Positions 1 to 56,734 of a DNA stretch of 56,734 bases are shown in pieces. Numbering within the stretch: position 1 is the stretch's first letter; every line of letters begins with the position of its first letter. The position numbers were made by a program, and so were the translations under genes. This DNA is from Candidatus Omnitrophota bacterium (GTDB lineage Bacteria > Omnitrophota > Gorgyraeia > Zapsychrales > Aceulaceae), in assembly GCA_028693815.1 (NCBI GenBank), contig JAQUUP010000012.1, forward strand, positions 1 to 56,734. Reading direction: 5' to 3'. The notes beneath the pieces are model-generated. The model did not search any database. It saw nothing but the letters and a program-made list of their open reading frames with translations, and was not told where the DNA came from.

Positions 1-1
1 T

Positions 2-1369
2 GCGAGCAGAACCCTCAACAAAAGACGTCCCAGCAATATCAAGATGCGCCCATTTAGCATCACCAACGAATTGCCGCAAGAATTCTGCCGCCGAACAAGT
101 GCCAGCCGCACCTTTTGGTAATCCAGTACTCTTTAGATCCGCATACTGAGATTTCAGATGATCTTTTAGCTCGGGATAACTTGGAAGTCGCCAAGCCCGA
201 TCATCGGTTTTTTCAGCAGACTTTAATATTTGATTCGCCAACTGATCATCATTTGAGATAAGGCCAGTATAATCATAGCCAAGAGCAACAACGCAAGCTC
301 CTGTCAACGTCGCTAGATCAATAATATATTTTGGTTTATAGTTCTTAGAAACATAGCCCAGTGCATCAGCTAAAACAAGACGGCCTTCGGCATCCGTATT
401 TCCAATCTCAACAGTTTTGCCAAGATAACTCTTAAAAACATCGCCTGGCTTATATGCACCAGAACCAATCGCATTCTCTGCCATAGCACAAACAAATAAT
501 AAATTCTTTTTCAGATTTAACGAAACTACATTTTTAAGTGTTCCAACGACGGCAGCTGCGCCACCCATGTCGGTACGCATTGTTTCCATGTATCCTGTTG
601 GCTTTAAATTAAGTCCACCTGTATCAAAAGTAATGCCTTTGCCTACAAGCGCGGTATAATCCTTTGATTTTGGATCTCCCTTATAGCGAACGATAATTAG
701 TTTTGGTGGATATTTGCTTCCTTTGTTTACCGCTAAATGTAAATGTAGCCCTTTTTTCTTTAAGTCTTTTTCATTTAGAATTTCTAACGAAATATTCTTT
801 TTGCCCTTAATAAGTGATTTTATTACCTGCTCAATAAAGATCGATGTTACAGTATCAGCATTATCATTAACCAAATCGCGAGCAAAATTCACACCTTCAC
901 AGACTACAACGAATTCTCGATATATTTTCTTTGGAACAACATTGATATTTACTTTTTTCTTTTCTAACTTTGAAGACTCTGAAATGTATTTTTTCCACTG
1001 ATAGGATCCAAGCTCTATCCCCTCGACATAACTACGAATGCTTTCATCAGAATTGTCATGAACAATACAGTTGATATTTTTTGCTTTCTTAAGATATGTT
1101 GAAAGCATTAGCTGCCTTACCGCAATTCTTAAAATCGGTAAAGTTAGCTCTTTTTGCTTGCCAAGCCCAACGAACAAATACAAATTCTTTTGTGTTGCCA
1201 TCGGAAAAATCTCATGCAACGATGCAGAAAATTTCTTCGACATTAAAAGAAGATTTATATGCTTTTGAATCTCGCTTGGAATTTTAAGCGTTTGAACTTT
1301 TTTAATCTGATCTTCGGTTAAAAAAATAACATGTTCAGATGCTGATGATGTCTTTGAAAATGTGATCAC
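2..1369 (-). CDS. pepA: Leucyl (cytosol) aminopeptidase, C-terminus cut by window edge
   Basis: M17-family dinuclear-metal aminopeptidase that removes N-terminal residues from peptides in the cytoplasm. The frame stays open from a GTG start at 1369 to the window edge, giving about 456 residues of a protein that is usually near 500. The catalytic Lys lies in VGKGITFDTGG (Lys about residue 244) and the metal/Arg signature NTDAEGRL at about 324-331; WAHLDIAG follows near the edge. The GTG is chosen because AAGG sits 7 bases upstream and no better ATG extends the homology. It begins 12 bases after the citrate synthase stop, so the two genes are probably cotranscribed. The N-terminal domain is divergent, as is normal for this family. 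Plus-strand reading frames over this gene are only its shadow. Confidence 0.95.
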   Translation of the reverse strand, partial: MITFSKTSSASEHVIFLTEDQIKKVQTLKIPSEIQKHINLLLMSKKFSASLHEIFPMATQKNLYLFVGLGKQKELTLPILRIAVRQLMLSTYLKKAKNINCIVHDNSDESIRSYVEGIELGSYQWKKYISESSKLEKKKVNINVVPKKIYREFVVVCEGVNFARDLVNDNADTVTSIFIEQVIKSLIKGKKNISLEILNEKDLKKKGLHLHLAVNKGSKYPPKLIIVRYKGDPKSKDYTALVGKGITFDTGGLNLKPTGYMETMRTDMGGAAAVVGTLKNVVSLNLKKNLLFVCAMAENAIGSGAYKPGDVFKSYLGKTVEIGNTDAEGRLVLADALGYVSKNYKPKYIIDLATLTGACVVALGYDYTGLISNDDQLANQILKSAEKTDDRAWRLPSYPELKDHLKSQYADLKSTGLPKGAAGTCSAAEFLRQFVGDAKWAHLDIAGTSFVEGSAR

Positions 1370-1381
1370 GAATCAACCTTT

Positions 1382-2725
1382 CTATTTACGTTTTTCTATT
1401 GGGATGTAGTCTCGTTGTGTCTCGCCGATATAAATTTGTCTCGGACGATTAATCCTTAAAATTTCAGAATCGCGCATTTCCATCCATTGTGCAATCCATC
1501 CTGGCATGCGTGCCATGGAAAACATAACAGGCGCCATGTCTACAGGGATACCAATTGCGCTATAAATAATACCACTATAAAAATCAACATTTGGATAAAG
1601 CTTTCTTTCAACAAAAAAGTCATCCTTAAGCGCAATCTCTTCTAGTTTCATTGCAATTTCTAAAAGTGGGTCATGGATACCAAGACGCTCCAACAAAACA
1701 TCCGCACGTTTTTTGATAATACGAGCGCGTGGATCATAATTTTTATACACACGGTGCCCGAATCCCATTAATCGCGTTTTGCTATCGCGATCCTTAACTT
1801 TCGTGATAAATTTCTTAACATCTCCACCACTACGTTGAATCTTTTCAAGCATTTCGGTTACCTTTTGATTCGCGCCACCGTGAAGAGGCCCCCAAAGCGC
1901 ACAAATACCCGAAGAAACGGAAGCAAAAAGATTTGCCATCGAGCTTCCAACCATGCGAACCGTTGATGTTCCGCAATTCTGTTCGTGGTCAGCATGCAAA
2001 ATAAACAATGTCTGAAGCGCTTCAACAACATCATCTTCAATGACATAATCTCTATTTGATGACGAGAACATCATGTTTAAGAAATTTGGAATAAACCTTA
2101 AATCTGATCTTGGATAAACAAAAGGCTCACCAATTTTCTTTTTGTATGAAAAAGCTGCAATAGTCCTAACTTTTGAAATAAGTTCGACTGCGATCGTCCC
2201 TATATTTTTCTTTGGTTCATTTTCCTCTAATTCTGGATAATAAGCAGACAAAGAGCAAACCATAGCTGATAGAATTCCCATCGGATGACCCGAAGTTGGA
2301 TATCCATTAAAGAAATTTCTCATATCTTCATGAATCATTGAATGAACTGTAAATTTCTTAGAAAAGTCCTCTAGTTGTTTCTTTTTTGGAAGTTCTCCAT
2401 AAATCAGCAAATATGCTGTTTCTACAAATGATGAATTCTCTGCTAACTGTTCAACGGGAATTCCTCGATAACGCAAGATACCCTTTTCGCCATCAATAAA
2501 AGTAATTGCACTTTTACAGGATCCAGTGTTAGCATATCCATTGTCCATCGTAATATATCCGGTTTTAAGCCTTAAACTAGAAATATCAATAGCCTTTTCA
2601 TTTTCACTTCCAACAATAATTGGAAATTCATATATTTTTCCATCTAGTTTCAACTTTGCCATCTTTTGCGTAGAAGGCAGATCAGTCTTTACTGACTTTT
2701 TAGGTATTTTTTTTGCTTTAAGCAT
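1382..2725 (-). CDS. gltA: Type II citrate synthase
   Basis: Condenses oxaloacetate and acetyl-CoA to citrate. The 447 residues include the N-terminal beta domain typical of hexameric, NADH-sensitive type II enzymes (residues about 24-85). The catalytic residues are visible: His282 in LHGGAN, His324 in GFGHRVYK and Asp381 in NVDFYSG. The start ATG has AAGGAG upstream with good spacing, and a strong promoter lies 50-80 bases before it. pepA follows 12 bases after the stop. The presence of gltA shows at least a partial TCA cycle or glutamate biosynthesis; no other cycle enzyme is in the window. Confidence 0.97.
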   Translation of the reverse strand: MLKAKKIPKKSVKTDLPSTQKMAKLKLDGKIYEFPIIVGSENEKAIDISSLRLKTGYITMDNGYANTGSCKSAITFIDGEKGILRYRGIPVEQLAENSSFVETAYLLIYGELPKKKQLEDFSKKFTVHSMIHEDMRNFFNGYPTSGHPMGILSAMVCSLSAYYPELEENEPKKNIGTIAVELISKVRTIAAFSYKKKIGEPFVYPRSDLRFIPNFLNMMFSSSNRDYVIEDDVVEALQTLFILHADHEQNCGTSTVRMVGSSMANLFASVSSGICALWGPLHGGANQKVTEMLEKIQRSGGDVKKFITKVKDRDSKTRLMGFGHRVYKNYDPRARIIKKRADVLLERLGIHDPLLEIAMKLEEIALKDDFFVERKLYPNVDFYSGIIYSAIGIPVDMAPVMFSMARMPGWIAQWMEMRDSEILRINRPRQIYIGETQRDYIPIEKRK

Positions 2726-2774
2726 TATAGCTCCTTGGTTATATATACTAATATTATATATTTAATGAATTATC

Positions 2775-2803
2775 ATTATAAGCAGAACTGCTCATAATTG
2801 CAA
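2775..2803 (-). promoter_or_regulatory. Promoter of gltA-pepA with inverted repeat in the spacer
   Basis: On the minus strand a TTGCAA -35 (2798-2803) and a perfect TATAAT -10 (2775-2780) are separated by 17 bases. The spacer contains AGCAG-TT-CTGCT, a 5-bp inverted repeat with a 2-base centre, which could be a regulator site. This is read from sequence only. Confidence 0.75.
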
Positions 2804-2838
2804 GGGCAAGTTAGGATAATCTTTATCAGGAAATTAAG

Positions 2839-3231
2839 CTAAACGGAGCCGTCAAGCTTCTTTTTGATCTTGTCAATCAGCTTTGTTGCATCAATTGGCT
2901 TAATAATATAATCGTTACAGCCTTGATAAAAAGCATCTAAAAATGGTTTTTTATGAGCTGTGACCATAATGATAGAAACCCCTTCACCTAAAGGAATATC
3001 GGCTGCCTCTTCACTTTGTCGAATTTTTCGAAGAAGCTCAAGGCCATTGATTTCAGGCATCTCAATATCTAGAAGAATCAGATCGTAATGCTTTTCTTGA
3101 AGAGATGCATTATATTTGTCGATTGCTTCTTTTCCGTTAGACGCAACATCGCAATCAGCAGTATCACGCAAAATTTCTGCTATAAGTTCACGACTTTCAT
3201 AATTATCATCAACAATCAATATTTTCCACAT
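2839..3231 (-). CDS. CheY-like single-domain response regulator
   Basis: A 130-residue protein that is only a receiver domain. It keeps the acidic pair (IVDD), the phospho-acceptor Asp (ILLDIEMP), the Thr (MVTAHK) and the Lys (YIIKPI), so it should be phosphorylatable. With no output domain it must act through protein contacts or as a phosphate relay partner. It is the last gene of a cluster with a free Hpt protein (14 bases upstream), a CheX-like protein and a hybrid kinase, which fits a phosphorelay from kinase to Hpt to this receiver. Confidence 0.93.
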   Translation of the reverse strand: MWKILIVDDNYESRELIAEILRDTADCDVASNGKEAIDKYNASLQEKHYDLILLDIEMPEINGLELLRKIRQSEEAADIPLGEGVSIIMVTAHKKPFLDAFYQGCNDYIIKPIDATKLIDKIKKKLDGSV

Positions 3232-3245
3232 TTTAAAATCTCCTC

Positions 3246-3584
3246 TTATTTTTGTTCCATATGATTAAAAAACAACTCTGATTCTTTTTTAAAAGCATCA
3301 AACAGCTCTATAATCTTTTCTTGAGGCTCTTCTGCCTTAACTGCCAAATGCATTGTATCAGCCGTGCAATAAACTTCATTTAAACGCAAATTCCCAGCTG
3401 TTCCTTTGACTTCATGCATAATTGCGCGAATTTTATCAATATTTCTTTGTGGCACAAGCTCATCGAGCTCAGCAATCTTTTGTGCTAAAGTGCCTGTAAA
3501 GCTCTTTAAAAGTTTTTCTAAAATTTCAGCGCGAACATGGAGCTCTTCGCAAACCTTATTGACATCGTATTGAAACTCCCCCAT
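3246..3584 (-). CDS. Free-standing Hpt (histidine phosphotransfer) protein
   Basis: A protein of about 112 residues made of one four-helix Hpt domain. The phospho-accepting His lies in MHEVKGTAGNLRL, close to the family pattern HxxKG. The start is placed at the ATG of MGEFQYD (3584), preceded by AAAGGAAC, rather than at an upstream ATG at 3629 that would overlap the preceding gene. The gene sits between a CheX-like protein and a receiver. Because the kinase upstream appears to have lost its own Hpt histidine, this protein is the likely phosphate shuttle. Confidence 0.88.
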   Translation of the reverse strand: MGEFQYDVNKVCEELHVRAEILEKLLKSFTGTLAQKIAELDELVPQRNIDKIRAIMHEVKGTAGNLRLNEVYCTADTMHLAVKAEEPQEKIIELFDAFKKESELFFNHMEQK

Positions 3585-3594
3585 ATTGTTCCTT

Positions 3595-4176
3595 TCATGC
3601 TTTCGGGACAAGGCCCATTGACATATCAATAATCAATCTTTTTTGATCTTTAATAAAAAATGACAATTCATATTTTTCACGCTCATTATAGGAAAACGGA
3701 ATTCCAACAACAGCACGATTTCGATAGCTTGTAAAATGTGACATCTCAAGCTCAATATAACCCATGCCAGAAATTGCAGTCTTAAATGCGCCAGCAACAA
3801 TATTACATAGAGTTCCGCAGCAATCAGCCAAGGCCTCAAGATCCTCATCATCCGCCAAAGGGTATTTTAATAATTTTAAAAGATCAGTAACGTATGTCTG
3901 CTCAATATAAACAACAATCCCACCAATCGCTTTATTCTTTTCCATATCCGAGGTAGTATTGTAATAATTGATAAACGAAATAAACGTTGGCTCATTAAAT
4001 TTTTCCATGCCGTCAGCACGCATCATGCCGTTGTATTCAATAATATTACGTTTTTCAACAACAGGATCTTGTGAAAACTTTATATCATTGCGCTCTTTAA
4101 ACATTTTAACAACACTCTCTGAAAGTGCTTTTGCAAATTGCTCAAGATCTGGGTTTGCTTTTCCTCCAAAAAACAT
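3595..4176 (-). CDS. CheX/CheC-like protein lacking the usual catalytic Glu
   Basis: A 193-residue protein with a C-terminal half resembling CheX-type CheY-P phosphatases. The diagnostic helix normally carries the pattern D/S-x3-E-x2-N. Here it reads DCCGTLCN (residues 118-125), so Asp and Asn are kept but the Glu is Thr122. By family knowledge this should weaken or abolish phosphatase activity, leaving a binding role. The N-terminal about 80 residues are not recognised. It lies between two receiver genes and an Hpt gene, so a role in receiver phosphate control is likely. No chemotaxis receptor, CheA or CheW is in the window. Confidence 0.7.
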   Translation of the reverse strand: MFFGGKANPDLEQFAKALSESVVKMFKERNDIKFSQDPVVEKRNIIEYNGMMRADGMEKFNEPTFISFINYYNTTSDMEKNKAIGGIVVYIEQTYVTDLLKLLKYPLADDEDLEALADCCGTLCNIVAGAFKTAISGMGYIELEMSHFTSYRNRAVVGIPFSYNEREKYELSFFIKDQKRLIIDMSMGLVPKA

Positions 4177-4191
4177 ATTATTCCTTCCTAT

Positions 4192-4584
4192 TTATGAAAT
4201 ATAAGGTTTAATAGACTCAACTAAGACTTCTGGCTCATATGGCTTGACAACATATCCAGCTAAATCCGGATTAACCTGTTTTGCTTGTTTTTTATTTTCA
4301 TCAGATCCAGAAGCGGTAACCATGACAATAGGAACTTTGGAAACAGCCGGAACTTTCACAACTCCTTCCATAAACTCCAATCCTGTCATTTCTGGCATCT
4401 GCCAATCAAGCAAAATAATGGCAATATCTTTATGATTATGCCCTAAAACTTCAATAGCATGCTCCCCACTTTTTGCTTGAAGAAATTCATTTTTAATACC
4501 AGAACCTTTTAATATTTCAATTAAAAGTTCGCGTTCAAGCGTTGAATCATCTACAACTAAAATTTTTTTATTATTTTCGGCCAT
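4192..4584 (-). CDS. CheY-like single-domain response regulator
   Basis: A 130-residue receiver domain with all key residues: the acidic pair in VVDDS, acceptor Asp in ILLDWQMP, Thr in MVTASG and Lys in YVVKPY. There is no output domain. Its first codons overlap the 3' end of the hybrid kinase gene by 14 bases, which indicates translational coupling. It is a second candidate acceptor of phosphate from the kinase and a plausible partner of the CheX-like protein 15 bases downstream. Confidence 0.93.
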   Translation of the reverse strand: MAENNKKILVVDDSTLERELLIEILKGSGIKNEFLQAKSGEHAIEVLGHNHKDIAIILLDWQMPEMTGLEFMEGVVKVPAVSKVPIVMVTASGSDENKKQAKQVNPDLAGYVVKPYEPEVLVESIKPYIS

Positions 4585-6751
4585 ATGATATAATTTTATC
4601 CTTAAAATCGTCCATATTAAATGGTTTTGTTAAAAAATCATTAAACCCTATTTCAGAGCACTTTTCACGATCCTCTTGATCATCAGCTGCGGTGAGTGCA
4701 ACAATCGGTAAATCATGGCTAATTTCTTGACGAATAATCTGAGCCGCGGCAAAGCCATTTAAAACAGGCATCTGAAGATCCATAAAACAAATATCGTATT
4801 TCTTCTGTCGAACCATCTCGATAGCTTCCTGTCCATTTAACGCATAATCGCCGTCACATCCAATAGATTCAAAATAAGCCTTAATCAACTCAATATTTGT
4901 TGCGCTGTCATCAACAATTAAAACATTGATCCCATTGCAATCGCCATCAAGATGTGGGCAGGATTGTCTTTCAATGTCTTGTGGACTCAACACATTAAAC
5001 GTATCTTTTAAAAGAGCTAGTAATTCTTTAAGAATGATTGGACGAAGCAAAAAATCATCAAAACATTCTTTGTACGCTTCACTCGAAATAACAAATCCCA
5101 TATTTCCAGACACAGCCACTAATCTTGTGCTTTTAAGACTTTCTTCTTGCTTGATACGGCTTGCTAAAAGATAGCCTTCTTCTTTGTGTGTCAAAATATC
5201 AATAAAAATAAGATCTGGTTTTTCACCTTGTTTTGCTTTTTCTAGAATTTCGCCTAAAACTTTTTTAGAATCACCGCTTAAACACTCTACGTTAAGTGAC
5301 AACTCGGCGCATACTTTTTCTAAAGTTTTTCGAGGATCAGTATCTACAACTATGATATTCTTTTTTAGAATTTCATCAAGGTTAAAATTAATTTCATTTT
5401 TTTTCTTAGCAATATCGACAATCGGAAACTCCATCGTAAAAATAAACTGACTTCCTTTATTAACTTCAGAGGTGACCCATATTTTTCCACCCATAACCTC
5501 AACATAGCTTTTAGATATTGTTAAACCTAATCCAGTTCCGCCGTATTCACGCGTGATTGTTTTGTCACCTTGCGTAAATGGTTCAAAAATAAATTTTTGC
5601 CGACTTGCAGCAATGCCAATCCCTGTATCAACAGCAGAAAAACGCAAACTAATATTTTTGTTTGGCTCTAAAATAATCTCTTTTTCAGCATCAAACTCAA
5701 TAATCAATCCAACCTCACCTTTTTCAGTAAATTTAGTTGCGTTGCTTAACAAATTAATTAAAATTTGGCGTAATCTCGTCGGGTCCCCTTTGAGGTGAAC
5801 AGGAATTTCAGGATTCAAATCAAAAAATAATGAAATTGGTTTTCCATCTAAACGTGTACGGACAATTTGAAAAACATCTTCAATGAGATCTTTAAGATTA
5901 AACGGAATTGTTTCAAGTTTTAATTTTCCACGTTCAACTTTGGCAAGATCCAATATGTTATTAATAATCTCCAACAATAGCTCCCCGCTTGATCGAATGG
6001 ATCGCAAAAACTCCTTTTGCTTATTTTCAAGAGGACTTTTGATAAGGATATCCGAAAAACCCATAATCGCATTGATCAGCGTTCGCATTTCATGTGACAT
6101 GCTAGCGAGCATATCACTTTTTTCAGCTGCGGATTTTTGTGCTTGCTGACTTAATTTGATCGCCAATTCGCGTTCTTTAATTAGCTCTTGCTGCCTCTTA
6201 AGAATATTAGAACGACTATCCCCTTGCTTTGAGACAGGCAAGCTAATAGGAGAAATTTTGCCCGAACGCTTGTCTGTGATCACTTTTGAAATTGCATTTG
6301 AAACTGTTCGATCCTTCAAGAGGCTAGTTTTACTAATAATTAAAGAAATGTCGGGATACGGACTTTCAAGCTTTCCCTGGTTAGAAATTTGCTCGTTCAG
6401 TAAATCCAAAAATATGCGAAGATTATCAATGCACTCAAGCATGACTTCTGCAACCTCATCGTCAAATGACAATAAGTTCTTTCTCAACAAATCAAATATC
6501 TCTTCCATCCGTGCTGCCAAATATTGAATATCTTTTAAATTTAAGAATCCCGACAAACCCTTGATTGAATAACATACTTTAAATCCCTTAGCAATCGCTT
6601 CTGAGTCTGTCGGAACAGCCTCAAGAGCAAGAACAGCATTCTTAGCATCCATCAAAAGATTCAATGCTTCTGCGGTAAACTCAGAAAGCATATCAGTCTG
6701 CTCTTCAAGATTTAAATTTGGAATTTCTGATTTAAAATTATTCTCATTCAT
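4571..6751 (-). CDS. Hybrid sensor histidine kinase (Hpt-like, HisKA, HATPase, two receivers)
   Basis: A 726-residue cytoplasmic kinase with no membrane segments. Domains in order: an Hpt-like helical domain (about 15-125), coiled linker, HisKA with His220 in SHEMRT, HATPase with N-box near 331-338, DTGIGI (375-380) and GGTGLGL (404-410), a first receiver (about 464-580) and a second receiver (about 608-722). The Hpt-like domain reads FKVCYSIKG where His is expected, so Tyr61 replaces it. The first receiver keeps Asp518 but has Arg570 in place of the conserved Lys and is probably degenerate. The second keeps Asp658 and Lys709. It has no sensor domain I recognise, so the input is probably another protein. 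It lies 5 bases downstream of the HD-GYP gene. Confidence 0.92.
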   Translation of the reverse strand: MNENNFKSEIPNLNLEEQTDMLSEFTAEALNLLMDAKNAVLALEAVPTDSEAIAKGFKVCYSIKGLSGFLNLKDIQYLAARMEEIFDLLRKNLLSFDDEVAEVMLECIDNLRIFLDLLNEQISNQGKLESPYPDISLIISKTSLLKDRTVSNAISKVITDKRSGKISPISLPVSKQGDSRSNILKRQQELIKERELAIKLSQQAQKSAAEKSDMLASMSHEMRTLINAIMGFSDILIKSPLENKQKEFLRSIRSSGELLLEIINNILDLAKVERGKLKLETIPFNLKDLIEDVFQIVRTRLDGKPISLFFDLNPEIPVHLKGDPTRLRQILINLLSNATKFTEKGEVGLIIEFDAEKEIILEPNKNISLRFSAVDTGIGIAASRQKFIFEPFTQGDKTITREYGGTGLGLTISKSYVEVMGGKIWVTSEVNKGSQFIFTMEFPIVDIAKKKNEINFNLDEILKKNIIVVDTDPRKTLEKVCAELSLNVECLSGDSKKVLGEILEKAKQGEKPDLIFIDILTHKEEGYLLASRIKQEESLKSTRLVAVSGNMGFVISSEAYKECFDDFLLRPIILKELLALLKDTFNVLSPQDIERQSCPHLDGDCNGINVLIVDDSATNIELIKAYFESIGCDGDYALNGQEAIEMVRQKKYDICFMDLQMPVLNGFAAAQIIRQEISHDLPIVALTAADDQEDREKCSEIGFNDFLTKPFNMDDFKDKIISYGRK

Positions 6752-6756
6752 AAATA

Positions 6757-7827
6757 TTATTCTTCGTGCTCACAGCGATAATCTCGTTCAATGATTTCTC
6801 GATCTTTTTCAACGATAACAAAAAAACGCTCAACTAATTCTGGATCAAAATGTTTCCCACTAGCATATCTAATTTCAGCAAGAGCATCATCGATCGTCCA
6901 TGCTTTTTTATACGGTCGTCTTGATAAAAGCGCATCAAAAACATCGCAAATAGCAACAATGCGCCCAACAAGAGGAATGTTTTCTCCTTTTAATCCTTTT
7001 GGATATCCCGATCCATCCCATTTTTCATGATGAGTCAAGGCAATGATTTCTGCCATTCTCATTAACTCAGAATCACTTCCTGACAAAAGTTGCGCCGCTA
7101 AAACTGTATGCGACTTCATAACCTCCCATTCATCAGCCGTGAGCTTTCCTGGTTTTAAAAGAACACTGTCAGGAATTCCAATTTTTCCAATATCATGCAA
7201 AGGGCTCGCATTAAGCAAAAGATCACATTGATGCGCATCAAGACCTGTGGCTTTCCCTAGCTTCACACAAAGCTTGCTCATCCGAATAATATGTGATCCT
7301 GTGTCTTCGTCTCGACATTCAGCGGCACACGCTAAACGCCTAATAATATCCAATCGGGTATCTGTCAGTTCTTTTGTGCGTTCCTTAACTTTTTCTTCTA
7401 AAATCTTATTTTGATCGCGAACCTGATTATTTAAAAGTTGCGCCTCAATAATATTTCGAATTCGCACCAAAACTTCAATGCCTTCGTATGGCTTTGCAAT
7501 AAAATCCATTGCCCCTGCTTCAAGCGCCTTAAGACAAATATCTTGCCCTCTATCAGGCGATAGCGCCAACAAAGGTAATCGTTCTCCCCCTGTGATCTCT
7601 TTGAGCTGCTCAATAACAGAAAATCCATCAATCTTAGGCATTTCTAAATCTAAAAGAATCAAGTCAGGATTCTTCTCTTTATAAAATTCTATTCCTTCTT
7701 GAGGATCTGTCGTGCTTTCAATATTAACATATCCAGATTTGCGCAGAATATCCTCTAAAAGACCAATATGAAGCTTTTGATCGTCAATAATTAGAATTTT
7801 TGCTTCTAAAATTTCTTTATCTAGCAT
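6757..7827 (-). CDS. RpfG-like response regulator with HD-GYP domain
   Basis: About 356 residues: an N-terminal receiver (acidic pair IIDD, acceptor Asp in ILLDLEMP, Lys in FIAKPY), a short coiled coil, then an HD-GYP domain with LHDIGKIGIPD and the HHEKWDGSGYPKG signature. Members of this family hydrolyse cyclic di-GMP (or sometimes cGAMP). The start is set at the ATG at 7827, which has AGAGG upstream, not at 7857. It heads the signalling cluster, so receiver phosphorylation by the downstream kinase would link the phosphorelay to cyclic-dinucleotide levels. No GGDEF protein is in the window. Confidence 0.93.
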   Translation of the reverse strand: MLDKEILEAKILIIDDQKLHIGLLEDILRKSGYVNIESTTDPQEGIEFYKEKNPDLILLDLEMPKIDGFSVIEQLKEITGGERLPLLALSPDRGQDICLKALEAGAMDFIAKPYEGIEVLVRIRNIIEAQLLNNQVRDQNKILEEKVKERTKELTDTRLDIIRRLACAAECRDEDTGSHIIRMSKLCVKLGKATGLDAHQCDLLLNASPLHDIGKIGIPDSVLLKPGKLTADEWEVMKSHTVLAAQLLSGSDSELMRMAEIIALTHHEKWDGSGYPKGLKGENIPLVGRIVAICDVFDALLSRRPYKKAWTIDDALAEIRYASGKHFDPELVERFFVIVEKDREIIERDYRCEHEE

Positions 7828-7889
7828 AAGTAAACCTCTGCATCTATTGTAATTCAAATATTAAAGAATCAAACATAAAAATGAAAAAT

Positions 7890-8657
7890 TTAAGCCAAAT
7901 TCCAATTTTCAAGACTTGACAAAACTTTATAATCTGTTGAATCGCTTTCAATAGGAGTAATGCAAACGTATCCTTGATTAAGAGCAACAGTATCCACAGT
8001 CTCTTTTCGTTCAGTTTTTGGAATTTCGCCGCTCATCCAATAATATTGAAGATCGCTTGGGTCTTTTCTTGAAACAAATTTTGCCTTAATCGGAATCTTT
8101 CCTTGGCTCGTCAATTTGATACCTTTAATTTTATTCTTAGGTAAATTTGGAACATTAAGATTTAAAAAAGTTCCTCTCGGTAAACTTTGATCAAGAATCT
8201 TTTTTGCAATTCTTCCGGCAATCTTGGCCGCATAAGAAAAATCAGGGTCAACAAACGTGTTTAACGACACCGCCATAGAGGCAACACCACACAGTGCTCC
8301 CTCTCGTGCTGCTGCCACTGTCCCCGAATAAAAAACACTACAGCCTTCATTCGGTCCTAAATTGATTCCAGAAATAATCAAATCTGGCTTTTTTTTCAAG
8401 ACAACCTCTAAGGCAAATTTGATGCAATCTGCAGGAGTTCCTGTAATCGCATGTCCTTTTATTCCTGCATCTTTTTTTGTTTTCTTAACCCAAATCGGTC
8501 GAGACAGAGTAATGCCATGGCCAACAGAGCTTCGCTGAGAATCGGGAGCCACAACTATAACAGAGGCGAATTTTGTCAATTCTTTATAAAGCGCTAGAAT
8601 CCCATCAGCGCCGATGCCATCATCATTGGTTAATAATATTTTTATGTGTTTTTTCAT
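7890..8657 (-). CDS. surE: 5'/3'-nucleotidase SurE
   Basis: Metal-dependent nucleoside monophosphate phosphatase. The 255 residues show the family marks: LLTNDDG at the N-terminus (metal-binding Asp pair), GTPADC, and SGINLGPN followed by YSGTVAAAREG. The length matches the family. It sits 34 bases downstream of mutY and 62 bases upstream of the HD-GYP start, all on one strand. The function is housekeeping or stress-related nucleotide turnover. Confidence 0.96.
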   Translation of the reverse strand: MKKHIKILLTNDDGIGADGILALYKELTKFASVIVVAPDSQRSSVGHGITLSRPIWVKKTKKDAGIKGHAITGTPADCIKFALEVVLKKKPDLIISGINLGPNEGCSVFYSGTVAAAREGALCGVASMAVSLNTFVDPDFSYAAKIAGRIAKKILDQSLPRGTFLNLNVPNLPKNKIKGIKLTSQGKIPIKAKFVSRKDPSDLQYYWMSGEIPKTERKETVDTVALNQGYVCITPIESDSTDYKVLSSLENWNLA

Positions 8658-8691
8658 AATTGTTTTATTTACTATAACACAGTCGAGAAAG

Positions 8692-9759
8692 TCATTCTAT
8701 GTCTTTTCTTATCTTTATAATATAATCGAGAATCTTTGAACTTCCTGACGGCATAGGATAATTATAAATATTTTTCAAACTAACCCAGCGGTGTGTTTTA
8801 TCTATTTTCGGCAAAGGGCTAACCTCGCAATCCAAAACATGCAAATTAACAGAAAATTGCGTATAAAAATGTTTTAGATTAATCATCTTTTTTGCAGAAA
8901 CAAGATTAACGCCAATCTCCTCTTTTAATTCACGCTTTAGCGCTTGTTTTGGAGTTTCATTTTTTTCAATCTTCCCTCCTGGAAACTCCCACAAATCAGC
9001 CAAAAGACCCTTGTTATTTCTTTTCTGAATAAAAAAAGAATTTTTATTTTTGATCACCCCAACCACAGCATCAATTTTCTGTATTACCTTTTTTTTAGGT
9101 TTAGGAATAATTTCCTGTGTCCCTTTTTGATACGCGCAACATGTTTCTTTAACCGGACACATGGTGCAAAGTGCATTATCCGTTCTGCAAATCAAAGCAC
9201 CCAACTCCATCAATCCTTGATTAAACGAACTAAGATCTTTTTGCGGTAATGCTTTTTCTAAAAATTCTAGAATTTTCTTATCTTGGCTTGTGTCGGCATA
9301 TCCCTCTAAAGCTAATTGGCGCATAATCACCCGACGGACATTCGCATCAACAATCGGATAACGAGCATCAAACGCAATGCTCAAAACCGCCCCTGTTGTA
9401 TACGGGCCAAAGCCAGGCAGTTTCAAAAGATCTTTGGCGCAACACGGAAGCTTGCCCTTGTGGTTCTTCAAGATAATTTTTGCGGTTTTATGAATATTAC
9501 GGGCTCGGCTGTAATATCCCAACCCTTGCCATTGTTTTAATATTTTCTGAAGCGGCGCGTTTGCAACTGAACGCATTGTTGGAAACTTTTTGATCCACGC
9601 TTTATAATACGGAATAACAGCGTTAACAGTTGTCTGCTGAAGCATAATCTCGGAAATCCAAATCTTATACGAATCGGTTGTCTTGCGCCAAGGAAGATCT
9701 CGTTTGTTTTTCGAATACCAAGAGATAAGATTCTTTGAGAAATTTTTTATATTTTGCAT
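8692..9759 (-). CDS. mutY: A/G-specific adenine glycosylase with C-terminal Nudix domain
   Basis: Removes adenine mispaired with 8-oxoguanine. The 355 residues contain the catalytic Glu in SEIMLQQT, a helix-hairpin-helix LPGFGPYTTGA, the catalytic Asp in IVDANVRR and the four Fe-S cysteines (C-x6-C-x2-C-x5-C, starting CRTDNALC). The C-terminal domain is MutT-like and, unlike that of E. coli MutY as I remember it, appears to keep a complete Nudix box (GGKIEKNE then RELKEEIG). It might therefore bind or hydrolyse a nucleotide itself. The gene lies 6 bases downstream of nadK. Confidence 0.96.
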   Translation of the reverse strand: MQNIKNFSKNLISWYSKNKRDLPWRKTTDSYKIWISEIMLQQTTVNAVIPYYKAWIKKFPTMRSVANAPLQKILKQWQGLGYYSRARNIHKTAKIILKNHKGKLPCCAKDLLKLPGFGPYTTGAVLSIAFDARYPIVDANVRRVIMRQLALEGYADTSQDKKILEFLEKALPQKDLSSFNQGLMELGALICRTDNALCTMCPVKETCCAYQKGTQEIIPKPKKKVIQKIDAVVGVIKNKNSFFIQKRNNKGLLADLWEFPGGKIEKNETPKQALKRELKEEIGVNLVSAKKMINLKHFYTQFSVNLHVLDCEVSPLPKIDKTHRWVSLKNIYNYPMPSGSSKILDYIIKIRKDIE

Positions 9760-9765
9760 AAATCG

Positions 9766-10632
9766 TTAAAGAAAAACCTTTAGCGGATATCTAGATTTTG
9801 AAATGCGGATTTTATCACCAAACCTAAAGGTGGCGCAACAATGTGCACCATCAAAATAAATGACACCATCATCCATTGATGACTTAACAAAAACCGGATA
9901 AGAAAAATTAAGCAATCCCCCTTTAAGCTGATACTTATGATTTTTACAATAGTAGAGCTCTCTAGGCTGATATAAAAATTGCTCACTCGATAATTTTATG
10001 GCACGTCCACCTGCAGAACGAATTGCGCCTGTTGATCCAGCTGAAGTCGAAAACCATACACCAGAACTACGCTGATATTCCTTAATTCCGTTTGCATTTA
10101 AAACATATCGACTCATGGTGGCAGGATTTTGATCACAGATCAAAACATCATTGGCCGCTTGCCATATCTTTTTATGTTTTTTAGACGAGATTGATAATCG
10201 AGCAATTGAAGTTGCCTTTTTTTCACCCGAAAAAATCTGATTAAAAATCGTTTTAAAATTTCCCTTTGTGCATCCGCAAAAGCGTCCAACGCTACGATCA
10301 GGATCAGAATTAACGCCCAAGATCTTTTCTTTTTTTAATTCACGGGCAGCCTGCAAAAACGTACCATCGCCGCCAACCGTAACAATAAAGTCATGTTGAC
10401 GATAATCAATATTATCTTTCCGATATGTTTTTTTGTATTGAATATCCATTGACTTTAAGACACGTTCAACCTCATCAAGTGTCTTGTAGTGCTCAGCGTG
10501 CATTAACCGAAATCGTGCCATCTCAGAGGCAGAAAATGACATTTCTTTCTGCTTTTTTATTTTTCTTAAGAAATAAAACTCAAAGAATGTTTTCTTGTGA
10601 ACAATGAGTGCATTTTTGATTTTACGATTCAT
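9766..10632 (-). CDS. nadK: NAD kinase, NADK2/NADK3-like
   Basis: Phosphorylates NAD(H) to NADP(H). It has the GGDGT signature (VTVGGDGTFLQ) and a downstream GSTGAIRSAGG segment. GVNSDPDRSVG resembles, from memory, the mitochondrial/plant NADK2-NADK3 branch (GVNxDPxRSxG) more than the usual bacterial NadK. The start is placed at the ATG at 10632 (about 288 residues), 4 bases after the stop of the HAD gene. An ATG at 10677 would overlap that gene by 41 bases. The ribosome site is weak (AAAGAA), so translation may depend on coupling to the gene upstream. Confidence 0.88.
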   Translation of the reverse strand: MNRKIKNALIVHKKTFFEFYFLRKIKKQKEMSFSASEMARFRLMHAEHYKTLDEVERVLKSMDIQYKKTYRKDNIDYRQHDFIVTVGGDGTFLQAARELKKEKILGVNSDPDRSVGRFCGCTKGNFKTIFNQIFSGEKKATSIARLSISSKKHKKIWQAANDVLICDQNPATMSRYVLNANGIKEYQRSSGVWFSTSAGSTGAIRSAGGRAIKLSSEQFLYQPRELYYCKNHKYQLKGGLLNFSYPVFVKSSMDDGVIYFDGAHCCATFRFGDKIRISKSRYPLKVFL

Positions 10633-10636
10633 ATTT

Positions 10637-11296
10637 TTATTCTTTAGCGAAACAAATAGAATTTTGAAGTTCCTCAAACGAAGAAAAAATATAGTCTGCT
10701 TTTTTTAAATATTTGCGCGGCAAAGATGTTTCAAGCGCTAAACATCTCAATTTAGCACCTTTGGCAGATTCGATTCCCAAAGGTGCATTTTCAATAACAA
10801 CAGATTCTTCTGGTTTTATTTTCAGCGCTTTTAAAACTTTTTTGTATGGTTCTGGATGTGGCTTTCCTTTTTTAACATCACTTCCTGTGACAATAACAGA
10901 AAATAAATCTTTTAACTCTTTTGGTAAAATCTTATTAAGCTCATGACGCGCCGTTCCGGTAGCAAGTGCTAAAACAAAATTGTCTTTGTGCATTCGTTTT
11001 AAAAATCTTCGAGCTCCTTTAATAAATTTAGGCCGAAAAATTTTCTTAAAAAGCTCTTCTTTTTCAATCAGAATTTCTTTGGCTTTTTTAAAACTAATTG
11101 TTCGCTCGTGATCTTTAAAAATTTCCCGAACAGCTTTAATGCCAGTTTGCCCTTCTCTTTGATAGACATCTAAATAGCTCATAGGAACACCTTCACGTTC
11201 AAAAATATGCTTCCATGCCTGATAATGATACGGCATTGTGTCAGTAATAACACCATCCATGTCAAAGATAACAGATTTACACATAAGATTTTTCAT
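10637..11296 (-). CDS. HAD-family phosphatase / beta-phosphoglucomutase-like
   Basis: A 219-residue HAD hydrolase. Motif I is FDMDGVITDT with both Asp residues, motif II Ser/Thr is in ALATGTARHE, and motif III/IV includes GKPHPEPY and VIENAPLGIESA. This matches the subgroup that contains beta-phosphoglucomutase and small sugar-phosphate phosphatases; the exact substrate cannot be told. The ATG at 11296 has no Shine-Dalgarno and lies about 7 bases after the -10 of the only visible promoter, so the mRNA may be leaderless. A second in-frame ATG (codon 5) is possible. It is followed by nadK and mutY. Confidence 0.88.
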   Translation of the reverse strand: MKNLMCKSVIFDMDGVITDTMPYHYQAWKHIFEREGVPMSYLDVYQREGQTGIKAVREIFKDHERTISFKKAKEILIEKEELFKKIFRPKFIKGARRFLKRMHKDNFVLALATGTARHELNKILPKELKDLFSVIVTGSDVKKGKPHPEPYKKVLKALKIKPEESVVIENAPLGIESAKGAKLRCLALETSLPRKYLKKADYIFSSFEELQNSICFAKE

Positions 11297-11303
11297 ACAA
11301 AAT

Positions 11304-11331
11304 AGTATACAGAGATATGGATGATATTCAA
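11304..11331 (-). promoter_or_regulatory. Promoter of HAD-nadK-mutY group, probably leaderless
   Basis: Minus-strand TTGAAT (11326-11331), 16-base spacer, TATACT (11304-11309). The predicted start point is 11296-11298, at or next to the ATG of the HAD gene. Its -35 lies one base from the -35 of the divergent plus-strand promoter, so the two probably compete for polymerase. Confidence 0.65.
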
Positions 11332-11332
11332 G

Positions 11333-11360
11333 TTGAAAACAAATAATTTCATGATAAACT
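11333..11360 (+). promoter_or_regulatory. Promoter of the secreted FGE-fold protein gene
   Basis: Plus-strand TTGAAA (11333-11338), 16 bases, then TAAACT (11355-11360) with a TG one base before it (extended -10). An AAAGGAGC ribosome site follows just before the ATG at 11398. Confidence 0.55.
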
Positions 11361-11397
11361 TAGAGTATAAGTATATTTATTAAAGGAGCTATTATTT

Positions 11398-13086
11398 ATG
11401 TATTATAAAAAGAACTTTATTTTTACGCTGTCTCTGTTTGTTTTTTTTCTTTTAATCCCGTCTTTTGCTTTAGCCGGTGGTCTCGAGATAGATTCATTTG
11501 GCCCATACTCAATTGATACTGACAATGATACACTAACTTTTAAAGCTGATATATCCTGGAATTATGCCTGGCGCAATGATGTTAGTCATGATGCAGTTTG
11601 GATTTTTATGAAATACTATGATCCCGATGATACCGAGTGGTGTCATGCGACTATGGCTGCAACTGGTACAAACCCTACAGGATTTGTACCGACTCAAGGA
11701 GCTGAAATCGTTGTTCCTGATGATGGTCTAGGATTTTTTATTCGAAGAGCTACCAACGGAACAAGCAATGCCTTAGTTCTTGATCCCGTTGAATTTGTTT
11801 GGGATTACGGAACAGATGGGCTCCTTGATTCCGATGTCCAAGACGCAACAACAACCTTTAGACTATTCGGAATTGAAATGGTTTATATTCCAAGTGGTGG
11901 ATTTTATGTTGGCGATGGTGACAGCTCTTTTCTAAATGGTAATTTTGAAGACGCAACAAGTGGAGATCCAAAGTTTATCGACAGTGAAGATTTGTTGACA
12001 TTGGGCGGAGGAGGAACCGGAAGCCTTGGAAATAACAATGCCGCAGGCATGGATACAGCTGATGATTTTAATGATTCAACCTCTAAAACCCTACCAGAAA
12101 CTTTCCCAAAAGGATACAATGCTTTTTATTTAATGAAATATGAAATAACAAACGGTCAATATAGAGATTTTTTAAATACATTAACCTACGAACAGCAAGT
12201 ATCAAGAACAGAAAATGCTCCAAATTCTGCAGCCGGCACTCGAGCAATGGATGATTCTTTTGGCAATGTTTATAGAAATCGAATTGAAATTGAAACATCA
12301 GGTGATGATTCTCCATCAACACCAGCAGTGTATGCCTGCGACTTAGACAATGATGGAAGTTATGACGAAACAACGGATGGAGAATGGATTGCTCTTACTT
12401 TTTTATATTGGGATGATCTAGCAGCTTTTTTAGATTGGGCGGCTCTACGTCCTTGGACAGAACTTGAATTTGAAAAAGCGTGTCGAGGCCCTCTTGATGC
12501 TATTGAAGATGAATATGCCTGGGGAACAACCGATTATAAATCCGGTACACGCTATACACTTTCCAATGCCGGTCAAGCGAATGAAGGAATTGCAACAAAC
12601 TACTCAACAACGACAGGAAATCAAGTTACTTCAGGTAGTTATGATTCGGGAAACGCTGGACCTATGCGAGTTGGTATTTTTGCTGGCAATACATCTAATA
12701 CTGGACGGGAAACTGCTGGCGCAGGTTATTACGGCAATATGGAACTCACCGGTAATCTATCCGAACAAGTTGTAACTGTTGGACACGCAACAGGACGTAA
12801 TTTTAAGGGAACGCATGGCGATGGAGAACTAACTGACGATACAGTCACAGGGTACGAAGGAAATGCGACAAATTTAGACTGGCCTGGCATTGATTCAACC
12901 AACGCGCGAGGAGTGACTGGATCAACAGGAAGTGGATCACGTGGCGGTGGATGGTTTGACAATATCTCCCTAGGACCAATTGTTTCAAAAAGAATTGAGG
13001 CCGCTGATGTCTCAACTTCGTATATTTTCAAAAAAGGCGGTCGAGGAGCACGCACAGCGCCTGTATTTTCAAATATGGGAAATTAA
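11398..13086 (+). CDS. Secreted FGE/SUMF1-fold protein, probably non-catalytic
   Basis: A 562-residue protein with a clean signal peptide (residues 1-26, ending SFALA), so it is exported to the periplasm or beyond. The N-terminal about 150 residues form an unrecognised acidic beta-rich domain. From about residue 160 the formylglycine-generating-enzyme fold appears: MVYIPSGGFYVGD, YLMKYEITNGQYRDFL, LRPWTELEFEKACRG, YAWGT and SRGGGWFDN. The paired cysteines of true FGE enzymes are not present in the C-terminal part, so it is more likely a binding or surface protein with this C-lectin-like fold. It is one of only two plus-strand genes and is monocistronic. It has AAAGGAGC before the ATG. Confidence 0.8.
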   Translation: MYYKKNFIFTLSLFVFFLLIPSFALAGGLEIDSFGPYSIDTDNDTLTFKADISWNYAWRNDVSHDAVWIFMKYYDPDDTEWCHATMAATGTNPTGFVPTQGAEIVVPDDGLGFFIRRATNGTSNALVLDPVEFVWDYGTDGLLDSDVQDATTTFRLFGIEMVYIPSGGFYVGDGDSSFLNGNFEDATSGDPKFIDSEDLLTLGGGGTGSLGNNNAAGMDTADDFNDSTSKTLPETFPKGYNAFYLMKYEITNGQYRDFLNTLTYEQQVSRTENAPNSAAGTRAMDDSFGNVYRNRIEIETSGDDSPSTPAVYACDLDNDGSYDETTDGEWIALTFLYWDDLAAFLDWAALRPWTELEFEKACRGPLDAIEDEYAWGTTDYKSGTRYTLSNAGQANEGIATNYSTTTGNQVTSGSYDSGNAGPMRVGIFAGNTSNTGRETAGAGYYGNMELTGNLSEQVVTVGHATGRNFKGTHGDGELTDDTVTGYEGNATNLDWPGIDSTNARGVTGSTGSGSRGGGWFDNISLGPIVSKRIEAADVSTSYIFKKGGRGARTAPVFSNMGN

Positions 13087-13092
13087 ATTAAT

Positions 13093-13683
13093 CTAGAGAA
13101 TTTTCTTTGCTAATAAAAATCCCAAGATTAAAAGAACCGAAAATCCAATTGTTAACCAATTAAAATACTTTTCAATAAACTCCTCTGCCCTGTCTCCAAA
13201 AAAATAAAATACTGTTGCCACAATAAAAAATCTCATCGAACGTCCAATAACAGAAGCTACAAAAAAACCTAAAAGACTAATGGAGCAAACACCTGCGGTA
13301 ATCGTAAAAACTTTGTATGGAATTGGCGTAAACGCGGCCGTAAAAACAATCCAAAAAGAATGAAGTGCATATTTTGCTTTTACCGCATCAAAAATGTTTT
13401 GACTAAAAATATGAGGAATAAAAAATCCTTGCACCCTTTCCCACAAAAAATATCCAATCGCATATCCTATAATTCCACCCAAAACAGATCCAACACTACA
13501 AACAAGTGCATAAAAATAAGATTTTTTTGGCTTTGCTAGCCCCATGGCAATCAACAAGGTATCAGGCGGAACAATAAAAAAGCTAGATTCTGCAACCGCT
13601 AAAAGAAAAAGGGCAAAAACAGCATAAGGTGTTTTTGCCCAATGAATAACCCATAAATATAATTTTTTAAATATATTAGTCAA
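13093..13683 (-). CDS. YqaA/DedA-like (SNARE-associated Golgi fold) membrane protein
   Basis: A 196-residue integral membrane protein with about five hydrophobic segments. It has the family hallmark near residue 115-130 (FTPIPYKVFTITAGV) and an early ESSFFIVPPDTLL segment. Related DedA proteins are implicated in lipid scrambling or membrane homeostasis; the YqaA branch is not well characterised. It starts 9 bases after the stop of the RNA methyltransferase and is the last gene of the operon. Its 3' end converges with the plus-strand gene, with 6 bases between them. Confidence 0.85.
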   Translation of the reverse strand: MTNIFKKLYLWVIHWAKTPYAVFALFLLAVAESSFFIVPPDTLLIAMGLAKPKKSYFYALVCSVGSVLGGIIGYAIGYFLWERVQGFFIPHIFSQNIFDAVKAKYALHSFWIVFTAAFTPIPYKVFTITAGVCSISLLGFFVASVIGRSMRFFIVATVFYFFGDRAEEFIEKYFNWLTIGFSVLLILGFLLAKKIL

Positions 13684-13692
13684 TATTGTCTC

Positions 13693-14223
13693 CTATGATT
13701 TTAAACAATTTCTAATTTGGTACGCCATGATACCAAACGCCACTGAAACATTAAGCGAATTTTTAATGCCTGACATTTCTATTTCAACAGCCTGATCGCA
13801 CAAATTTGCAACATCTTCAGAAACACCCTCTATTTCATTGCCTAAAACCAAACATACAGGCCCATAAGCTTTAATCTTCTCAAACGAAATACTTGTATCG
13901 GCTTGCTCTAAAACAAAAATCTTATATCCTTGGGCTTTTAAATCCTCTATGAGTTCACTAGCGCTATTTCTTTGTTCCCAATCAACAACTTCTTCTGCGC
14001 CAAGAGCGGTTTTTGAAATCATTGCATTTGGGGGAGTGCCCGTAATACCACAAAGCCAAATTTTTTCAAATCCAGCTCCATCCGCTGTTCTAAAAATAGA
14101 CCCAACATTATACAGAGAGCGAATATTATTTAAAACGACACATGCTGGGATGCGTGGCTGTTTAAGCCTTTTTTCTTGTCGTTTTACGATTTGCTGATGG
14201 CTTAGTTTTTGCAATGTTTTCAT
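13693..14223 (-). CDS. SpoU/TrmH-family RNA 2'-O-methyltransferase
   Basis: A 176-residue SPOUT methyltransferase. The three motifs are present: NVGSIFRTADG (motif 1 Asn/Arg), LGNEIEGV (motif 2) and KNSLNVSVAFGI (motif 3). The target could be tRNA Gm18 or another tRNA/rRNA ribose and is not decidable here. The start ATG at 14223 lies inside the upstream SET gene, giving a 62-base overlap in another frame. This start is preferred because the stretch before the first motif (KLSHQQIVKR...PRIPACVVL) matches the family's usual N-terminus. Confidence 0.9.
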   Translation of the reverse strand: MKTLQKLSHQQIVKRQEKRLKQPRIPACVVLNNIRSLYNVGSIFRTADGAGFEKIWLCGITGTPPNAMISKTALGAEEVVDWEQRNSASELIEDLKAQGYKIFVLEQADTSISFEKIKAYGPVCLVLGNEIEGVSEDVANLCDQAVEIEMSGIKNSLNVSVAFGIMAYQIRNCLKS

Positions 14224-14716
14224 GCCCCTCTAAAAGCTGAACCTTTTTTAATTTATGCCAATGATCTTTATCTAAAATATATCCAACACAATTATGCGCG
14301 CCGCATTTACACTCATGTTCATGATAATCTTCAAACCCATAACCATAATTGTACGAAAGCTCGGTTCCTTTTTTAATGTTCTTAGCCGCGACAATCCAAA
14401 TATGGCCATGAATCAAATGAGCTTCACAATTAGGATGACAACTATGATTAATATATTTTGCTGTATTATATCGCACATTGCCGTCTAAATCATAACGCTT
14501 GTTAAGCTCAAAAATATAAACAGATCCATGTTCTTTATTTATTTTTGAATGACTAAGACATTCTTCTCCACGCCGATTTGATTCGGCTTTTGTGATCTTT
14601 TCGCCAACATATTCAATAATTTTAGTATCTTTAGGGATATCTTTTTTTGCGAAAATACCAAAATTATGAATGCTGGATTCTCTCTTTAAAACATACGGAC
14701 TTGTTGTTGCTCTCAT
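14162..14716 (-). CDS. SET-domain protein-lysine methyltransferase-like, with post-SET
   Basis: A 184-residue protein consisting of a SET domain: HNFGIFAKKDIPKDTKIIEYVGE, the cofactor/active-site motif YINHSCHPNC (residues 88-97), ELSYNYG, and a post-SET Cys cluster CKCGAHNC (136-143) that with Cys93 can bind zinc. These enzymes methylate protein lysines with SAM; bacterial targets are mostly unknown. The C-terminal tail is very basic (KPSANRKTTRKKA). This tail is encoded by the 62 bases that also encode the first residues of the downstream methyltransferase. AGAGG lies 11 bases before the ATG. Confidence 0.88.
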   Translation of the reverse strand: MRATTSPYVLKRESSIHNFGIFAKKDIPKDTKIIEYVGEKITKAESNRRGEECLSHSKINKEHGSVYIFELNKRYDLDGNVRYNTAKYINHSCHPNCEAHLIHGHIWIVAAKNIKKGTELSYNYGYGFEDYHEHECKCGAHNCVGYILDKDHWHKLKKVQLLEGHENIAKTKPSANRKTTRKKA

Positions 14717-14730
14717 GAAATGTCTAGCCT

Positions 14731-15357
14731 CTAATATCTATTTTTTCCAATTTCAACCAAAGATTGCTTTTCTTGATACCTACGATTGTTGACATCACGC
14801 AAAGAAAATGCACAGCCACAATATTCTTGCTTATAAAAACTTTCTTGTTTTGCCAATTCATACATTCGCTGTGATCCGCCATCTTTTCTCCAATTATAAT
14901 CCCAATAAGAAATATCTGGATAATTTGTCGCAATGCGCATTCCAGATTCTGTAATCTGATCAAGATTTTTCCACCTAGAAATACCCAGAGTGGTTGCAAA
15001 TACCTTGAAATTATTTTCACTTGCATGCAAGGCCGTTTTATCAAGACGAATATCAAAACATTTTTCACAACGTTTGCCGCCTTCAGGTTCCAAGCTGAGA
15101 TCTTCAACAGATTTTAGCCAACGAAACGCATCATAATCTGCATCAACAAAATCGATATTCATTTTTAACGCATAATTAACAACTTCCTTTTTTCGATTCA
15201 AATATTCTGTTTTTGGTTGAATATTTGGATTATAAAAAAATAATGTCGGCCTAATTTGTGAAAAAAGCATTGATTCGATAATCGACCCAGAGCACGGCGC
15301 ACAACAGCAATGCAAAAGGACTCTCTTCTCACCTTGTGGAGCAATGAGCTTTTCCAT
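14731..15357 (-). CDS. queH: Epoxyqueuosine reductase QueH
   Basis: Last step of queuosine synthesis in tRNA, the cobalamin-independent alternative to QueG. The 208 residues carry the DUF208/QueH cysteines: LLHCCCAPCSG near the N-terminus, GKRCEKCFDIRL in the middle and EYCGCAFSLRD near the C-terminus, which bind Fe-S/metal. The length is typical. It lies 21 bases after the SnoaL-like gene and 14 bases before the SET gene. No other queuosine gene is in the window, so precursor or preQ1 must be handled elsewhere. Confidence 0.94.
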   Translation of the reverse strand: MEKLIAPQGEKRVLLHCCCAPCSGSIIESMLFSQIRPTLFFYNPNIQPKTEYLNRKKEVVNYALKMNIDFVDADYDAFRWLKSVEDLSLEPEGGKRCEKCFDIRLDKTALHASENNFKVFATTLGISRWKNLDQITESGMRIATNYPDISYWDYNWRKDGGSQRMYELAKQESFYKQEYCGCAFSLRDVNNRRYQEKQSLVEIGKNRY

Positions 15358-15378
15358 TTATCTTTACCCTTTTATATT

Positions 15379-15798
15379 TTAGTTTTCACCCTGAAGATTA
15401 TTATGACTTGCAATAACGCGCCACTTGCCATCTTCCTTTTTCCACGTCATTGTATACCGACGAATAGAACTATTGCCCGCACTGACATCATTCTTTGTGA
15501 TTGTAAACAAACAATATTGCACAATCGCGATATCCCCATGAATAACAATATGCTGAGGCTTAAGCGCATGAATCAAAAACTTTGTGCTCTTAGACCAGAA
15601 TCCAACCCAATGAAAAAGCCACCCTTGATCAACCGGATACGGGCTTTCATGACCGAATCCAACAAAACGGGGATGAATATAGCTTTTAAATTGATCAACC
15701 TTGCCATTAACAAGGCAATCCCAATGATCTTCAATGACTTTCCAAATTTCTTTTTGATCTTCTGTCCATTGCTCTGATAGTGAAATATAAGTTTCCAT
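15379..15798 (-). CDS. SnoaL-like / NTF2-fold protein
   Basis: A 139-residue soluble alpha+beta protein. It has the layout of SnoaL-like/DUF4440 proteins: N-terminal helices (EDQKEIWKVIEDHWDCLVNG), HPRFVGFGHESP, then beta strands ending YTMTWKKEDGKWRVIASHNN. These cone folds serve as small enzymes or binding proteins, and no function can be assigned. It is the first gene of the operon with queH. A GGGGAGG ribosome site precedes the ATG and may be masked by the structured leader. Confidence 0.75.
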   Translation of the reverse strand: METYISLSEQWTEDQKEIWKVIEDHWDCLVNGKVDQFKSYIHPRFVGFGHESPYPVDQGWLFHWVGFWSKSTKFLIHALKPQHIVIHGDIAIVQYCLFTITKNDVSAGNSSIRRYTMTWKKEDGKWRVIASHNNLQGEN

Positions 15799-15945
15799 TT
15801 TTCCTCCCCGATAAATGAGTGTCTGATTTACGGAGCTTTTTTTGCGACGTCAAGTCAGCCACACGAATTAATCCTGTAAGTTGCGCGACCTAGCGCAACG
15901 CATCAGGACTTCCTTTAGAAAATTAAGAACAGCCCCATTGTATCA
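15799..15945 (-). promoter_or_regulatory. Structured 5' leader (riboswitch-like) with promoter
   Basis: Minus strand, upstream of the SnoaL-queH operon. An extended -10 (TGATACAAT, 15937-15945) predicts transcription from about 15930-15935, which would leave a leader near 130 nt. Pairings seen: hairpin 1 with an outer 5-bp stem (15872-15876 with 15904-15908) and a perfect 7-bp inner stem (15880-15886 with 15893-15899); hairpin 2 (GUGU/ACAC plus CUGA/UCAG, 15855-15864 with 15819-15826). GGGGCU at 15931-15936 can pair with AGCUCC at 15832-15837. The same AGCUCC can instead pair with the ribosome site GGGGAG (15803-15809). I do not recognise a known riboswitch class. Confidence 0.5.
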
Positions 15946-15990
15946 TAAACGATTAGCAAATATAAATTCTTTTAAAGAAATAAACGCAAT

Positions 15991-17685
15991 TTAGGCCGAT
16001 TCATCAAAGCTTAAAATATGATGAACCTCTTCTGCCTTTGAGCACTCTAAAAGCCGATTTCGATTTCTCGTGTTTGACAAAAATCGAGAAACTTGACTTA
16101 AAAGCATGAGCTGGACCCCATCGTCATCACTATTGGTAAGCTCTAGAAATAAAAGTTGTACGCCAACATCATCCGGACTTTTAAAGTCAACCGGAGTTTT
16201 TAGCCTAAAAAAACACAGCATCGGATTTTGAAAATCCTTAATACGTGCATGGGGAAGCGCAACACCTTCGCCTATCGCCGTCGTCAGAAGAGCTTCTCTT
16301 TCAAAGATTGATTTCTTTATTTCCTTAGGGGAATCAATCAACTGTCGATCATGCATCAGCTTTACCATATTATTAATAACCTCAAGCTTATTTTTTCCAT
16401 CAATATCCAAAAAAACATGATCCTTATCAAAAAAGTTTGCCAAAGGTCTTCGAACCGACTGAATAGCCCACTTTAAAACCGGGCCAATAGAAAGCGACGT
16501 TAGAATACAAACCATAACAATCAGAGAAAATGTTTTTTCCGGAAAAGCGCCAACTTCACGACCGATAAGAGCCACAATGATTCCCATGGTTCCTTGCGTC
16601 ATCAACCCGCAAGCAACAGCCATAGAATTTCTTTTTCCGATACCACTTAAAATAGCGCCAGCAAACGCGCCCAAGATTTTCCAAAGGCAAGATAAAAGAA
16701 AAAACGCAAGAATCAATCCCCAATTTGTTTGAACTGTAAACTTTAGCTCCATTCCAACTAAAACAAAAAAGATCGGAGCAAAAACACCAAGAATAATATC
16801 TTGAATTGTTTGACGCATATGAGGATCAATTTTTTCTGACTCACCTGCCATAATCCCTGCCACAAAAGCACCGAACACAACATGAAGCCCAAGGATGTGA
16901 GCAACCGCACCATTTATCAATGTTAACGAAAATAAAAATGCTAAAATTGTTGCGGCATCATCTGTACGAGGCTGAATCCAATTTAGAATTTTATCGACAA
17001 TTGCACGCCCAGCTGTTAACGTCAATCCTAAATAAAGAACAATTGTTACAAGTGGTTTTAAAACACCCATTACAGTGATGCTGCCTGTTCCAATCAATGA
17101 AACAATAATACCCAAAATAGCCCATCCCCAAATATCGCTTAAAACACCAGAAGTTAGGATATTTAGTCCAACATCAGAACGTAAAATTTTAAAATCCAAA
17201 AGAATCTTAGCGATAATTGGAATCGAAACAACAGAAAAAGCTGTTGCCATTAAAAGTCGACCAATATTAGGATTCATGACACTTGAAAAGAATGTATCTG
17301 GCAAAAGCGCCGAAGCACTATAAAACCCAACAAAAGGCACAGAAATAGCCAGAATCGAAGGTAAAATACTTTTATGCCCTTGCTGCATGTAGGCTTTTAA
17401 ATCAATTTCAAGACCTGTAATCAGCAACAAAAACAAAATACAAAGCCAAGATATACCCTGAAGCAAATACGGCTCGGGTCCAATTGACGGAAAAAGTGCC
17501 TCTCTCCATGCTGGAAAGATTCTTCCAAAAACAGATGACCCCAAAAGAATGCCTGCAACCATCTCGCCTACAATAGCTGGCTGACCAAATCGTTTTGCAA
17601 CTTCTCCCATGAAACGTGCAATAAAGATAATAATACCCAGCTCGGCGACAAATAAGAATATGTTATGTTCAGTTAATGCTGGCAT
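15991..17685 (-). CDS. CPA2 cation:proton antiporter fused to a PTS EIIA (fructose/Ntr-type) domain
   Basis: A 564-residue inner-membrane protein. Residues about 8-410 form a KefB/NapA-like antiporter of roughly 12 membrane segments with the family's early GQPAIVGEMVAGILLG and the core FGAFVAGIMAGE. Residues about 420-560 form a type 2 EIIA domain with the phosphorylatable His479 in GEGVALPHAR. By family knowledge the membrane part exchanges Na+ or K+ for H+. The fused domain suggests control by PEP-dependent phosphorylation or by direct sensing. It is separated from metH by 34 bases and from the next gene by the structured leader. Confidence 0.92.
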   Translation of the reverse strand: MPALTEHNIFLFVAELGIIIFIARFMGEVAKRFGQPAIVGEMVAGILLGSSVFGRIFPAWREALFPSIGPEPYLLQGISWLCILFLLLITGLEIDLKAYMQQGHKSILPSILAISVPFVGFYSASALLPDTFFSSVMNPNIGRLLMATAFSVVSIPIIAKILLDFKILRSDVGLNILTSGVLSDIWGWAILGIIVSLIGTGSITVMGVLKPLVTIVLYLGLTLTAGRAIVDKILNWIQPRTDDAATILAFLFSLTLINGAVAHILGLHVVFGAFVAGIMAGESEKIDPHMRQTIQDIILGVFAPIFFVLVGMELKFTVQTNWGLILAFFLLSCLWKILGAFAGAILSGIGKRNSMAVACGLMTQGTMGIIVALIGREVGAFPEKTFSLIVMVCILTSLSIGPVLKWAIQSVRRPLANFFDKDHVFLDIDGKNKLEVINNMVKLMHDRQLIDSPKEIKKSIFEREALLTTAIGEGVALPHARIKDFQNPMLCFFRLKTPVDFKSPDDVGVQLLFLELTNSDDDGVQLMLLSQVSRFLSNTRNRNRLLECSKAEEVHHILSFDESA

Positions 17686-17719
17686 AGTTATTTTTCTTTT
17701 TTAAAAATTAAGTTCTCTA

Positions 17720-20107
17720 TCAAGATTTACTTAATTCCTTAGCAACACGCACTGCCTCAACTCCGTCTTGAGAATATTCTGCTCCCAAGCTTTGAGCATA
17801 CGCTTTTGTAATGACAGCGCCCCCAACCATGAAACGGCATTTTATATTTTGCTGATCTGCCTTCTGAATAACATCCTTCATATTCACCATGGTTGTTGTC
17901 ATTAATGCCGAAAGTCCGACAACTGGACTTTTATGTTTCTTGATTTCATTTACAATTCGATCTGCGGAAACATCTTTGCCTAAATCAATAACTTCAAATC
18001 CGTGATTCTTAAGAAGCAATGAAACAATGTTTTTTCCAATATCATGAATATCGCCTTTAACAGTTGCTAAGATTATGACATTCTTTTTTTCTGTCTTTAT
18101 TTTCTTTTTCTTTAATTTTGGCTCTATGAATTCAAATGCAACTTTCATCGCCTCTGCGCTAGCAACCAATTGCGGCAAGAAATATTGCTTTTTATCAAAA
18201 AACTCGCCAACTTGATTAATGGCCGGAATCATAATGTTATGCACAACATCTTGCTCTGCAAAACCGGTTTTACACAAATCAGAAACCAGGCCTTTGATCT
18301 CCTCGCGATTGCCCTCTAAGATAGCTCGATAAACTTTTTGTTCTAAAGTCGCACCTTTTTCAGTTTTTTTGGGCAAAACTTTTTGCTTAGAATAATGAGA
18401 AATAAATCTAACCGCATCTTTATCCTTACCCAAAAGAAGTTTTTCAGCTAATTTTGAGAATTGACGCTTAAGTCGCATTGGATTTGCAATGACAGTAGAC
18501 AGCCCCCTTTTTTCGAGCATTGAAAGAAATGTTGAATTGATGATCGAACGACAAGGCATTCCAAAAGAAACATTAGAAAGCCCAACAACCGTATTAACCT
18601 TAAAGGTATTAGCACACCAATCAACAGTCTTGATTGTTTCAACGCCAGCATTCGCTAGAGACGAAACCGACATAACCAAGCCATCAACAACAAAATCTTG
18701 CTTTGTAAACCCGTATTTCTTTGCCTTTTCAAAAACATTCTGAATAATAATCTTTCGCTCCTTAAAAGTTTTCGGCACAGATTTAGCTACGGGAAGCAAA
18801 ATAAACATCGCACCATACTTCGAAGCAATAGGCAAAAGTTTTTCTAATTTCTCTTTTTCACCAGAGATTGAGTTTATCATCGCCCGCCCTGGATAAATGC
18901 GAAGAGCCTTTTCAACAGCCTCGACCTTAGACGAATCAACAACCAGCGGACTACCCGTGCTAACACTTAAGATATTGAGAGCTTTTTGAATTATTTTTTC
19001 CTCAACAACGCCCGGAGCACCAACATTAACATCTAAAAGATCAGCCCCAGCCACTTCTTGTTCGCGAGCAAATTGCCGAACCAAAGACATCTTTCCGTCA
19101 AATAGCTCTTTCTGAAATAATTTTCTTCCGGTTGGATTAATGCATTCTCCAATGACTAAGGCCCTGGAATGTTTCTGTAAAAAAAGATGTTTTCGCGCTG
19201 AGCTAACAGCGCTCAAAGATTTTAAGAGTGGTTTTCGCACCTTACTGGTCTTTGTCTTTTGATAAAGTGCTTGAATGTGCACAGGCGTTGTTCCGCAACA
19301 TCCACCAACAATACTTGCTCCAGCTAAAATAAGTTTTTTACCTTCAGCTGCAAAAAAAGCTGACTTCATGTCAAAAACTGTTTTTCCGTCTTTTAATTTT
19401 GGCATACCTGCATTTGGCTTTGCAATCAGAGGTATTTTGGCATATTTGTACATCGACCGAATAAATGGAATCATTTCTTTCGGCCCAGCTGAACAATTGC
19501 ATCCCACAGCATCCGCACCCAAGCTTTGCAAAGTAATTAAAGCTGTGACTGGATCTGTTCCATTAAGCGTTCGTCCATCTTTTTCGAATGTCATGGTCAC
19601 AAAAACAGGTTTATCGGTAAGTTCACGCGCTGCGATCAAAGCGGCTCGCGCCTCTTGAATATCAATCATAGTTTCAATCACAATTAAATCCGCACCACCC
19701 TCCAAAAGACCACGAATCTGCTCTTTAAAGGCATTGACAGCATCTTCGAATAAAAGCGGGCCGAATGGTTCAATAAATTTTCCAGTTGGACCAACATCTC
19801 CTGCGACTAAACCATGAGGCCCTACGGCATGCTTTGCAATCCGAACAAGATCGCGATTAACTGATCGAACATCTTTTATTCCATATTCTTCCAATTTATA
19901 TTGATTGGCACCAAAAGTGCAACTATAAACTAAATTTGCTCCAGACCTAATATAATCTCGATGAACACCAGAAATAATATCTGGATTATCCAAACACCAT
20001 TTTTCCGGACAAACACCTTGCGGCATGCCTTTTTTCTGAAGTTCTGTTCCAGTTGCCCCATCTAAGAAAATAATCTTCTTTCCAAGAATTCTTTGTAACG
20101 TGCTCAT
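17720..20107 (-). CDS. metH: Cobalamin-dependent methionine synthase without activation domain
   Basis: Transfers a methyl group from methyltetrahydrofolate via cobalamin to homocysteine. The 795 residues comprise the homocysteine domain (1-290, zinc cysteines in GCNCSAGP at about 205 and GGCCGTTP at 270-271), the pterin domain (about 310-570, GECINPTGR start) and the cobalamin module (helical cap, then GDIHDIG with the axial His). The SAM-binding reactivation domain of the roughly 1200-residue E. coli enzyme is missing and is instead encoded by the gene immediately upstream, with zero bases between stop and start (TAGATG). Confidence 0.95.
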   Translation of the reverse strand: MSTLQRILGKKIIFLDGATGTELQKKGMPQGVCPEKWCLDNPDIISGVHRDYIRSGANLVYSCTFGANQYKLEEYGIKDVRSVNRDLVRIAKHAVGPHGLVAGDVGPTGKFIEPFGPLLFEDAVNAFKEQIRGLLEGGADLIVIETMIDIQEARAALIAARELTDKPVFVTMTFEKDGRTLNGTDPVTALITLQSLGADAVGCNCSAGPKEMIPFIRSMYKYAKIPLIAKPNAGMPKLKDGKTVFDMKSAFFAAEGKKLILAGASIVGGCCGTTPVHIQALYQKTKTSKVRKPLLKSLSAVSSARKHLFLQKHSRALVIGECINPTGRKLFQKELFDGKMSLVRQFAREQEVAGADLLDVNVGAPGVVEEKIIQKALNILSVSTGSPLVVDSSKVEAVEKALRIYPGRAMINSISGEKEKLEKLLPIASKYGAMFILLPVAKSVPKTFKERKIIIQNVFEKAKKYGFTKQDFVVDGLVMSVSSLANAGVETIKTVDWCANTFKVNTVVGLSNVSFGMPCRSIINSTFLSMLEKRGLSTVIANPMRLKRQFSKLAEKLLLGKDKDAVRFISHYSKQKVLPKKTEKGATLEQKVYRAILEGNREEIKGLVSDLCKTGFAEQDVVHNIMIPAINQVGEFFDKKQYFLPQLVASAEAMKVAFEFIEPKLKKKKIKTEKKNVIILATVKGDIHDIGKNIVSLLLKNHGFEVIDLGKDVSADRIVNEIKKHKSPVVGLSALMTTTMVNMKDVIQKADQQNIKCRFMVGGAVITKAYAQSLGAEYSQDGVEAVRVAKELSKS

Positions 20108-20731
20108 CTATACTTGTGCTCCTATCCCTGAAATAGCAGTAACAGATTTTTCAGGTAACATTAAAAGTTCTTTAGTTAAATTAACACCAATTTTCTTCAT
20201 TTCTAAGATATCAAAAACTGCTTTTTGATTTTCAAGCGCAAAATCCCCGTACCCAGCCGAGAATCGACGATGGTCAAGACTAAGCCCAAAACGAATAAGT
20301 TCACGCTTAAAAAAATTCATGATCCATGTTAATGCCGCATCCACGATTTCACTCGCAGCAGCATCATACACAACACTGCGCGCGAGATCATTATTTTGAG
20401 AGAAAGATTTAATTTTATGCATAATCTCATCGCCAGCTGTCGCACCCATAATCAGAACTTCGCTTGAGCCAGATAAGAAAGTCACAAGATCCTTACTTTT
20501 AAAACTAATGCCATTAGAAAGATCAATGCATCCGTTATCGATACTTTTAACGGGTAAGCGCAAGGCACACCCTTTTAAATGAATATGCTCAAAAGATTCT
20601 TCAATATAAAGATCTGTTTTCTGAATATGCTCTTTTTTTAGGACTGTTGATTCTCGCACATAACCCAACCTACGATAAATATCATCTTTTGGAATCTTAA
20701 TTGAAATTGAATCAAAAAACTGAACTGCCAT
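20108..20731 (-). CDS. Stand-alone methionine synthase reactivation domain
   Basis: A 207-residue protein resembling the C-terminal SAM-binding activation domain of MetH. The clearest signal is the RFSAGYGDFALENQKAVF segment (family pattern R-x-S-x-GYGD), preceded by the helical AASEIVDAALTWI region. Such free reactivation proteins are known from structural-genomics work on thermophiles such as Thermotoga. It directly abuts metH, and with the truncated MetH it would form a complete split enzyme that uses SAM to rescue oxidised cobalamin. The electron donor is unknown. Confidence 0.85.
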   Translation of the reverse strand: MAVQFFDSISIKIPKDDIYRRLGYVRESTVLKKEHIQKTDLYIEESFEHIHLKGCALRLPVKSIDNGCIDLSNGISFKSKDLVTFLSGSSEVLIMGATAGDEIMHKIKSFSQNNDLARSVVYDAAASEIVDAALTWIMNFFKRELIRFGLSLDHRRFSAGYGDFALENQKAVFDILEMKKIGVNLTKELLMLPEKSVTAISGIGAQV

Positions 20732-20765
20732 AATGTAAATTTATAACCTTTTTTATTTTTAAACT

Positions 20766-21191
20766 TTATCCTAACTTCAATGCCCAAATGCCACAAATGA
20801 TTAAAACAGCGCCAAGCGCTTTAAGAAAAGAAAATGTCTCCCCCAAAAAAAGAACTGCCAGCAAGAATGCAACCAAAGGATAACTTGCAGATATTGGAAC
20901 AATCTTAGAAACTTCGCCAATTTTAAGTCCATGATAAAAAACAAGCTGGGCAACAAAGCTTGCTAAAAATCCGCCTAGAATCAAAAACAAAGCAGATCGC
21001 ATATTAACCGAACGAATCTCAGCTGGATTAATTATAAAAAATCCAAAAACAAGCAGTCCAAAAACAACACCAAGCGAACGGTAAAAAAGCCCAACAAAGG
21101 GATTTGTATCCGAAAGCCCGATCTTTTCTAAAATTGGAACAACGCCCCAAATACAAGCTGTTAACAAAGCCCACCCGAAAGCAGTCATCAA
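20766..21191 (-). CDS. Half-size EamA/DMT-family transporter
   Basis: A 141-residue membrane protein with four to five hydrophobic helices and a single EamA repeat: it begins FGWALLTACIWGVVPILEK and has the family's PISASYPLVAFLLAVLFLGE near the end. Classical members have two repeats of this unit, so this one probably works as a dimer. The substrate is unknown. A plausible SD, AAGGAG, lies shortly before the ATG. The gene lies between the ACT-domain and methionine synthase genes, which hints at, but does not prove, amino-acid-related transport. Confidence 0.82.
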   Translation of the reverse strand: MMTAFGWALLTACIWGVVPILEKIGLSDTNPFVGLFYRSLGVVFGLLVFGFFIINPAEIRSVNMRSALFLILGGFLASFVAQLVFYHGLKIGEVSKIVPISASYPLVAFLLAVLFLGETFSFLKALGAVLIICGIWALKLG

Positions 21192-21230
21192 TATTCTCCT
21201 TTTTTTTGTTTAAATTACTTTTGCCAAATC

Positions 21231-21635
21231 TTACATTGTTTTAATCGCAGCAATAACCGCATTATTATTTTCAGCAATAAGAACAATCCTGCTTTTCTTG
21301 CTTTTTTGTTCAACACTTCCATAAAGAAGCGTTATGTCGATCTTGCATTCAGAAATTCTCTGTGTTGCAGATAAAAGTGCCCCTGGCTTGTTATCAACGG
21401 TAAGAAAAACGATCTCTTCTTCTCGAACATCGTATTTTTTCTCTTTTAAAATTTTAATTGCACGCTTATGATTATCACAAACAAACATCATCAATCCATT
21501 CTTATCTACGGCATACGCGCAAACCGCCAAAAGATTAATTCCAGAGGAAGAAATAAGACTGCTAACCTCAGCCAAAGTTCCGACGCTATTACTTACTTTA
21601 ACTAACAACTGTTTTCCAAGATCTACATCGACCAT
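21231..21635 (-). CDS. Tandem ACT-domain protein
   Basis: A 134-residue cytoplasmic protein made of two ACT domains (about 5-65 and 72-134). The first begins QLLVKVSNSVGTLAEVSSLIS and the second IVFLTVDNKPGALLSATQRIS. ACT domains bind amino acids and control enzymes or regulators. Free-standing pairs like this usually have unknown partners. Neighbours are a CoA-binding protein and pyruvate kinase downstream of the same promoter, so it may sense an amino acid and act on carbon metabolism. It is followed by EamA. Confidence 0.85.
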   Translation of the reverse strand: MVDVDLGKQLLVKVSNSVGTLAEVSSLISSSGINLLAVCAYAVDKNGLMMFVCDNHKRAIKILKEKKYDVREEEIVFLTVDNKPGALLSATQRISECKIDITLLYGSVEQKSKKSRIVLIAENNNAVIAAIKTM

Positions 21636-21662
21636 AATGGCCTCCTTTGTTAGATAGATTCT

Positions 21663-22022
21663 CTAAAATTGCTGCGTTGACAATAAAACGAGCGTGCAGG
21701 CATTAATAGCATCAATATTATTCTCCTGTGCTTTCTTTAGAAGATCTGGATTCTCAGCACCAGGATTAAAAATAATACGCCTCGGGCAAATACCAATAAC
21801 ATCCTGTGTCATCATGCTTGAGATATTTTGTCCTACATAAAACGTTATCGTATCAATTTTCTCAGAAATATCCTTTAAGGATGAAAAAACTTTAACTCCA
21901 TCAATTTCTTTAAGCCGAGGATGAATTGGAAAAACAATGTGACCTTTTTCTCGTAAAAGTTTTAATGCCTTATTTGAATATCGATCTACCTTATGTGATG
22001 CTCCCACAATAGCCACATTCAT
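21663..22022 (-). CDS. CoA-binding (Rossmann-like) domain protein
   Basis: A 119-residue protein of the YccU/CoA_binding_2 type. It has an N-terminal nucleotide-binding loop (NVAIVGASHKVDRYSNKA), VFPIHPRLKEIDGVK, and the FNPGAENPDLLKKAQENNI segment typical of this fold. These proteins bind CoA or a related nucleotide, and some occur fused to acetyltransferases or succinyl-CoA synthetase-like domains. The biological role is unknown. It lies 2 bases after the pyruvate kinase stop, so translational coupling is likely. Confidence 0.87.
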   Translation of the reverse strand: MNVAIVGASHKVDRYSNKALKLLREKGHIVFPIHPRLKEIDGVKVFSSLKDISEKIDTITFYVGQNISSMMTQDVIGICPRRIIFNPGAENPDLLKKAQENNIDAINACTLVLLSTQQF

Positions 22023-22024
22023 AA

Positions 22025-23065
22025 TTAAATCACTTTCTTAGCAATCGCTTGCTCAGTAAACTTACAAATTTCATTCATTGTTGTTACTGCCTCAACAGGA
22101 TATTTCCCAGCGGCTGTTTCCTCTGAAAGCATCGTATAGTTTGTTCCATCAATAATCGCGTTGGCCACATCTGTCGCCTCTGCGCGAGTCGGCCTAATGT
22201 GGCTAGTCATGCTCTCAAGCATTTGAGTTGCTGTGATAACAAATTTTCTTTTTGCGCGACATTTTCTTATAATAACTTTTTGCAGAACTGGAACTTCATA
22301 AATTGGAAAACAAACCCCCATATCTCCTCGGGCAACCATAATGCCATCTGACGCATCAATGATTTCGTCAATGTTATCGACTCCTTGACGATTTTCGATT
22401 TTTGCAATAATTAAGCATTTCTTTTTATGGTGATTGACAATGTCTCGGACATTTAAAATATCTTGTTTGTTACGGATAAAAGATTGCGCAACAAAATCAA
22501 CATCATGCTTTAAGCCAAATTCTAAATCAAAAACATCTTTGTCTGTCATCCCTTTAAATTTTAATTTTACATCAGGGATATTAATACCTTTATTTTCTTT
22601 AATAATACCAGGAACAATTGTTTTTGCGGTCAAAACTTTTTTTGTACATTTTTTTATGAGTAAAACAATATTCCCATCCTCAATATACATATGACTTTCT
22701 GGCTTAATGTCTTTTAAAGACCCGTCATAATCAAAAGGAATCGCGCTCTTAGAATGATACGATTCATCATTCGTTAAATAAACAATTTGATTTTTCTTTA
22801 AGGGCACGCATCGAGAAGCGAAATTCTTAAGACTTCCAATGCGAATTCTAAAACCCTCTAAATCTTGCAAAATTTTTATATGTCTTCGATATTTTGAATT
22901 AAGAGATCGAATCAATTTCATTTTCTCAAGATGATCTTTGTGGGTTCCATGAGAAAAATTAAGACGTGCGACATCCATGCCCGCGAGAATCATTTTACGC
23001 AAAACAGCTGCACTCTCGCTCGATGGGCCAAGCGTACAAATAATTTGTGTTTTAACTTTTGTCAT
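22025..23065 (-). CDS. pyk: Pyruvate kinase, short form without the C-terminal domain
   Basis: Converts PEP and ADP to pyruvate and ATP. About 346 residues hold the complete catalytic barrel and the inserted B domain: [10 protein letters not shown], the Lys/Glu region [14 protein letters not shown], the signature ATQMLESM, and [16 protein letters not shown] at the end. The usual C-terminal regulatory domain (about 120-130 residues) is absent; the protein stops shortly after the signature helix. The ATG at 23065 is chosen because AGAGG sits just upstream. A TTG at 23080 would extend it into the preceding gene. The loss of the C domain should remove the classical allosteric effector site. Confidence 0.93.
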
Positions 23066-23369
23066 TTTTCCTCTTTTCAATTAAACTTTTAAGCTTCTTT
23101 TGATGACGATCAAAACACTGCATTATAACTTCGTCAGCTGAAATCTTGTTTTCCAAAAATATTTCAAGGCACAAGACCGCCAAATCTCCCGTTTCAATTA
23201 AAAAATGTTTGTCTTGGCTTTGATAAAGATCTTCAATCTCGCCAACATGTTTTCGCATCAAACTTAAAAGCTTTGTCTCATGGCTTTTCTTTTTCTTATC
23301 ATTATATTGCCGAGAAAGACTATGAACTTTTTTAATCTCGTCTAAAGCTTGTTTTGTAAAAACCTTCAT
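23052..23369 (-). CDS. Small helical protein, possibly MazG-like
   Basis: A 105-residue, highly charged, all-helical protein that I do not recognise with certainty. The segment [31 protein letters not shown] recalls the E-x2-D helix pair of MazG-like nucleotide pyrophosphohydrolases, but the full set of metal-binding Glu/Asp residues is not obvious. It overlaps the start of pyruvate kinase by 14 bases, so the two are translationally coupled. It may be a nucleotide-related or regulatory partner; this is inference from position only. Confidence 0.6.
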
Positions 23370-23417
23370 CTCTTCTATCTTCCCCGAAAAATCAACAAAA
23401 TAAGAACATCCAATTCT

Positions 23418-25499
23418 CTACTGACTAACAACTTGCTTAATATCATTGATTTTGTTTTGAGTTGCAACCTCGCCACTTCGGATCAATTCATCAACCTTGT
23501 AAAGCTCAAACCAATCGATTCCCGTTAAATCCGGATGAATCAAGACATCTGCCTGCTGTGCGCTTTGTTCTGCCAAAACATAATCAACAGACTGAAAACT
23601 GCTAACAATAATATCACAAATATTCGGAGTCAATAACTTAGTCCAGGCCTTTGCAATACATCTTTGTAAAAAATAAAAAGGCAGGGCCAACGCAAAGCTC
23701 GGTCTCTTTTTTTCTTCTTTTTCTTTAGAAATCTGATAATCTTTTAGGACATCTTGCGGCGATTTTAAAATATTAACAGCAATAATCTTTCGAATGCCCA
23801 TCGATGCTAAAACGTTTGTTGGAAGTGGATTAACAATACCACCATCGATAATAACATGATCGCCCTCAATAACTGGACTAATCACTCCAGGAATCGCAAT
23901 ACTTTTGCGGATTGCATCAACGACATCACCCCCATCAATAATTAGGTCCTCCCTCTTTGTTAAATCATATGCCACAATTTTTAATGGAATCCTTGTATTG
24001 TAAAAAGTTTGCTTTCCAATCTTTTTTCGAAGCCACCGCTTAATCATATATCCACCAATAAATCCAGATTTTGGAAAAATAATATCAAGCAAATGTAAAC
24101 AACGAATCCTGCTTTCAAATTCCCGAGCAAGCTTTTCAATTTCTTGGGCATCGCGACCTAACGCCCAAAGCCCAGCAATCAACGCTCCAATGCTGCTTCC
24201 AACAACAATATCAACGGGAATGCCTTCTTTTTCAATAACCCGCAAAACACCAATATGAGAAATACCTAAAGCCGCACCGCCGCCTAATACCAATCCAACA
24301 CGAACATCCCCAATTTCTCGAGCTATTTTTCTCATTTGCTGCGAGAATTTCGTAGACATATCAGGCATTAAAACCTGAAACATATCCAAAGAAATTGTTT
24401 CTGTGTTATCATCTTCAAAAATCTCAGAAAGATAAGCATAAATATCTTGTTCTAAAATTTGGTTTATTTTTTCATAAGGCACTCTCTTCTTGTTGTCTGT
24501 TTGTCGAACAAATATCTTTATTTTTTGTTTTTTTGACTCACCTAAACCAGAATGCTCTAATTTTCGTAAGAATAATTTTCCAGAAATTAAATCAGCTTTA
24601 GAATCACCAAGAATCAAATGAATATCATCAGACTGGTTTAACGTTGTTAGAACATCGTTATCAGACTGACTTGGTAAATCCAAAACAATAAAATGATATT
24701 CGTTTGCAAGGCTGCTGACAAACTGACTTATCTTTGTCGAAACAACAGAATCCTTTGAGTCAAAACAAACACTTAATAGATCTGCAGATTGATCACTCTT
24801 GATTATAGAAGACTCGGTATTTTCATAATGGTCAATAACTTCGTTTAAATTAATCGGCTGGTTTTTCCACAATGGTGAAAGCCTAGATGCTTTTTTCTCA
24901 TATGAGCCTGACGATAAAACGCAGTTCATGTCAATAAAAATGACTTTTTTCCCTGTTTCTTTCTTTAAATGATGCGCTAAATTAAAGGCATAAATTGAAC
25001 CACCCGTTCCCTGCCTTGGGCTATAAGTAGAAATAATTGTGCTTTCGAAAATAGACTTCTGATGATGCTGCTGTTTTTTAAGTCGACGAGACAACGTATA
25101 ACTAAAATCAACAGCCAGACGTGGAACCTTACTTAAAATATCGTGAAAATCATCTTTTTCGATGCGTAAAACAAGCGCATCATTTAACGTTTCAAACGTC
25201 AGAGAATGAGGCTCTCCGGTTAAAAGAGAAATAATACCAAAATAAGTTCCTCGATAAATATATTCAACATTTTTCTTTTCTCCACTATCGCTTAAATTAT
25301 ATGCACACACACGCCCAGAAACCAAACAATAAAAACCGTCTGGCGAGTCACCCTTTTCATAAATAATTGCTCCCTTAGAATATTCCCGGAATGTGCATCG
25401 TGAAGCAATCTGATGAAGTTCTAGCCAATTTAAAGAACTAAAAGCAGGAATTTGGCGAATAATAAAAAACTTATTTATAATTGAAACTGGGCTTGTCAT
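23418..25499 (-). CDS. cNMP-binding / MinD-like / patatin phospholipase fusion
   Basis: A 693-residue protein with three parts. Residues about 12-140 are a cyclic-nucleotide-binding domain (FREYSKGAIIYEKGDSPDGFYCLVSG pattern in pieces). Residues about 150-390 resemble a MinD/ParA-type P-loop ATPase: SPRQGTGGSIYAFNLA at the loop, VIFIDMN at the A' position and IVLDLPSQ as Walker B, but the P-loop Lys is missing. Residues about 400-610 are a patatin serine lipase: LGGGAALGISHIGVL, nucleophile Ser436 in GSSIG, and Asp552 in DGG. The C-terminus continues about 80 residues. Relatives include NTE/RssA-type lysophospholipases. No membrane segment is evident. Confidence 0.85.
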   Translation of the reverse strand: MTSPVSIINKFFIIRQIPAFSSLNWLELHQIASRCTFREYSKGAIIYEKGDSPDGFYCLVSGRVCAYNLSDSGEKKNVEYIYRGTYFGIISLLTGEPHSLTFETLNDALVLRIEKDDFHDILSKVPRLAVDFSYTLSRRLKKQQHHQKSIFESTIISTYSPRQGTGGSIYAFNLAHHLKKETGKKVIFIDMNCVLSSGSYEKKASRLSPLWKNQPINLNEVIDHYENTESSIIKSDQSADLLSVCFDSKDSVVSTKISQFVSSLANEYHFIVLDLPSQSDNDVLTTLNQSDDIHLILGDSKADLISGKLFLRKLEHSGLGESKKQKIKIFVRQTDNKKRVPYEKINQILEQDIYAYLSEIFEDDNTETISLDMFQVLMPDMSTKFSQQMRKIAREIGDVRVGLVLGGGAALGISHIGVLRVIEKEGIPVDIVVGSSIGALIAGLWALGRDAQEIEKLAREFESRIRCLHLLDIIFPKSGFIGGYMIKRWLRKKIGKQTFYNTRIPLKIVAYDLTKREDLIIDGGDVVDAIRKSIAIPGVISPVIEGDHVIIDGGIVNPLPTNVLASMGIRKIIAVNILKSPQDVLKDYQISKEKEEKKRPSFALALPFYFLQRCIAKAWTKLLTPNICDIIVSSFQSVDYVLAEQSAQQADVLIHPDLTGIDWFELYKVDELIRSGEVATQNKINDIKQVVSQ

Positions 25500-25510
25500 A
25501 AATATTTAAT

Positions 25511-26233
25511 TTAAAAAATTCTCCATTCATACATATCATAAAGATGGATCTTCTGCAAAAGAACCTTGAACATTGGAAAACTAACATAAACCGCTAAAAA
25601 GATCCAAAGAAAAACGGAAAATCCGATAGATAGAAGATCAAAAAAAACTTCTGTTTTTTTATGGCGGCGGCTCAAGTCTAGGTATGCTCGCCTCGTTCCA
25701 GCTTCACCATCAGCCGATTCTGCACACTGTTGGTATATTCGTTTTGTGTGAACGATATCGCCATTTAGAACGTCTCTCAAAATATGAAAATAAGCAATAT
25801 TATAATCGCATTCATCCTTTGAATGCTGACCTAATCGATGCTTACAATGGCATTGATTACAAAATCCTTTATATAAAAAATGAAAATAATTGGAATACAA
25901 AAAATTAAAAATAACCCAAGGTAAATTAAAAAACGCTATCGCATTAACAGGCTGAATAAAGAAGCGCTTAACTTCTAATCCATATTTCATTTGATTTCGA
26001 TTTAGATCAAAATATAAAAACAACGAGTGATTCTTAAAATAACTTCCAACAATATATTGAGTATGAGGATCAAAAATTCGAACATCTTTTGAACCGCTAA
26101 AACGTTTTAAAAACTTTTTGCGCGTATGTTCGAGAGCCTGCTTAAAATCTATTTCGACTAGAGTTTTTTTGCACCGCTCGCAAACCATTGCGGACTCTTG
26201 ATAGAAAACATTACAACTTAGACATTCTTTCAT
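25511..26233 (-). CDS. Zinc-ribbon, membrane-associated protein of unknown function
   Basis: A 240-residue protein I do not recognise. It has an N-terminal zinc ribbon (CLSC...CERC, residues 4-20), a central region with aromatic hydrophobic stretches (VNAIAFFNLPWVIFNFLY), a second Cys/His cluster (CNQCHCKH) and a strong membrane helix near residues 200-225 (LLSIGFSVFLWIFLAVYV). The likely topology is a cytoplasmic zinc ribbon anchored by one to two helices. It lies between the lipoprotein and the patatin fusion with 6-11 base gaps. The start ATG has no clear Shine-Dalgarno. Confidence 0.72.
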   Translation of the reverse strand: MKECLSCNVFYQESAMVCERCKKTLVEIDFKQALEHTRKKFLKRFSGSKDVRIFDPHTQYIVGSYFKNHSLFLYFDLNRNQMKYGLEVKRFFIQPVNAIAFFNLPWVIFNFLYSNYFHFLYKGFCNQCHCKHRLGQHSKDECDYNIAYFHILRDVLNGDIVHTKRIYQQCAESADGEAGTRRAYLDLSRRHKKTEVFFDLLSIGFSVFLWIFLAVYVSFPMFKVLLQKIHLYDMYEWRIF

Positions 26234-26239
26234 TAAATA

Positions 26240-26833
26240 TTAATAAATTTTAAATGTTTTAATCATGCTTTCGGCATCTGGATAATATTGGTCATACTGT
26301 TCTTTTGGTGCAACAAAGGTAAGGATATACGCTCGCTGATTCTTAATAAAAAATGTCATCATAATTTGAACCGTAAAGCCTTCAGGATCAATCGAAGGAG
26401 CAAGATCTCTTTCAACAAGCTCTTCTGGATATCCATATTGCGTTAAAGTATAAACAATTTTATATCCGGGAACCCATCGATGCATGATTTTCTTAGACTC
26501 TAGAATGTCTAGATAAACATCGGGTAAATCTCCCATAAGCTTTAATTGATCAACAACAGACTTGGAATAATCCTCAAGAGAAACTCTATTATCCAGATCT
26601 TCGATCGAAATAGTTAAATTCTCTTGGAACGAATCAAATTTGTCTTCTGATGGCGACAAAAATGCAACAACCGCAGCGCCATAAGACTCCTTTTTCTCCC
26701 AATCTGCATTATAATGAATTGCGAATTCAAACGGAAGATTCCTGTAAACAGGGCGTTTATCTGATGAACAGCCAACGGCCAAAGCAAGGAGAAGACAAGA
26801 AAAAAATATTTTTCGATAAACTTTATAGATCAT
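26240..26833 (-). CDS. Lipoprotein with PsbP-like domain
   Basis: A 197-residue exported lipoprotein. The signal peptide ends in the lipobox LAVGC (Cys about 22), so it is acylated and membrane anchored. The mature part resembles PsbP/DUF1795-type domains: an FAIHYNADWEKKES strand, LTISIEDL, and the closing AYILTFVAPKEQYDQYYPDAESMIKTF pattern in pieces. These domains occur in small periplasmic proteins of mostly unknown role. AAGGA precedes the ATG. It is the first gene of the run that continues with the zinc-ribbon protein and the patatin fusion. Confidence 0.82.
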   Translation of the reverse strand: MIYKVYRKIFFSCLLLALAVGCSSDKRPVYRNLPFEFAIHYNADWEKKESYGAAVVAFLSPSEDKFDSFQENLTISIEDLDNRVSLEDYSKSVVDQLKLMGDLPDVYLDILESKKIMHRWVPGYKIVYTLTQYGYPEELVERDLAPSIDPEGFTVQIMMTFFIKNQRAYILTFVAPKEQYDQYYPDAESMIKTFKIY

Positions 26834-26855
26834 ATATATCCTTATTAATATAAAT

Positions 26856-26864
26856 ATTATATCA
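26856..26864 (-). promoter_or_regulatory. Extended -10 promoter of the lipoprotein operon
   Basis: Minus strand TG-A-TATAAT (TATAAT at 26856-26861, TG at 26863-26864), a consensus extended -10. No good -35 is seen at 17 bases, as expected for such promoters. It lies 23 bases upstream of the ATG at 26833. Confidence 0.6.
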
Positions 26865-26961
26865 TTAAAAATAAACTTATCAGAAATTTATTACAAATTT
26901 ACCCTAAATCTTATATTTAGCAAAATTCAAAGACTCTACTTTTGAATATAAACTAAACAAA

Positions 26962-26988
26962 ATGGGCAGCTATTTCTTAGCTGCCCAT
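26962..26988 (-). terminator. Rho-independent terminator after transketolase
   Basis: A perfect 11-bp stem (26962-26972 with 26978-26988) around a 5-base loop, followed on the minus strand by TTTTGTTTAG. It ends the transketolase transcript before the lipoprotein promoter. Confidence 0.9.
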
Positions 26989-27012
26989 AAAAATAAACCC
27001 TGCAATAAAATC

Positions 27013-27951
27013 TTATTTTTTACGCTTAATGGCTCGTTTTGCCGCCTCAGCAATATCAACATCTTTTAAATGATATTTTTTAAGTAAACCTTCTGGATCG
27101 CCGGTTTCACCATAAACATCTTTTATACCAACCATCTCGATTGGCGTTGGATATTCTTGTGATAACAATTCAGCAACAGCACTTCCCATACCACCAATAA
27201 TCTGATGCTCTTCTGCAGTAACAATAGCTCCTGTTTCTTTTGCGCACGCAACAAGCGCAGCTTCATCCAAAGGTTTAACTGTATGCAAATTGATTACACG
27301 TGCATCAATCCCTTGTTTTTTAAGGATTTCTGCAGCCTGCAAAGATTCGTAGACCATCAATCCAGAACCAATTAACGTCACATCTTTGCCCTCGCGCATA
27401 ATGCTAGCTTTTCCAAATTCAAAAACATCATCCTCTTTTGTCAAAACTGGAAACGGAGCCCTACTTGTTCTCATATAAACTGGGCCATAATGACTTGTCA
27501 TCCAACGCGTGGCTTTTTTTGCTTCAATCGTATCAACAGGACAAATAACAGACATATTTGCTAAAACACGCATAATCGCAATATCCTCAAAAGATTGTGC
27601 AGTCGCCCCATCTTCGCCAACTGTAAGACCCGCATGAGAACAAACAATTTTCACATTAGCATTATTTTGACAAACATCGATTCGGATTTGATCATATGCT
27701 CTATTGGTCATAAAAACCGCAAAAGATGACGCAAACGCAACATATCCCTGCATGCTTAACCCAACCGCGGTTCCAATAACATCTTGCTCTGCAATACCCA
27801 AATTAAAGAATCGATCAGGAAATTCTTTTTTAAAATACTCGGCTCGCGTTGCGTCTTCCAAATCAGCAGAAACAACAACAATATCTTCGCGCTCTTTTCC
27901 TAGAGTTACCAGCTCTTCGCCAAATCCATCTCGTGTTGGTATCTTATCCAT
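27013..27951 (-). CDS. Transketolase, C-terminal half (split enzyme)
   Basis: A 312-residue subunit with the pyrimidine-binding and C-terminal domains of transketolase: the FFNLGIAEQDVIGTAVGLS segment with the TPP-activating Glu, SHAGLTVGEDGATAQ, and the terminal MGSAVAELLSQEYP region. With the N-terminal half encoded 13 bases upstream it forms a complete thiamine-diphosphate enzyme for the non-oxidative pentose phosphate route. Split transketolases are common in archaea and many anaerobes. AGGG lies before the ATG. A strong terminator follows. Confidence 0.94.
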   Translation of the reverse strand: MDKIPTRDGFGEELVTLGKEREDIVVVSADLEDATRAEYFKKEFPDRFFNLGIAEQDVIGTAVGLSMQGYVAFASSFAVFMTNRAYDQIRIDVCQNNANVKIVCSHAGLTVGEDGATAQSFEDIAIMRVLANMSVICPVDTIEAKKATRWMTSHYGPVYMRTSRAPFPVLTKEDDVFEFGKASIMREGKDVTLIGSGLMVYESLQAAEILKKQGIDARVINLHTVKPLDEAALVACAKETGAIVTAEEHQIIGGMGSAVAELLSQEYPTPIEMVGIKDVYGETGDPEGLLKKYHLKDVDIAEAAKRAIKRKK

Positions 27952-27964
27952 TAAATTTTCCCTT

Positions 27965-28786
27965 CTATCGAAGCTCGCTCAAAGCTTCCTTAAGTTGCTC
28001 ATCATTAGGTGCTTTACCGTGCCATTGACACTTATTCTCCATAAAAGAAACCCCTTTGCCTTTTATGGTATTTGCAATAATTACCGTTGGCTTCTCTTTC
28101 GTATCTACAAATTGATCGAGCGCTTTAATCAACTCATTAAAATCATGACCATTCACATTAATAACTTCCCAACCAAAACTTTTCCATTTTTCAGCTAGAG
28201 GCTCAAGGCCCATAATATCACTAATAAGACCGTTTTCTTGAACTTTATTATAGTCAACGATTGCACAAACATTATTAAGCTTAAAGTGTGCAGCTGTCAT
28301 CGCAGCTTCCCACACAGACCCTTCTTGAATTTCACCATCTCCCATTAAGCAATATATCTTAAAATCTTTATTTCGCATTCTTGCGCCAAGAGCTAATCCA
28401 TTAGCAACAGAAAGTCCATGACCCAAAGATCCTGTATTAAGTTCAACTCCTGGAACTTTACGATGAACATGGCCCTGAAGCCTTGTGCCAAGTTTACGAA
28501 ATGTGCTAAGTTCTTCTTTTGGAAAATATCCAAAATGCGAAAGAACTGTATAAACCGCTGGAGAAGCATGACCCTTAGAAATAATGAGCCTATCGCGGTC
28601 CTCCCAATTAGGGTCGGTAGACTTATAATTCATTTTGTAACCGTACAAACTAATTAGAATTTCCACTGCAGAAAGTGAGCCACCAGGATGTCCTGATTTG
28701 GCAGAATTTATAACTTGAAGAATATTCTTTCTAAGTTCAAGCGCTATTTCTTGCAACGCCTTAACATCACTCTTTTTCTCTGTCAC
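27965..28786 (-). CDS. Transketolase, N-terminal half (split enzyme)
   Basis: About 273 residues carrying the diphosphate-binding domain: SAKSGHPGGSLSAVE, ISKGHASPAVY, GSLGHGLSVANG and the metal motif MGDGEIQEGSVWEA. The start is put at a GTG (28786) because GGAGG is 5 bases upstream of it. The ATG at 28798 would overlap that ribosome site and have no other. Together with the next gene it makes a full transketolase. A consensus-like promoter lies between it and the tRNA gene. Confidence 0.93.
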   Translation of the reverse strand: MTEKKSDVKALQEIALELRKNILQVINSAKSGHPGGSLSAVEILISLYGYKMNYKSTDPNWEDRDRLIISKGHASPAVYTVLSHFGYFPKEELSTFRKLGTRLQGHVHRKVPGVELNTGSLGHGLSVANGLALGARMRNKDFKIYCLMGDGEIQEGSVWEAAMTAAHFKLNNVCAIVDYNKVQENGLISDIMGLEPLAEKWKSFGWEVINVNGHDFNELIKALDQFVDTKEKPTVIIANTIKGKGVSFMENKCQWHGKAPNDEQLKEALSELR

Positions 28787-28821
28787 TCTTGCCTCCATCC
28801 TTATACGAAGAAATTAAATCT

Positions 28822-28850
28822 ATTATATTAATAAAATATTTATTTCTCAA
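28822..28850 (-). promoter_or_regulatory. Promoter of the split transketolase operon
   Basis: Minus strand TTGAGA (28845-28850), 17 bases, TATAAT (28822-28827). It lies just downstream of the tRNA-Lys gene and about 35 bases before the GTG start. Confidence 0.78.
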
Positions 28851-28870
28851 TTACGAAATCTAACAAAAAA

Positions 28871-28943
28871 TGGGCCATGGAGGGCTTGAACCTCCCACCC
28901 CCTGATTAAGAGTCAGGTGCTCTACCAGATGAGCTAATGGCCC
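28871..28943 (-). tRNA. tRNA-Lys (anticodon CTT)
   Basis: A 73-nt cloverleaf on the minus strand: acceptor GGGCCAT/ATGGCCC, D-arm GCTC...GAGC, anticodon stem CCTGA/TCAGG with loop CTCTTAA giving anticodon CTT, and T-arm GGAGG-TTCAAGC-CCTCC. The discriminator is A. CCA is not encoded; six T follow directly, so a CCA-adding enzyme is needed and the T run may aid termination. Confidence 0.97.
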
Positions 28944-29053
28944 AAAATTACTACTATTTAAACTTGAGAAAGATTTTGGTGCTTATTCTCGTTTCCAAAA
29001 AACCTTATTTCGCCTTGAGGACCACGAGTGGCCCAAAATTACAACTATTTAAA
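28938..29053. repeat. 25-bp near-perfect direct repeat including the tRNA 5' end
   Basis: The 25 bases at 28938-28962 (covering the first bases of tRNA-Lys and its upstream flank) recur at 29029-29053 with one mismatch. The second copy is followed on the minus strand by a small hairpin (GGGCCA-CTCG-TGGTCC) instead of a tRNA. It looks like a relic of a partial tRNA duplication. Confidence 0.75.
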
Positions 29054-29073
29054 AAGCAATTGAAAAACACACG

Positions 29074-29082
29074 AGTATACCA
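29074..29082 (-). promoter_or_regulatory. Possible extended -10 promoter for tRNA-Lys
   Basis: Minus strand TG-G-TATACT (TATACT at 29074-29079). A transcript from about 29067 would run through the upstream repeat copy and then the tRNA. No convincing -35 is seen. Confidence 0.4.
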
Positions 29083-29127
29083 AATTCTTGCAAAAATGTA
29101 TAGGATATAATTTCTTTATTTAGAAAC

Positions 29128-30792
29128 CTAATTAACATTAAGCCCAATGAGACCTGGGTTAACAAGAAGAATAATCCCAAGAAGAACCATAATCAGCCCT
29201 CCAGTAAATTTCAGAATTTCCATTTGCCTTTGAGAAATCGGCTGGCCTCGAAATGTAAAAATAAAAATTGTAATAATAACGCCAAGAGGCAACACATAAA
29301 CTAAATTGTATAACAATACATACAAATAATATCCAACCGAAGTTTCTAGCATTCTCGCCGATAAAATACTTGTATAAATAATGGGAAAGCCAGCCGTGCA
29401 AGGCAACTCGATCAAAGATGCCAATGTAGCCAACGCAATAGAAGACGAAATCAATACAGGAAATGTTCCTTTCTGAATAATTGATTTCATCGCATAAATT
29501 TTTTTCATGAGCGGTCCTCTCTGCTGATCAGGAATGGTAAGGCTTATTCCTTTCTTGAAAAACAAAAGCTCTTTGCAGTTAATCAAGCCAGCACCCAAAG
29601 CGAGAACAGCAATACCAATTCGGAGAGGCGTTATAAATCCAACATATTTAAATACATTAAGCCATGCCGCCATAAAAAGAAAATAAATCAAGAAAACCAT
29701 GAATACAAAGCTAAACCCAACAACATATAGCCTTGCCTTAGAATCTGAGCTTGAAATTAGAAGCGTCATCAAACACGTAAGAACAAACATGTTGCATGGA
29801 TTAAAACCATCAATTAAGGCAATCACAAATGTAAAAAGTGGCAAAGGCAACTGATACCCGATGTTTTCTAAGAATTTTGGTGAAATGGAGTGGGCCGCAA
29901 GAAAAAATAAAAGCAGGAATATTAAGCTGACAGCAACAACAATGTAATCTTTTTTCTTTTTCGAAATATCTCGAAGCTTGACCTCAAGACCTCTCTCAGT
30001 TCTCACAAGTTTACATAATGATACGAGTAACAAAATAAAAATAAAAGACAATACTATGAAAGGGAAAGAGTCTTTTAGAAAATCAAAAACTCCTCGTGAT
30101 ATTTGATTTGAACTATCACTCCAAAAAAGAGTCCAGCCTTCAATCTGAACGGCATTCTCAAAAGTAATCTCCCCTCCTGAGATAGAAACAGGTGCTGGCG
30201 CAATTTTTATATACGAAACACCTTTTAGAGCTTTCTTAACATTCTTTTCCGTTAAAAGTTTATGCAAAACCTGGTTATTACCAGTCCCAGTACCGTCTGA
30301 TACCAAAACTCGATTTTTGGTCCAGATAGAAATTTTACCTGGAAGCTTCGCTAGATCTAAATCTTCAAAATTAATCTGCTGACCATCCGGCGTCGGACAA
30401 GGATTGCTATTAAACTCTCGCGTTGCCTCAAGAATCGAAACAACATTCATTTTTCCCATGGCCTTAGCACCATGATTTAAAATAAAGAACGGGACACCCC
30501 TGCGCTCACCTTCCCTTAAATAAGATGCAAAATAATCCTCTTTTACTTTTTTATTATATTTATCTTTTTTATAAATTTCGTAATCGAAAATAATAAAGTT
30601 GGATTTTTCTGCCGTTAAAACAGAAAATAAAAGAGGATCAACAACGGCACAATTATGGCAACCGATCCCTGTCAAATATGCCGCACACATAAAATCTGTA
30701 TTCTGATCCGGATCAGCAGCGACAGAAATCGAAGCGAGGGATAAGAAAAGAAAAAATACAACAATAAATAAGAAAAAAGTTTTAAAACGCAT
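29128..30792 (-). CDS. DsbD/CcdA-like membrane protein with N-terminal periplasmic thioredoxin-like domain
   Basis: About 554 residues from an ATG with AGAGG upstream (30792); an earlier ATG at 30819 lacks one. A signal peptide (1-25) leads into a periplasmic thioredoxin-like domain with Cys45-His-Asn-Cys48, which includes a VPFFILNH cis-Pro-like segment. After one membrane helix (about residue 238-260) a CcdA/DsbD-type core of six to eight helices follows, with paired cysteines in FNPCNMFVL and IELPCTAGFP. It probably carries electrons across the inner membrane to periplasmic disulfides. The order of domains (thioredoxin first, membrane core last) is the reverse of E. coli DsbD's C-terminal thioredoxin arrangement. 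Confidence 0.85.
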   Translation of the reverse strand: MRFKTFFLFIVVFFLFLSLASISVAADPDQNTDFMCAAYLTGIGCHNCAVVDPLLFSVLTAEKSNFIIFDYEIYKKDKYNKKVKEDYFASYLREGERRGVPFFILNHGAKAMGKMNVVSILEATREFNSNPCPTPDGQQINFEDLDLAKLPGKISIWTKNRVLVSDGTGTGNNQVLHKLLTEKNVKKALKGVSYIKIAPAPVSISGGEITFENAVQIEGWTLFWSDSSNQISRGVFDFLKDSFPFIVLSFIFILLLVSLCKLVRTERGLEVKLRDISKKKKDYIVVAVSLIFLLLFFLAAHSISPKFLENIGYQLPLPLFTFVIALIDGFNPCNMFVLTCLMTLLISSSDSKARLYVVGFSFVFMVFLIYFLFMAAWLNVFKYVGFITPLRIGIAVLALGAGLINCKELLFFKKGISLTIPDQQRGPLMKKIYAMKSIIQKGTFPVLISSSIALATLASLIELPCTAGFPIIYTSILSARMLETSVGYYLYVLLYNLVYVLPLGVIITIFIFTFRGQPISQRQMEILKFTGGLIMVLLGIILLVNPGLIGLNVN

Positions 30793-30849
30793 AATTAAAA
30801 CACCTCTTGCATGCAACACTAAGAATATTAATAATTAAATGACGTGAAT

Positions 30850-30877
30850 ATTATATAAGTTTGATTAAAAAATACAA
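30850..30877 (-). promoter_or_regulatory. Promoter of the DsbD-like gene
   Basis: Minus strand TTGTAT (30872-30877), 16 bases, TATAAT (30850-30855), about 58 bases before the ATG at 30792. Confidence 0.6.
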
Positions 30878-30900
30878 CAAGAAATCTTTCAGTTTTTAAA

Positions 30901-32418
30901 TTAAACTCTGTGGAGCTTCTTTGTTGCAAAACATGCATCCGTTGTCAAATTAACACCTAAGCGCCTTAAGCCCGCCTCATCTCCAGGTGTTGGAATATGC
31001 GTCATATGAACCTCGCACCCTTCTAATTCAGAAATTTTCTCAAGCGCTGCTTGAGCCATTGGGCTTGTCGCCGCACTCATACTTAACAAAATAAGAACTT
31101 CGTCAACATCAAGACTTACGCTTTTTGCTTTTAAAATATTTTTCCTAAAATTCGTCACAGAATCAATAATAGCAGGAGACAATAAATGAATTTTATCTGG
31201 AATACCAGATAAATGCTTAACGGCATTTAAAATCAAGCTTGAACCTGCATGCATGAGCGCCGTATTCTTTCCTGTTAAAATTGTTCCATCACCAAGCTCA
31301 ATAGCCGCTCCACAAAAAATGCCTTCATTTCCTTTCTTCTTTCTTTCCGCTTCTTTAGCAGCTTCTCTGGCCGGACCAACCACATTGCGATCGCTTGGGC
31401 GAACACAAAGTTCGTTCATAATCAATTCTGCTCGCTCCACTGTCTCTTGATCCTCAAGACCCATGAAATGTTCTGATTGACAACGAAAAAAACGACGGAT
31501 AACTTCTTGTTTAGCCGCCTCTTTAACCACTTCGTCGTTAATAATACCGAATCCAGCTCTATTAACACCCATATCCGTTGGTGATTTGTAAACAGTATCT
31601 TCTCCCATAATTTTTTCAAGGATTCTTCTAATAATGGGAAAAGCCTCAACATCACGATTATAGTTAATAGTCGGCTCTCCATGCGCCTCTAGATGAAAAG
31701 GATCGATCATATTAAAATCCTTTAAATCAGCCGTCGCTGCTTCATATGCAATATTAACAGGATGTTTCAAAGGAATGCTCCAAATTGGAAAAGTTTCAAA
31801 CTTTGCATATCCCGCTTTAATCCCCCGCTTATGCTCATGATAAACTTGCGAAAGGCAAGTAGCTAATTTCCCGCTTCCAGGACCCGGTCCAGTAATGATA
31901 ACAAGCTTATTTTTTGTCTCAATATATTCATTTGCGCCATAGCCTTCATCGCTAACAATAGAATTAACATCTGTGGGGTATCCCTTTGTAAAGCTGTGTG
32001 TGTAGACCCTAATTTTTAAACGCTCAAGCTTATCCTTAAAAATCTTTGCCGATGGCTGACCATTATAGCGAGTGATGACAACAGCTGAAATGTCAATTCC
32101 CCAATCCCTTAAATCATCAATCAACTTAAAGGCATCTGCATCATAAGTAATTCCAAAATCTGCTCTCATTTTTCGACGCTCAATATCACCTGCATAAATA
32201 CAAAGAATAAAATCAGCCTCATCTTTTAACTGCTTAAAAAGGCGCATTTTTACATTAGGGTCAAATCCTGGCAACACTCTTGATGCATGATAATCAAATA
32301 GAAGCTTACCGCCAAACTCAAGATAAAGCTTATTATCAAATTTAGATAATCGCTCTAAAATTGCAGCCTTTTGTTCATTGAGATATTTTTCGTTGTCAAA
32401 ACCAATCTTTTTCGGCAT
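30901..32418 (-). CDS. DUF1846 (UPF0371) family protein
   Basis: About 505 residues. It matches the DUF1846 family over its whole length: GFDNEKYLNEQ at the N-terminus, LEFGGKLLFDYHASRVLPGFDP in pieces, ITGPGPGSGKLATCLSQ (a P-loop-like turn), and the C-terminal LSMSAATSPMAQAALEKI. Structures exist for the family but its reaction is not established to my knowledge. The start at 32418 has AAAGGAG 6 bases upstream; an ATG at 32496 would run into the upstream gene. It lies 10 bases after the PurF-like gene, so the two are almost certainly cotranscribed and may share a pathway. Confidence 0.9.
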   Translation of the reverse strand: MPKKIGFDNEKYLNEQKAAILERLSKFDNKLYLEFGGKLLFDYHASRVLPGFDPNVKMRLFKQLKDEADFILCIYAGDIERRKMRADFGITYDADAFKLIDDLRDWGIDISAVVITRYNGQPSAKIFKDKLERLKIRVYTHSFTKGYPTDVNSIVSDEGYGANEYIETKNKLVIITGPGPGSGKLATCLSQVYHEHKRGIKAGYAKFETFPIWSIPLKHPVNIAYEAATADLKDFNMIDPFHLEAHGEPTINYNRDVEAFPIIRRILEKIMGEDTVYKSPTDMGVNRAGFGIINDEVVKEAAKQEVIRRFFRCQSEHFMGLEDQETVERAELIMNELCVRPSDRNVVGPAREAAKEAERKKKGNEGIFCGAAIELGDGTILTGKNTALMHAGSSLILNAVKHLSGIPDKIHLLSPAIIDSVTNFRKNILKAKSVSLDVDEVLILLSMSAATSPMAQAALEKISELEGCEVHMTHIPTPGDEAGLRRLGVNLTTDACFATKKLHRV

Positions 32419-32428
32419 AAAATCTCCT

Positions 32429-33832
32429 TTATTTTGGACACTTTCCATTCCAGCAATAGAGACATATTTTTTCTTTAGGCAACCCAATCGCTTCAATCAT
32501 ATCTTCAATTTTCTGATAACGAAGGGTTGTTACTCCCATATCTTTGACAATCCAATCCATCATTTTCTTATATTTTGAACTTTTATGATCTAAGTATTCT
32601 GAAACATCATCTAAATCCCTGCCTTCGATTGCCTTAATCGCCTTGCGAGCAATCAACTCAGAATGAGTTCTCGTTGATAAACAAAACCGGCACGGAAACA
32701 TTAAAGGTGGGCAAGCAGGTCTGGCGTGCACTTCTTTAGCGCCTGCATCCCAAAGTTTTTTAATTGCAAAATTCTTTAGCTGAGTTCCACGCACGATAGA
32801 ATCATCGCAAACAACAATCTTATTATTTCTTATAATATCAGCGACTGGTATCAGTTTCATGGTTGCAATCAAGTCTCTCTTCTTTTGAGTCGGTGGTGTA
32901 TAACTTCTGCCATATCCTGGGGTGTATTTTACTAGCGCTCTGCGATAAGGCTTACCAGATTCCATGGAATAGCCAATCGCATGCGCAATCCCAGAATCAG
33001 GAACACCGGTAACTAAGTCAGGATCAATGTCCGTGTCTTGTCGAGCCAAAGCTCTACCGCAACGTTCACGCACAACCTCTGTATTGATTCCCTCATACGT
33101 CGATGCTGGAAATCCTGTATAAATCCAATAAAACGAACATATCTGGTTAATCAAGCCACCCGCACGCTTATCCACAGGTCCATTTTCAGTTAAAAGAACA
33201 ATCTCTCCTGGAGCTAAAAATTTAACAACTTTAAATCCAAGATTAGGAAAAGATGTTGTTTCGCAGGCAACAAGCCATTCATTATCATTCTTACCTAAAA
33301 CTAAAGGCGTATATCCATACCGGTCTCGCGCAGCAAACACTCCTTCTTCGTTCAACAAAAGAAGCGAACATGATCCTTTGATCACATCGAACATTTTTTC
33401 GATGCCATCAATTAAATTGTCACCAAGACAAATAAGCTTCGCAATAAGTTCTGAAACATTAATCCCGCCCTTCGTAACCTCACTAAAGGAAACTCCTTTT
33501 TTAAACAAAATCTCCTTAAGCTCATCTTTATTTTCAATTAAACCCATGGCAACAACGCAAAATGGACCAAATTTAGAATTTAAATAAATTGGTTGCTCGT
33601 CAGAATCACTAATAACCCCGATTCCTTTTGATCCGCGCATGCCTCCGTTGCCTTCCGAAAACTTCGATTTAAATTGGCTTTCGCTAATGTTGTGGATGCG
33701 CCTAACAAAACCGTTTTCACCCAAAACCGCCATCCCCCCATACTCTGTTCCAAGATGAGAATGATAGTCTGTTGCATAAAACAAAGTTTGAACACAATCT
33801 TTTTTTGAAACAACACCAGCAATTCCACTCAT
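32429..33832 (-). CDS. PurF-like amidophosphoribosyltransferase paralogue with Ser in place of the catalytic Cys
   Basis: A 467-residue protein with the PurF layout. The glutaminase domain begins Met-Ser-Gly-Ile, where active PurF has Met-Cys-Gly-Ile and uses that Cys as nucleophile; the codon is AGT. The usual RYST and HNG glutamine-site motifs are also not recognisable. The phosphoribosyltransferase half is intact: PRPP loop VVCDDSIVRGT (340-350) and PDSGIAHAIGY. Four cysteines (232, 381, 457, 460) match the positions of the 4Fe-4S ligands of Bacillus-type PurF. It could use free ammonia or another amine, or have a different job. It follows carB by 80 bases and precedes DUF1846. AGGAG precedes the ATG. 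Confidence 0.88.
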   Translation of the reverse strand: MSGIAGVVSKKDCVQTLFYATDYHSHLGTEYGGMAVLGENGFVRRIHNISESQFKSKFSEGNGGMRGSKGIGVISDSDEQPIYLNSKFGPFCVVAMGLIENKDELKEILFKKGVSFSEVTKGGINVSELIAKLICLGDNLIDGIEKMFDVIKGSCSLLLLNEEGVFAARDRYGYTPLVLGKNDNEWLVACETTSFPNLGFKVVKFLAPGEIVLLTENGPVDKRAGGLINQICSFYWIYTGFPASTYEGINTEVVRERCGRALARQDTDIDPDLVTGVPDSGIAHAIGYSMESGKPYRRALVKYTPGYGRSYTPPTQKKRDLIATMKLIPVADIIRNNKIVVCDDSIVRGTQLKNFAIKKLWDAGAKEVHARPACPPLMFPCRFCLSTRTHSELIARKAIKAIEGRDLDDVSEYLDHKSSKYKKMMDWIVKDMGVTTLRYQKIEDMIEAIGLPKEKICLYCWNGKCPK

Positions 33833-33912
33833 TTTCTCTCCTATTTTATTCGGGCTGTCCCTTAGAGCAGCAATCTAACCGCTGAACCAAGAAAATACTT
33901 TTAAAATCAACT

Positions 33913-36900
33913 TTATAGATTAAAATCTAGAATATCTTGATGATATTCTTGTAACGACTTTGGACCAATGTTTGCATTCTTTACAGATTCAATTCCGTCG
34001 ACGGTTGCTTGCGCAGCTGCAACAGAAGTCACATATGGAATCTTTTTCTGAATGGCTGTCATGCGAATATAGCTATCATCATATTTACTATTTTTTCCAA
34101 CCGGTGTATTAATGATCAAATCAAGCTCGCCATTTTTAATAGCATCAGCAATATTAGGTCTACCTTCATGCACTTTTTTAATCAAGCTATTTGGAATGCC
34201 TCGATTTGTTAAAAATTCACTGGTTCCTTCTGTTGCAAAAATCTTAAACTTAAGATCAATCAATTTTTTTGCAACACCAAAAAACGATTCTTTGTCATTT
34301 TGATTGACAGTTAAGAGAACATTTCCTTGCAAAGGCAGCTTTGATCCTGCGCATTCCTGAGCTTTATAAAATGCAAGACCAAATGTATCCGCCAATCCCA
34401 TAACCTCACCGGTTGCCCTCATTTCTGGACCAAGCAAAGGATCGACTTCAGGAAACATGTTGAACGGAAATACAGCTTCTTTAACGCCAACATAAGGGAT
34501 TTTCTTCTCTACAAGTTCAGGAAAATCACTAATCTTTTTTCCTAACATAAGTTGAGTTGCAATACGAGCAATCGGTATTCCATTTACCTTTGAAACAATG
34601 GGAACAGTTCGAGATGCTCGTGGATTTGCTTCCAAAATATAAACCTGATCATTAAATATAGCAAACTGAATATTCATCAAACCGACAACCTTTAACTCTT
34701 TTGCAATATCAGCTGTATATTTCTTTATTGTTTGAGCCTGATACTCAGTAATAGTTCGACTTGGAATCGAACAGGCTGAATCTCCAGAATGAACACCCGC
34801 AAGCTCAATATGTTCCATGATTGAAGCAACAAATGTTTCTTCTCCATCGCAAAGCGCATCTACCTCAAGCTCAATCGCGCGCTCGAGGAAGCGATCAATC
34901 AACATCGGATGCTCAGGGCTAACATCAATCGCCTCAAGAGCATATTTTCTAAGCGCTTTCTCATCATAAATAATTTCCATCCCTCGACCCCCAAGAACAT
35001 ACGACGGTCTGACCATTAAGGGATATCCGATTCTTTTAGAAATTTTAAGAGCCTGATCCAATGATCTGGCTGTATCGCTTTCAGGCTGAGGAATGCCTAT
35101 CTTAATCATTTTCTTTCTGAAATTCTCACGGTCCTCTGCCAGATGAATACTTTCAGGTGTCGTGCCAAGAATATTGACTCCATAATCTTTAAGCTCTTGT
35201 GCAATATTTAGCGGTGTCTGACCGCCAAATTGAACAATAACTCCGTCTGGTTTTTCTTTTTCATAAATATTTAAGACATCTTCAACCGTTAGTGGCTCAA
35301 AATATAATTTGTCAGACGTGTCATAATCCGTAGAAACAGTTTCGGGATTACAATTGACCATAATCGTTTCATACCCTGCATCCCGCAAAGCAAAAGCCGC
35401 ATGAACACACGTATAATCAAACTCAATACCCTGACCGATGCGATTAGGTCCACCGCCCAAAATCATGATTTTCTTATTTGCTGAAACAGACACCTTGTCT
35501 TCAATATCTCGATAAGTCGAATAATAATATGCTGCATTCTCAACACCGCTCACAGGAACAGCCTCATAAGAAGCTATTTTATTTAACTTAATGCGTCTTG
35601 TGCGAACCTCTCTTTCGCTAACCTTAAAAAGTCCAGCTAAATACTTATCTGCAAATCCCCATTCTTTGGCCTGGATAAATTTCTCATCAGGCAAATTCTT
35701 AAATTTCAACTTTATAATTTCTTGCTCAAAATCAACTAACTCTTTTATCTCATTCAAGAAATATGCTCCTATTTTTGTCATCTTATGAAGCTCATCTATG
35801 CTCAAGCCTTTGCGCAAAGCTTCATACATTAAGAAGACTCTCTCGCTAGATGGAAATGCCAAACGTTGTTTTAATTCTCCCAGGGAGAGCTTGTTAAAAT
35901 TCTTTGCAAACCCGAGACCGTATCGTTTTATTTCAAGCGAGCGAATGGCTTTTAAAAATGATTCTTTAAACGTTTTTCCAATACTCATAACCTCGCCTAC
36001 AGCTTTCATTTGTGTCCCTAAAATATCAGTCGCCTGAGGAAATTTTTCAAACGCCCATCGCGCAAACTTAATAACAACATAATCCCCGCTTGGTGTATAT
36101 TTTTCAAGAGTACCATCTCTCCAATATGGAATCTCATCCATTGTAATACCAGACGCGAGTTTTGTTGAAATGCGTGCAATCGGAAACCCTGTTGCTTTTG
36201 AGGCCAGAGCCGAAGACCTAGAAGTTCGAGGATTAATCTCAATAACAACCAAACGATCTGTTTCGCGATTATATGCAAACTGGACATTGGTTCCACCCAC
36301 AACACCAATGGCGTCAACAATGTCATACGAAATTTTCTGAAGTTTTTTCTGAAGCTCTACCGGAACCGTTAACATTGGAGCTGAGCAAAAACTATCACCC
36401 GTATGAACACCCATAGGATCAATATTTTCAATAAAACACACTGTAATCTTCTGATTCTTTTCGTCGCGAACAACCTCTAGCTCAAGCTCTTCCCAGCCTA
36501 AAACAGATTCCTCAATTAAAACCTGACCAACCATGCTTGCCGATAACCCTCTAGCAGAAATCGTCCTTAATTCCTCAACATTATACGCAATGCCACCACC
36601 TGTTCCACCCATCGTATAAGCTGGGCGGATAACAACAGGATATCCGAGATTTTCTGCAATTTTCTCCGCTTCCTCAATAGAAAGAGCTGGTTCCGATAGC
36701 GGCATTTCAACGCCAACTTTCTTCATTGTTGCCTTAAACTCAATGCGGTCTTCGCCCCGTTCAATCGCATCCGGCTTAACTCCAATAATTTTAACATTAT
36801 GCTTTTTTAAGACCCCTTTTTTATGTAATATCGAAGAAAGGTTTAGCCCTGTCTGACCCCCCAGATTAGGCAAAAGCGCATCCGGTTTTTCTTTTTCTAT

Positions 36901-37131
36901 AATTTTCTCAATCATTTCAGCAGTAAGAGGCTCGATATAAGTTTTATCAGCCATTTCTGGGTCAGTCATAATTGTCGCGGGATTTGAATTAACAAGGACA
37001 ACCTCGTAGCCTTCTTCTCTGAGCGCTTTACATGCCTGTGTCCCAGAATAATCGAATTCGCAAGCCTGACCGATGATAATAGGACCAGAACCAATAATTA
37101 AAACTTTTTTGATGTCTTTTCTGCTGGGCAT
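33913..37131 (-). CDS. carB: Carbamoyl phosphate synthase, large subunit
   Basis: Makes carbamoyl phosphate from ammonia, bicarbonate and 2 ATP for pyrimidines and arginine. The 1072 residues show the internal duplication: two ATP-grasp halves, each with its own N-terminal motif (VLIIGSGPIIIGQACEFDY in pieces at the start; GGGPNRIGQGIEFDY at about 560) and PAYTMGGTGGG / PSYVLGGRGME. The C-terminal MGS-like allosteric domain (about 940-1072) is complete. The small glutaminase subunit gene carA is not adjacent. AAGGAG precedes the ATG. Its promoter overlaps the hcp terminator. Confidence 0.98.
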   Translation of the reverse strand: MPSRKDIKKVLIIGSGPIIIGQACEFDYSGTQACKALREEGYEVVLVNSNPATIMTDPEMADKTYIEPLTAEMIEKIIEKEKPDALLPNLGGQTGLNLSSILHKKGVLKKHNVKIIGVKPDAIERGEDRIEFKATMKKVGVEMPLSEPALSIEEAEKIAENLGYPVVIRPAYTMGGTGGGIAYNVEELRTISARGLSASMVGQVLIEESVLGWEELELEVVRDEKNQKITVCFIENIDPMGVHTGDSFCSAPMLTVPVELQKKLQKISYDIVDAIGVVGGTNVQFAYNRETDRLVVIEINPRTSRSSALASKATGFPIARISTKLASGITMDEIPYWRDGTLEKYTPSGDYVVIKFARWAFEKFPQATDILGTQMKAVGEVMSIGKTFKESFLKAIRSLEIKRYGLGFAKNFNKLSLGELKQRLAFPSSERVFLMYEALRKGLSIDELHKMTKIGAYFLNEIKELVDFEQEIIKLKFKNLPDEKFIQAKEWGFADKYLAGLFKVSEREVRTRRIKLNKIASYEAVPVSGVENAAYYYSTYRDIEDKVSVSANKKIMILGGGPNRIGQGIEFDYTCVHAAFALRDAGYETIMVNCNPETVSTDYDTSDKLYFEPLTVEDVLNIYEKEKPDGVIVQFGGQTPLNIAQELKDYGVNILGTTPESIHLAEDRENFRKKMIKIGIPQPESDTARSLDQALKISKRIGYPLMVRPSYVLGGRGMEIIYDEKALRKYALEAIDVSPEHPMLIDRFLERAIELEVDALCDGEETFVASIMEHIELAGVHSGDSACSIPSRTITEYQAQTIKKYTADIAKELKVVGLMNIQFAIFNDQVYILEANPRASRTVPIVSKVNGIPIARIATQLMLGKKISDFPELVEKKIPYVGVKEAVFPFNMFPEVDPLLGPEMRATGEVMGLADTFGLAFYKAQECAGSKLPLQGNVLLTVNQNDKESFFGVAKKLIDLKFKIFATEGTSEFLTNRGIPNSLIKKVHEGRPNIADAIKNGELDLIINTPVGKNSKYDDSYIRMTAIQKKIPYVTSVAAAQATVDGIESVKNANIGPKSLQEYHQDILDFNL

Positions 37132-37171
37132 TACTTCTCCTTTTTAAGATATAAAAAACGGGGATAAAAAA

Positions 37172-37202
37172 ACTGAAGTGCCTAGTTTTTAGGCACTTCA
37201 GT
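37172..37202 (-). terminator. Rho-independent terminator after hcp
   Basis: A perfect 13-bp stem (37172-37184 with 37190-37202), 5-base loop, then seven T on the minus strand. It is the strongest hairpin terminator in the window. The -10 element of the next promoter overlaps its first arm. Confidence 0.93.
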
Positions 37203-37228
37203 ATAGCAACACAAAAAATGAAAATCAA
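37200..37228 (-). promoter_or_regulatory. carB promoter overlapping the hcp terminator
   Basis: Minus strand TTGATT (37223-37228), 17 bases, TATACT (37200-37205). The predicted start near 37193 is inside the upstream arm of the terminator stem, so carB transcripts would lack most of that arm and escape termination. Confidence 0.65.
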
Positions 37229-37254
37229 TAATCTTTATTTGATCATTGTTTCAT

Positions 37255-38883
37255 TTAATTTCCAGCCATCATTGCCGCGACGTCTGCTTCAGCATCCCCA
37301 ATCGACTTGATATCAAATTTCTCAACCAAAACATTAACAACATTCGGCGATAAAAATGCTGGGATCGTTGGACCCAAGCGAATCTTTTTAACACCTAAAA
37401 ACAAAAGAGCCAAAAGAACGCAGACAGCTTTTTGCTCGTACCAAGCAATATCAAATGAAATAGGAAGATCATTGATATCATCTAGCTCAAAGACTTCCTT
37501 TAGCTTTAAAGCAACAACAGCCAATGAATAAGAATCATTACATTGACCAGCATCTAAAACACGAGGAATACCATCGATATCTCCCAAAGGAAGCTTGTTG
37601 TATCGATATTTTGCGCATCCCGCTGTTAAGATAACTGTATCTTTTGGAAGTTTTTCAGCAACCTCAGTAAAATAACTTCTTGATTTCTGACGTCCATCAC
37701 ATCCACCCATGACAATAAAACGCTTAATCTTGCCTTCTTTAATCGCACCAACAACTTTATCCGCAAGTGCCAGAATTTGCTTGTGTGCAAAACCACCAAC
37801 AATCTCTCCTGTTTCAATTTCTACAGGAGCTTCACATTTCTTAGCCAAATCAACAATAGCAGAAAAATCTTTTTTTCCACCATCTTCTGGATCGGCAATA
37901 TGTGTTGTTCCCGGATAACCTGCCATGCCTGTTGTGAAAATGCGTTCTTTGTATGCCTCTTGAACAGGCGTAATGCAGTTTGTCGTCATTAAGATAGGTC
38001 CATTAAACGAAGCAAATTCTTTATTTTGATTCCACCAAGAACTTCCGTAATTTCCAACAAGATGATTATATTTCTTAAACTCTGGATAATAATTTGCCGG
38101 AAGCATCTCACTATGAGTATAAACATCAACGCCTGCATTCTCTGTTTGCTTCAAAAGCTCTTCCATGTCCTTCATGTCGTGACCTGAAATTAAAATTCCA
38201 GGGTTTTTTCGAACACCAATATTAACCTTTGTTAATTCCGGTGACCCATATTTAGATGTGTTTGCCTCATCTAAAAGTGCCATTGCCTGAACAGAGAAAT
38301 CTCCAGCTTTTAAAACAAGGGCAACCATCTCGTCAACTGATAAATTAACTGTTGTCGATGCAAGTGCCTCGGCAACAAAATTATAAATATCTATCTTTTC
38401 TTTTCCTAAAATAGAAGCATGATCCGCATAAGCTGCGACACCTTTAAGTCCATAGACTAAAAGCTCTCGCAAAGAACGAACATCTTCGTTTTTTGTTGCT
38501 AAAACTCCAACTTCAGCTGCTTTTGTAGAAAAATCAGCTTCATTTCCAACCCAAACAACTGAGTCATGAAGCCCATCTAAAGAACCATTATATTTTTTCT
38601 TTAATCCATCTCTCAATATCAAAGCTTCCTTAATAAGCGCAACAAATCTTGCATCATCAAAGTTAGCATTTGTAATTGTTGCAAAAAGTCCTCGACTTAA
38701 GAATCGCCCAACCTCGTTATTCAAAAGACCTTGCTCTTTTCCTTTAACGCAGACAACTGAAATTCCCTTTAAAACATAAATAAGTAAATCCTGAAGATTT
38801 GCTGTTGGCTCTTTTTTTCCACAAACTCCACCTATTGTACATCCTGTATTTCCTGCTGTTTCCTGACATTGATAACAAAACAT
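37255..38883 (-). CDS. hcp: Hybrid-cluster protein (class I, hydroxylamine/NO reductase)
   Basis: About 542 residues from the ATG at 38883, which has AGAGGTG upstream; an ATG at 38922 extends into the previous gene. The N-terminal cysteines ([11 protein letters not shown], then CTIGGVC; spacing C-x2-C-x8-C-x5-C) are those of the anaerobe-type class I enzyme with a 4Fe-4S cluster. The hybrid-cluster ligands are in the [18 protein letters not shown] and LDAGQCND segments. The protein reduces NO or hydroxylamine in nitrosative stress. It is the last gene of the Rrf2-ferredoxin-hcp operon and is closed by a strong terminator. Confidence 0.97.
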
Positions 38884-38902
38884 CTTTTCACCTCTTTCTT
38901 TC

Positions 38903-39745
38903 TTAAATAACTCTCCCGTCAATCGAGATCGTATATTCTTTAATAATGATATTTTTACCTGATTGCTTTAATGCCTCCAGAGCAATATTAACCGTTGCCG
39001 AACAACATGGAACTTCCATGTGAACAATCGTCAAAGAGTTTATGTCTTGAGTCTTAAAAATATTAGCAAGTTTCTCAACATATTGATGGTTTGACTGATC
39101 AAGTTTTGGGCAAAAAATAGCCAATTTTTTGCCCTTTAAAAAACGCTGATGAAAGTTGGGATACGCAAATGGAACGCAATCCGCGGCAATCAAAAGATCT
39201 GCGCCTTTCAAATATGGGGCTTGAGGATTCAACAAATGCAATTCAATCGGCCATTGCTGAAGTTGAGGTTCAATTTCAACATTCGGGCTGTCGACATTCG
39301 CCTTTTGCCGATTACTTAAATCCATCATTTTTGATCCAGGGCACCCACCTTGAGCATGAGCATGCGATTCATGATGCTGTTGCTGCATTTCATCAATAAT
39401 ATCACTCATGCCTTTTTCCTTTAAGATTTCTTTCGCTTGTTCCAAATAATCTGCTTGGTTATGCTGTTTTAAATGTTTCAAGTGGGCTTTAATAACGCCC
39501 TTTCCTTGGATTACAATATTCTCCATAGTCTTAGCCTCATCATAGGCAACAGCTTCTCTTTCTTCAATGGCAATCGCTCCCGCAGGGCACTCCCCGATAC
39601 AAGCCCCTAATCCATCACAATAAAGCTCGCTAACAAGCCTTGCCTTTCCATCAATCATCTGAATGGCTCCTTCGGGACACCCTTCGGCGCAAAGCCCACA
39701 TCCATTGCATCTATCATCATCAATTTTTATAATTTTTCTTTTCAT
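38903..39745 (-). CDS. Ferredoxin-type 4Fe-4S protein with His-rich linker (hcp partner)
   Basis: A 280-residue protein. The N-terminus has two 4Fe-4S sites ([12 protein letters not shown] and [12 protein letters not shown]). A helical linker follows with a His-rich patch ([15 protein letters not shown]) that could bind metal. The C-terminal about 120 residues are a soluble alpha/beta domain ([33 protein letters not shown]-like) seen in hcp-linked iron-sulfur proteins. It likely passes electrons to Hcp. Its start overlaps the regulator's stop by four bases (ATGA), and hcp begins 19 bases after its stop. Confidence 0.87.
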
Positions 39746-40149
39746 TTCTGCCCCTTCATCAAACTTGCGATCGTTACTTTGTTAAGCCGGCTTGAAACTG
39801 ACTTCTCAATTCCTTTAATTTCTTTTCTCAAAGGACAAGTGCCGACATTTAAACAAATCTTTTTTTTAAAAAGGCATTGTGAAAAATTAATCTTACCCTG
39901 AAAAATTTCTATAATTTCAGATAAAAAAATCTTATTTGGATTCTTTAAAAGCAAAAACCCACCCTTATTCCCTTTGACAGATCCTAAAATTTTATTTTTC
40001 TGTAAACTTTGCAAAATCTTTCTTAAAAAAGGCCTCGGAATACCCAAATCCCGCTCGAGATCAAGACTTGAATTTAAATTTCCTTGTCTTTGAAAAAGAA
40101 AAATAATCGCTCGGATTGCATAATCTGTATCTCTATTCAATAAATTCAT
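39742..40149 (-). CDS. Rrf2-family transcriptional regulator, probable Fe-S/NO sensor
   Basis: A 135-residue Rrf2 protein: N-terminal winged helix (NRDTDYAIRAIIFLF, PRPFLRKILQSLQK, GSVKGNKGGFLL) and a C-terminal Cys trio (QCLFKKKICLNVGTC) that in relatives such as NsrR/IscR holds an iron-sulfur cluster. It probably senses NO or redox state and represses its own operon, which encodes Hcp. A perfect palindrome sits in its promoter. The ATG has no Shine-Dalgarno and lies at the predicted transcription start, so the mRNA is probably leaderless. Confidence 0.93.
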   Translation of the reverse strand: MNLLNRDTDYAIRAIIFLFQRQGNLNSSLDLERDLGIPRPFLRKILQSLQKNKILGSVKGNKGGFLLLKNPNKIFLSEIIEIFQGKINFSQCLFKKKICLNVGTCPLRKEIKGIEKSVSSRLNKVTIASLMKGQK

Positions 40150-40154
40150 ATATT

Positions 40155-40183
40155 AATGATACTACGTTAGTATCATTTGTCAA
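40155..40183 (-). promoter_or_regulatory. Promoter and palindromic operator of the Rrf2-ferredoxin-hcp operon
   Basis: A perfect inverted repeat of 10 bases each (AATGATACTA, 40155-40164 and 40168-40177) with a 3-base centre. It fills the spacer and -10 of a promoter with TTGACA (40178-40183), 16 bases, TATCAT (40156-40161). A regulator bound here would block polymerase. The first gene product is the obvious candidate binder. Confidence 0.85.
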
Positions 40184-40227
40184 GAAAAAAATAGAGCCCT
40201 TTTTCAAGAGCCCCACTTTTTTTAATT

Positions 40228-41238
40228 TTAAGCTTTACCTGCTGAACCTAAGACATTTTCATTTTTATGCTTGTACATCTTAATCAATGCCTCGCGAGCT
40301 GGTCCTAAATATTTTCGCGGGTCAAAATCACCTGGCTTGTCGTTAAAATGCTTTCGAATAGCCGCTGTCATCCAAAGCCTTCCGTCTGAATCAATATTAA
40401 CCTTGCAAACATTGTACTGCGTTGCTGTTCTTAGCTGCTCCTCTGGAATACCAACAGAATCTTTTAAAGCTCCTCCGTTTTCATTAATAATCTTAACAGC
40501 CTCCATTGGAACAGATGAAGAACCATGCAAAACAATTGAAAACCCTGGAATCTGCTTTTCAATTTCTTCTAAAATATCAAAACGCAATGCTGGCGGGATA
40601 TAAACACCGTCCGCGTTCTTTGTACATTGTTCTGGTTTAAATTTATTTGCGCCATGAGAAGTTCCAATTGAAATAGCCAGAGAATCAACACCTGTACGTT
40701 TAACAAAATCAACAACTTCTTCTGGCTTTGTATACGTTGATTTTTCAGCTGAAACCTCATCCTCAATACCTGCCAAAACACCAAGCTCTCCTTCGACGGT
40801 TACATCAAATTGATGACAATAATCAACAACCTTTTTAGTCAATGCTACATTTTCTTCATAAGAATGATGTGAACCATCAATCATAATAGAAGAAAATCCA
40901 GTGTCAACGCAAGATTTGCAAAGCTCAAATGTATCGCCATGATCCAAATGAAGTGCAATTGGGATTTCTTTAAGACCTTTTTCCTTTGCATGCATCTTCA
41001 TCATTTCTACAGCACCTTGACCCATATAGCTTAGCAATGTTTGATCTGCATATTTTCGAGCACCGCTTGAAACCTGCAAGATAACAGGCGACTGAGTCTC
41101 AAGACAAGCTAAAATAATAGCCTGAATCTGCTCCATGTTATTAAAGTTATACGCTGGAACAGCATATTTGCCAGCCATAGCCTTTTTAAACATTTCTTTA
41201 GTATTAACTAAACCTAGATTTTTATACGAAACTGCCAT
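40228..41238 (-). CDS. fba: Class II fructose-bisphosphate aldolase
   Basis: Zinc-dependent aldolase of glycolysis/gluconeogenesis. The 336 residues show the PAYNFNN start, the metal-binding HLDHGD, the MIDGSHHSYEEN segment, EGELGVLAG, GTSHGANKF and VLHGSSSV (family equivalent of the phosphate/zinc loop). The length agrees with the family. GGGAGGAG lies before the ATG. It is separated from the hcp operon by about 45 bases and follows ttcA by about 80 bases, all on one strand. It could alternatively be a tagatose-bisphosphate aldolase, but nothing nearby supports that. Confidence 0.94.
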   Translation of the reverse strand: MAVSYKNLGLVNTKEMFKKAMAGKYAVPAYNFNNMEQIQAIILACLETQSPVILQVSSGARKYADQTLLSYMGQGAVEMMKMHAKEKGLKEIPIALHLDHGDTFELCKSCVDTGFSSIMIDGSHHSYEENVALTKKVVDYCHQFDVTVEGELGVLAGIEDEVSAEKSTYTKPEEVVDFVKRTGVDSLAISIGTSHGANKFKPEQCTKNADGVYIPPALRFDILEEIEKQIPGFSIVLHGSSSVPMEAVKIINENGGALKDSVGIPEEQLRTATQYNVCKVNIDSDGRLWMTAAIRKHFNDKPGDFDPRKYLGPAREALIKMYKHKNENVLGSAGKA

Positions 41239-41320
41239 AATTGACTCCTCCCGATTAGTTTTACAAATTGTTTAAGTAAAAACTTAGTATACCCCAAACA
41301 AAAAAATATGCACGCATTTT

Positions 41321-42094
41321 TTAAAAATTTTCTAACAAATCTTTGTCTTCGCGACTTCCCAGCAAATAATCATTTTTAATATTCTTAAGACTATTAAAAA
41401 TATTGAGCTTTACGGCCTGATTTTCTTTTTCAAGATCTTGAAGAAGTCTTTTGACCATCATTCGCTTTGACTTATCGCTATTAGGGCACTCGAATTGATC
41501 AATGCCTAAAAGTTTTTCTTTTTCTGCAAGCGATCTAATACTCTCCTCTCTCTCATATGCCAGCGGTCGAATAATCGTAAGTCTTCCGTCAAAAAGATCT
41601 TGCTTAGGCTTCATCGCCCCAATTTCAGCCCTAAAAAATAAGTTCAGTAGAATCGTTTCAACAATATCGTCTAAATGGTGACCAAAAGCAAGCTTATTAA
41701 ATCCTTTTGTCATTGCAAGCTCAAAAAGTGCCTTGCGTCGATTTCGCGAGCACCAAAAACAATCAATATCTGAAAAACTTTTTCCTTCTAAAAAATCAAT
41801 CTTTTCAATATGATATGAAACACCTAAATCTTCAAAATATTTCTTAAGTTTCTCAGTAGGAAAACCAGGAACGCCCGCATCAATATGGACAGCTAAAAGT
41901 TCAACTTTAACAGGGATATAGCTCTGACGATATTGCAAAACATTAAAAAGACTCAAGCTGTCTTTCCCGCCAGAAACCGCTACCATGATTCGATCACCAT
42001 CATGAATCATATCGTAATCACCGATAGCCTTGCCGACACGCTTTGAAACAGCAATCATCTCCTTGCTCGCATCAACTCTAGTTGTATTTACCAT
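41321..42094 (-). CDS. ttcA: TtcA-like tRNA 2-thiocytidine synthase
   Basis: A 257-residue PP-loop ATPase that adds sulfur to cytidine 32 of some tRNAs. It carries the ATP loop VAVSGGKDSLSLF, the Cys pair CFWCSRNRRKALF, and the GHHLDDIVETILLNLFF segment, all typical of the Fe-S-containing TtcA group. The C-terminal Cys (FECPNSDKSKR) is also seen in this group. It sits 7 bases after the stop of the outer-membrane protein gene, which is unrelated in function. Related TtuA-type enzymes cannot be fully excluded. Confidence 0.9.
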   Translation of the reverse strand: MVNTTRVDASKEMIAVSKRVGKAIGDYDMIHDGDRIMVAVSGGKDSLSLFNVLQYRQSYIPVKVELLAVHIDAGVPGFPTEKLKKYFEDLGVSYHIEKIDFLEGKSFSDIDCFWCSRNRRKALFELAMTKGFNKLAFGHHLDDIVETILLNLFFRAEIGAMKPKQDLFDGRLTIIRPLAYEREESIRSLAEKEKLLGIDQFECPNSDKSKRMMVKRLLQDLEKENQAVKLNIFNSLKNIKNDYLLGSREDKDLLENF

Positions 42095-42101
42095 AATATT
42101 T

Positions 42102-42755
42102 TTAAAAATTAATATTTAATCGAGTTCCAAGAACATTGGCATGATTCCAATAATCTTTTTTATCATCCGACTGCCGCATATAATAAAGATCAGCAGAAAC
42201 GCTCTCTGTTATCTTAAACGTAAAGCCACCATAAAGACGTTTTCGATTTAAAGAACTCGTTGATGAATCATAAAAGATTTCATATGCTGTATAGGGCCTA
42301 ATTTCAAATTTTGTCAACTTCCACGGCGCGCTCATTTTAAAACAATTACGATATTTCCAGGCGTTTTCTTTATTAGAAATAAATCTATATTCATATCGAG
42401 ATCGATCGCTAAAAGAGAAGCCATACAAATCCCATTTAAAAGTTGCATTAACATGCGGCCTGTTCTCAGGGCTCCAATCTCCATTTGATTTCTGAAAAAT
42501 CTGGCGATAATTTACGCTTACATCAAACCATTTTGCAAATCCAGAATAGGTTAATCCTAAGTCAGAATGCTGGTAATACATCCCACTGGCATTATCTCCT
42601 TGATAAAATTCTTCTTCCAAAGAAAGCTTCCAATCATCAGCAATCTTCCAGTTAGCTTTCACAGTATTCCAAACTTGAAAATCTTCATCATCAAACGCAA
42701 ACAACGTTGTTGCCATACCTAAAATAATTAAACAAACCAAAATTACTTTTTTCAC
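42102..42755 (-). CDS. DUF2490-type outer-membrane beta-barrel protein
   Basis: A 217-residue protein with a signal peptide (1-20, ending TLFAF) and a mature part of alternating aromatic beta strands that ends in Phe, as is usual for outer-membrane barrels (LGTRLNINF). The pattern WKIADDWKLSLEEEFY...YQHSDLGLTYSGFAKWFDVSVNYR, seen in pieces, matches DUF2490. The function is unknown. It supports a Gram-negative envelope. It lies between crcB and ttcA with gaps of about 20 and 7 bases. Confidence 0.86.
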   Translation of the reverse strand: MKKVILVCLIILGMATTLFAFDDEDFQVWNTVKANWKIADDWKLSLEEEFYQGDNASGMYYQHSDLGLTYSGFAKWFDVSVNYRQIFQKSNGDWSPENRPHVNATFKWDLYGFSFSDRSRYEYRFISNKENAWKYRNCFKMSAPWKLTKFEIRPYTAYEIFYDSSTSSLNRKRLYGGFTFKITESVSADLYYMRQSDDKKDYWNHANVLGTRLNINF

Positions 42756-42775
42756 AGCCCTTCTCCTTTTTAAAT

Positions 42776-43162
42776 TTAGTTAAAGAAATTAACAAGAGGC
42801 TTTGAAAGAAAAAAACCAACAAAAACAGCTGTAATACAAAAAACATTATTGGCTAAAATATTTAATAATGCAAGCTTCATCTCTCCATCGCGCATCAAAT
42901 AAAACGTTTCTAAGCTAAAAGTAGAAAACGTCGTAAGTGCCCCCAAAATACCCACAAATATAAATAAACGCAAATTCGGGCTAACTGAAAATGTTTCGAA
43001 AATTCCCCACAAGAATCCCGCAACCAGTGATCCCAAAACATTAACCGTTAAAGTTTCCCAGAAAAAAACACCGTGCATATGTTTTTCAATCAAACCAAAA
43101 ATAAAATAGCGCATTGTAGCCCCTATGGCACCACCCGTTGCCAAAAAAATAATTTTTTCCAT
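42776..43162 (-). CDS. crcB: Fluoride exporter FluC/CrcB
   Basis: A 128-residue four-helix membrane protein that works as a dual-topology dimeric fluoride channel. It shows the family residues GGAIGATMRYFIFG at the start, the Asn in TVNVLGSLVAGF and the GALTTFSTFSLE motif. The length is normal. I looked for the conserved fluoride riboswitch upstream, but the gap to the permease gene is only 34 bases and does not hold one. It probably shares a transcript with the ArsP-like permease. Confidence 0.95.
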   Translation of the reverse strand: MEKIIFLATGGAIGATMRYFIFGLIEKHMHGVFFWETLTVNVLGSLVAGFLWGIFETFSVSPNLRLFIFVGILGALTTFSTFSLETFYLMRDGEMKLALLNILANNVFCITAVFVGFFLSKPLVNFFN

Positions 43163-43196
43163 GAATTATTTCCTTCTTTAAAAAATATTGTAACGA

Positions 43197-43709
43197 TTAT
43201 TTTATAACTTTAAACAAAAAATTAGCAACAAGTCCCGCAATAGGCGGAACTAAGCAGACGCTAAAAAAGCGTATCAGGGCAAACTTCCATCCCAAAATTC
43301 CTATCTCTAAAGGTAGTCGGCTTATGCCCCACAATGCCCAACCTGAAACAAACGCAACCATAGTGCCAATGCTTGCACCAGAACGCATTAAACCAGCTGC
43401 GATAGGAAAGCTAACATAAGGCCCGCCAGGCGTAAGCGCTCCGGCTAAAGACCCAACAAAAATACCTTTAATACCAGACTCTTGGCCTACCCATTTCGCG
43501 ATAAGCTCTTTCGGAATAATAACCTGAACCATTGCGGCTGTAATAAAAGCAAGGAGCACAATAGGCAAGATTTCAACTGTCATCGAAAAAGCAGATTTCA
43601 TGCCCTCAATATGCTGATTTTTTTGGTATGCCACAATGGATACACCAATCGCAATCACACCTAAAATAATCGTCGGAACAAGCATTTCTGATTTTCTCCT
43701 CTTTTGCAT
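43197..43709 (-). CDS. ArsP/DUF318-like permease, short form
   Basis: A 170-residue membrane protein with five or so helices. The stretch GALTPGGPYVSFPIAAGLMRSGASIGTM, seen in pieces, corresponds to one repeat of the ArsP_1/YraQ-type permease family, whose usual members have two such repeats and about 300 residues. It likely functions as a dimer; its substrate (metalloid, organic arsenical or other) is unknown. AAGAGGCGG lies before the ATG; a second in-frame ATG 8 codons later also has AGAGGAG. It is upstream of crcB. Confidence 0.8.
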   Translation of the reverse strand: MQKRRKSEMLVPTIILGVIAIGVSIVAYQKNQHIEGMKSAFSMTVEILPIVLLAFITAAMVQVIIPKELIAKWVGQESGIKGIFVGSLAGALTPGGPYVSFPIAAGLMRSGASIGTMVAFVSGWALWGISRLPLEIGILGWKFALIRFFSVCLVPPIAGLVANFLFKVIK

Positions 43710-43782
43710 TTCATCCGCCTCTTATATTTCTAACGCATTGTAACATATATCAATAATAGCTAATAATATTTTCTAGAAAAAA

Positions 43783-43805
43783 GGGCGCCTTTAAAAAAGG
43801 CGCCC
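43783..43805 (-). terminator. Rho-independent terminator after the tiny Lys-rich genes
   Basis: A 9-bp stem (43783-43791 with 43797-43805), 5-base loop, then TTTTTTCTAG on the minus strand. It separates the Lys-rich genes from the permease-crcB operon. Confidence 0.88.
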
Positions 43806-43832
43806 AAACTTAAACCAAAAAAATCAAACCAG

Positions 43833-43898
43833 CTATTTCTTAACCTTCTTTGGTTTTTTAATTTTTTTGTCTTTCTTTCCCTTGCTTTTATCTCCCAC
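43833..43898 (-). CDS. Tiny lysine-rich protein (21 aa)
   Basis: A 21-residue open frame starting with GTG and ending TAG: Gly-Asp-Lys-Ser then almost only Lys with Gly, Asp, Ile, Pro and Val. An excellent AAGGAGG lies 7 bases before the GTG, which is why I call it a gene despite its size. It would be a strongly basic, unstructured peptide, perhaps RNA-, DNA- or ribosome-binding. It is the second gene of a mini-operon with the 42-residue Lys-rich gene and is followed by a terminator. No function is known to me. Confidence 0.55.
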   Translation of the reverse strand: MGDKSKGKKDKKIKKPKKVKK

Positions 43899-43934
43899 TT
43901 CTCGTCCTCCTTCTTTAATTATTAATATTTATAT

Positions 43935-44063
43935 TTACTCAGACTCTGACTTAGCAGCCTCTAACATTTTTTTATCTGCCTTCTTTTTCTTCTTTTCTTC
44001 TGTTTTCTTTTTCTTAGCTAATTCTTTCTGATACTTTTGATATGAATAATTATCTTTAGCCAA
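43935..44063 (-). CDS. Small lysine-rich protein (42 aa)
   Basis: A 42-residue frame from a TTG start with AAGGAG 6-7 bases upstream to TAA. It reads AKDNYSYQKYQKEL followed by a highly charged Lys/Glu helix and ends in Ser/Glu. The N-terminal SYQKYQKELAKKKK pattern reminds me of a small conserved Lys-rich protein in Geobacter-like bacteria; this is memory, not a search. It probably forms one long charged helix. It is preceded by a long structured leader, which suggests RNA-level control. Confidence 0.65.
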   Translation of the reverse strand: MAKDNYSYQKYQKELAKKKKTEEKKKKKADKKMLEAAKSESE

Positions 44064-44279
44064 AACACTCTCCTTAAATGAGCCCCTACCGTTTTGTTTC
44101 GCTTTTGCTTACAAAACGGAAACAACGGGGGCGAATTTACTCCGCACACGAAACGTGTCGGAGCTAATAATTAGTAATAATTAATTACACAAACGATTTA
44201 ACGTTCGTAAATCAAAACCGTAATTTACTCTACAATAAATCATAACGGTGTACAGATTCTATTATTAATATTTATTCTA
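44064..44279 (-). promoter_or_regulatory. Promoter and long structured leader of the Lys-rich mini-operon
   Basis: An extended -10 (TGC-TAGAAT, hexamer 44274-44279) predicts a start near 44267 and so a leader of about 200 nt. It contains hairpin A (ctccg/cggag plus acacg/cgtgt, 44140-44163, GAAA-like 3-base loop) and hairpin B (9-bp perfect stem 44089-44097 with 44111-44119, extended by 44082-44086 with 44128-44132). Hairpin B ends 7 bases before the ribosome site. I see no known riboswitch class; a cold-shock-type thermosensor is one option. Confidence 0.5.
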
Positions 44280-44367
44280 GCATAATATTAAACAAATTCT
44301 GAAAATTATTAAAGAATTTAAATCGTCTACACTACACAGTCCTTTAAAAAAATAAAAATACACAAAA

Positions 44368-44397
44368 GAGCCCTTTGGCTTTTCGGCCAAAGGGCTC
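44368..44397 (-). terminator. Rho-independent terminator of the ABC-F/EIIA/NhaD-like operon
   Basis: A perfect 12-bp stem (44368-44379 with 44386-44397) with a 6-base loop, followed on the minus strand by a T-rich tail (TTTTGTGTATTTTTATTTTTTT region). It lies about 85 bases after the NhaD-like stop. Bases 44398-44481 hold nothing else I recognise. Confidence 0.88.
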
Positions 44398-44481
44398 AAG
44401 GACATTTTTTCCGCTACTTTTCTTGTGAAATTTCTGGCTTATGGCAACGCTTCCGAGAACTCTCGCCCTCTAGATGCGAGC

Positions 44482-45765
44482 TCATGCAAAAGCAAAATAA
44501 CGCAACCAAACATACGCCAAACTAATAAGAACTGACTGAATCATGAACGGCATTCCATAGCTTGTAAATTGTACAAAGCTTATTGGATACCGATTCTTAT
44601 CACTTATCTTCGAAGCCACAACATTGGCGCTTGCACCAATAAGCGTGCCGTTACCACCTAAGCAAGCACCCAAAGCCAGGGACCACCACAAAGGTTCGGC
44701 CGATATCCCTGACGCAGCAATTCCTGAAATTACAATAATGTTCTTAATTAAAGGTATCATCGCTAAAACAAAAGGCACATTATCAAAAACAGCTGAAAAC
44801 AAAGCACTACCAATAAGAACATATGCGCATAATAAGAAATAATTACTTCCTGCCATTATCATTAACTTGCTCGCTAAAAGTTCAATAACACCGTTATGTT
44901 CAAGTCCAGCCACAATCATAAACAAACCTATAAAAAAGAAAATCGTTCCCCATTCAACTTTCTGAAAAACTTTTTCCAAATCAGCCTTGCAGATAACCGC
45001 CATTAAAACTCCGCCAAACAAAGCAATTAGTCCAGATTCAATTCCTATGGCTGAATGAATAAAAAAACCAAAAACAATAAAACCTAAAACAATTAAAGCG
45101 CGTATCATTGTTTTTCGATCAACAATCGCCAACTCTGGAATAGCGCCGGAAATCCTGCTTTTCAACCGGTCAGGAATATTCCAATAAAAACGAAATAAAA
45201 AATAAACCGTCAATAAAAAAACAACCATAATGATTACAACGCAAGGCATGAGATTGAATAAAAAAGCATTAAAGGACAAGTTCGCTTGAGAACCTATAAT
45301 AATGTTGGGTGGATCCCCTATCAAAGTCGCAGCCCCTCCAATATTCGATGAAATAACTTCTAAAATAAGAAAAGGTAGCGGGGATATTTCTAGCAATTGT
45401 GCTATGAGTATCGTGACAGGAGCGAGAAGAATAATTGTCGTTACATTATCCAAAAAGGCGGAAAGAACAGCCGTCACAACAATAAAAGCTAAAAGCATTT
45501 TAAAAGGATTACTGCTAAACTTTTTAGCAACCGTTATTGCCACCCATTCAAAAAAACCTGTTTTAGCTAAAATTGAAACAGAAAGCATCATCCCAACTAA
45601 AAGGAATATAACATTCCAATCAATCGCTTCAGCCGCCTGACCAAAGCTGATCAACCGCATGCCTATCATAAGAGTCGCCCCTATGATAACCGCAACCGTC
45701 TTGTCGAGCTTTTCTGTCGCAATGAAAAAATAAACAACAAGAAAAATTATAATCGATGCCAGCAT
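44482..45765 (-). CDS. ArsB/NhaD-type ion transporter (Na+/H+ antiporter-like)
   Basis: A membrane protein of about 427 residues with 11-13 helices. It shows the ion-transporter superfamily marks: VDWNVIFLLVGMM-like segment, FLDNVTTIILLAPV, SNIGGAATLIGDPPNIIIG and, in the second half, VFDNVPFVLAMIP and ALGACLGGNGTLIGASAN. This fits NhaD-type Na+/H+ antiporters or ArsB-like carriers. The start at 45765 has AGAGGA upstream, and an earlier ATG at 45807 overlaps the previous gene. The EIIA-CBS gene 19 bases upstream probably encodes its regulator. Confidence 0.92.
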   Translation of the reverse strand: MLASIIIFLVVYFFIATEKLDKTVAVIIGATLMIGMRLISFGQAAEAIDWNVIFLLVGMMLSVSILAKTGFFEWVAITVAKKFSSNPFKMLLAFIVVTAVLSAFLDNVTTIILLAPVTILIAQLLEISPLPFLILEVISSNIGGAATLIGDPPNIIIGSQANLSFNAFLFNLMPCVVIIMVVFLLTVYFLFRFYWNIPDRLKSRISGAIPELAIVDRKTMIRALIVLGFIVFGFFIHSAIGIESGLIALFGGVLMAVICKADLEKVFQKVEWGTIFFFIGLFMIVAGLEHNGVIELLASKLMIMAGSNYFLLCAYVLIGSALFSAVFDNVPFVLAMIPLIKNIIVISGIAASGISAEPLWWSLALGACLGGNGTLIGASANVVASKISDKNRYPISFVQFTSYGMPFMIQSVLISLAYVWLRYFAFA

Positions 45766-45784
45766 GCTGTTCCTCTGTTTATTC

Positions 45785-46699
45785 TTAAAAAAATAAAACT
45801 TTATCAATTAATGAAAATCGATCTATCTCTCCAACTAATCGACCATCTTTTACAACAAAAAGCTTAGCTTTATTTTTTACAGACAATTGAAAAATAATTT
45901 CCATCAAAGTATCATCTTGGGAAATGACAAGATTACTATCTCTCAATATATTTTTTACAGTTAATCCATTCTTCATAATAAAATATTTCTCAAATGGATC
46001 CAAATGTCGTACAAACGAAACTGTTTGCAATTGATTAAAGAAATCAGGAATACCGTAATTAAATATATCAAAACAGGACACGGCCCCTTTATACTGATGA
46101 TTCTCATCAACAACAGGCAAAGTATCAACCTGATTCAGATGCATCAAGCGAACAGCCGATTCCACACTATCATTCATTTTTAGAAAAAACTTAGCCGAAC
46201 GCATAATATCTTGGGCAAGAACTACTTTTGCTGAATGTTGCATTCTAAGTTCATCATAAATCTCTTTTACTGTCAAACCAGATCCAAAAGAACAAAGCTT
46301 TTTATTATTTCTAATACCACGAATTAAAGCAGCCATAACTTGTAATATTAAATATGGCGTCTCATCAGGAGATATTATCAAGGCAATAAAATGCACCTTT
46401 TCTCCATCCATGCTATTAAAATCAATGCCTTTTAAGTTCCCGGCTATGGCAACAACACAATTATTCCACCCCTTAATACGTGCATGAGGAAACCCCAACC
46501 CTTCACCAATACCCGTAGACTCAGAACTTTCTCTTTTCATAACCGCTTTAATGGCATCTTCTTTGCTTACAGAACCCGTAGCCAAAGGATTTTTTTGATA
46601 AATAGTATCAATCAATTCTTTAATAGCGTCGTTTTTATTTTCCGCCTTAAGATTAACTGTGATTAAATCTTCATAAAGATAGCTAAGAATATCAAACAT
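45785..46699 (-). CDS. EIIA (PTS type 2) domain fused to a CBS pair
   Basis: A 304-residue soluble protein. Residues 1-150 are a fructose/Ntr-type EIIA domain with the phospho-acceptor His72 in GEGLGFPHARIKG. Residues about 165-304 are two CBS motifs (VLAQDIMRSAKFF...VDTLPVVDE and VKNILRDSNLVIS...KLFVVKDG), which usually bind adenine nucleotides. No EIIB, EIIC, HPr or EI is in the window. Located between an ABC-F gene and the NhaD-like transporter, it most likely reads the energy or phosphorylation state and controls the transporter. This is inference from fusion and order. Confidence 0.9.
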   Translation of the reverse strand: MFDILSYLYEDLITVNLKAENKNDAIKELIDTIYQKNPLATGSVSKEDAIKAVMKRESSESTGIGEGLGFPHARIKGWNNCVVAIAGNLKGIDFNSMDGEKVHFIALIISPDETPYLILQVMAALIRGIRNNKKLCSFGSGLTVKEIYDELRMQHSAKVVLAQDIMRSAKFFLKMNDSVESAVRLMHLNQVDTLPVVDENHQYKGAVSCFDIFNYGIPDFFNQLQTVSFVRHLDPFEKYFIMKNGLTVKNILRDSNLVISQDDTLMEIIFQLSVKNKAKLFVVKDGRLVGEIDRFSLIDKVLFF

Positions 46700-46714
46700 A
46701 TCTAATTCACTTTC

Positions 46715-48334
46715 CTATCGAACACCGAGTTCATGACGACGTTTTTGGACACTTTCGTCTTCTAAATATTCATCCAAAGTTGTGTGAACGCGATCAATGT
46801 AGCCATTAGGAGTAATTTCAATAATACGATTAGCTACAGATTGTATTAACTTGTGATCATGGGAAGAAAAAAGAATCGTCCCCTTAAACTTCTCAAGACC
46901 ACTATTAAGGGCCGTAATCGATTCTAAATCCAAGTGATTTGTTGGTTCGTTTAAAATTAAGAAATTTGCTTGAACAAGCATCATCCGTGATAGCATACAG
47001 CGGACTTTCTCTCCACCCGACAAAACCTGAACAGATTTAAAAGAATCTTCGCCTGTAAAAAGCATGCGCCCTAAAAATCCACGCACAAAATTTTCATCTG
47101 TATTATCAGAAAACTGACGTAACCAATCAATAAGATTACAATCAACCTCAAAATACTTTGCATTATCCTTCGGATAATAAGCGCAACTCGTTGACGCACC
47201 CCATTTAAAACTACCGCTATCCGGATTGATCTCCCCCATGAGTATCTGAAACAAAGTTGTTTTGGCAAGATCATTAGGACCAATAAAAGCAATCTTGTCC
47301 CCTTTTTCAACCGTAATATTTAAATTTTCAAAAGCAATCTGTCCGTCCATAGTTTTAGACAAGTCTTCAATACTCAAAACGTCGTTTCCAGCCTCGCGTT
47401 CTTGCTCAAAATTAACGTACGGATATTTTCTTGAGGAAGGCTTGATTTCTTCTACAGTTAATTTCTCCAAAATCTTTTTACGACTCGTTGCTTGTCTAGA
47501 TTTAGATGCATTCGCGCTAAAACGTGCAATAAAATCCTGTAACTCTTTTCTCTTTTCAGAAATCTTTTTGTTAGCTTCGCCACGCTGCCTTAACGCAAGC
47601 TGACTTGATTCTTGCCAAAAAGTATAATTTCCAGGATAAAGTTGAATTCTTCCAAAATCAATATCCGCAATGTGGGTACAAACCTTATCTAAGAAATGAC
47701 GATCATGAGAAACAACAATAGCTGTATTCTCAAAATTACACAAAAATTCTTCCAGCCACATGCTAGTTTCCAAATCCAAATGGTTTGTAGGCTCATCTAA
47801 AAGTAAAATATCTGGATTCCCAAATAATGCCTGAGCCAAAAGCACCCTAATTTTAATTCCAGCCTCAATCTGTTTCATTGGTGTTTCATGAAGCTCTACA
47901 GGAATGCCTAAGTCGCTTAACATTTTCCCAGCATCAGACTCAAGACTCCACCCGTCAAGATCAGCAAACTCACCTTCCAGCTCTGCGGCACGAACACCAT
48001 CAGCATCTGAAAAATCTGGCTTGCTATAGAGAGCATCTTTTTCAGTCATGATGTCATAAAGCCTCTTGTGCCCCATAATCACAGTCGTAAGGACGGTATG
48101 CTCATCAAAAGCAAACTGATCCTGCTTTAAAATAGAAATCCGCTCTCCCTTGGAAATATTCACCTCGCCTGTTGTAGTTTCAATCTCCCCAGAAAGAATT
48201 TTCAAAAATGTGGATTTGCCAGAACCATTAGCACCGATTAACCCATAGCAATTTCCTGAATTAAAAACAATGCTTACTTTTGAAAACAGCTTTTGCTGTC
48301 CATACTGTAAAGATACATCATTGCATGAAATCAC
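46715..48334 (-). CDS. ABC-F ATPase, YbiT-like, with degenerate second ATP site
   Basis: A 539-residue soluble protein with two ABC domains and the linker typical of ribosome-acting ABC-F proteins; FSANASKSRQATSR (about 272-285) matches YbiT. NBD1 has a full Walker A (GANGSGKST) and Walker B (LLLDEPTNHLD), with the IEAGIK signature that is also aberrant in YbiT. NBD2 has GPNDLAKTT (Gly to Ala357), YYPKDN (Gln to Lys389) and LILNEPTN (Asp to Asn462) but a normal LSGGEK. So one composite site looks active and the other looks dead. The start ATG lacks a strong ribosome site. It heads the operon with EIIA-CBS and NhaD-like genes. Confidence 0.92.
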   Translation of the reverse strand: MISCNDVSLQYGQQKLFSKVSIVFNSGNCYGLIGANGSGKSTFLKILSGEIETTTGEVNISKGERISILKQDQFAFDEHTVLTTVIMGHKRLYDIMTEKDALYSKPDFSDADGVRAAELEGEFADLDGWSLESDAGKMLSDLGIPVELHETPMKQIEAGIKIRVLLAQALFGNPDILLLDEPTNHLDLETSMWLEEFLCNFENTAIVVSHDRHFLDKVCTHIADIDFGRIQLYPGNYTFWQESSQLALRQRGEANKKISEKRKELQDFIARFSANASKSRQATSRKKILEKLTVEEIKPSSRKYPYVNFEQEREAGNDVLSIEDLSKTMDGQIAFENLNITVEKGDKIAFIGPNDLAKTTLFQILMGEINPDSGSFKWGASTSCAYYPKDNAKYFEVDCNLIDWLRQFSDNTDENFVRGFLGRMLFTGEDSFKSVQVLSGGEKVRCMLSRMMLVQANFLILNEPTNHLDLESITALNSGLEKFKGTILFSSHDHKLIQSVANRIIEITPNGYIDRVHTTLDEYLEDESVQKRRHELGVR

Positions 48335-48375
48335 AATAAACTTACCTTGCTTTTAATGATTAATATTAAGCCAAA

Positions 48376-48404
48376 AGCATACACGACCTTAGCCTTCTTG
48401 TAAA
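48376..48404 (-). promoter_or_regulatory. Promoter of the ABC-F/EIIA-CBS/NhaD-like operon
   Basis: Minus strand TTTACA (48399-48404), 17 bases, TATGCT (48376-48381), about 40 bases before the ABC-F ATG. Confidence 0.65.
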
Positions 48405-48450
48405 GGGTTAAAACCCTAAATATTGACACCTCTATAAATAAAAAAGAAAA

Positions 48451-48476
48451 GGATGATCTTTATTGCTAGACCATCC
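48451..48476 (-). terminator. Rho-independent terminator after the Na/Pi symporter gene
   Basis: A 9-bp stem (48451-48459 with 48468-48476, one G-U pair in RNA), 8-base loop, then TTTTCTTTTTT on the minus strand. Confidence 0.82.
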
Positions 48477-48509
48477 CTTCTAAAAATGCAGATTCGCAAT
48501 CAAAAAATC

Positions 48510-50231
48510 TTAATCGTCTTCTAATTCACCATCATGATGACCCTGAGCAAAAGCTTTTACCTTCCCACCTTTTTCAAATGGCCTCCATCTCATACCACCT
48601 ACAATACCCTGAGCGATATTTGTAAGATGATCTCCTATTTTCTCAAGATTATCGACAAAATCAAGAAATACAATACCGGACTTAATATTACATTTACCAT
48701 CATTTAAACGCCTAACATGTGCTCTTCTTAGCTTAAGTTGAAACTCATTTATGCGTTGCTCACGGAGAAGCACGTTCTTGGCAATGCTCAAATCATTCTT
48801 ATTCAAAGCCAACTCTATCTCAAGAATCATACTATAAAGCTCATTCCACATTAAAGATAATTCTCTAATCGCTTCATCTGTAAAAGGTAGCTTCTTTTCA
48901 AACTTACGCTCAGAAAGTGCTAAAATATTTTCTGAATGATCTCCTATTCTTTCAACGTCATTAACACAATGAATTAAGACAGGGAGCTCTTCAGACTGAA
49001 TTTGAGAAAGATTTCTCTGGGAAAGCTCAACAAGATACTGAGTAATCTCCGACTGAAGATTGTCAACCGCGTTCTCGAGCTCTGAAATTACCCTTACTTT
49101 ACTTAAATCATTCGTCAGAAAACTATCAACTGCGATTGAAACAGATTGCGAAGCAATGCTAAGCATCCGAACCGTTTCTTTTTGAGCTTGAACAATCGCG
49201 ATTGAAGGCGTTTCCAACAAATGCTTCTCCAAAAATTGAGGCGCAATTTCAATAGCGCCTTTTTTCTTAGGAACCAGATATATACAAATTCTTTCTAACG
49301 CTCCAATAAAAGGTAGAAACATAAAAGCATTAAACACATTAAAAAGACTATGAGAAACAGCAATGTAAAACATTATATTTTTAAGCGTAATTTGACCCGG
49401 AATAATAAATTCAACAAATTTAACATACCAACCTGTATAAACAAAAATTAGCATATATGAAACGCCAACAACATTAAATACTGTATGCGACATTGCAGCG
49501 CGCCGGGCATTCGTATTGCCTCCTATCGCAGCAAGCTGAGCAGTAATTGTCGTTCCAATGTTATCTCCTAAAATAAGCGGAATGGCTGCACTAAAAGAAA
49601 TCAAGCCGCTAAAAGCCAAAACCTGAACAATCGCGATAGTCGCACTAGAGCTTTGCAATAAAACCGTAAAAACAAGCCCCACCAAAACACCCAAAAGAGG
49701 ATTCGAGCTAAAATTAACAAAAATATCTTTAACTTGTTCGCTATCTTTTAAAGAATCAAAAGCTTCTTTCATAAAGCTTAGTCCAATAAACAAAATACCG
49801 AATCCCATCAAGATTTGTCCCCAAAGCTTAATATTTTTTGTTTTGCCAAAGGAATTGATAACAAAACCAACAGCCACAAGCGGGAGCGCGTAATGAGAAA
49901 TCTTAAAAACAGCCATCGTAGATACAAGCCATGCCGTAAACGTGGTTCCTATGTTTGCACCAATAATAACGCTAATCGCCTGCTTTAAAACAAGCAACCC
50001 TGCATTAACAAAACCAACAACCATAACAGTTGTAGCACTAGACGATTGAATCAAGCAAGTTACAAGCGCTCCAACAAACAATCCGACAATCGGAACTTTT
50101 GTTGCCATATGCAAAATACTTTTTAAGCGTTCGCCAGCAACATTCTTTAACCCGTCTGACATGGTCTTCATTCCAAAAAAGAAAAAAGCAAGCCCGCCCA
50201 TCAGCAAGAATATCATGTCTTTTGTAATCAT
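48510..50231 (-). CDS. Na+/phosphate symporter family protein with PhoU-like domain
   Basis: About 573 residues. The N-terminal half (to about residue 310) has two inverted repeats each with a GxxxTxxxQSSSAT motif (LVTCLIQSSSATTVMVVGFVNAG and VLLQSSSATIAIVQVLAFSG, in pieces), typical of NptA/PNaS transporters. The C-terminal about 230 residues are a helical PhoU-like domain (VNDVERIGDHSENI, VDNLEKIGDHLTNIA). It moves phosphate with Na+ and the PhoU part probably gates or senses it. The ATG at 50231 with AAGGG upstream is preferred to that at 50243. It is monocistronic, with promoter and terminator visible. Confidence 0.93.
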   Translation of the reverse strand: MITKDMIFLLMGGLAFFFFGMKTMSDGLKNVAGERLKSILHMATKVPIVGLFVGALVTCLIQSSSATTVMVVGFVNAGLLVLKQAISVIIGANIGTTFTAWLVSTMAVFKISHYALPLVAVGFVINSFGKTKNIKLWGQILMGFGILFIGLSFMKEAFDSLKDSEQVKDIFVNFSSNPLLGVLVGLVFTVLLQSSSATIAIVQVLAFSGLISFSAAIPLILGDNIGTTITAQLAAIGGNTNARRAAMSHTVFNVVGVSYMLIFVYTGWYVKFVEFIIPGQITLKNIMFYIAVSHSLFNVFNAFMFLPFIGALERICIYLVPKKKGAIEIAPQFLEKHLLETPSIAIVQAQKETVRMLSIASQSVSIAVDSFLTNDLSKVRVISELENAVDNLQSEITQYLVELSQRNLSQIQSEELPVLIHCVNDVERIGDHSENILALSERKFEKKLPFTDEAIRELSLMWNELYSMILEIELALNKNDLSIAKNVLLREQRINEFQLKLRRAHVRRLNDGKCNIKSGIVFLDFVDNLEKIGDHLTNIAQGIVGGMRWRPFEKGGKVKAFAQGHHDGELEDD

Positions 50232-50292
50232 AAGTCCCTTCATTTTTTTATATAATTCGTAATACGGAAAGATTGTTTCAAGATTTCACAAA

Positions 50293-50321
50293 ATTTTAAC
50301 ATATGAAAAAAATGAGAGCAA
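50293..50321 (-). promoter_or_regulatory. Promoter of the Na/Pi symporter gene
   Basis: Minus strand TTGCTC (50316-50321), 17 bases, TAAAAT (50293-50298) with TG one base before it. It lies about 60 bases before the start codon. Confidence 0.68.
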
Positions 50322-50402
50322 GGAATTTAAAAATATTTTCTAGCAATCTTTATGTTAAAACAATAATAAAAACAAGTGTAGGATAAAAACGCGTCTTTCC
50401 AA

Positions 50403-52091
50403 CTATTCCAACAAGCCGGCCTTTCTTTCTGCTTCAATCATTTTGCGAGAAATCAACTGATAGAATATCCTCTCTTCAACGCACCCAACAACATCGCCAT
50501 CTTTATTTGTAACCGGTAAGAAATCCAAATGGTATCCATCAAAAATCTTTTTTGCTTCCATAGCTGAAGCCTCAGAAGAAACCTGGAATGAAGTAAATTC
50601 CATAATATCTGCGGCAATAACAAAATTTCCCAAATCCTTATACATAAAGGCCTGACGCATGCTCTCAACACCCACAACACCTTTCAAGCGTTTATCTTTA
50701 TCAACGACAGGATAGTATGAATATAGATGATTGCAAAAAATATCTAAAATCTCATCTAGCGTTGCATTTTCTTTTATTAGAGGAAAATCTGTGTCCAACA
50801 GCTCCGAGATCCTTGTTTCATCAATTAAATCTTCTTCTGTAATGTTTAATCCTACTTCTCCTGCTTTTTCAATAGCATACTTTACACATGGAGGCCCTAT
50901 CATCTGAACAAAAAAAGTTGTTGTTGTAATAACAATAACAACAATATTGCCCATTTCTGGCGGCAAAATATGTGCAGCCACAATGGATAAACCTATCGCG
51001 ACACCAGCTTGACTAAAAAGACAAAAAGGAAGATACTTTTGAACTGCCGTTGAAGACTTAGAAGTACGCGCGCCGACAAAAGCTCCTAGCATTTTTCCAG
51101 CTGTGCGGCCGATTAAATAAATAACAATTAAGGCTATAGCGAATGGAGTAATGTGTCCAAAATCCAGCTTAGCTCCAACAAAAACAAAAAATAATATAAA
51201 AATAGGAGGTGCAATTTCTTCAACAAGTTTAAAAACTCTTTTAGAAATTTGAGGAACACCATTAACAACAACTGCTCCTAAAACCATAGCTGCTAACAAC
51301 ATGCTCACATTGATAGCAAGCGATAATCCTAAAACAAAAAGAACCGTGCCAATCAAGAAAGCAAGCACTCGCTCCCTATCTTCATACTTCTTTAAAAGAT
51401 TAACAAGAATACTCCCGGAAACCAAACCAACAAAAATAGCCCCTCCTATTTCATAAAGAGGATGCAGAATCGCCAATACAACACTTTCTTCTGAGGCACC
51501 GATAATTTTTGTCGTTATGCTTGCGGTGACAGCAAAAAGAAGTAACGCGAGCGCATCATCTAGTGCCACAATACCAAAAACAGTCGTCGTTAAAGGACCT
51601 CTTGTTCGATACTCCCACAAAACATCCGTAGTTGATGCAGCATCCGTTGCTGAGGCAATTGCTCCTAAAAGTAACCCCAAACTCCACGAAAAAGAAGCAT
51701 CCTTGGTTAAATACGTCCCCGCGACGCCAACTGCAATTGCCACAAACGCAAAAGAAGCTAAGCCTTCAAACAAAAGAATCGCAACAAATTTCTTTCCATA
51801 TTTTGCAATAACCTTAGCGCTTAATTCTCCCCCAATCATAAACCCAATTAACCCTAAAGCAAAATAGCTAAATGGCTGCAGAGTTTTCATGCTAACAGCA
51901 TCTATGATATTAAATCCTGATCTTCCGAGAATAACCCCAATCACAATATAGCCGACAACTTGAGGAATTTTCATTTTCTGAAAAATGCGTCCTCCGACTG
52001 TCCCTCCAAAAAGAGCCAACCCTAGAATAAAAAGCATATTAATATGAAAAAATGATATGTCGGAAAATATCTGAAAAATTCTCTCCATCAT
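50403..52091 (-). CDS. CPA2 cation:proton antiporter with C-terminal CBS domains
   Basis: A 562-residue inner-membrane protein. Residues about 15-420 are a Kef/Nap-type antiporter with about 12 helices, including KIPQVVGYIVIGVILGRSG, GAIASATDAASTTDVL and FILFFVFVGAKLDF. Residues about 440-555 are two CBS motifs (FPLIKENATLDEILD...YYPVVDKD and FQVSSEASAMEAKK...FLPVTNKDGDVVG). It probably exchanges K+ or Na+ for H+, under adenylate or ionic-strength control by the CBS pair. A second in-frame ATG at codon 2 is possible. It lies divergent to the plus-strand membrane gene with about 135 bases between. Confidence 0.92.
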   Translation of the reverse strand: MMERIFQIFSDISFFHINMLFILGLALFGGTVGGRIFQKMKIPQVVGYIVIGVILGRSGFNIIDAVSMKTLQPFSYFALGLIGFMIGGELSAKVIAKYGKKFVAILLFEGLASFAFVAIAVGVAGTYLTKDASFSWSLGLLLGAIASATDAASTTDVLWEYRTRGPLTTTVFGIVALDDALALLLFAVTASITTKIIGASEESVVLAILHPLYEIGGAIFVGLVSGSILVNLLKKYEDRERVLAFLIGTVLFVLGLSLAINVSMLLAAMVLGAVVVNGVPQISKRVFKLVEEIAPPIFILFFVFVGAKLDFGHITPFAIALIVIYLIGRTAGKMLGAFVGARTSKSSTAVQKYLPFCLFSQAGVAIGLSIVAAHILPPEMGNIVVIVITTTTFFVQMIGPPCVKYAIEKAGEVGLNITEEDLIDETRISELLDTDFPLIKENATLDEILDIFCNHLYSYYPVVDKDKRLKGVVGVESMRQAFMYKDLGNFVIAADIMEFTSFQVSSEASAMEAKKIFDGYHLDFLPVTNKDGDVVGCVEERIFYQLISRKMIEAERKAGLLE

Positions 52092-52226
52092 TCACATCCT
52101 TTTAAAATTAATTAAAAATAAACATTAACATTAAACTCCTATATACATGCATTGTAAAGGAATATTTTTATTAAAAAATCATTAGAATAAATCTATTTAA
52201 AAAATAAAAATGACAAAACTTACCTA

Positions 52227-54137
52227 ATGTTTTTATTGACGTTCCAGAATACCCATGTTAGCCTAGAAACATTAGAAAAATATAAACGACAAAACTCCAT
52301 GACCTCTATTTCTTCAATAAAATCCTATTTTCAAAATAATAAACTAAAACTTATTTTCTTTCTCATCTTAGTGTCCGTTAACCTTTTTGTGTATTTTCCA
52401 TCATTCTTTCATATCGCGCGTCACGACCAGCTGCTTTACGTTGCGGATGCCGCAGGAAACAACAGTTGGGTTTCTCTCGCGATAAAAAAAGCTATTAATT
52501 ACAACCGCAATCTTCATCTTTTTCCCGGATATAGCCCACCTCTTTTTCGTCCACTCTTTTATTTTGTGCTTGGAACCAAATTGTGGCTCTTTGGCTACAA
52601 TTTTGCCTATTGGCAGATCACAGGTTTTTTGCTCCACCTTGCTGTCCTATGGTTCTTTCTAAGCTTGCTATTTCGAATTCACAAAAGTATCTTCGCAGGA
52701 CTCTTTGTTCTTTTTTTCTCTGTTCTATTCGCAAATATCGAGATGATCATTTGGCATCATATCAACAGCTATATGATTTTTGTTGCCTGTGTTTTGCTTT
52801 GTATTCAAATCTTTTATGAAATAATCCACAATAAAAGCGTGAGCAAAAAACAAACATGGATACTATTCATCTCCCTTCTCATCGCTTGCTTTATTTGCGA
52901 AACAGCGTTCCTTTTTTCCGCCTTCCTTTTTCTTTTATCAAAAATCTTTTTATCTCCTCAAATAAACGAAAAAAGCCTGATATCGCGCCACTGGAGGTTA
53001 ATGGTCATTTCTCCGGCAATAATCTATTTAGCACTCAATCTTCTAAATCTCGCTTCCAATTGGAATATCATTTCAAACCAACAATATTCTTTAGGATCAG
53101 AATCCTTTTCCCTTATCAAAGCGCTTAAAGCCACCTTTATCTCATTTTATTGGTGGTTGTCAAGCGGCCTTTTTCCTGATCTTTTAAGGCCTACAATTTC
53201 ACAAAGAATTACATTTAATAATAATCAGGCTTTCTTAAATCCACAAAGCATTTTTTTCTTAAGAAATATTATTTCTGTGGGGTTTTTGTCCTTAGCGGGT
53301 GCTATTTTGACTTATATATTTATTCTTAAAAAAAGCTTATCAAAAGATTTCCTAAAACAAAGGTGCCTTTTTATCTTTCTTGTTTTAGGTCTTTGGGGCA
53401 TACAAATCATAGTTTTGGGAGCCATGAGAGTTTCGGTATACGGGGTCGATCTTTTAGCCAACTGCAGTTACTATAATTACCTTTTTTGGCCATATCCTAT
53501 AATTATTCTTTATAGCTTTATTGATTTTAATAAGCTGCCCAAGCGCCATCTAATGATCACTTTAAAAATTTTTTCTTTTCTTTGTCTTTCATTCTTAATC
53601 ATTGTCAACGCATCAAAAACTTTTAAACTAAATTTAAATTGCGCTAAAACTTGGGAAAAACAACGCCTTATAATTAAAAAATCAAAAGAACTAATAAAAA
53701 CACATGGTCATGAAAATGACTTTTCATTTATTGCAAATCCCGGAGATGATCTTGCTTTGCCGTGGATACACAAAACCCGCATCGTACCATCAGAAGAACC
53801 TTATGGCTACATGCAAATGCTCTACCCTTCTCTAACGACAAAACAAAACCCCAAATATGTTGTTAGTCTGACAGATAACGAACAACGAAAAAGCCTTCAG
53901 GCCTTGTTAGAAGCACTCGTCAATGAACTAGTCGAAACACCATTGCAATTCTGGAGACCTTCGGATATCAAGCCTCTCCTTTTTCTAATTACAATGTACG
54001 ATCAGCAAGGACAGAAAAAAAAGGCCTTGAAGATCATCAAACGCTTAAAGTCGATAGAGCCTAACAACAAAGAGTGGCAGCAATTCTTAAAATCCCAATT
54101 TGACCTTATGGTACAATCAAGCTTGAAGAACAATTAA
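52227..54137 (+). CDS. GT-C-like polytopic membrane protein, function unknown
   Basis: Up to 636 residues on the plus strand. It has about ten hydrophobic helices between residues 40 and 480, an early acidic loop (FHIARHDQLLYVADAAG) that resembles the Asp-containing first loop of GT-C glycosyltransferases, and a C-terminal soluble part with one TPR-like helix pair (MYDQQGQKKKALKIIKRLKSIEPNN). It may transfer sugar from a lipid carrier in envelope glycan or protein glycosylation; this is tentative. No clear ribosome site precedes the first ATG; the in-frame ATG at 52299 is an alternative start just before the first helix. Confidence 0.75.
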   Translation: MFLLTFQNTHVSLETLEKYKRQNSMTSISSIKSYFQNNKLKLIFFLILVSVNLFVYFPSFFHIARHDQLLYVADAAGNNSWVSLAIKKAINYNRNLHLFPGYSPPLFRPLFYFVLGTKLWLFGYNFAYWQITGFLLHLAVLWFFLSLLFRIHKSIFAGLFVLFFSVLFANIEMIIWHHINSYMIFVACVLLCIQIFYEIIHNKSVSKKQTWILFISLLIACFICETAFLFSAFLFLLSKIFLSPQINEKSLISRHWRLMVISPAIIYLALNLLNLASNWNIISNQQYSLGSESFSLIKALKATFISFYWWLSSGLFPDLLRPTISQRITFNNNQAFLNPQSIFFLRNIISVGFLSLAGAILTYIFILKKSLSKDFLKQRCLFIFLVLGLWGIQIIVLGAMRVSVYGVDLLANCSYYNYLFWPYPIIILYSFIDFNKLPKRHLMITLKIFSFLCLSFLIIVNASKTFKLNLNCAKTWEKQRLIIKKSKELIKTHGHENDFSFIANPGDDLALPWIHKTRIVPSEEPYGYMQMLYPSLTTKQNPKYVVSLTDNEQRKSLQALLEALVNELVETPLQFWRPSDIKPLLFLITMYDQQGQKKKALKIIKRLKSIEPNNKEWQQFLKSQFDLMVQSSLKNN

Positions 54138-54350
54138 CCGCTTACAATCATACAAATCAAATCAAAATTAAGAAAATCTTTAACTAAACACAAAAATTCC
54201 AAACCAATCTTTAACGCACAAAGCACAAAAAGAGCCCTGAACATCTTATCTATTCAGAACTATCGCATCACTCTAATTAAGCTTAAAGAAATTAAACTTC
54301 CTTGCAAATTCAACAACTTTCGTAACCTTTTAATGCATGGACCATAAAAA

Positions 54351-56027
54351 CTAATGATTCACGCCTTCGCTAAGACGTCGTTTTTCATATTCTCTTGCTA
54401 AATTTAATGCAACATCGATATTGCTGACCACATTTTCTTCGCCAATAATAGTGTACAACCCTGACCGTTCCAAAGAAAAAAGAGGCTGAGACCGGACTCC
54501 GGATAAAATTAAAACAATTCCATTTTTTTTCGATTTTTCATAAACTGTTCTCAATGCGTTGATAGCTGTTGCATCAATACTTAAAACATGGCGCATGCGC
54601 AAAATCCGAACTCTCGGTTTTTTATCAATATTATTCATAGCTTCCAAGAAAGTACTAACGACTCCAAAAAAGAACGGTCCATTAATCTCATATATTTCAA
54701 CACCATCTGGGATAATTTTCTTGCTCAAAGAATTTGGATCGTCGCGCTCTTCCTCGTCAACAAACTCTTTTGTGATCATATTTATATTTGATGTTAGCGC
54801 CAACCGACGCATAAAAAGAAATGCTGCCAAAACCATTCCAACCTGGATAGCAACCGACAAATCCAGAACAACCGTTAAACCAAATGTTACCAAAAGCACA
54901 AGAACATCACTTTTCGGTGACCTTAAAATCATCCTAAAAGATCGCCATTCACTCATATGGTAAGCTACGACAACAAGGATCCCAGCTAACGTTGCCATTG
55001 GAATTAATTTAGCCCACTTGCCTAAAAATACCATAATCAACAAAAGAGTTATCGCATGAACGATTCCGGCGACAGGTGTTCGACCACTATTGTGCACATT
55101 AACTGCCGTACGCGCAATGGCGCCTGTTGCTGGTATTCCGCCAAATAAAGGAGAGATCATATTAGCGGCTCCCTGCGCAACTAATTCCATGTTCGAACGA
55201 TGCTTCCCTCCAATCATCCCATCAGAAACAACTGCTGACAGCAAGGATTCAATGGCGGCTAAAATAGCAATCGCGAAAGCTGGTTGAATTAAATTTGGAA
55301 TCATACTAAATTTTATATTAGGTAAAGTAGGAAATGGAATGCCGCTTGAAATATCTCCAAATCTTGCGCCAATAGTCTCGACGGGAATCTTAAAAAAGAA
55401 AACCAAACCAGTCGTTACAATCAGAGCCACAATTGATCCTGGAATTTTTTTCGATATCTTCCCCCATGTTAAAATAATGAGCACCGTTAAGCACGCAATC
55501 AGCAAAGCATAATAATTCGTAGAATGAATATTGTCTTTATACATCATACATTTTTCAAAGAACTCAGACGGCAACGCACCAATATGCAAACCTAAGAAAT
55601 CTTTTATTTGAGATATAAAGATAATCAGTGCAATTCCGCTAGTAAAACCGACTGTTACTGGATAAGGAATAAACTTAATAACGGCGCCAAATCCAAACAA
55701 ACCCATCGCCACCAGCATGATGCCAGCCATAAATGTCGCTACCATAAGACCATCTATGCCATACTGCTGAACAATGCTGTAAACAATCACAACGAAAGCG
55801 CCTGTAGGACCCCCAATCTGAACACGACTCCCCCCAAACGCAGAAATAATAAACCCCGCAATTATAGCCGTTAAAATACCTTTTTCAGGAGACACGCCTG
55901 AAGCTACAGCAAAAGCAATCGCTAAAGGTAAGGCTAAAATACCAACTATAATCCCAGATATAGAATCCATCTGAAATTGTTTAAAAGTATAATTTTTAAG
56001 AGTAGTAAACAGCTTTGGCTTTAACAT
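54351..56027 (-). CDS. SulP-family anion transporter with STAS domain
   Basis: A 558-residue membrane protein. It has the SulP signature near the N-terminus ([22 protein letters not shown], in pieces; [17 protein letters not shown]), [17 protein letters not shown] in the middle and a C-terminal STAS domain (about 440-550, with [11 protein letters not shown] holding the usual regulatory position). It transports sulfate, bicarbonate or another anion, probably with H+ or Na+. The start ATG at 56027 has AAGGA upstream; an ATG at 56063 lacks one. Regions 54138-54350 and 56064-56285 on either side hold no gene or clear hairpin that I can see. Confidence 0.94.
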
Positions 56028-56285
56028 ACTTTTTTCCTTACAAACTAATGAAAAATAAAACAATCAATTATCAAACTAAAATAACTCTACAAAATTAAGA
56101 TAGCAACAACATCGCTATTTTTTCAAGATGCGATAACACATCAACAAAAAAATCATTCAAGTAATTAACCCGCAATGGATTTACAAAACTTGATTCTGCA
56201 CAAAGACAAAATGCACAACTGATGCATAACTAAAAAACAAATAACCCATACAATGAATTGGCAACAATTACTTAACTGCCTTTTT

Positions 56286-56546
56286 CTAAAGAAACCCTTG
56301 AGATTTAAAAATATTTTCTATAATAGTTTGAGCAACTTTCCCAGAGGACTCTTCTCCACCGGTAATATTGCAAGCAAATATATATGTCGTTTTGCCATGC
56401 TCAAGAAATCCGACAAACCATCCTAAAGACCCTTTCCCATCAACTCCCATGCCTGAACCTGTCTTTCCATAGAGAGTTCCTTTTTCAGTCGTAGTCACCT
56501 CCATAATATCTCGCAATATCGCAATATTCTTTTCAGAAAAAGGCAT
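56286..56546 (-). pseudogene. C-terminal remnant of a class D beta-lactamase-like protein
   Basis: An 86-residue frame matching only the C-terminal third of class D beta-lactamases or the BlaR1 sensor: LYGKTGSGMG (the KTG box) and LGWFVGFLEH, then YIFACNI and a final helix. The active-site S-x-x-K and S-x-V motifs, which lie in the missing N-terminal part, are not found in any frame upstream to the window edge. In-frame stops occur about 10 codons before the Met. It cannot be an active enzyme on its own. Bases 56547-56734 hold no other gene. Confidence 0.8.
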
Positions 56547-56734
56547 AAAAATAAACCTGAATATTTTAACTACTCATGGCTATCGGCATCTCTTTCTTAA
56601 AACTTTTTTGCTGCAATCATTATCATAACAATTCTTCAATCTTCCTTGTTACATTTGCTCACAATAATCCATTTTTGCAAAATTATCTAAAACGCTAATA
56701 TCTAATTATAACATTCTTATGCACCATATCATTT

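Follow-up and report, generated by a model that had tools for sequence, protein, structure and literature searches.

A Cys-less PurF paralogue that may use ammonia, and its co-occurrence with DUF1846 in Omnitrophota

Purine synthesis is thought to begin with glutamine. What, then, is the role of a PurF-family protein whose glutaminase domain appears inactive and whose PRPP and Fe-S sites are kept? The question is raised by a gene (32429–33832, minus strand; 467 aa) on a contig of a Candidatus Omnitrophota bacterium (JAQUUP010000012.1; 56,734 nucleotides, analysed whole and called the window). The source genome (1.9 Mb, 96.5% complete) has Ca. Aceula lacicola as its nearest named relative. In the translated open reading frame, the N-terminus of the protein reads MSGIAGVVSKKDC. 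We refer to this Cys-less protein as PurF2, a name coined in this analysis.

Locus and residue pattern of PurF2

PurF2 is a paralogue, because a normal Cys-type purF (MCGIVGV, 457 aa) is present on another contig of the source genome, in the order gltB-gltD-carA-carB-purF-pyrG (gltB, gltD and pyrG named from sequence). The initial annotation of the locus had proposed looking for such a gene, and had named a genome with PurF2 as its only PurF as one that would speak against its reading; the source genome is not of that kind. As that annotation also stated, PurF2 adjoins carB and a DUF1846 gene; it sits between them, and all three are on the same strand. The gene for the DUF1846 / UPF0371 protein (30901–32418, minus strand; 505 aa, with matches to the family profiles) starts 10 bp downstream, and carB, for the large subunit of carbamoyl-phosphate synthase (33913–37131, minus strand), lies 80 bp upstream. 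This carB is the second copy in the genome, and no carA adjoins it.

Farther upstream and in the same direction, the window encodes a hydroxylamine reductase (hybrid cluster protein; 37255–38880, minus strand), whose membership of the unit is uncertain, along with a ferredoxin-like protein and an Rrf2 regulator (37255–40149 for the set). The related locus L024 has a gene placed like the hydroxylamine reductase, and similar genes upstream to the rest of the set. Nitrogen or redox control of a carB-PurF2-DUF1846 unit is possible.

We aligned 56 PurF2 relatives with 19 Cys-type PurFs. At the position of the catalytic Cys (codon 2; 33827–33829, minus strand), the window has Ser (AGT) and the relatives have Ser (49/56), Gly (6/56) or Asp (1/56), with Cys in 0/56. 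The canonical glutamine-binding R-Y-S-T-T-G loop is deleted at codons 70–81 of the window protein (GIGVISDSDEQP; 33590–33625, minus strand); the R-Y-x-T-x-G segment is likewise deleted, and the glutamine-binding Asp replaced, in 56/56 relatives. Thus, the earlier observation that residue 2 is Ser and that the glutamine-site motifs are gone extends to the whole set. We considered Ser2 as a working nucleophile and found this unlikely: the position is not constant (Ser, Gly, Asp), and nothing else of the glutamine site remains. Judging from these residues, glutamine use by PurF2 looks impossible, even where PurF2 is the sole PurF. The dead domain has acquired strongly conserved motifs of its own (DYHSHLG, QFKSKF and Cys13). 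Cys13, at codon 13 and distinct from the catalytic position, is invariant in 56/56 relatives.

In the PRTase half, DSIVRGT of the PRPP loop (codons 343–352, DDSIVRGTQL; 32777–32806, minus strand), PDSG, and four residues in the region of the flexible loop (Arg, Gln, Arg, Lys) were kept in 54–56 of the 56 aligned relatives. Four cysteines, putative Fe-S ligands, were also retained: Cys232 (33137–33139; 55/56), Cys381 (32690–32692; 55/56) and Cys457-x-x-Cys460 (32453–32464; 56/56 and 55/56), all on the minus strand. Both features had been noted from the window sequence and hold across the relatives. Other positions in this half have changed and are fixed. Where canonical PurF has the second Thr of GTT, 56/56 relatives have Gln (Gln351 in the window protein), the flexible-loop Tyr is Gly or Thr, and one residue is inserted in that loop.

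At the level of the whole protein, the TIGR01134 purF profile matched residues 3–415 with 215.9 bits, under its equivalog cut-off of 350. PurF2 matched B. subtilis PurF (1gph) with an E-value of 6e-52, and related glutaminases more weakly. The predicted model (pLDDT 89) superposed over its full length on B. subtilis and E. coli PurF (TM 0.84), and its low-confidence regions were mostly the flexible and PRPP loops.

Loss of the catalytic residue could in itself reflect a decaying copy or a sequence error, and an error in the AGT codon had been named early on as something that would undo the reading. We regard this as practically excluded: L024 has the same AGT codon, no relative has Cys (56/56, over many phyla), dN/dS between the window gene and that of L024 (91% identical) is 0.048, and the clade has 100/100 support. 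The dN/dS values for the two halves are equal (0.048 and 0.047), showing purifying selection on both, so the dead domain must still serve some purpose.

Spread, gene context and loss of purF

PurF2 sequences (61 tree rows) form a single clade (support 100/100), with long branches between it and Cys-type PurF. We found at least 577 relatives in bacteria and archaea, including Omnitrophota, Planctomycetota, Thermodesulfobacteriota, Elusimicrobiota, Bacteroidota, Bacillota, Thermoplasmatota, Lokiarchaeota and others; named carriers are Peptoclostridium acidaminophilum DSM 3953, Bacteroides finegoldii and Parabacteroides distasonis. The Cys-less Bacteroides-type relatives that the initial annotation mentioned are real. 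One PurF2 gene (L164:5001–6377; MSGFFGVAAKDDC..., 46% identical) lies near an HNH-like ORF on an 83 kb IMG/VR viral contig, and is possibly a phage-borne copy, the contig being viral by its IMG/VR listing.

Two other genomes stand out for their PurF matches. In G105, the only PurF found is an intermediate (L214:6645–8024) that keeps the Cys, lacks the R-Y-x-T loop, has GTQ and groups on the PurF2 side; it is flanked by glutamate dehydrogenase on one side and carA-carB-purL on the other. Because Met takes the place of its PPi-loop Asp, we did not use it as evidence on catalysis. G200 has purM, purL and DUF1846, a weak best purF match (6.5e-55) and no PurF2 at 1e-90; its PurF may be of a third type, or the gene may be broken.

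Across phyla, the neighbours of PurF2 are purL, purQ, purM, purD, purE, guaA, carA, carB and purF. One Omnitrophota lineage has the order purL-LOG-purQ-PurF2-[purF]-purM-purD-purE, Planctomycetota have purF-purM-PurF2, a Lokiarchaeon has PurF2 adjoining purF, a Clostridia MAG has it after carA-carB, and further genomes have it together with carB and DUF1846. The pur operons of several Omnitrophota (L144, L145, L209 and L210) contain or adjoin a LOG-family-like gene, named from sequence (purL-LOG-purQ). In Bacteroidota and Peptoclostridium, pepT directly follows PurF2, and in Bacteroidota gcvT comes next. Glutamate dehydrogenase, an ammonia user, is found next to PurF2-type genes, or next to the cluster that holds them, in a few contexts (G122, L080 and G105), in contrast to the Cys-type purF of G000 and G001, which lies beside gltBD. 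The initial annotation had suggested a possible undescribed pathway; instead, the pur, car and guaA neighbours assign PurF2 to the ordinary de novo synthesis of nucleotides. Moreover, a Cys-less PurF' near purF has already been described in Crenarchaeota (PMC3261824).

Can PurF2 stand in for PurF? Most PurF2 genomes (44/54) also have a Cys-type purF, often as the adjacent gene, so we rejected the idea that PurF2 is solely a replacement. The other 10 of the 54 lack Cys-type purF (G105 with its intermediate included), and purM is present in 7 of the remaining 9. The clearest case is G122 (97% complete), which shares the order carB-DUF1846-PurF2-..-mnmG-guaA-lpxB with L089. L089 has purF between guaA and lpxB, whereas in G122 it is cleanly absent (about 46 bp left). 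The rest of the G122 genome yielded no Cys-type purF either, though it keeps purL, purB, purM, purD and purE. Similarly, G165 (purQ-PurF2-purM) and G141 (LOG-PurF2-purM) have PurF2 within pur clusters, and Cys-type purF was not found in either genome.

Among PurF2 genomes that are at least 97% complete, 4/10 lack purF, and all four have purM and purL; incompleteness would be expected to give about 0.3 such absences (binomial p = 1.5e-4). Compared with PurF2-negative genomes (0/9), the loss is borderline (Fisher p = 0.054), and these are draft genomes. Genomes with purM and without Cys-type purF number 7 with PurF2 and 4 without it (G105 left out). The genome-wide statistics for replacement are thus weak. 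Taken with the individual loci, gene content is suggestive of PurF2 having replaced purF in some lineages.

Other genomes depart from this pattern. G162 (93% complete) has PurF2 and DUF1846 and lacks purM, purL and purF, so PurF2 may also serve some purpose other than making purines de novo. G072 lacks purM and has purL and purD, perhaps through assembly errors. An apparent purine auxotroph with PurF2 (G156, 2 contigs) was set aside; its purL match runs into an open frame of 24,675 residues, probably sequence read as N.

Candidate functions of PurF2

Since PurF2 has lost the glutamine site but not the PRTase site, the simplest reading is ammonia-dependent synthesis of phosphoribosylamine. PurF2 would then be an ammonia-using PRPP aminotransferase that backs up or replaces PurF, an assignment to which we give slightly less than an even chance. 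The PRTase domain would combine PRPP with free ammonia, or with ammonia passed on by a partner, to form 5-phosphoribosylamine, and the former glutaminase domain would be retained for structure or ligand sensing. In most genomes PurF2 would back up the glutamine-dependent PurF, and in some it would have taken over. In Omnitrophota, it would work with DUF1846, and often with a CarB, in nucleotide supply. We infer the catalysis, the ammonia donor and the role of DUF1846 alike. The initial annotation had listed free ammonia among the possible substrates, and the loss of one site with retention of the other supports it as the likely donor. The three lineages in which glutamate dehydrogenase neighbours PurF2-type genes or their cluster agree with this as well. 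There is also a precedent, in that E. coli PurF with Cys1 replaced is described in PMC3261824 as losing glutamine use and keeping ammonia use.

The fixed PRTase changes (Gln for Thr after GT, Gly for Tyr, and the one-residue insertion) speak against a plain ammonia reading and could mean another acceptor or altered use of PRPP. Together with the frequent coexistence of purF, they leave room for a regulatory or an other-acceptor role. In the former, PurF2 would be a non- or weakly catalytic partner that joins PurF in a mixed oligomer, or joins another enzyme, and whose PRTase site senses PRPP or nucleotides, tuning purine and pyrimidine flux. The presence of Cys-type purF in 44/54 genomes, the clustering with carB besides pur genes, and the conservation of a dead domain with new invariant motifs would all suit such a partner. 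However, most PRPP-site residues are fully kept, and PurF2 occurs in genomes whose pur pathway is intact apart from a missing purF, G122 with its clean absence among them; we consider a regulatory role unlikely, if well worth keeping in view. Somewhat less probable still is a phosphoribosyltransferase for a different amine (e.g. an amino acid amide or another small amine), whose product would differ and would belong to nucleotide metabolism or to a pathway next to it. This would account for PRPP and flexible loop changes that are fixed in 56/56 relatives, for pepT (then gcvT in Bacteroidota) rather than pur genes following PurF2 in Bacteroidota and Peptoclostridium, and for the survival of PurF2 in G162 without purM or purL. 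It sits poorly with the pur-operon context in several phyla, and with the loss of purF where the pathway is otherwise complete.

DUF1846 and known relatives

The DUF1846 protein of the window is a full member of UPF0371 / DUF1846 (3bh1, 7f00, SPD_0310), scoring 753.2 bits against the PRK13663 NCBIfam equivalog (cut-off 631) and containing PF08903 and PF20921. Its presence tracks that of PurF2. Among order-level relatives, DUF1846 occurs in 13/15 genomes with PurF2 (window genome counted) vs. 1/39 without (Fisher 1.3e-9). Across 115 Omnitrophota genomes with a completeness of 93% or more, 51 have both, 3 PurF2 only, 6 DUF1846 only and 55 neither, so that 106/115 agree (Fisher 5e-22). Families in which PurF2 varies gave 32, 0, 5 and 25 in the same order, and none of 20,000 within-family shuffles matched the observed agreement; shared ancestry at family level thus does not explain the co-occurrence. 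Outside Omnitrophota the link is loose, and DUF1846 was not found in PurF2-bearing Thermoplasmata and Lokiarchaeota genomes. The suggestion that DUF1846 is a conserved partner therefore stands for Omnitrophota and fails as a universal rule. DUF1846 also adjoins Cys-type purF, guaA, purL and carB.

A structure search with DUF1846 returned its own family only, the next matches being weak. Hemin binding has been proposed for the family (PMC9238395), and DUF1846 is essential in C. difficile without an assigned pathway (PMC12548448); unlike that earlier UPF0371 work, our analysis links it with genes of nucleotide synthesis and with a paralogue of PurF. PurF2 and DUF1846 might form an unrecognised two-protein module, common in Omnitrophota and with PurF2 extending well past that phylum. 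Such a module would supply nucleotide synthesis with free ammonia as the nitrogen source, and DUF1846 would act in nucleotide metabolism, though we find this proposal as a whole rather doubtful.

PurF2 resembles canonical PurF (TIGR01134; 1ao0, 1gph, 1ecb) in its full-length fold, PRTase residues and purine operon context, and the B. subtilis type in its Fe-S cysteines, where the PurF2 cluster is putative. It differs in having no Cys nucleophile, glutamine-binding loop or Asp, in its altered PRPP and flexible loops, in its separate clade and in its sub-cut-off TIGR01134 score. A closer parallel, compared here by its published description, is PurF' of Crenarchaeota (Biol Direct 2011; PMC3261824), a Cys-less paralogue clustered with purF and pur genes for which an ammonia-dependent role was suggested. 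The general Cys-less, ammonia-using idea is therefore not new. At the nucleophile position, Ala or Val is frequent in PurF', whereas PurF2 has Ser, Gly or Asp, and the window PurF2 neighbours carB and DUF1846 rather than pur genes. The literature we searched held no description of the bacterial PurF2 clade or its DUF1846 link. As far as that search reaches, the large, mostly bacterial clade is new, as are the pattern of residues that marks it, its co-occurrence with DUF1846 and the genomes in which purF has been lost.

Database records label PurF2 as amidophosphoribosyltransferase, so metabolic models built on them may be wrong. If the ammonia reading is true, PurF2 would provide a glutamine-free entry to purine synthesis, through a widespread PurF clade that apparently replaces PurF in some lineages. 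For the unsolved DUF1846 family, near-perfect co-occurrence with PurF2 in Omnitrophota gives a concrete candidate pathway.
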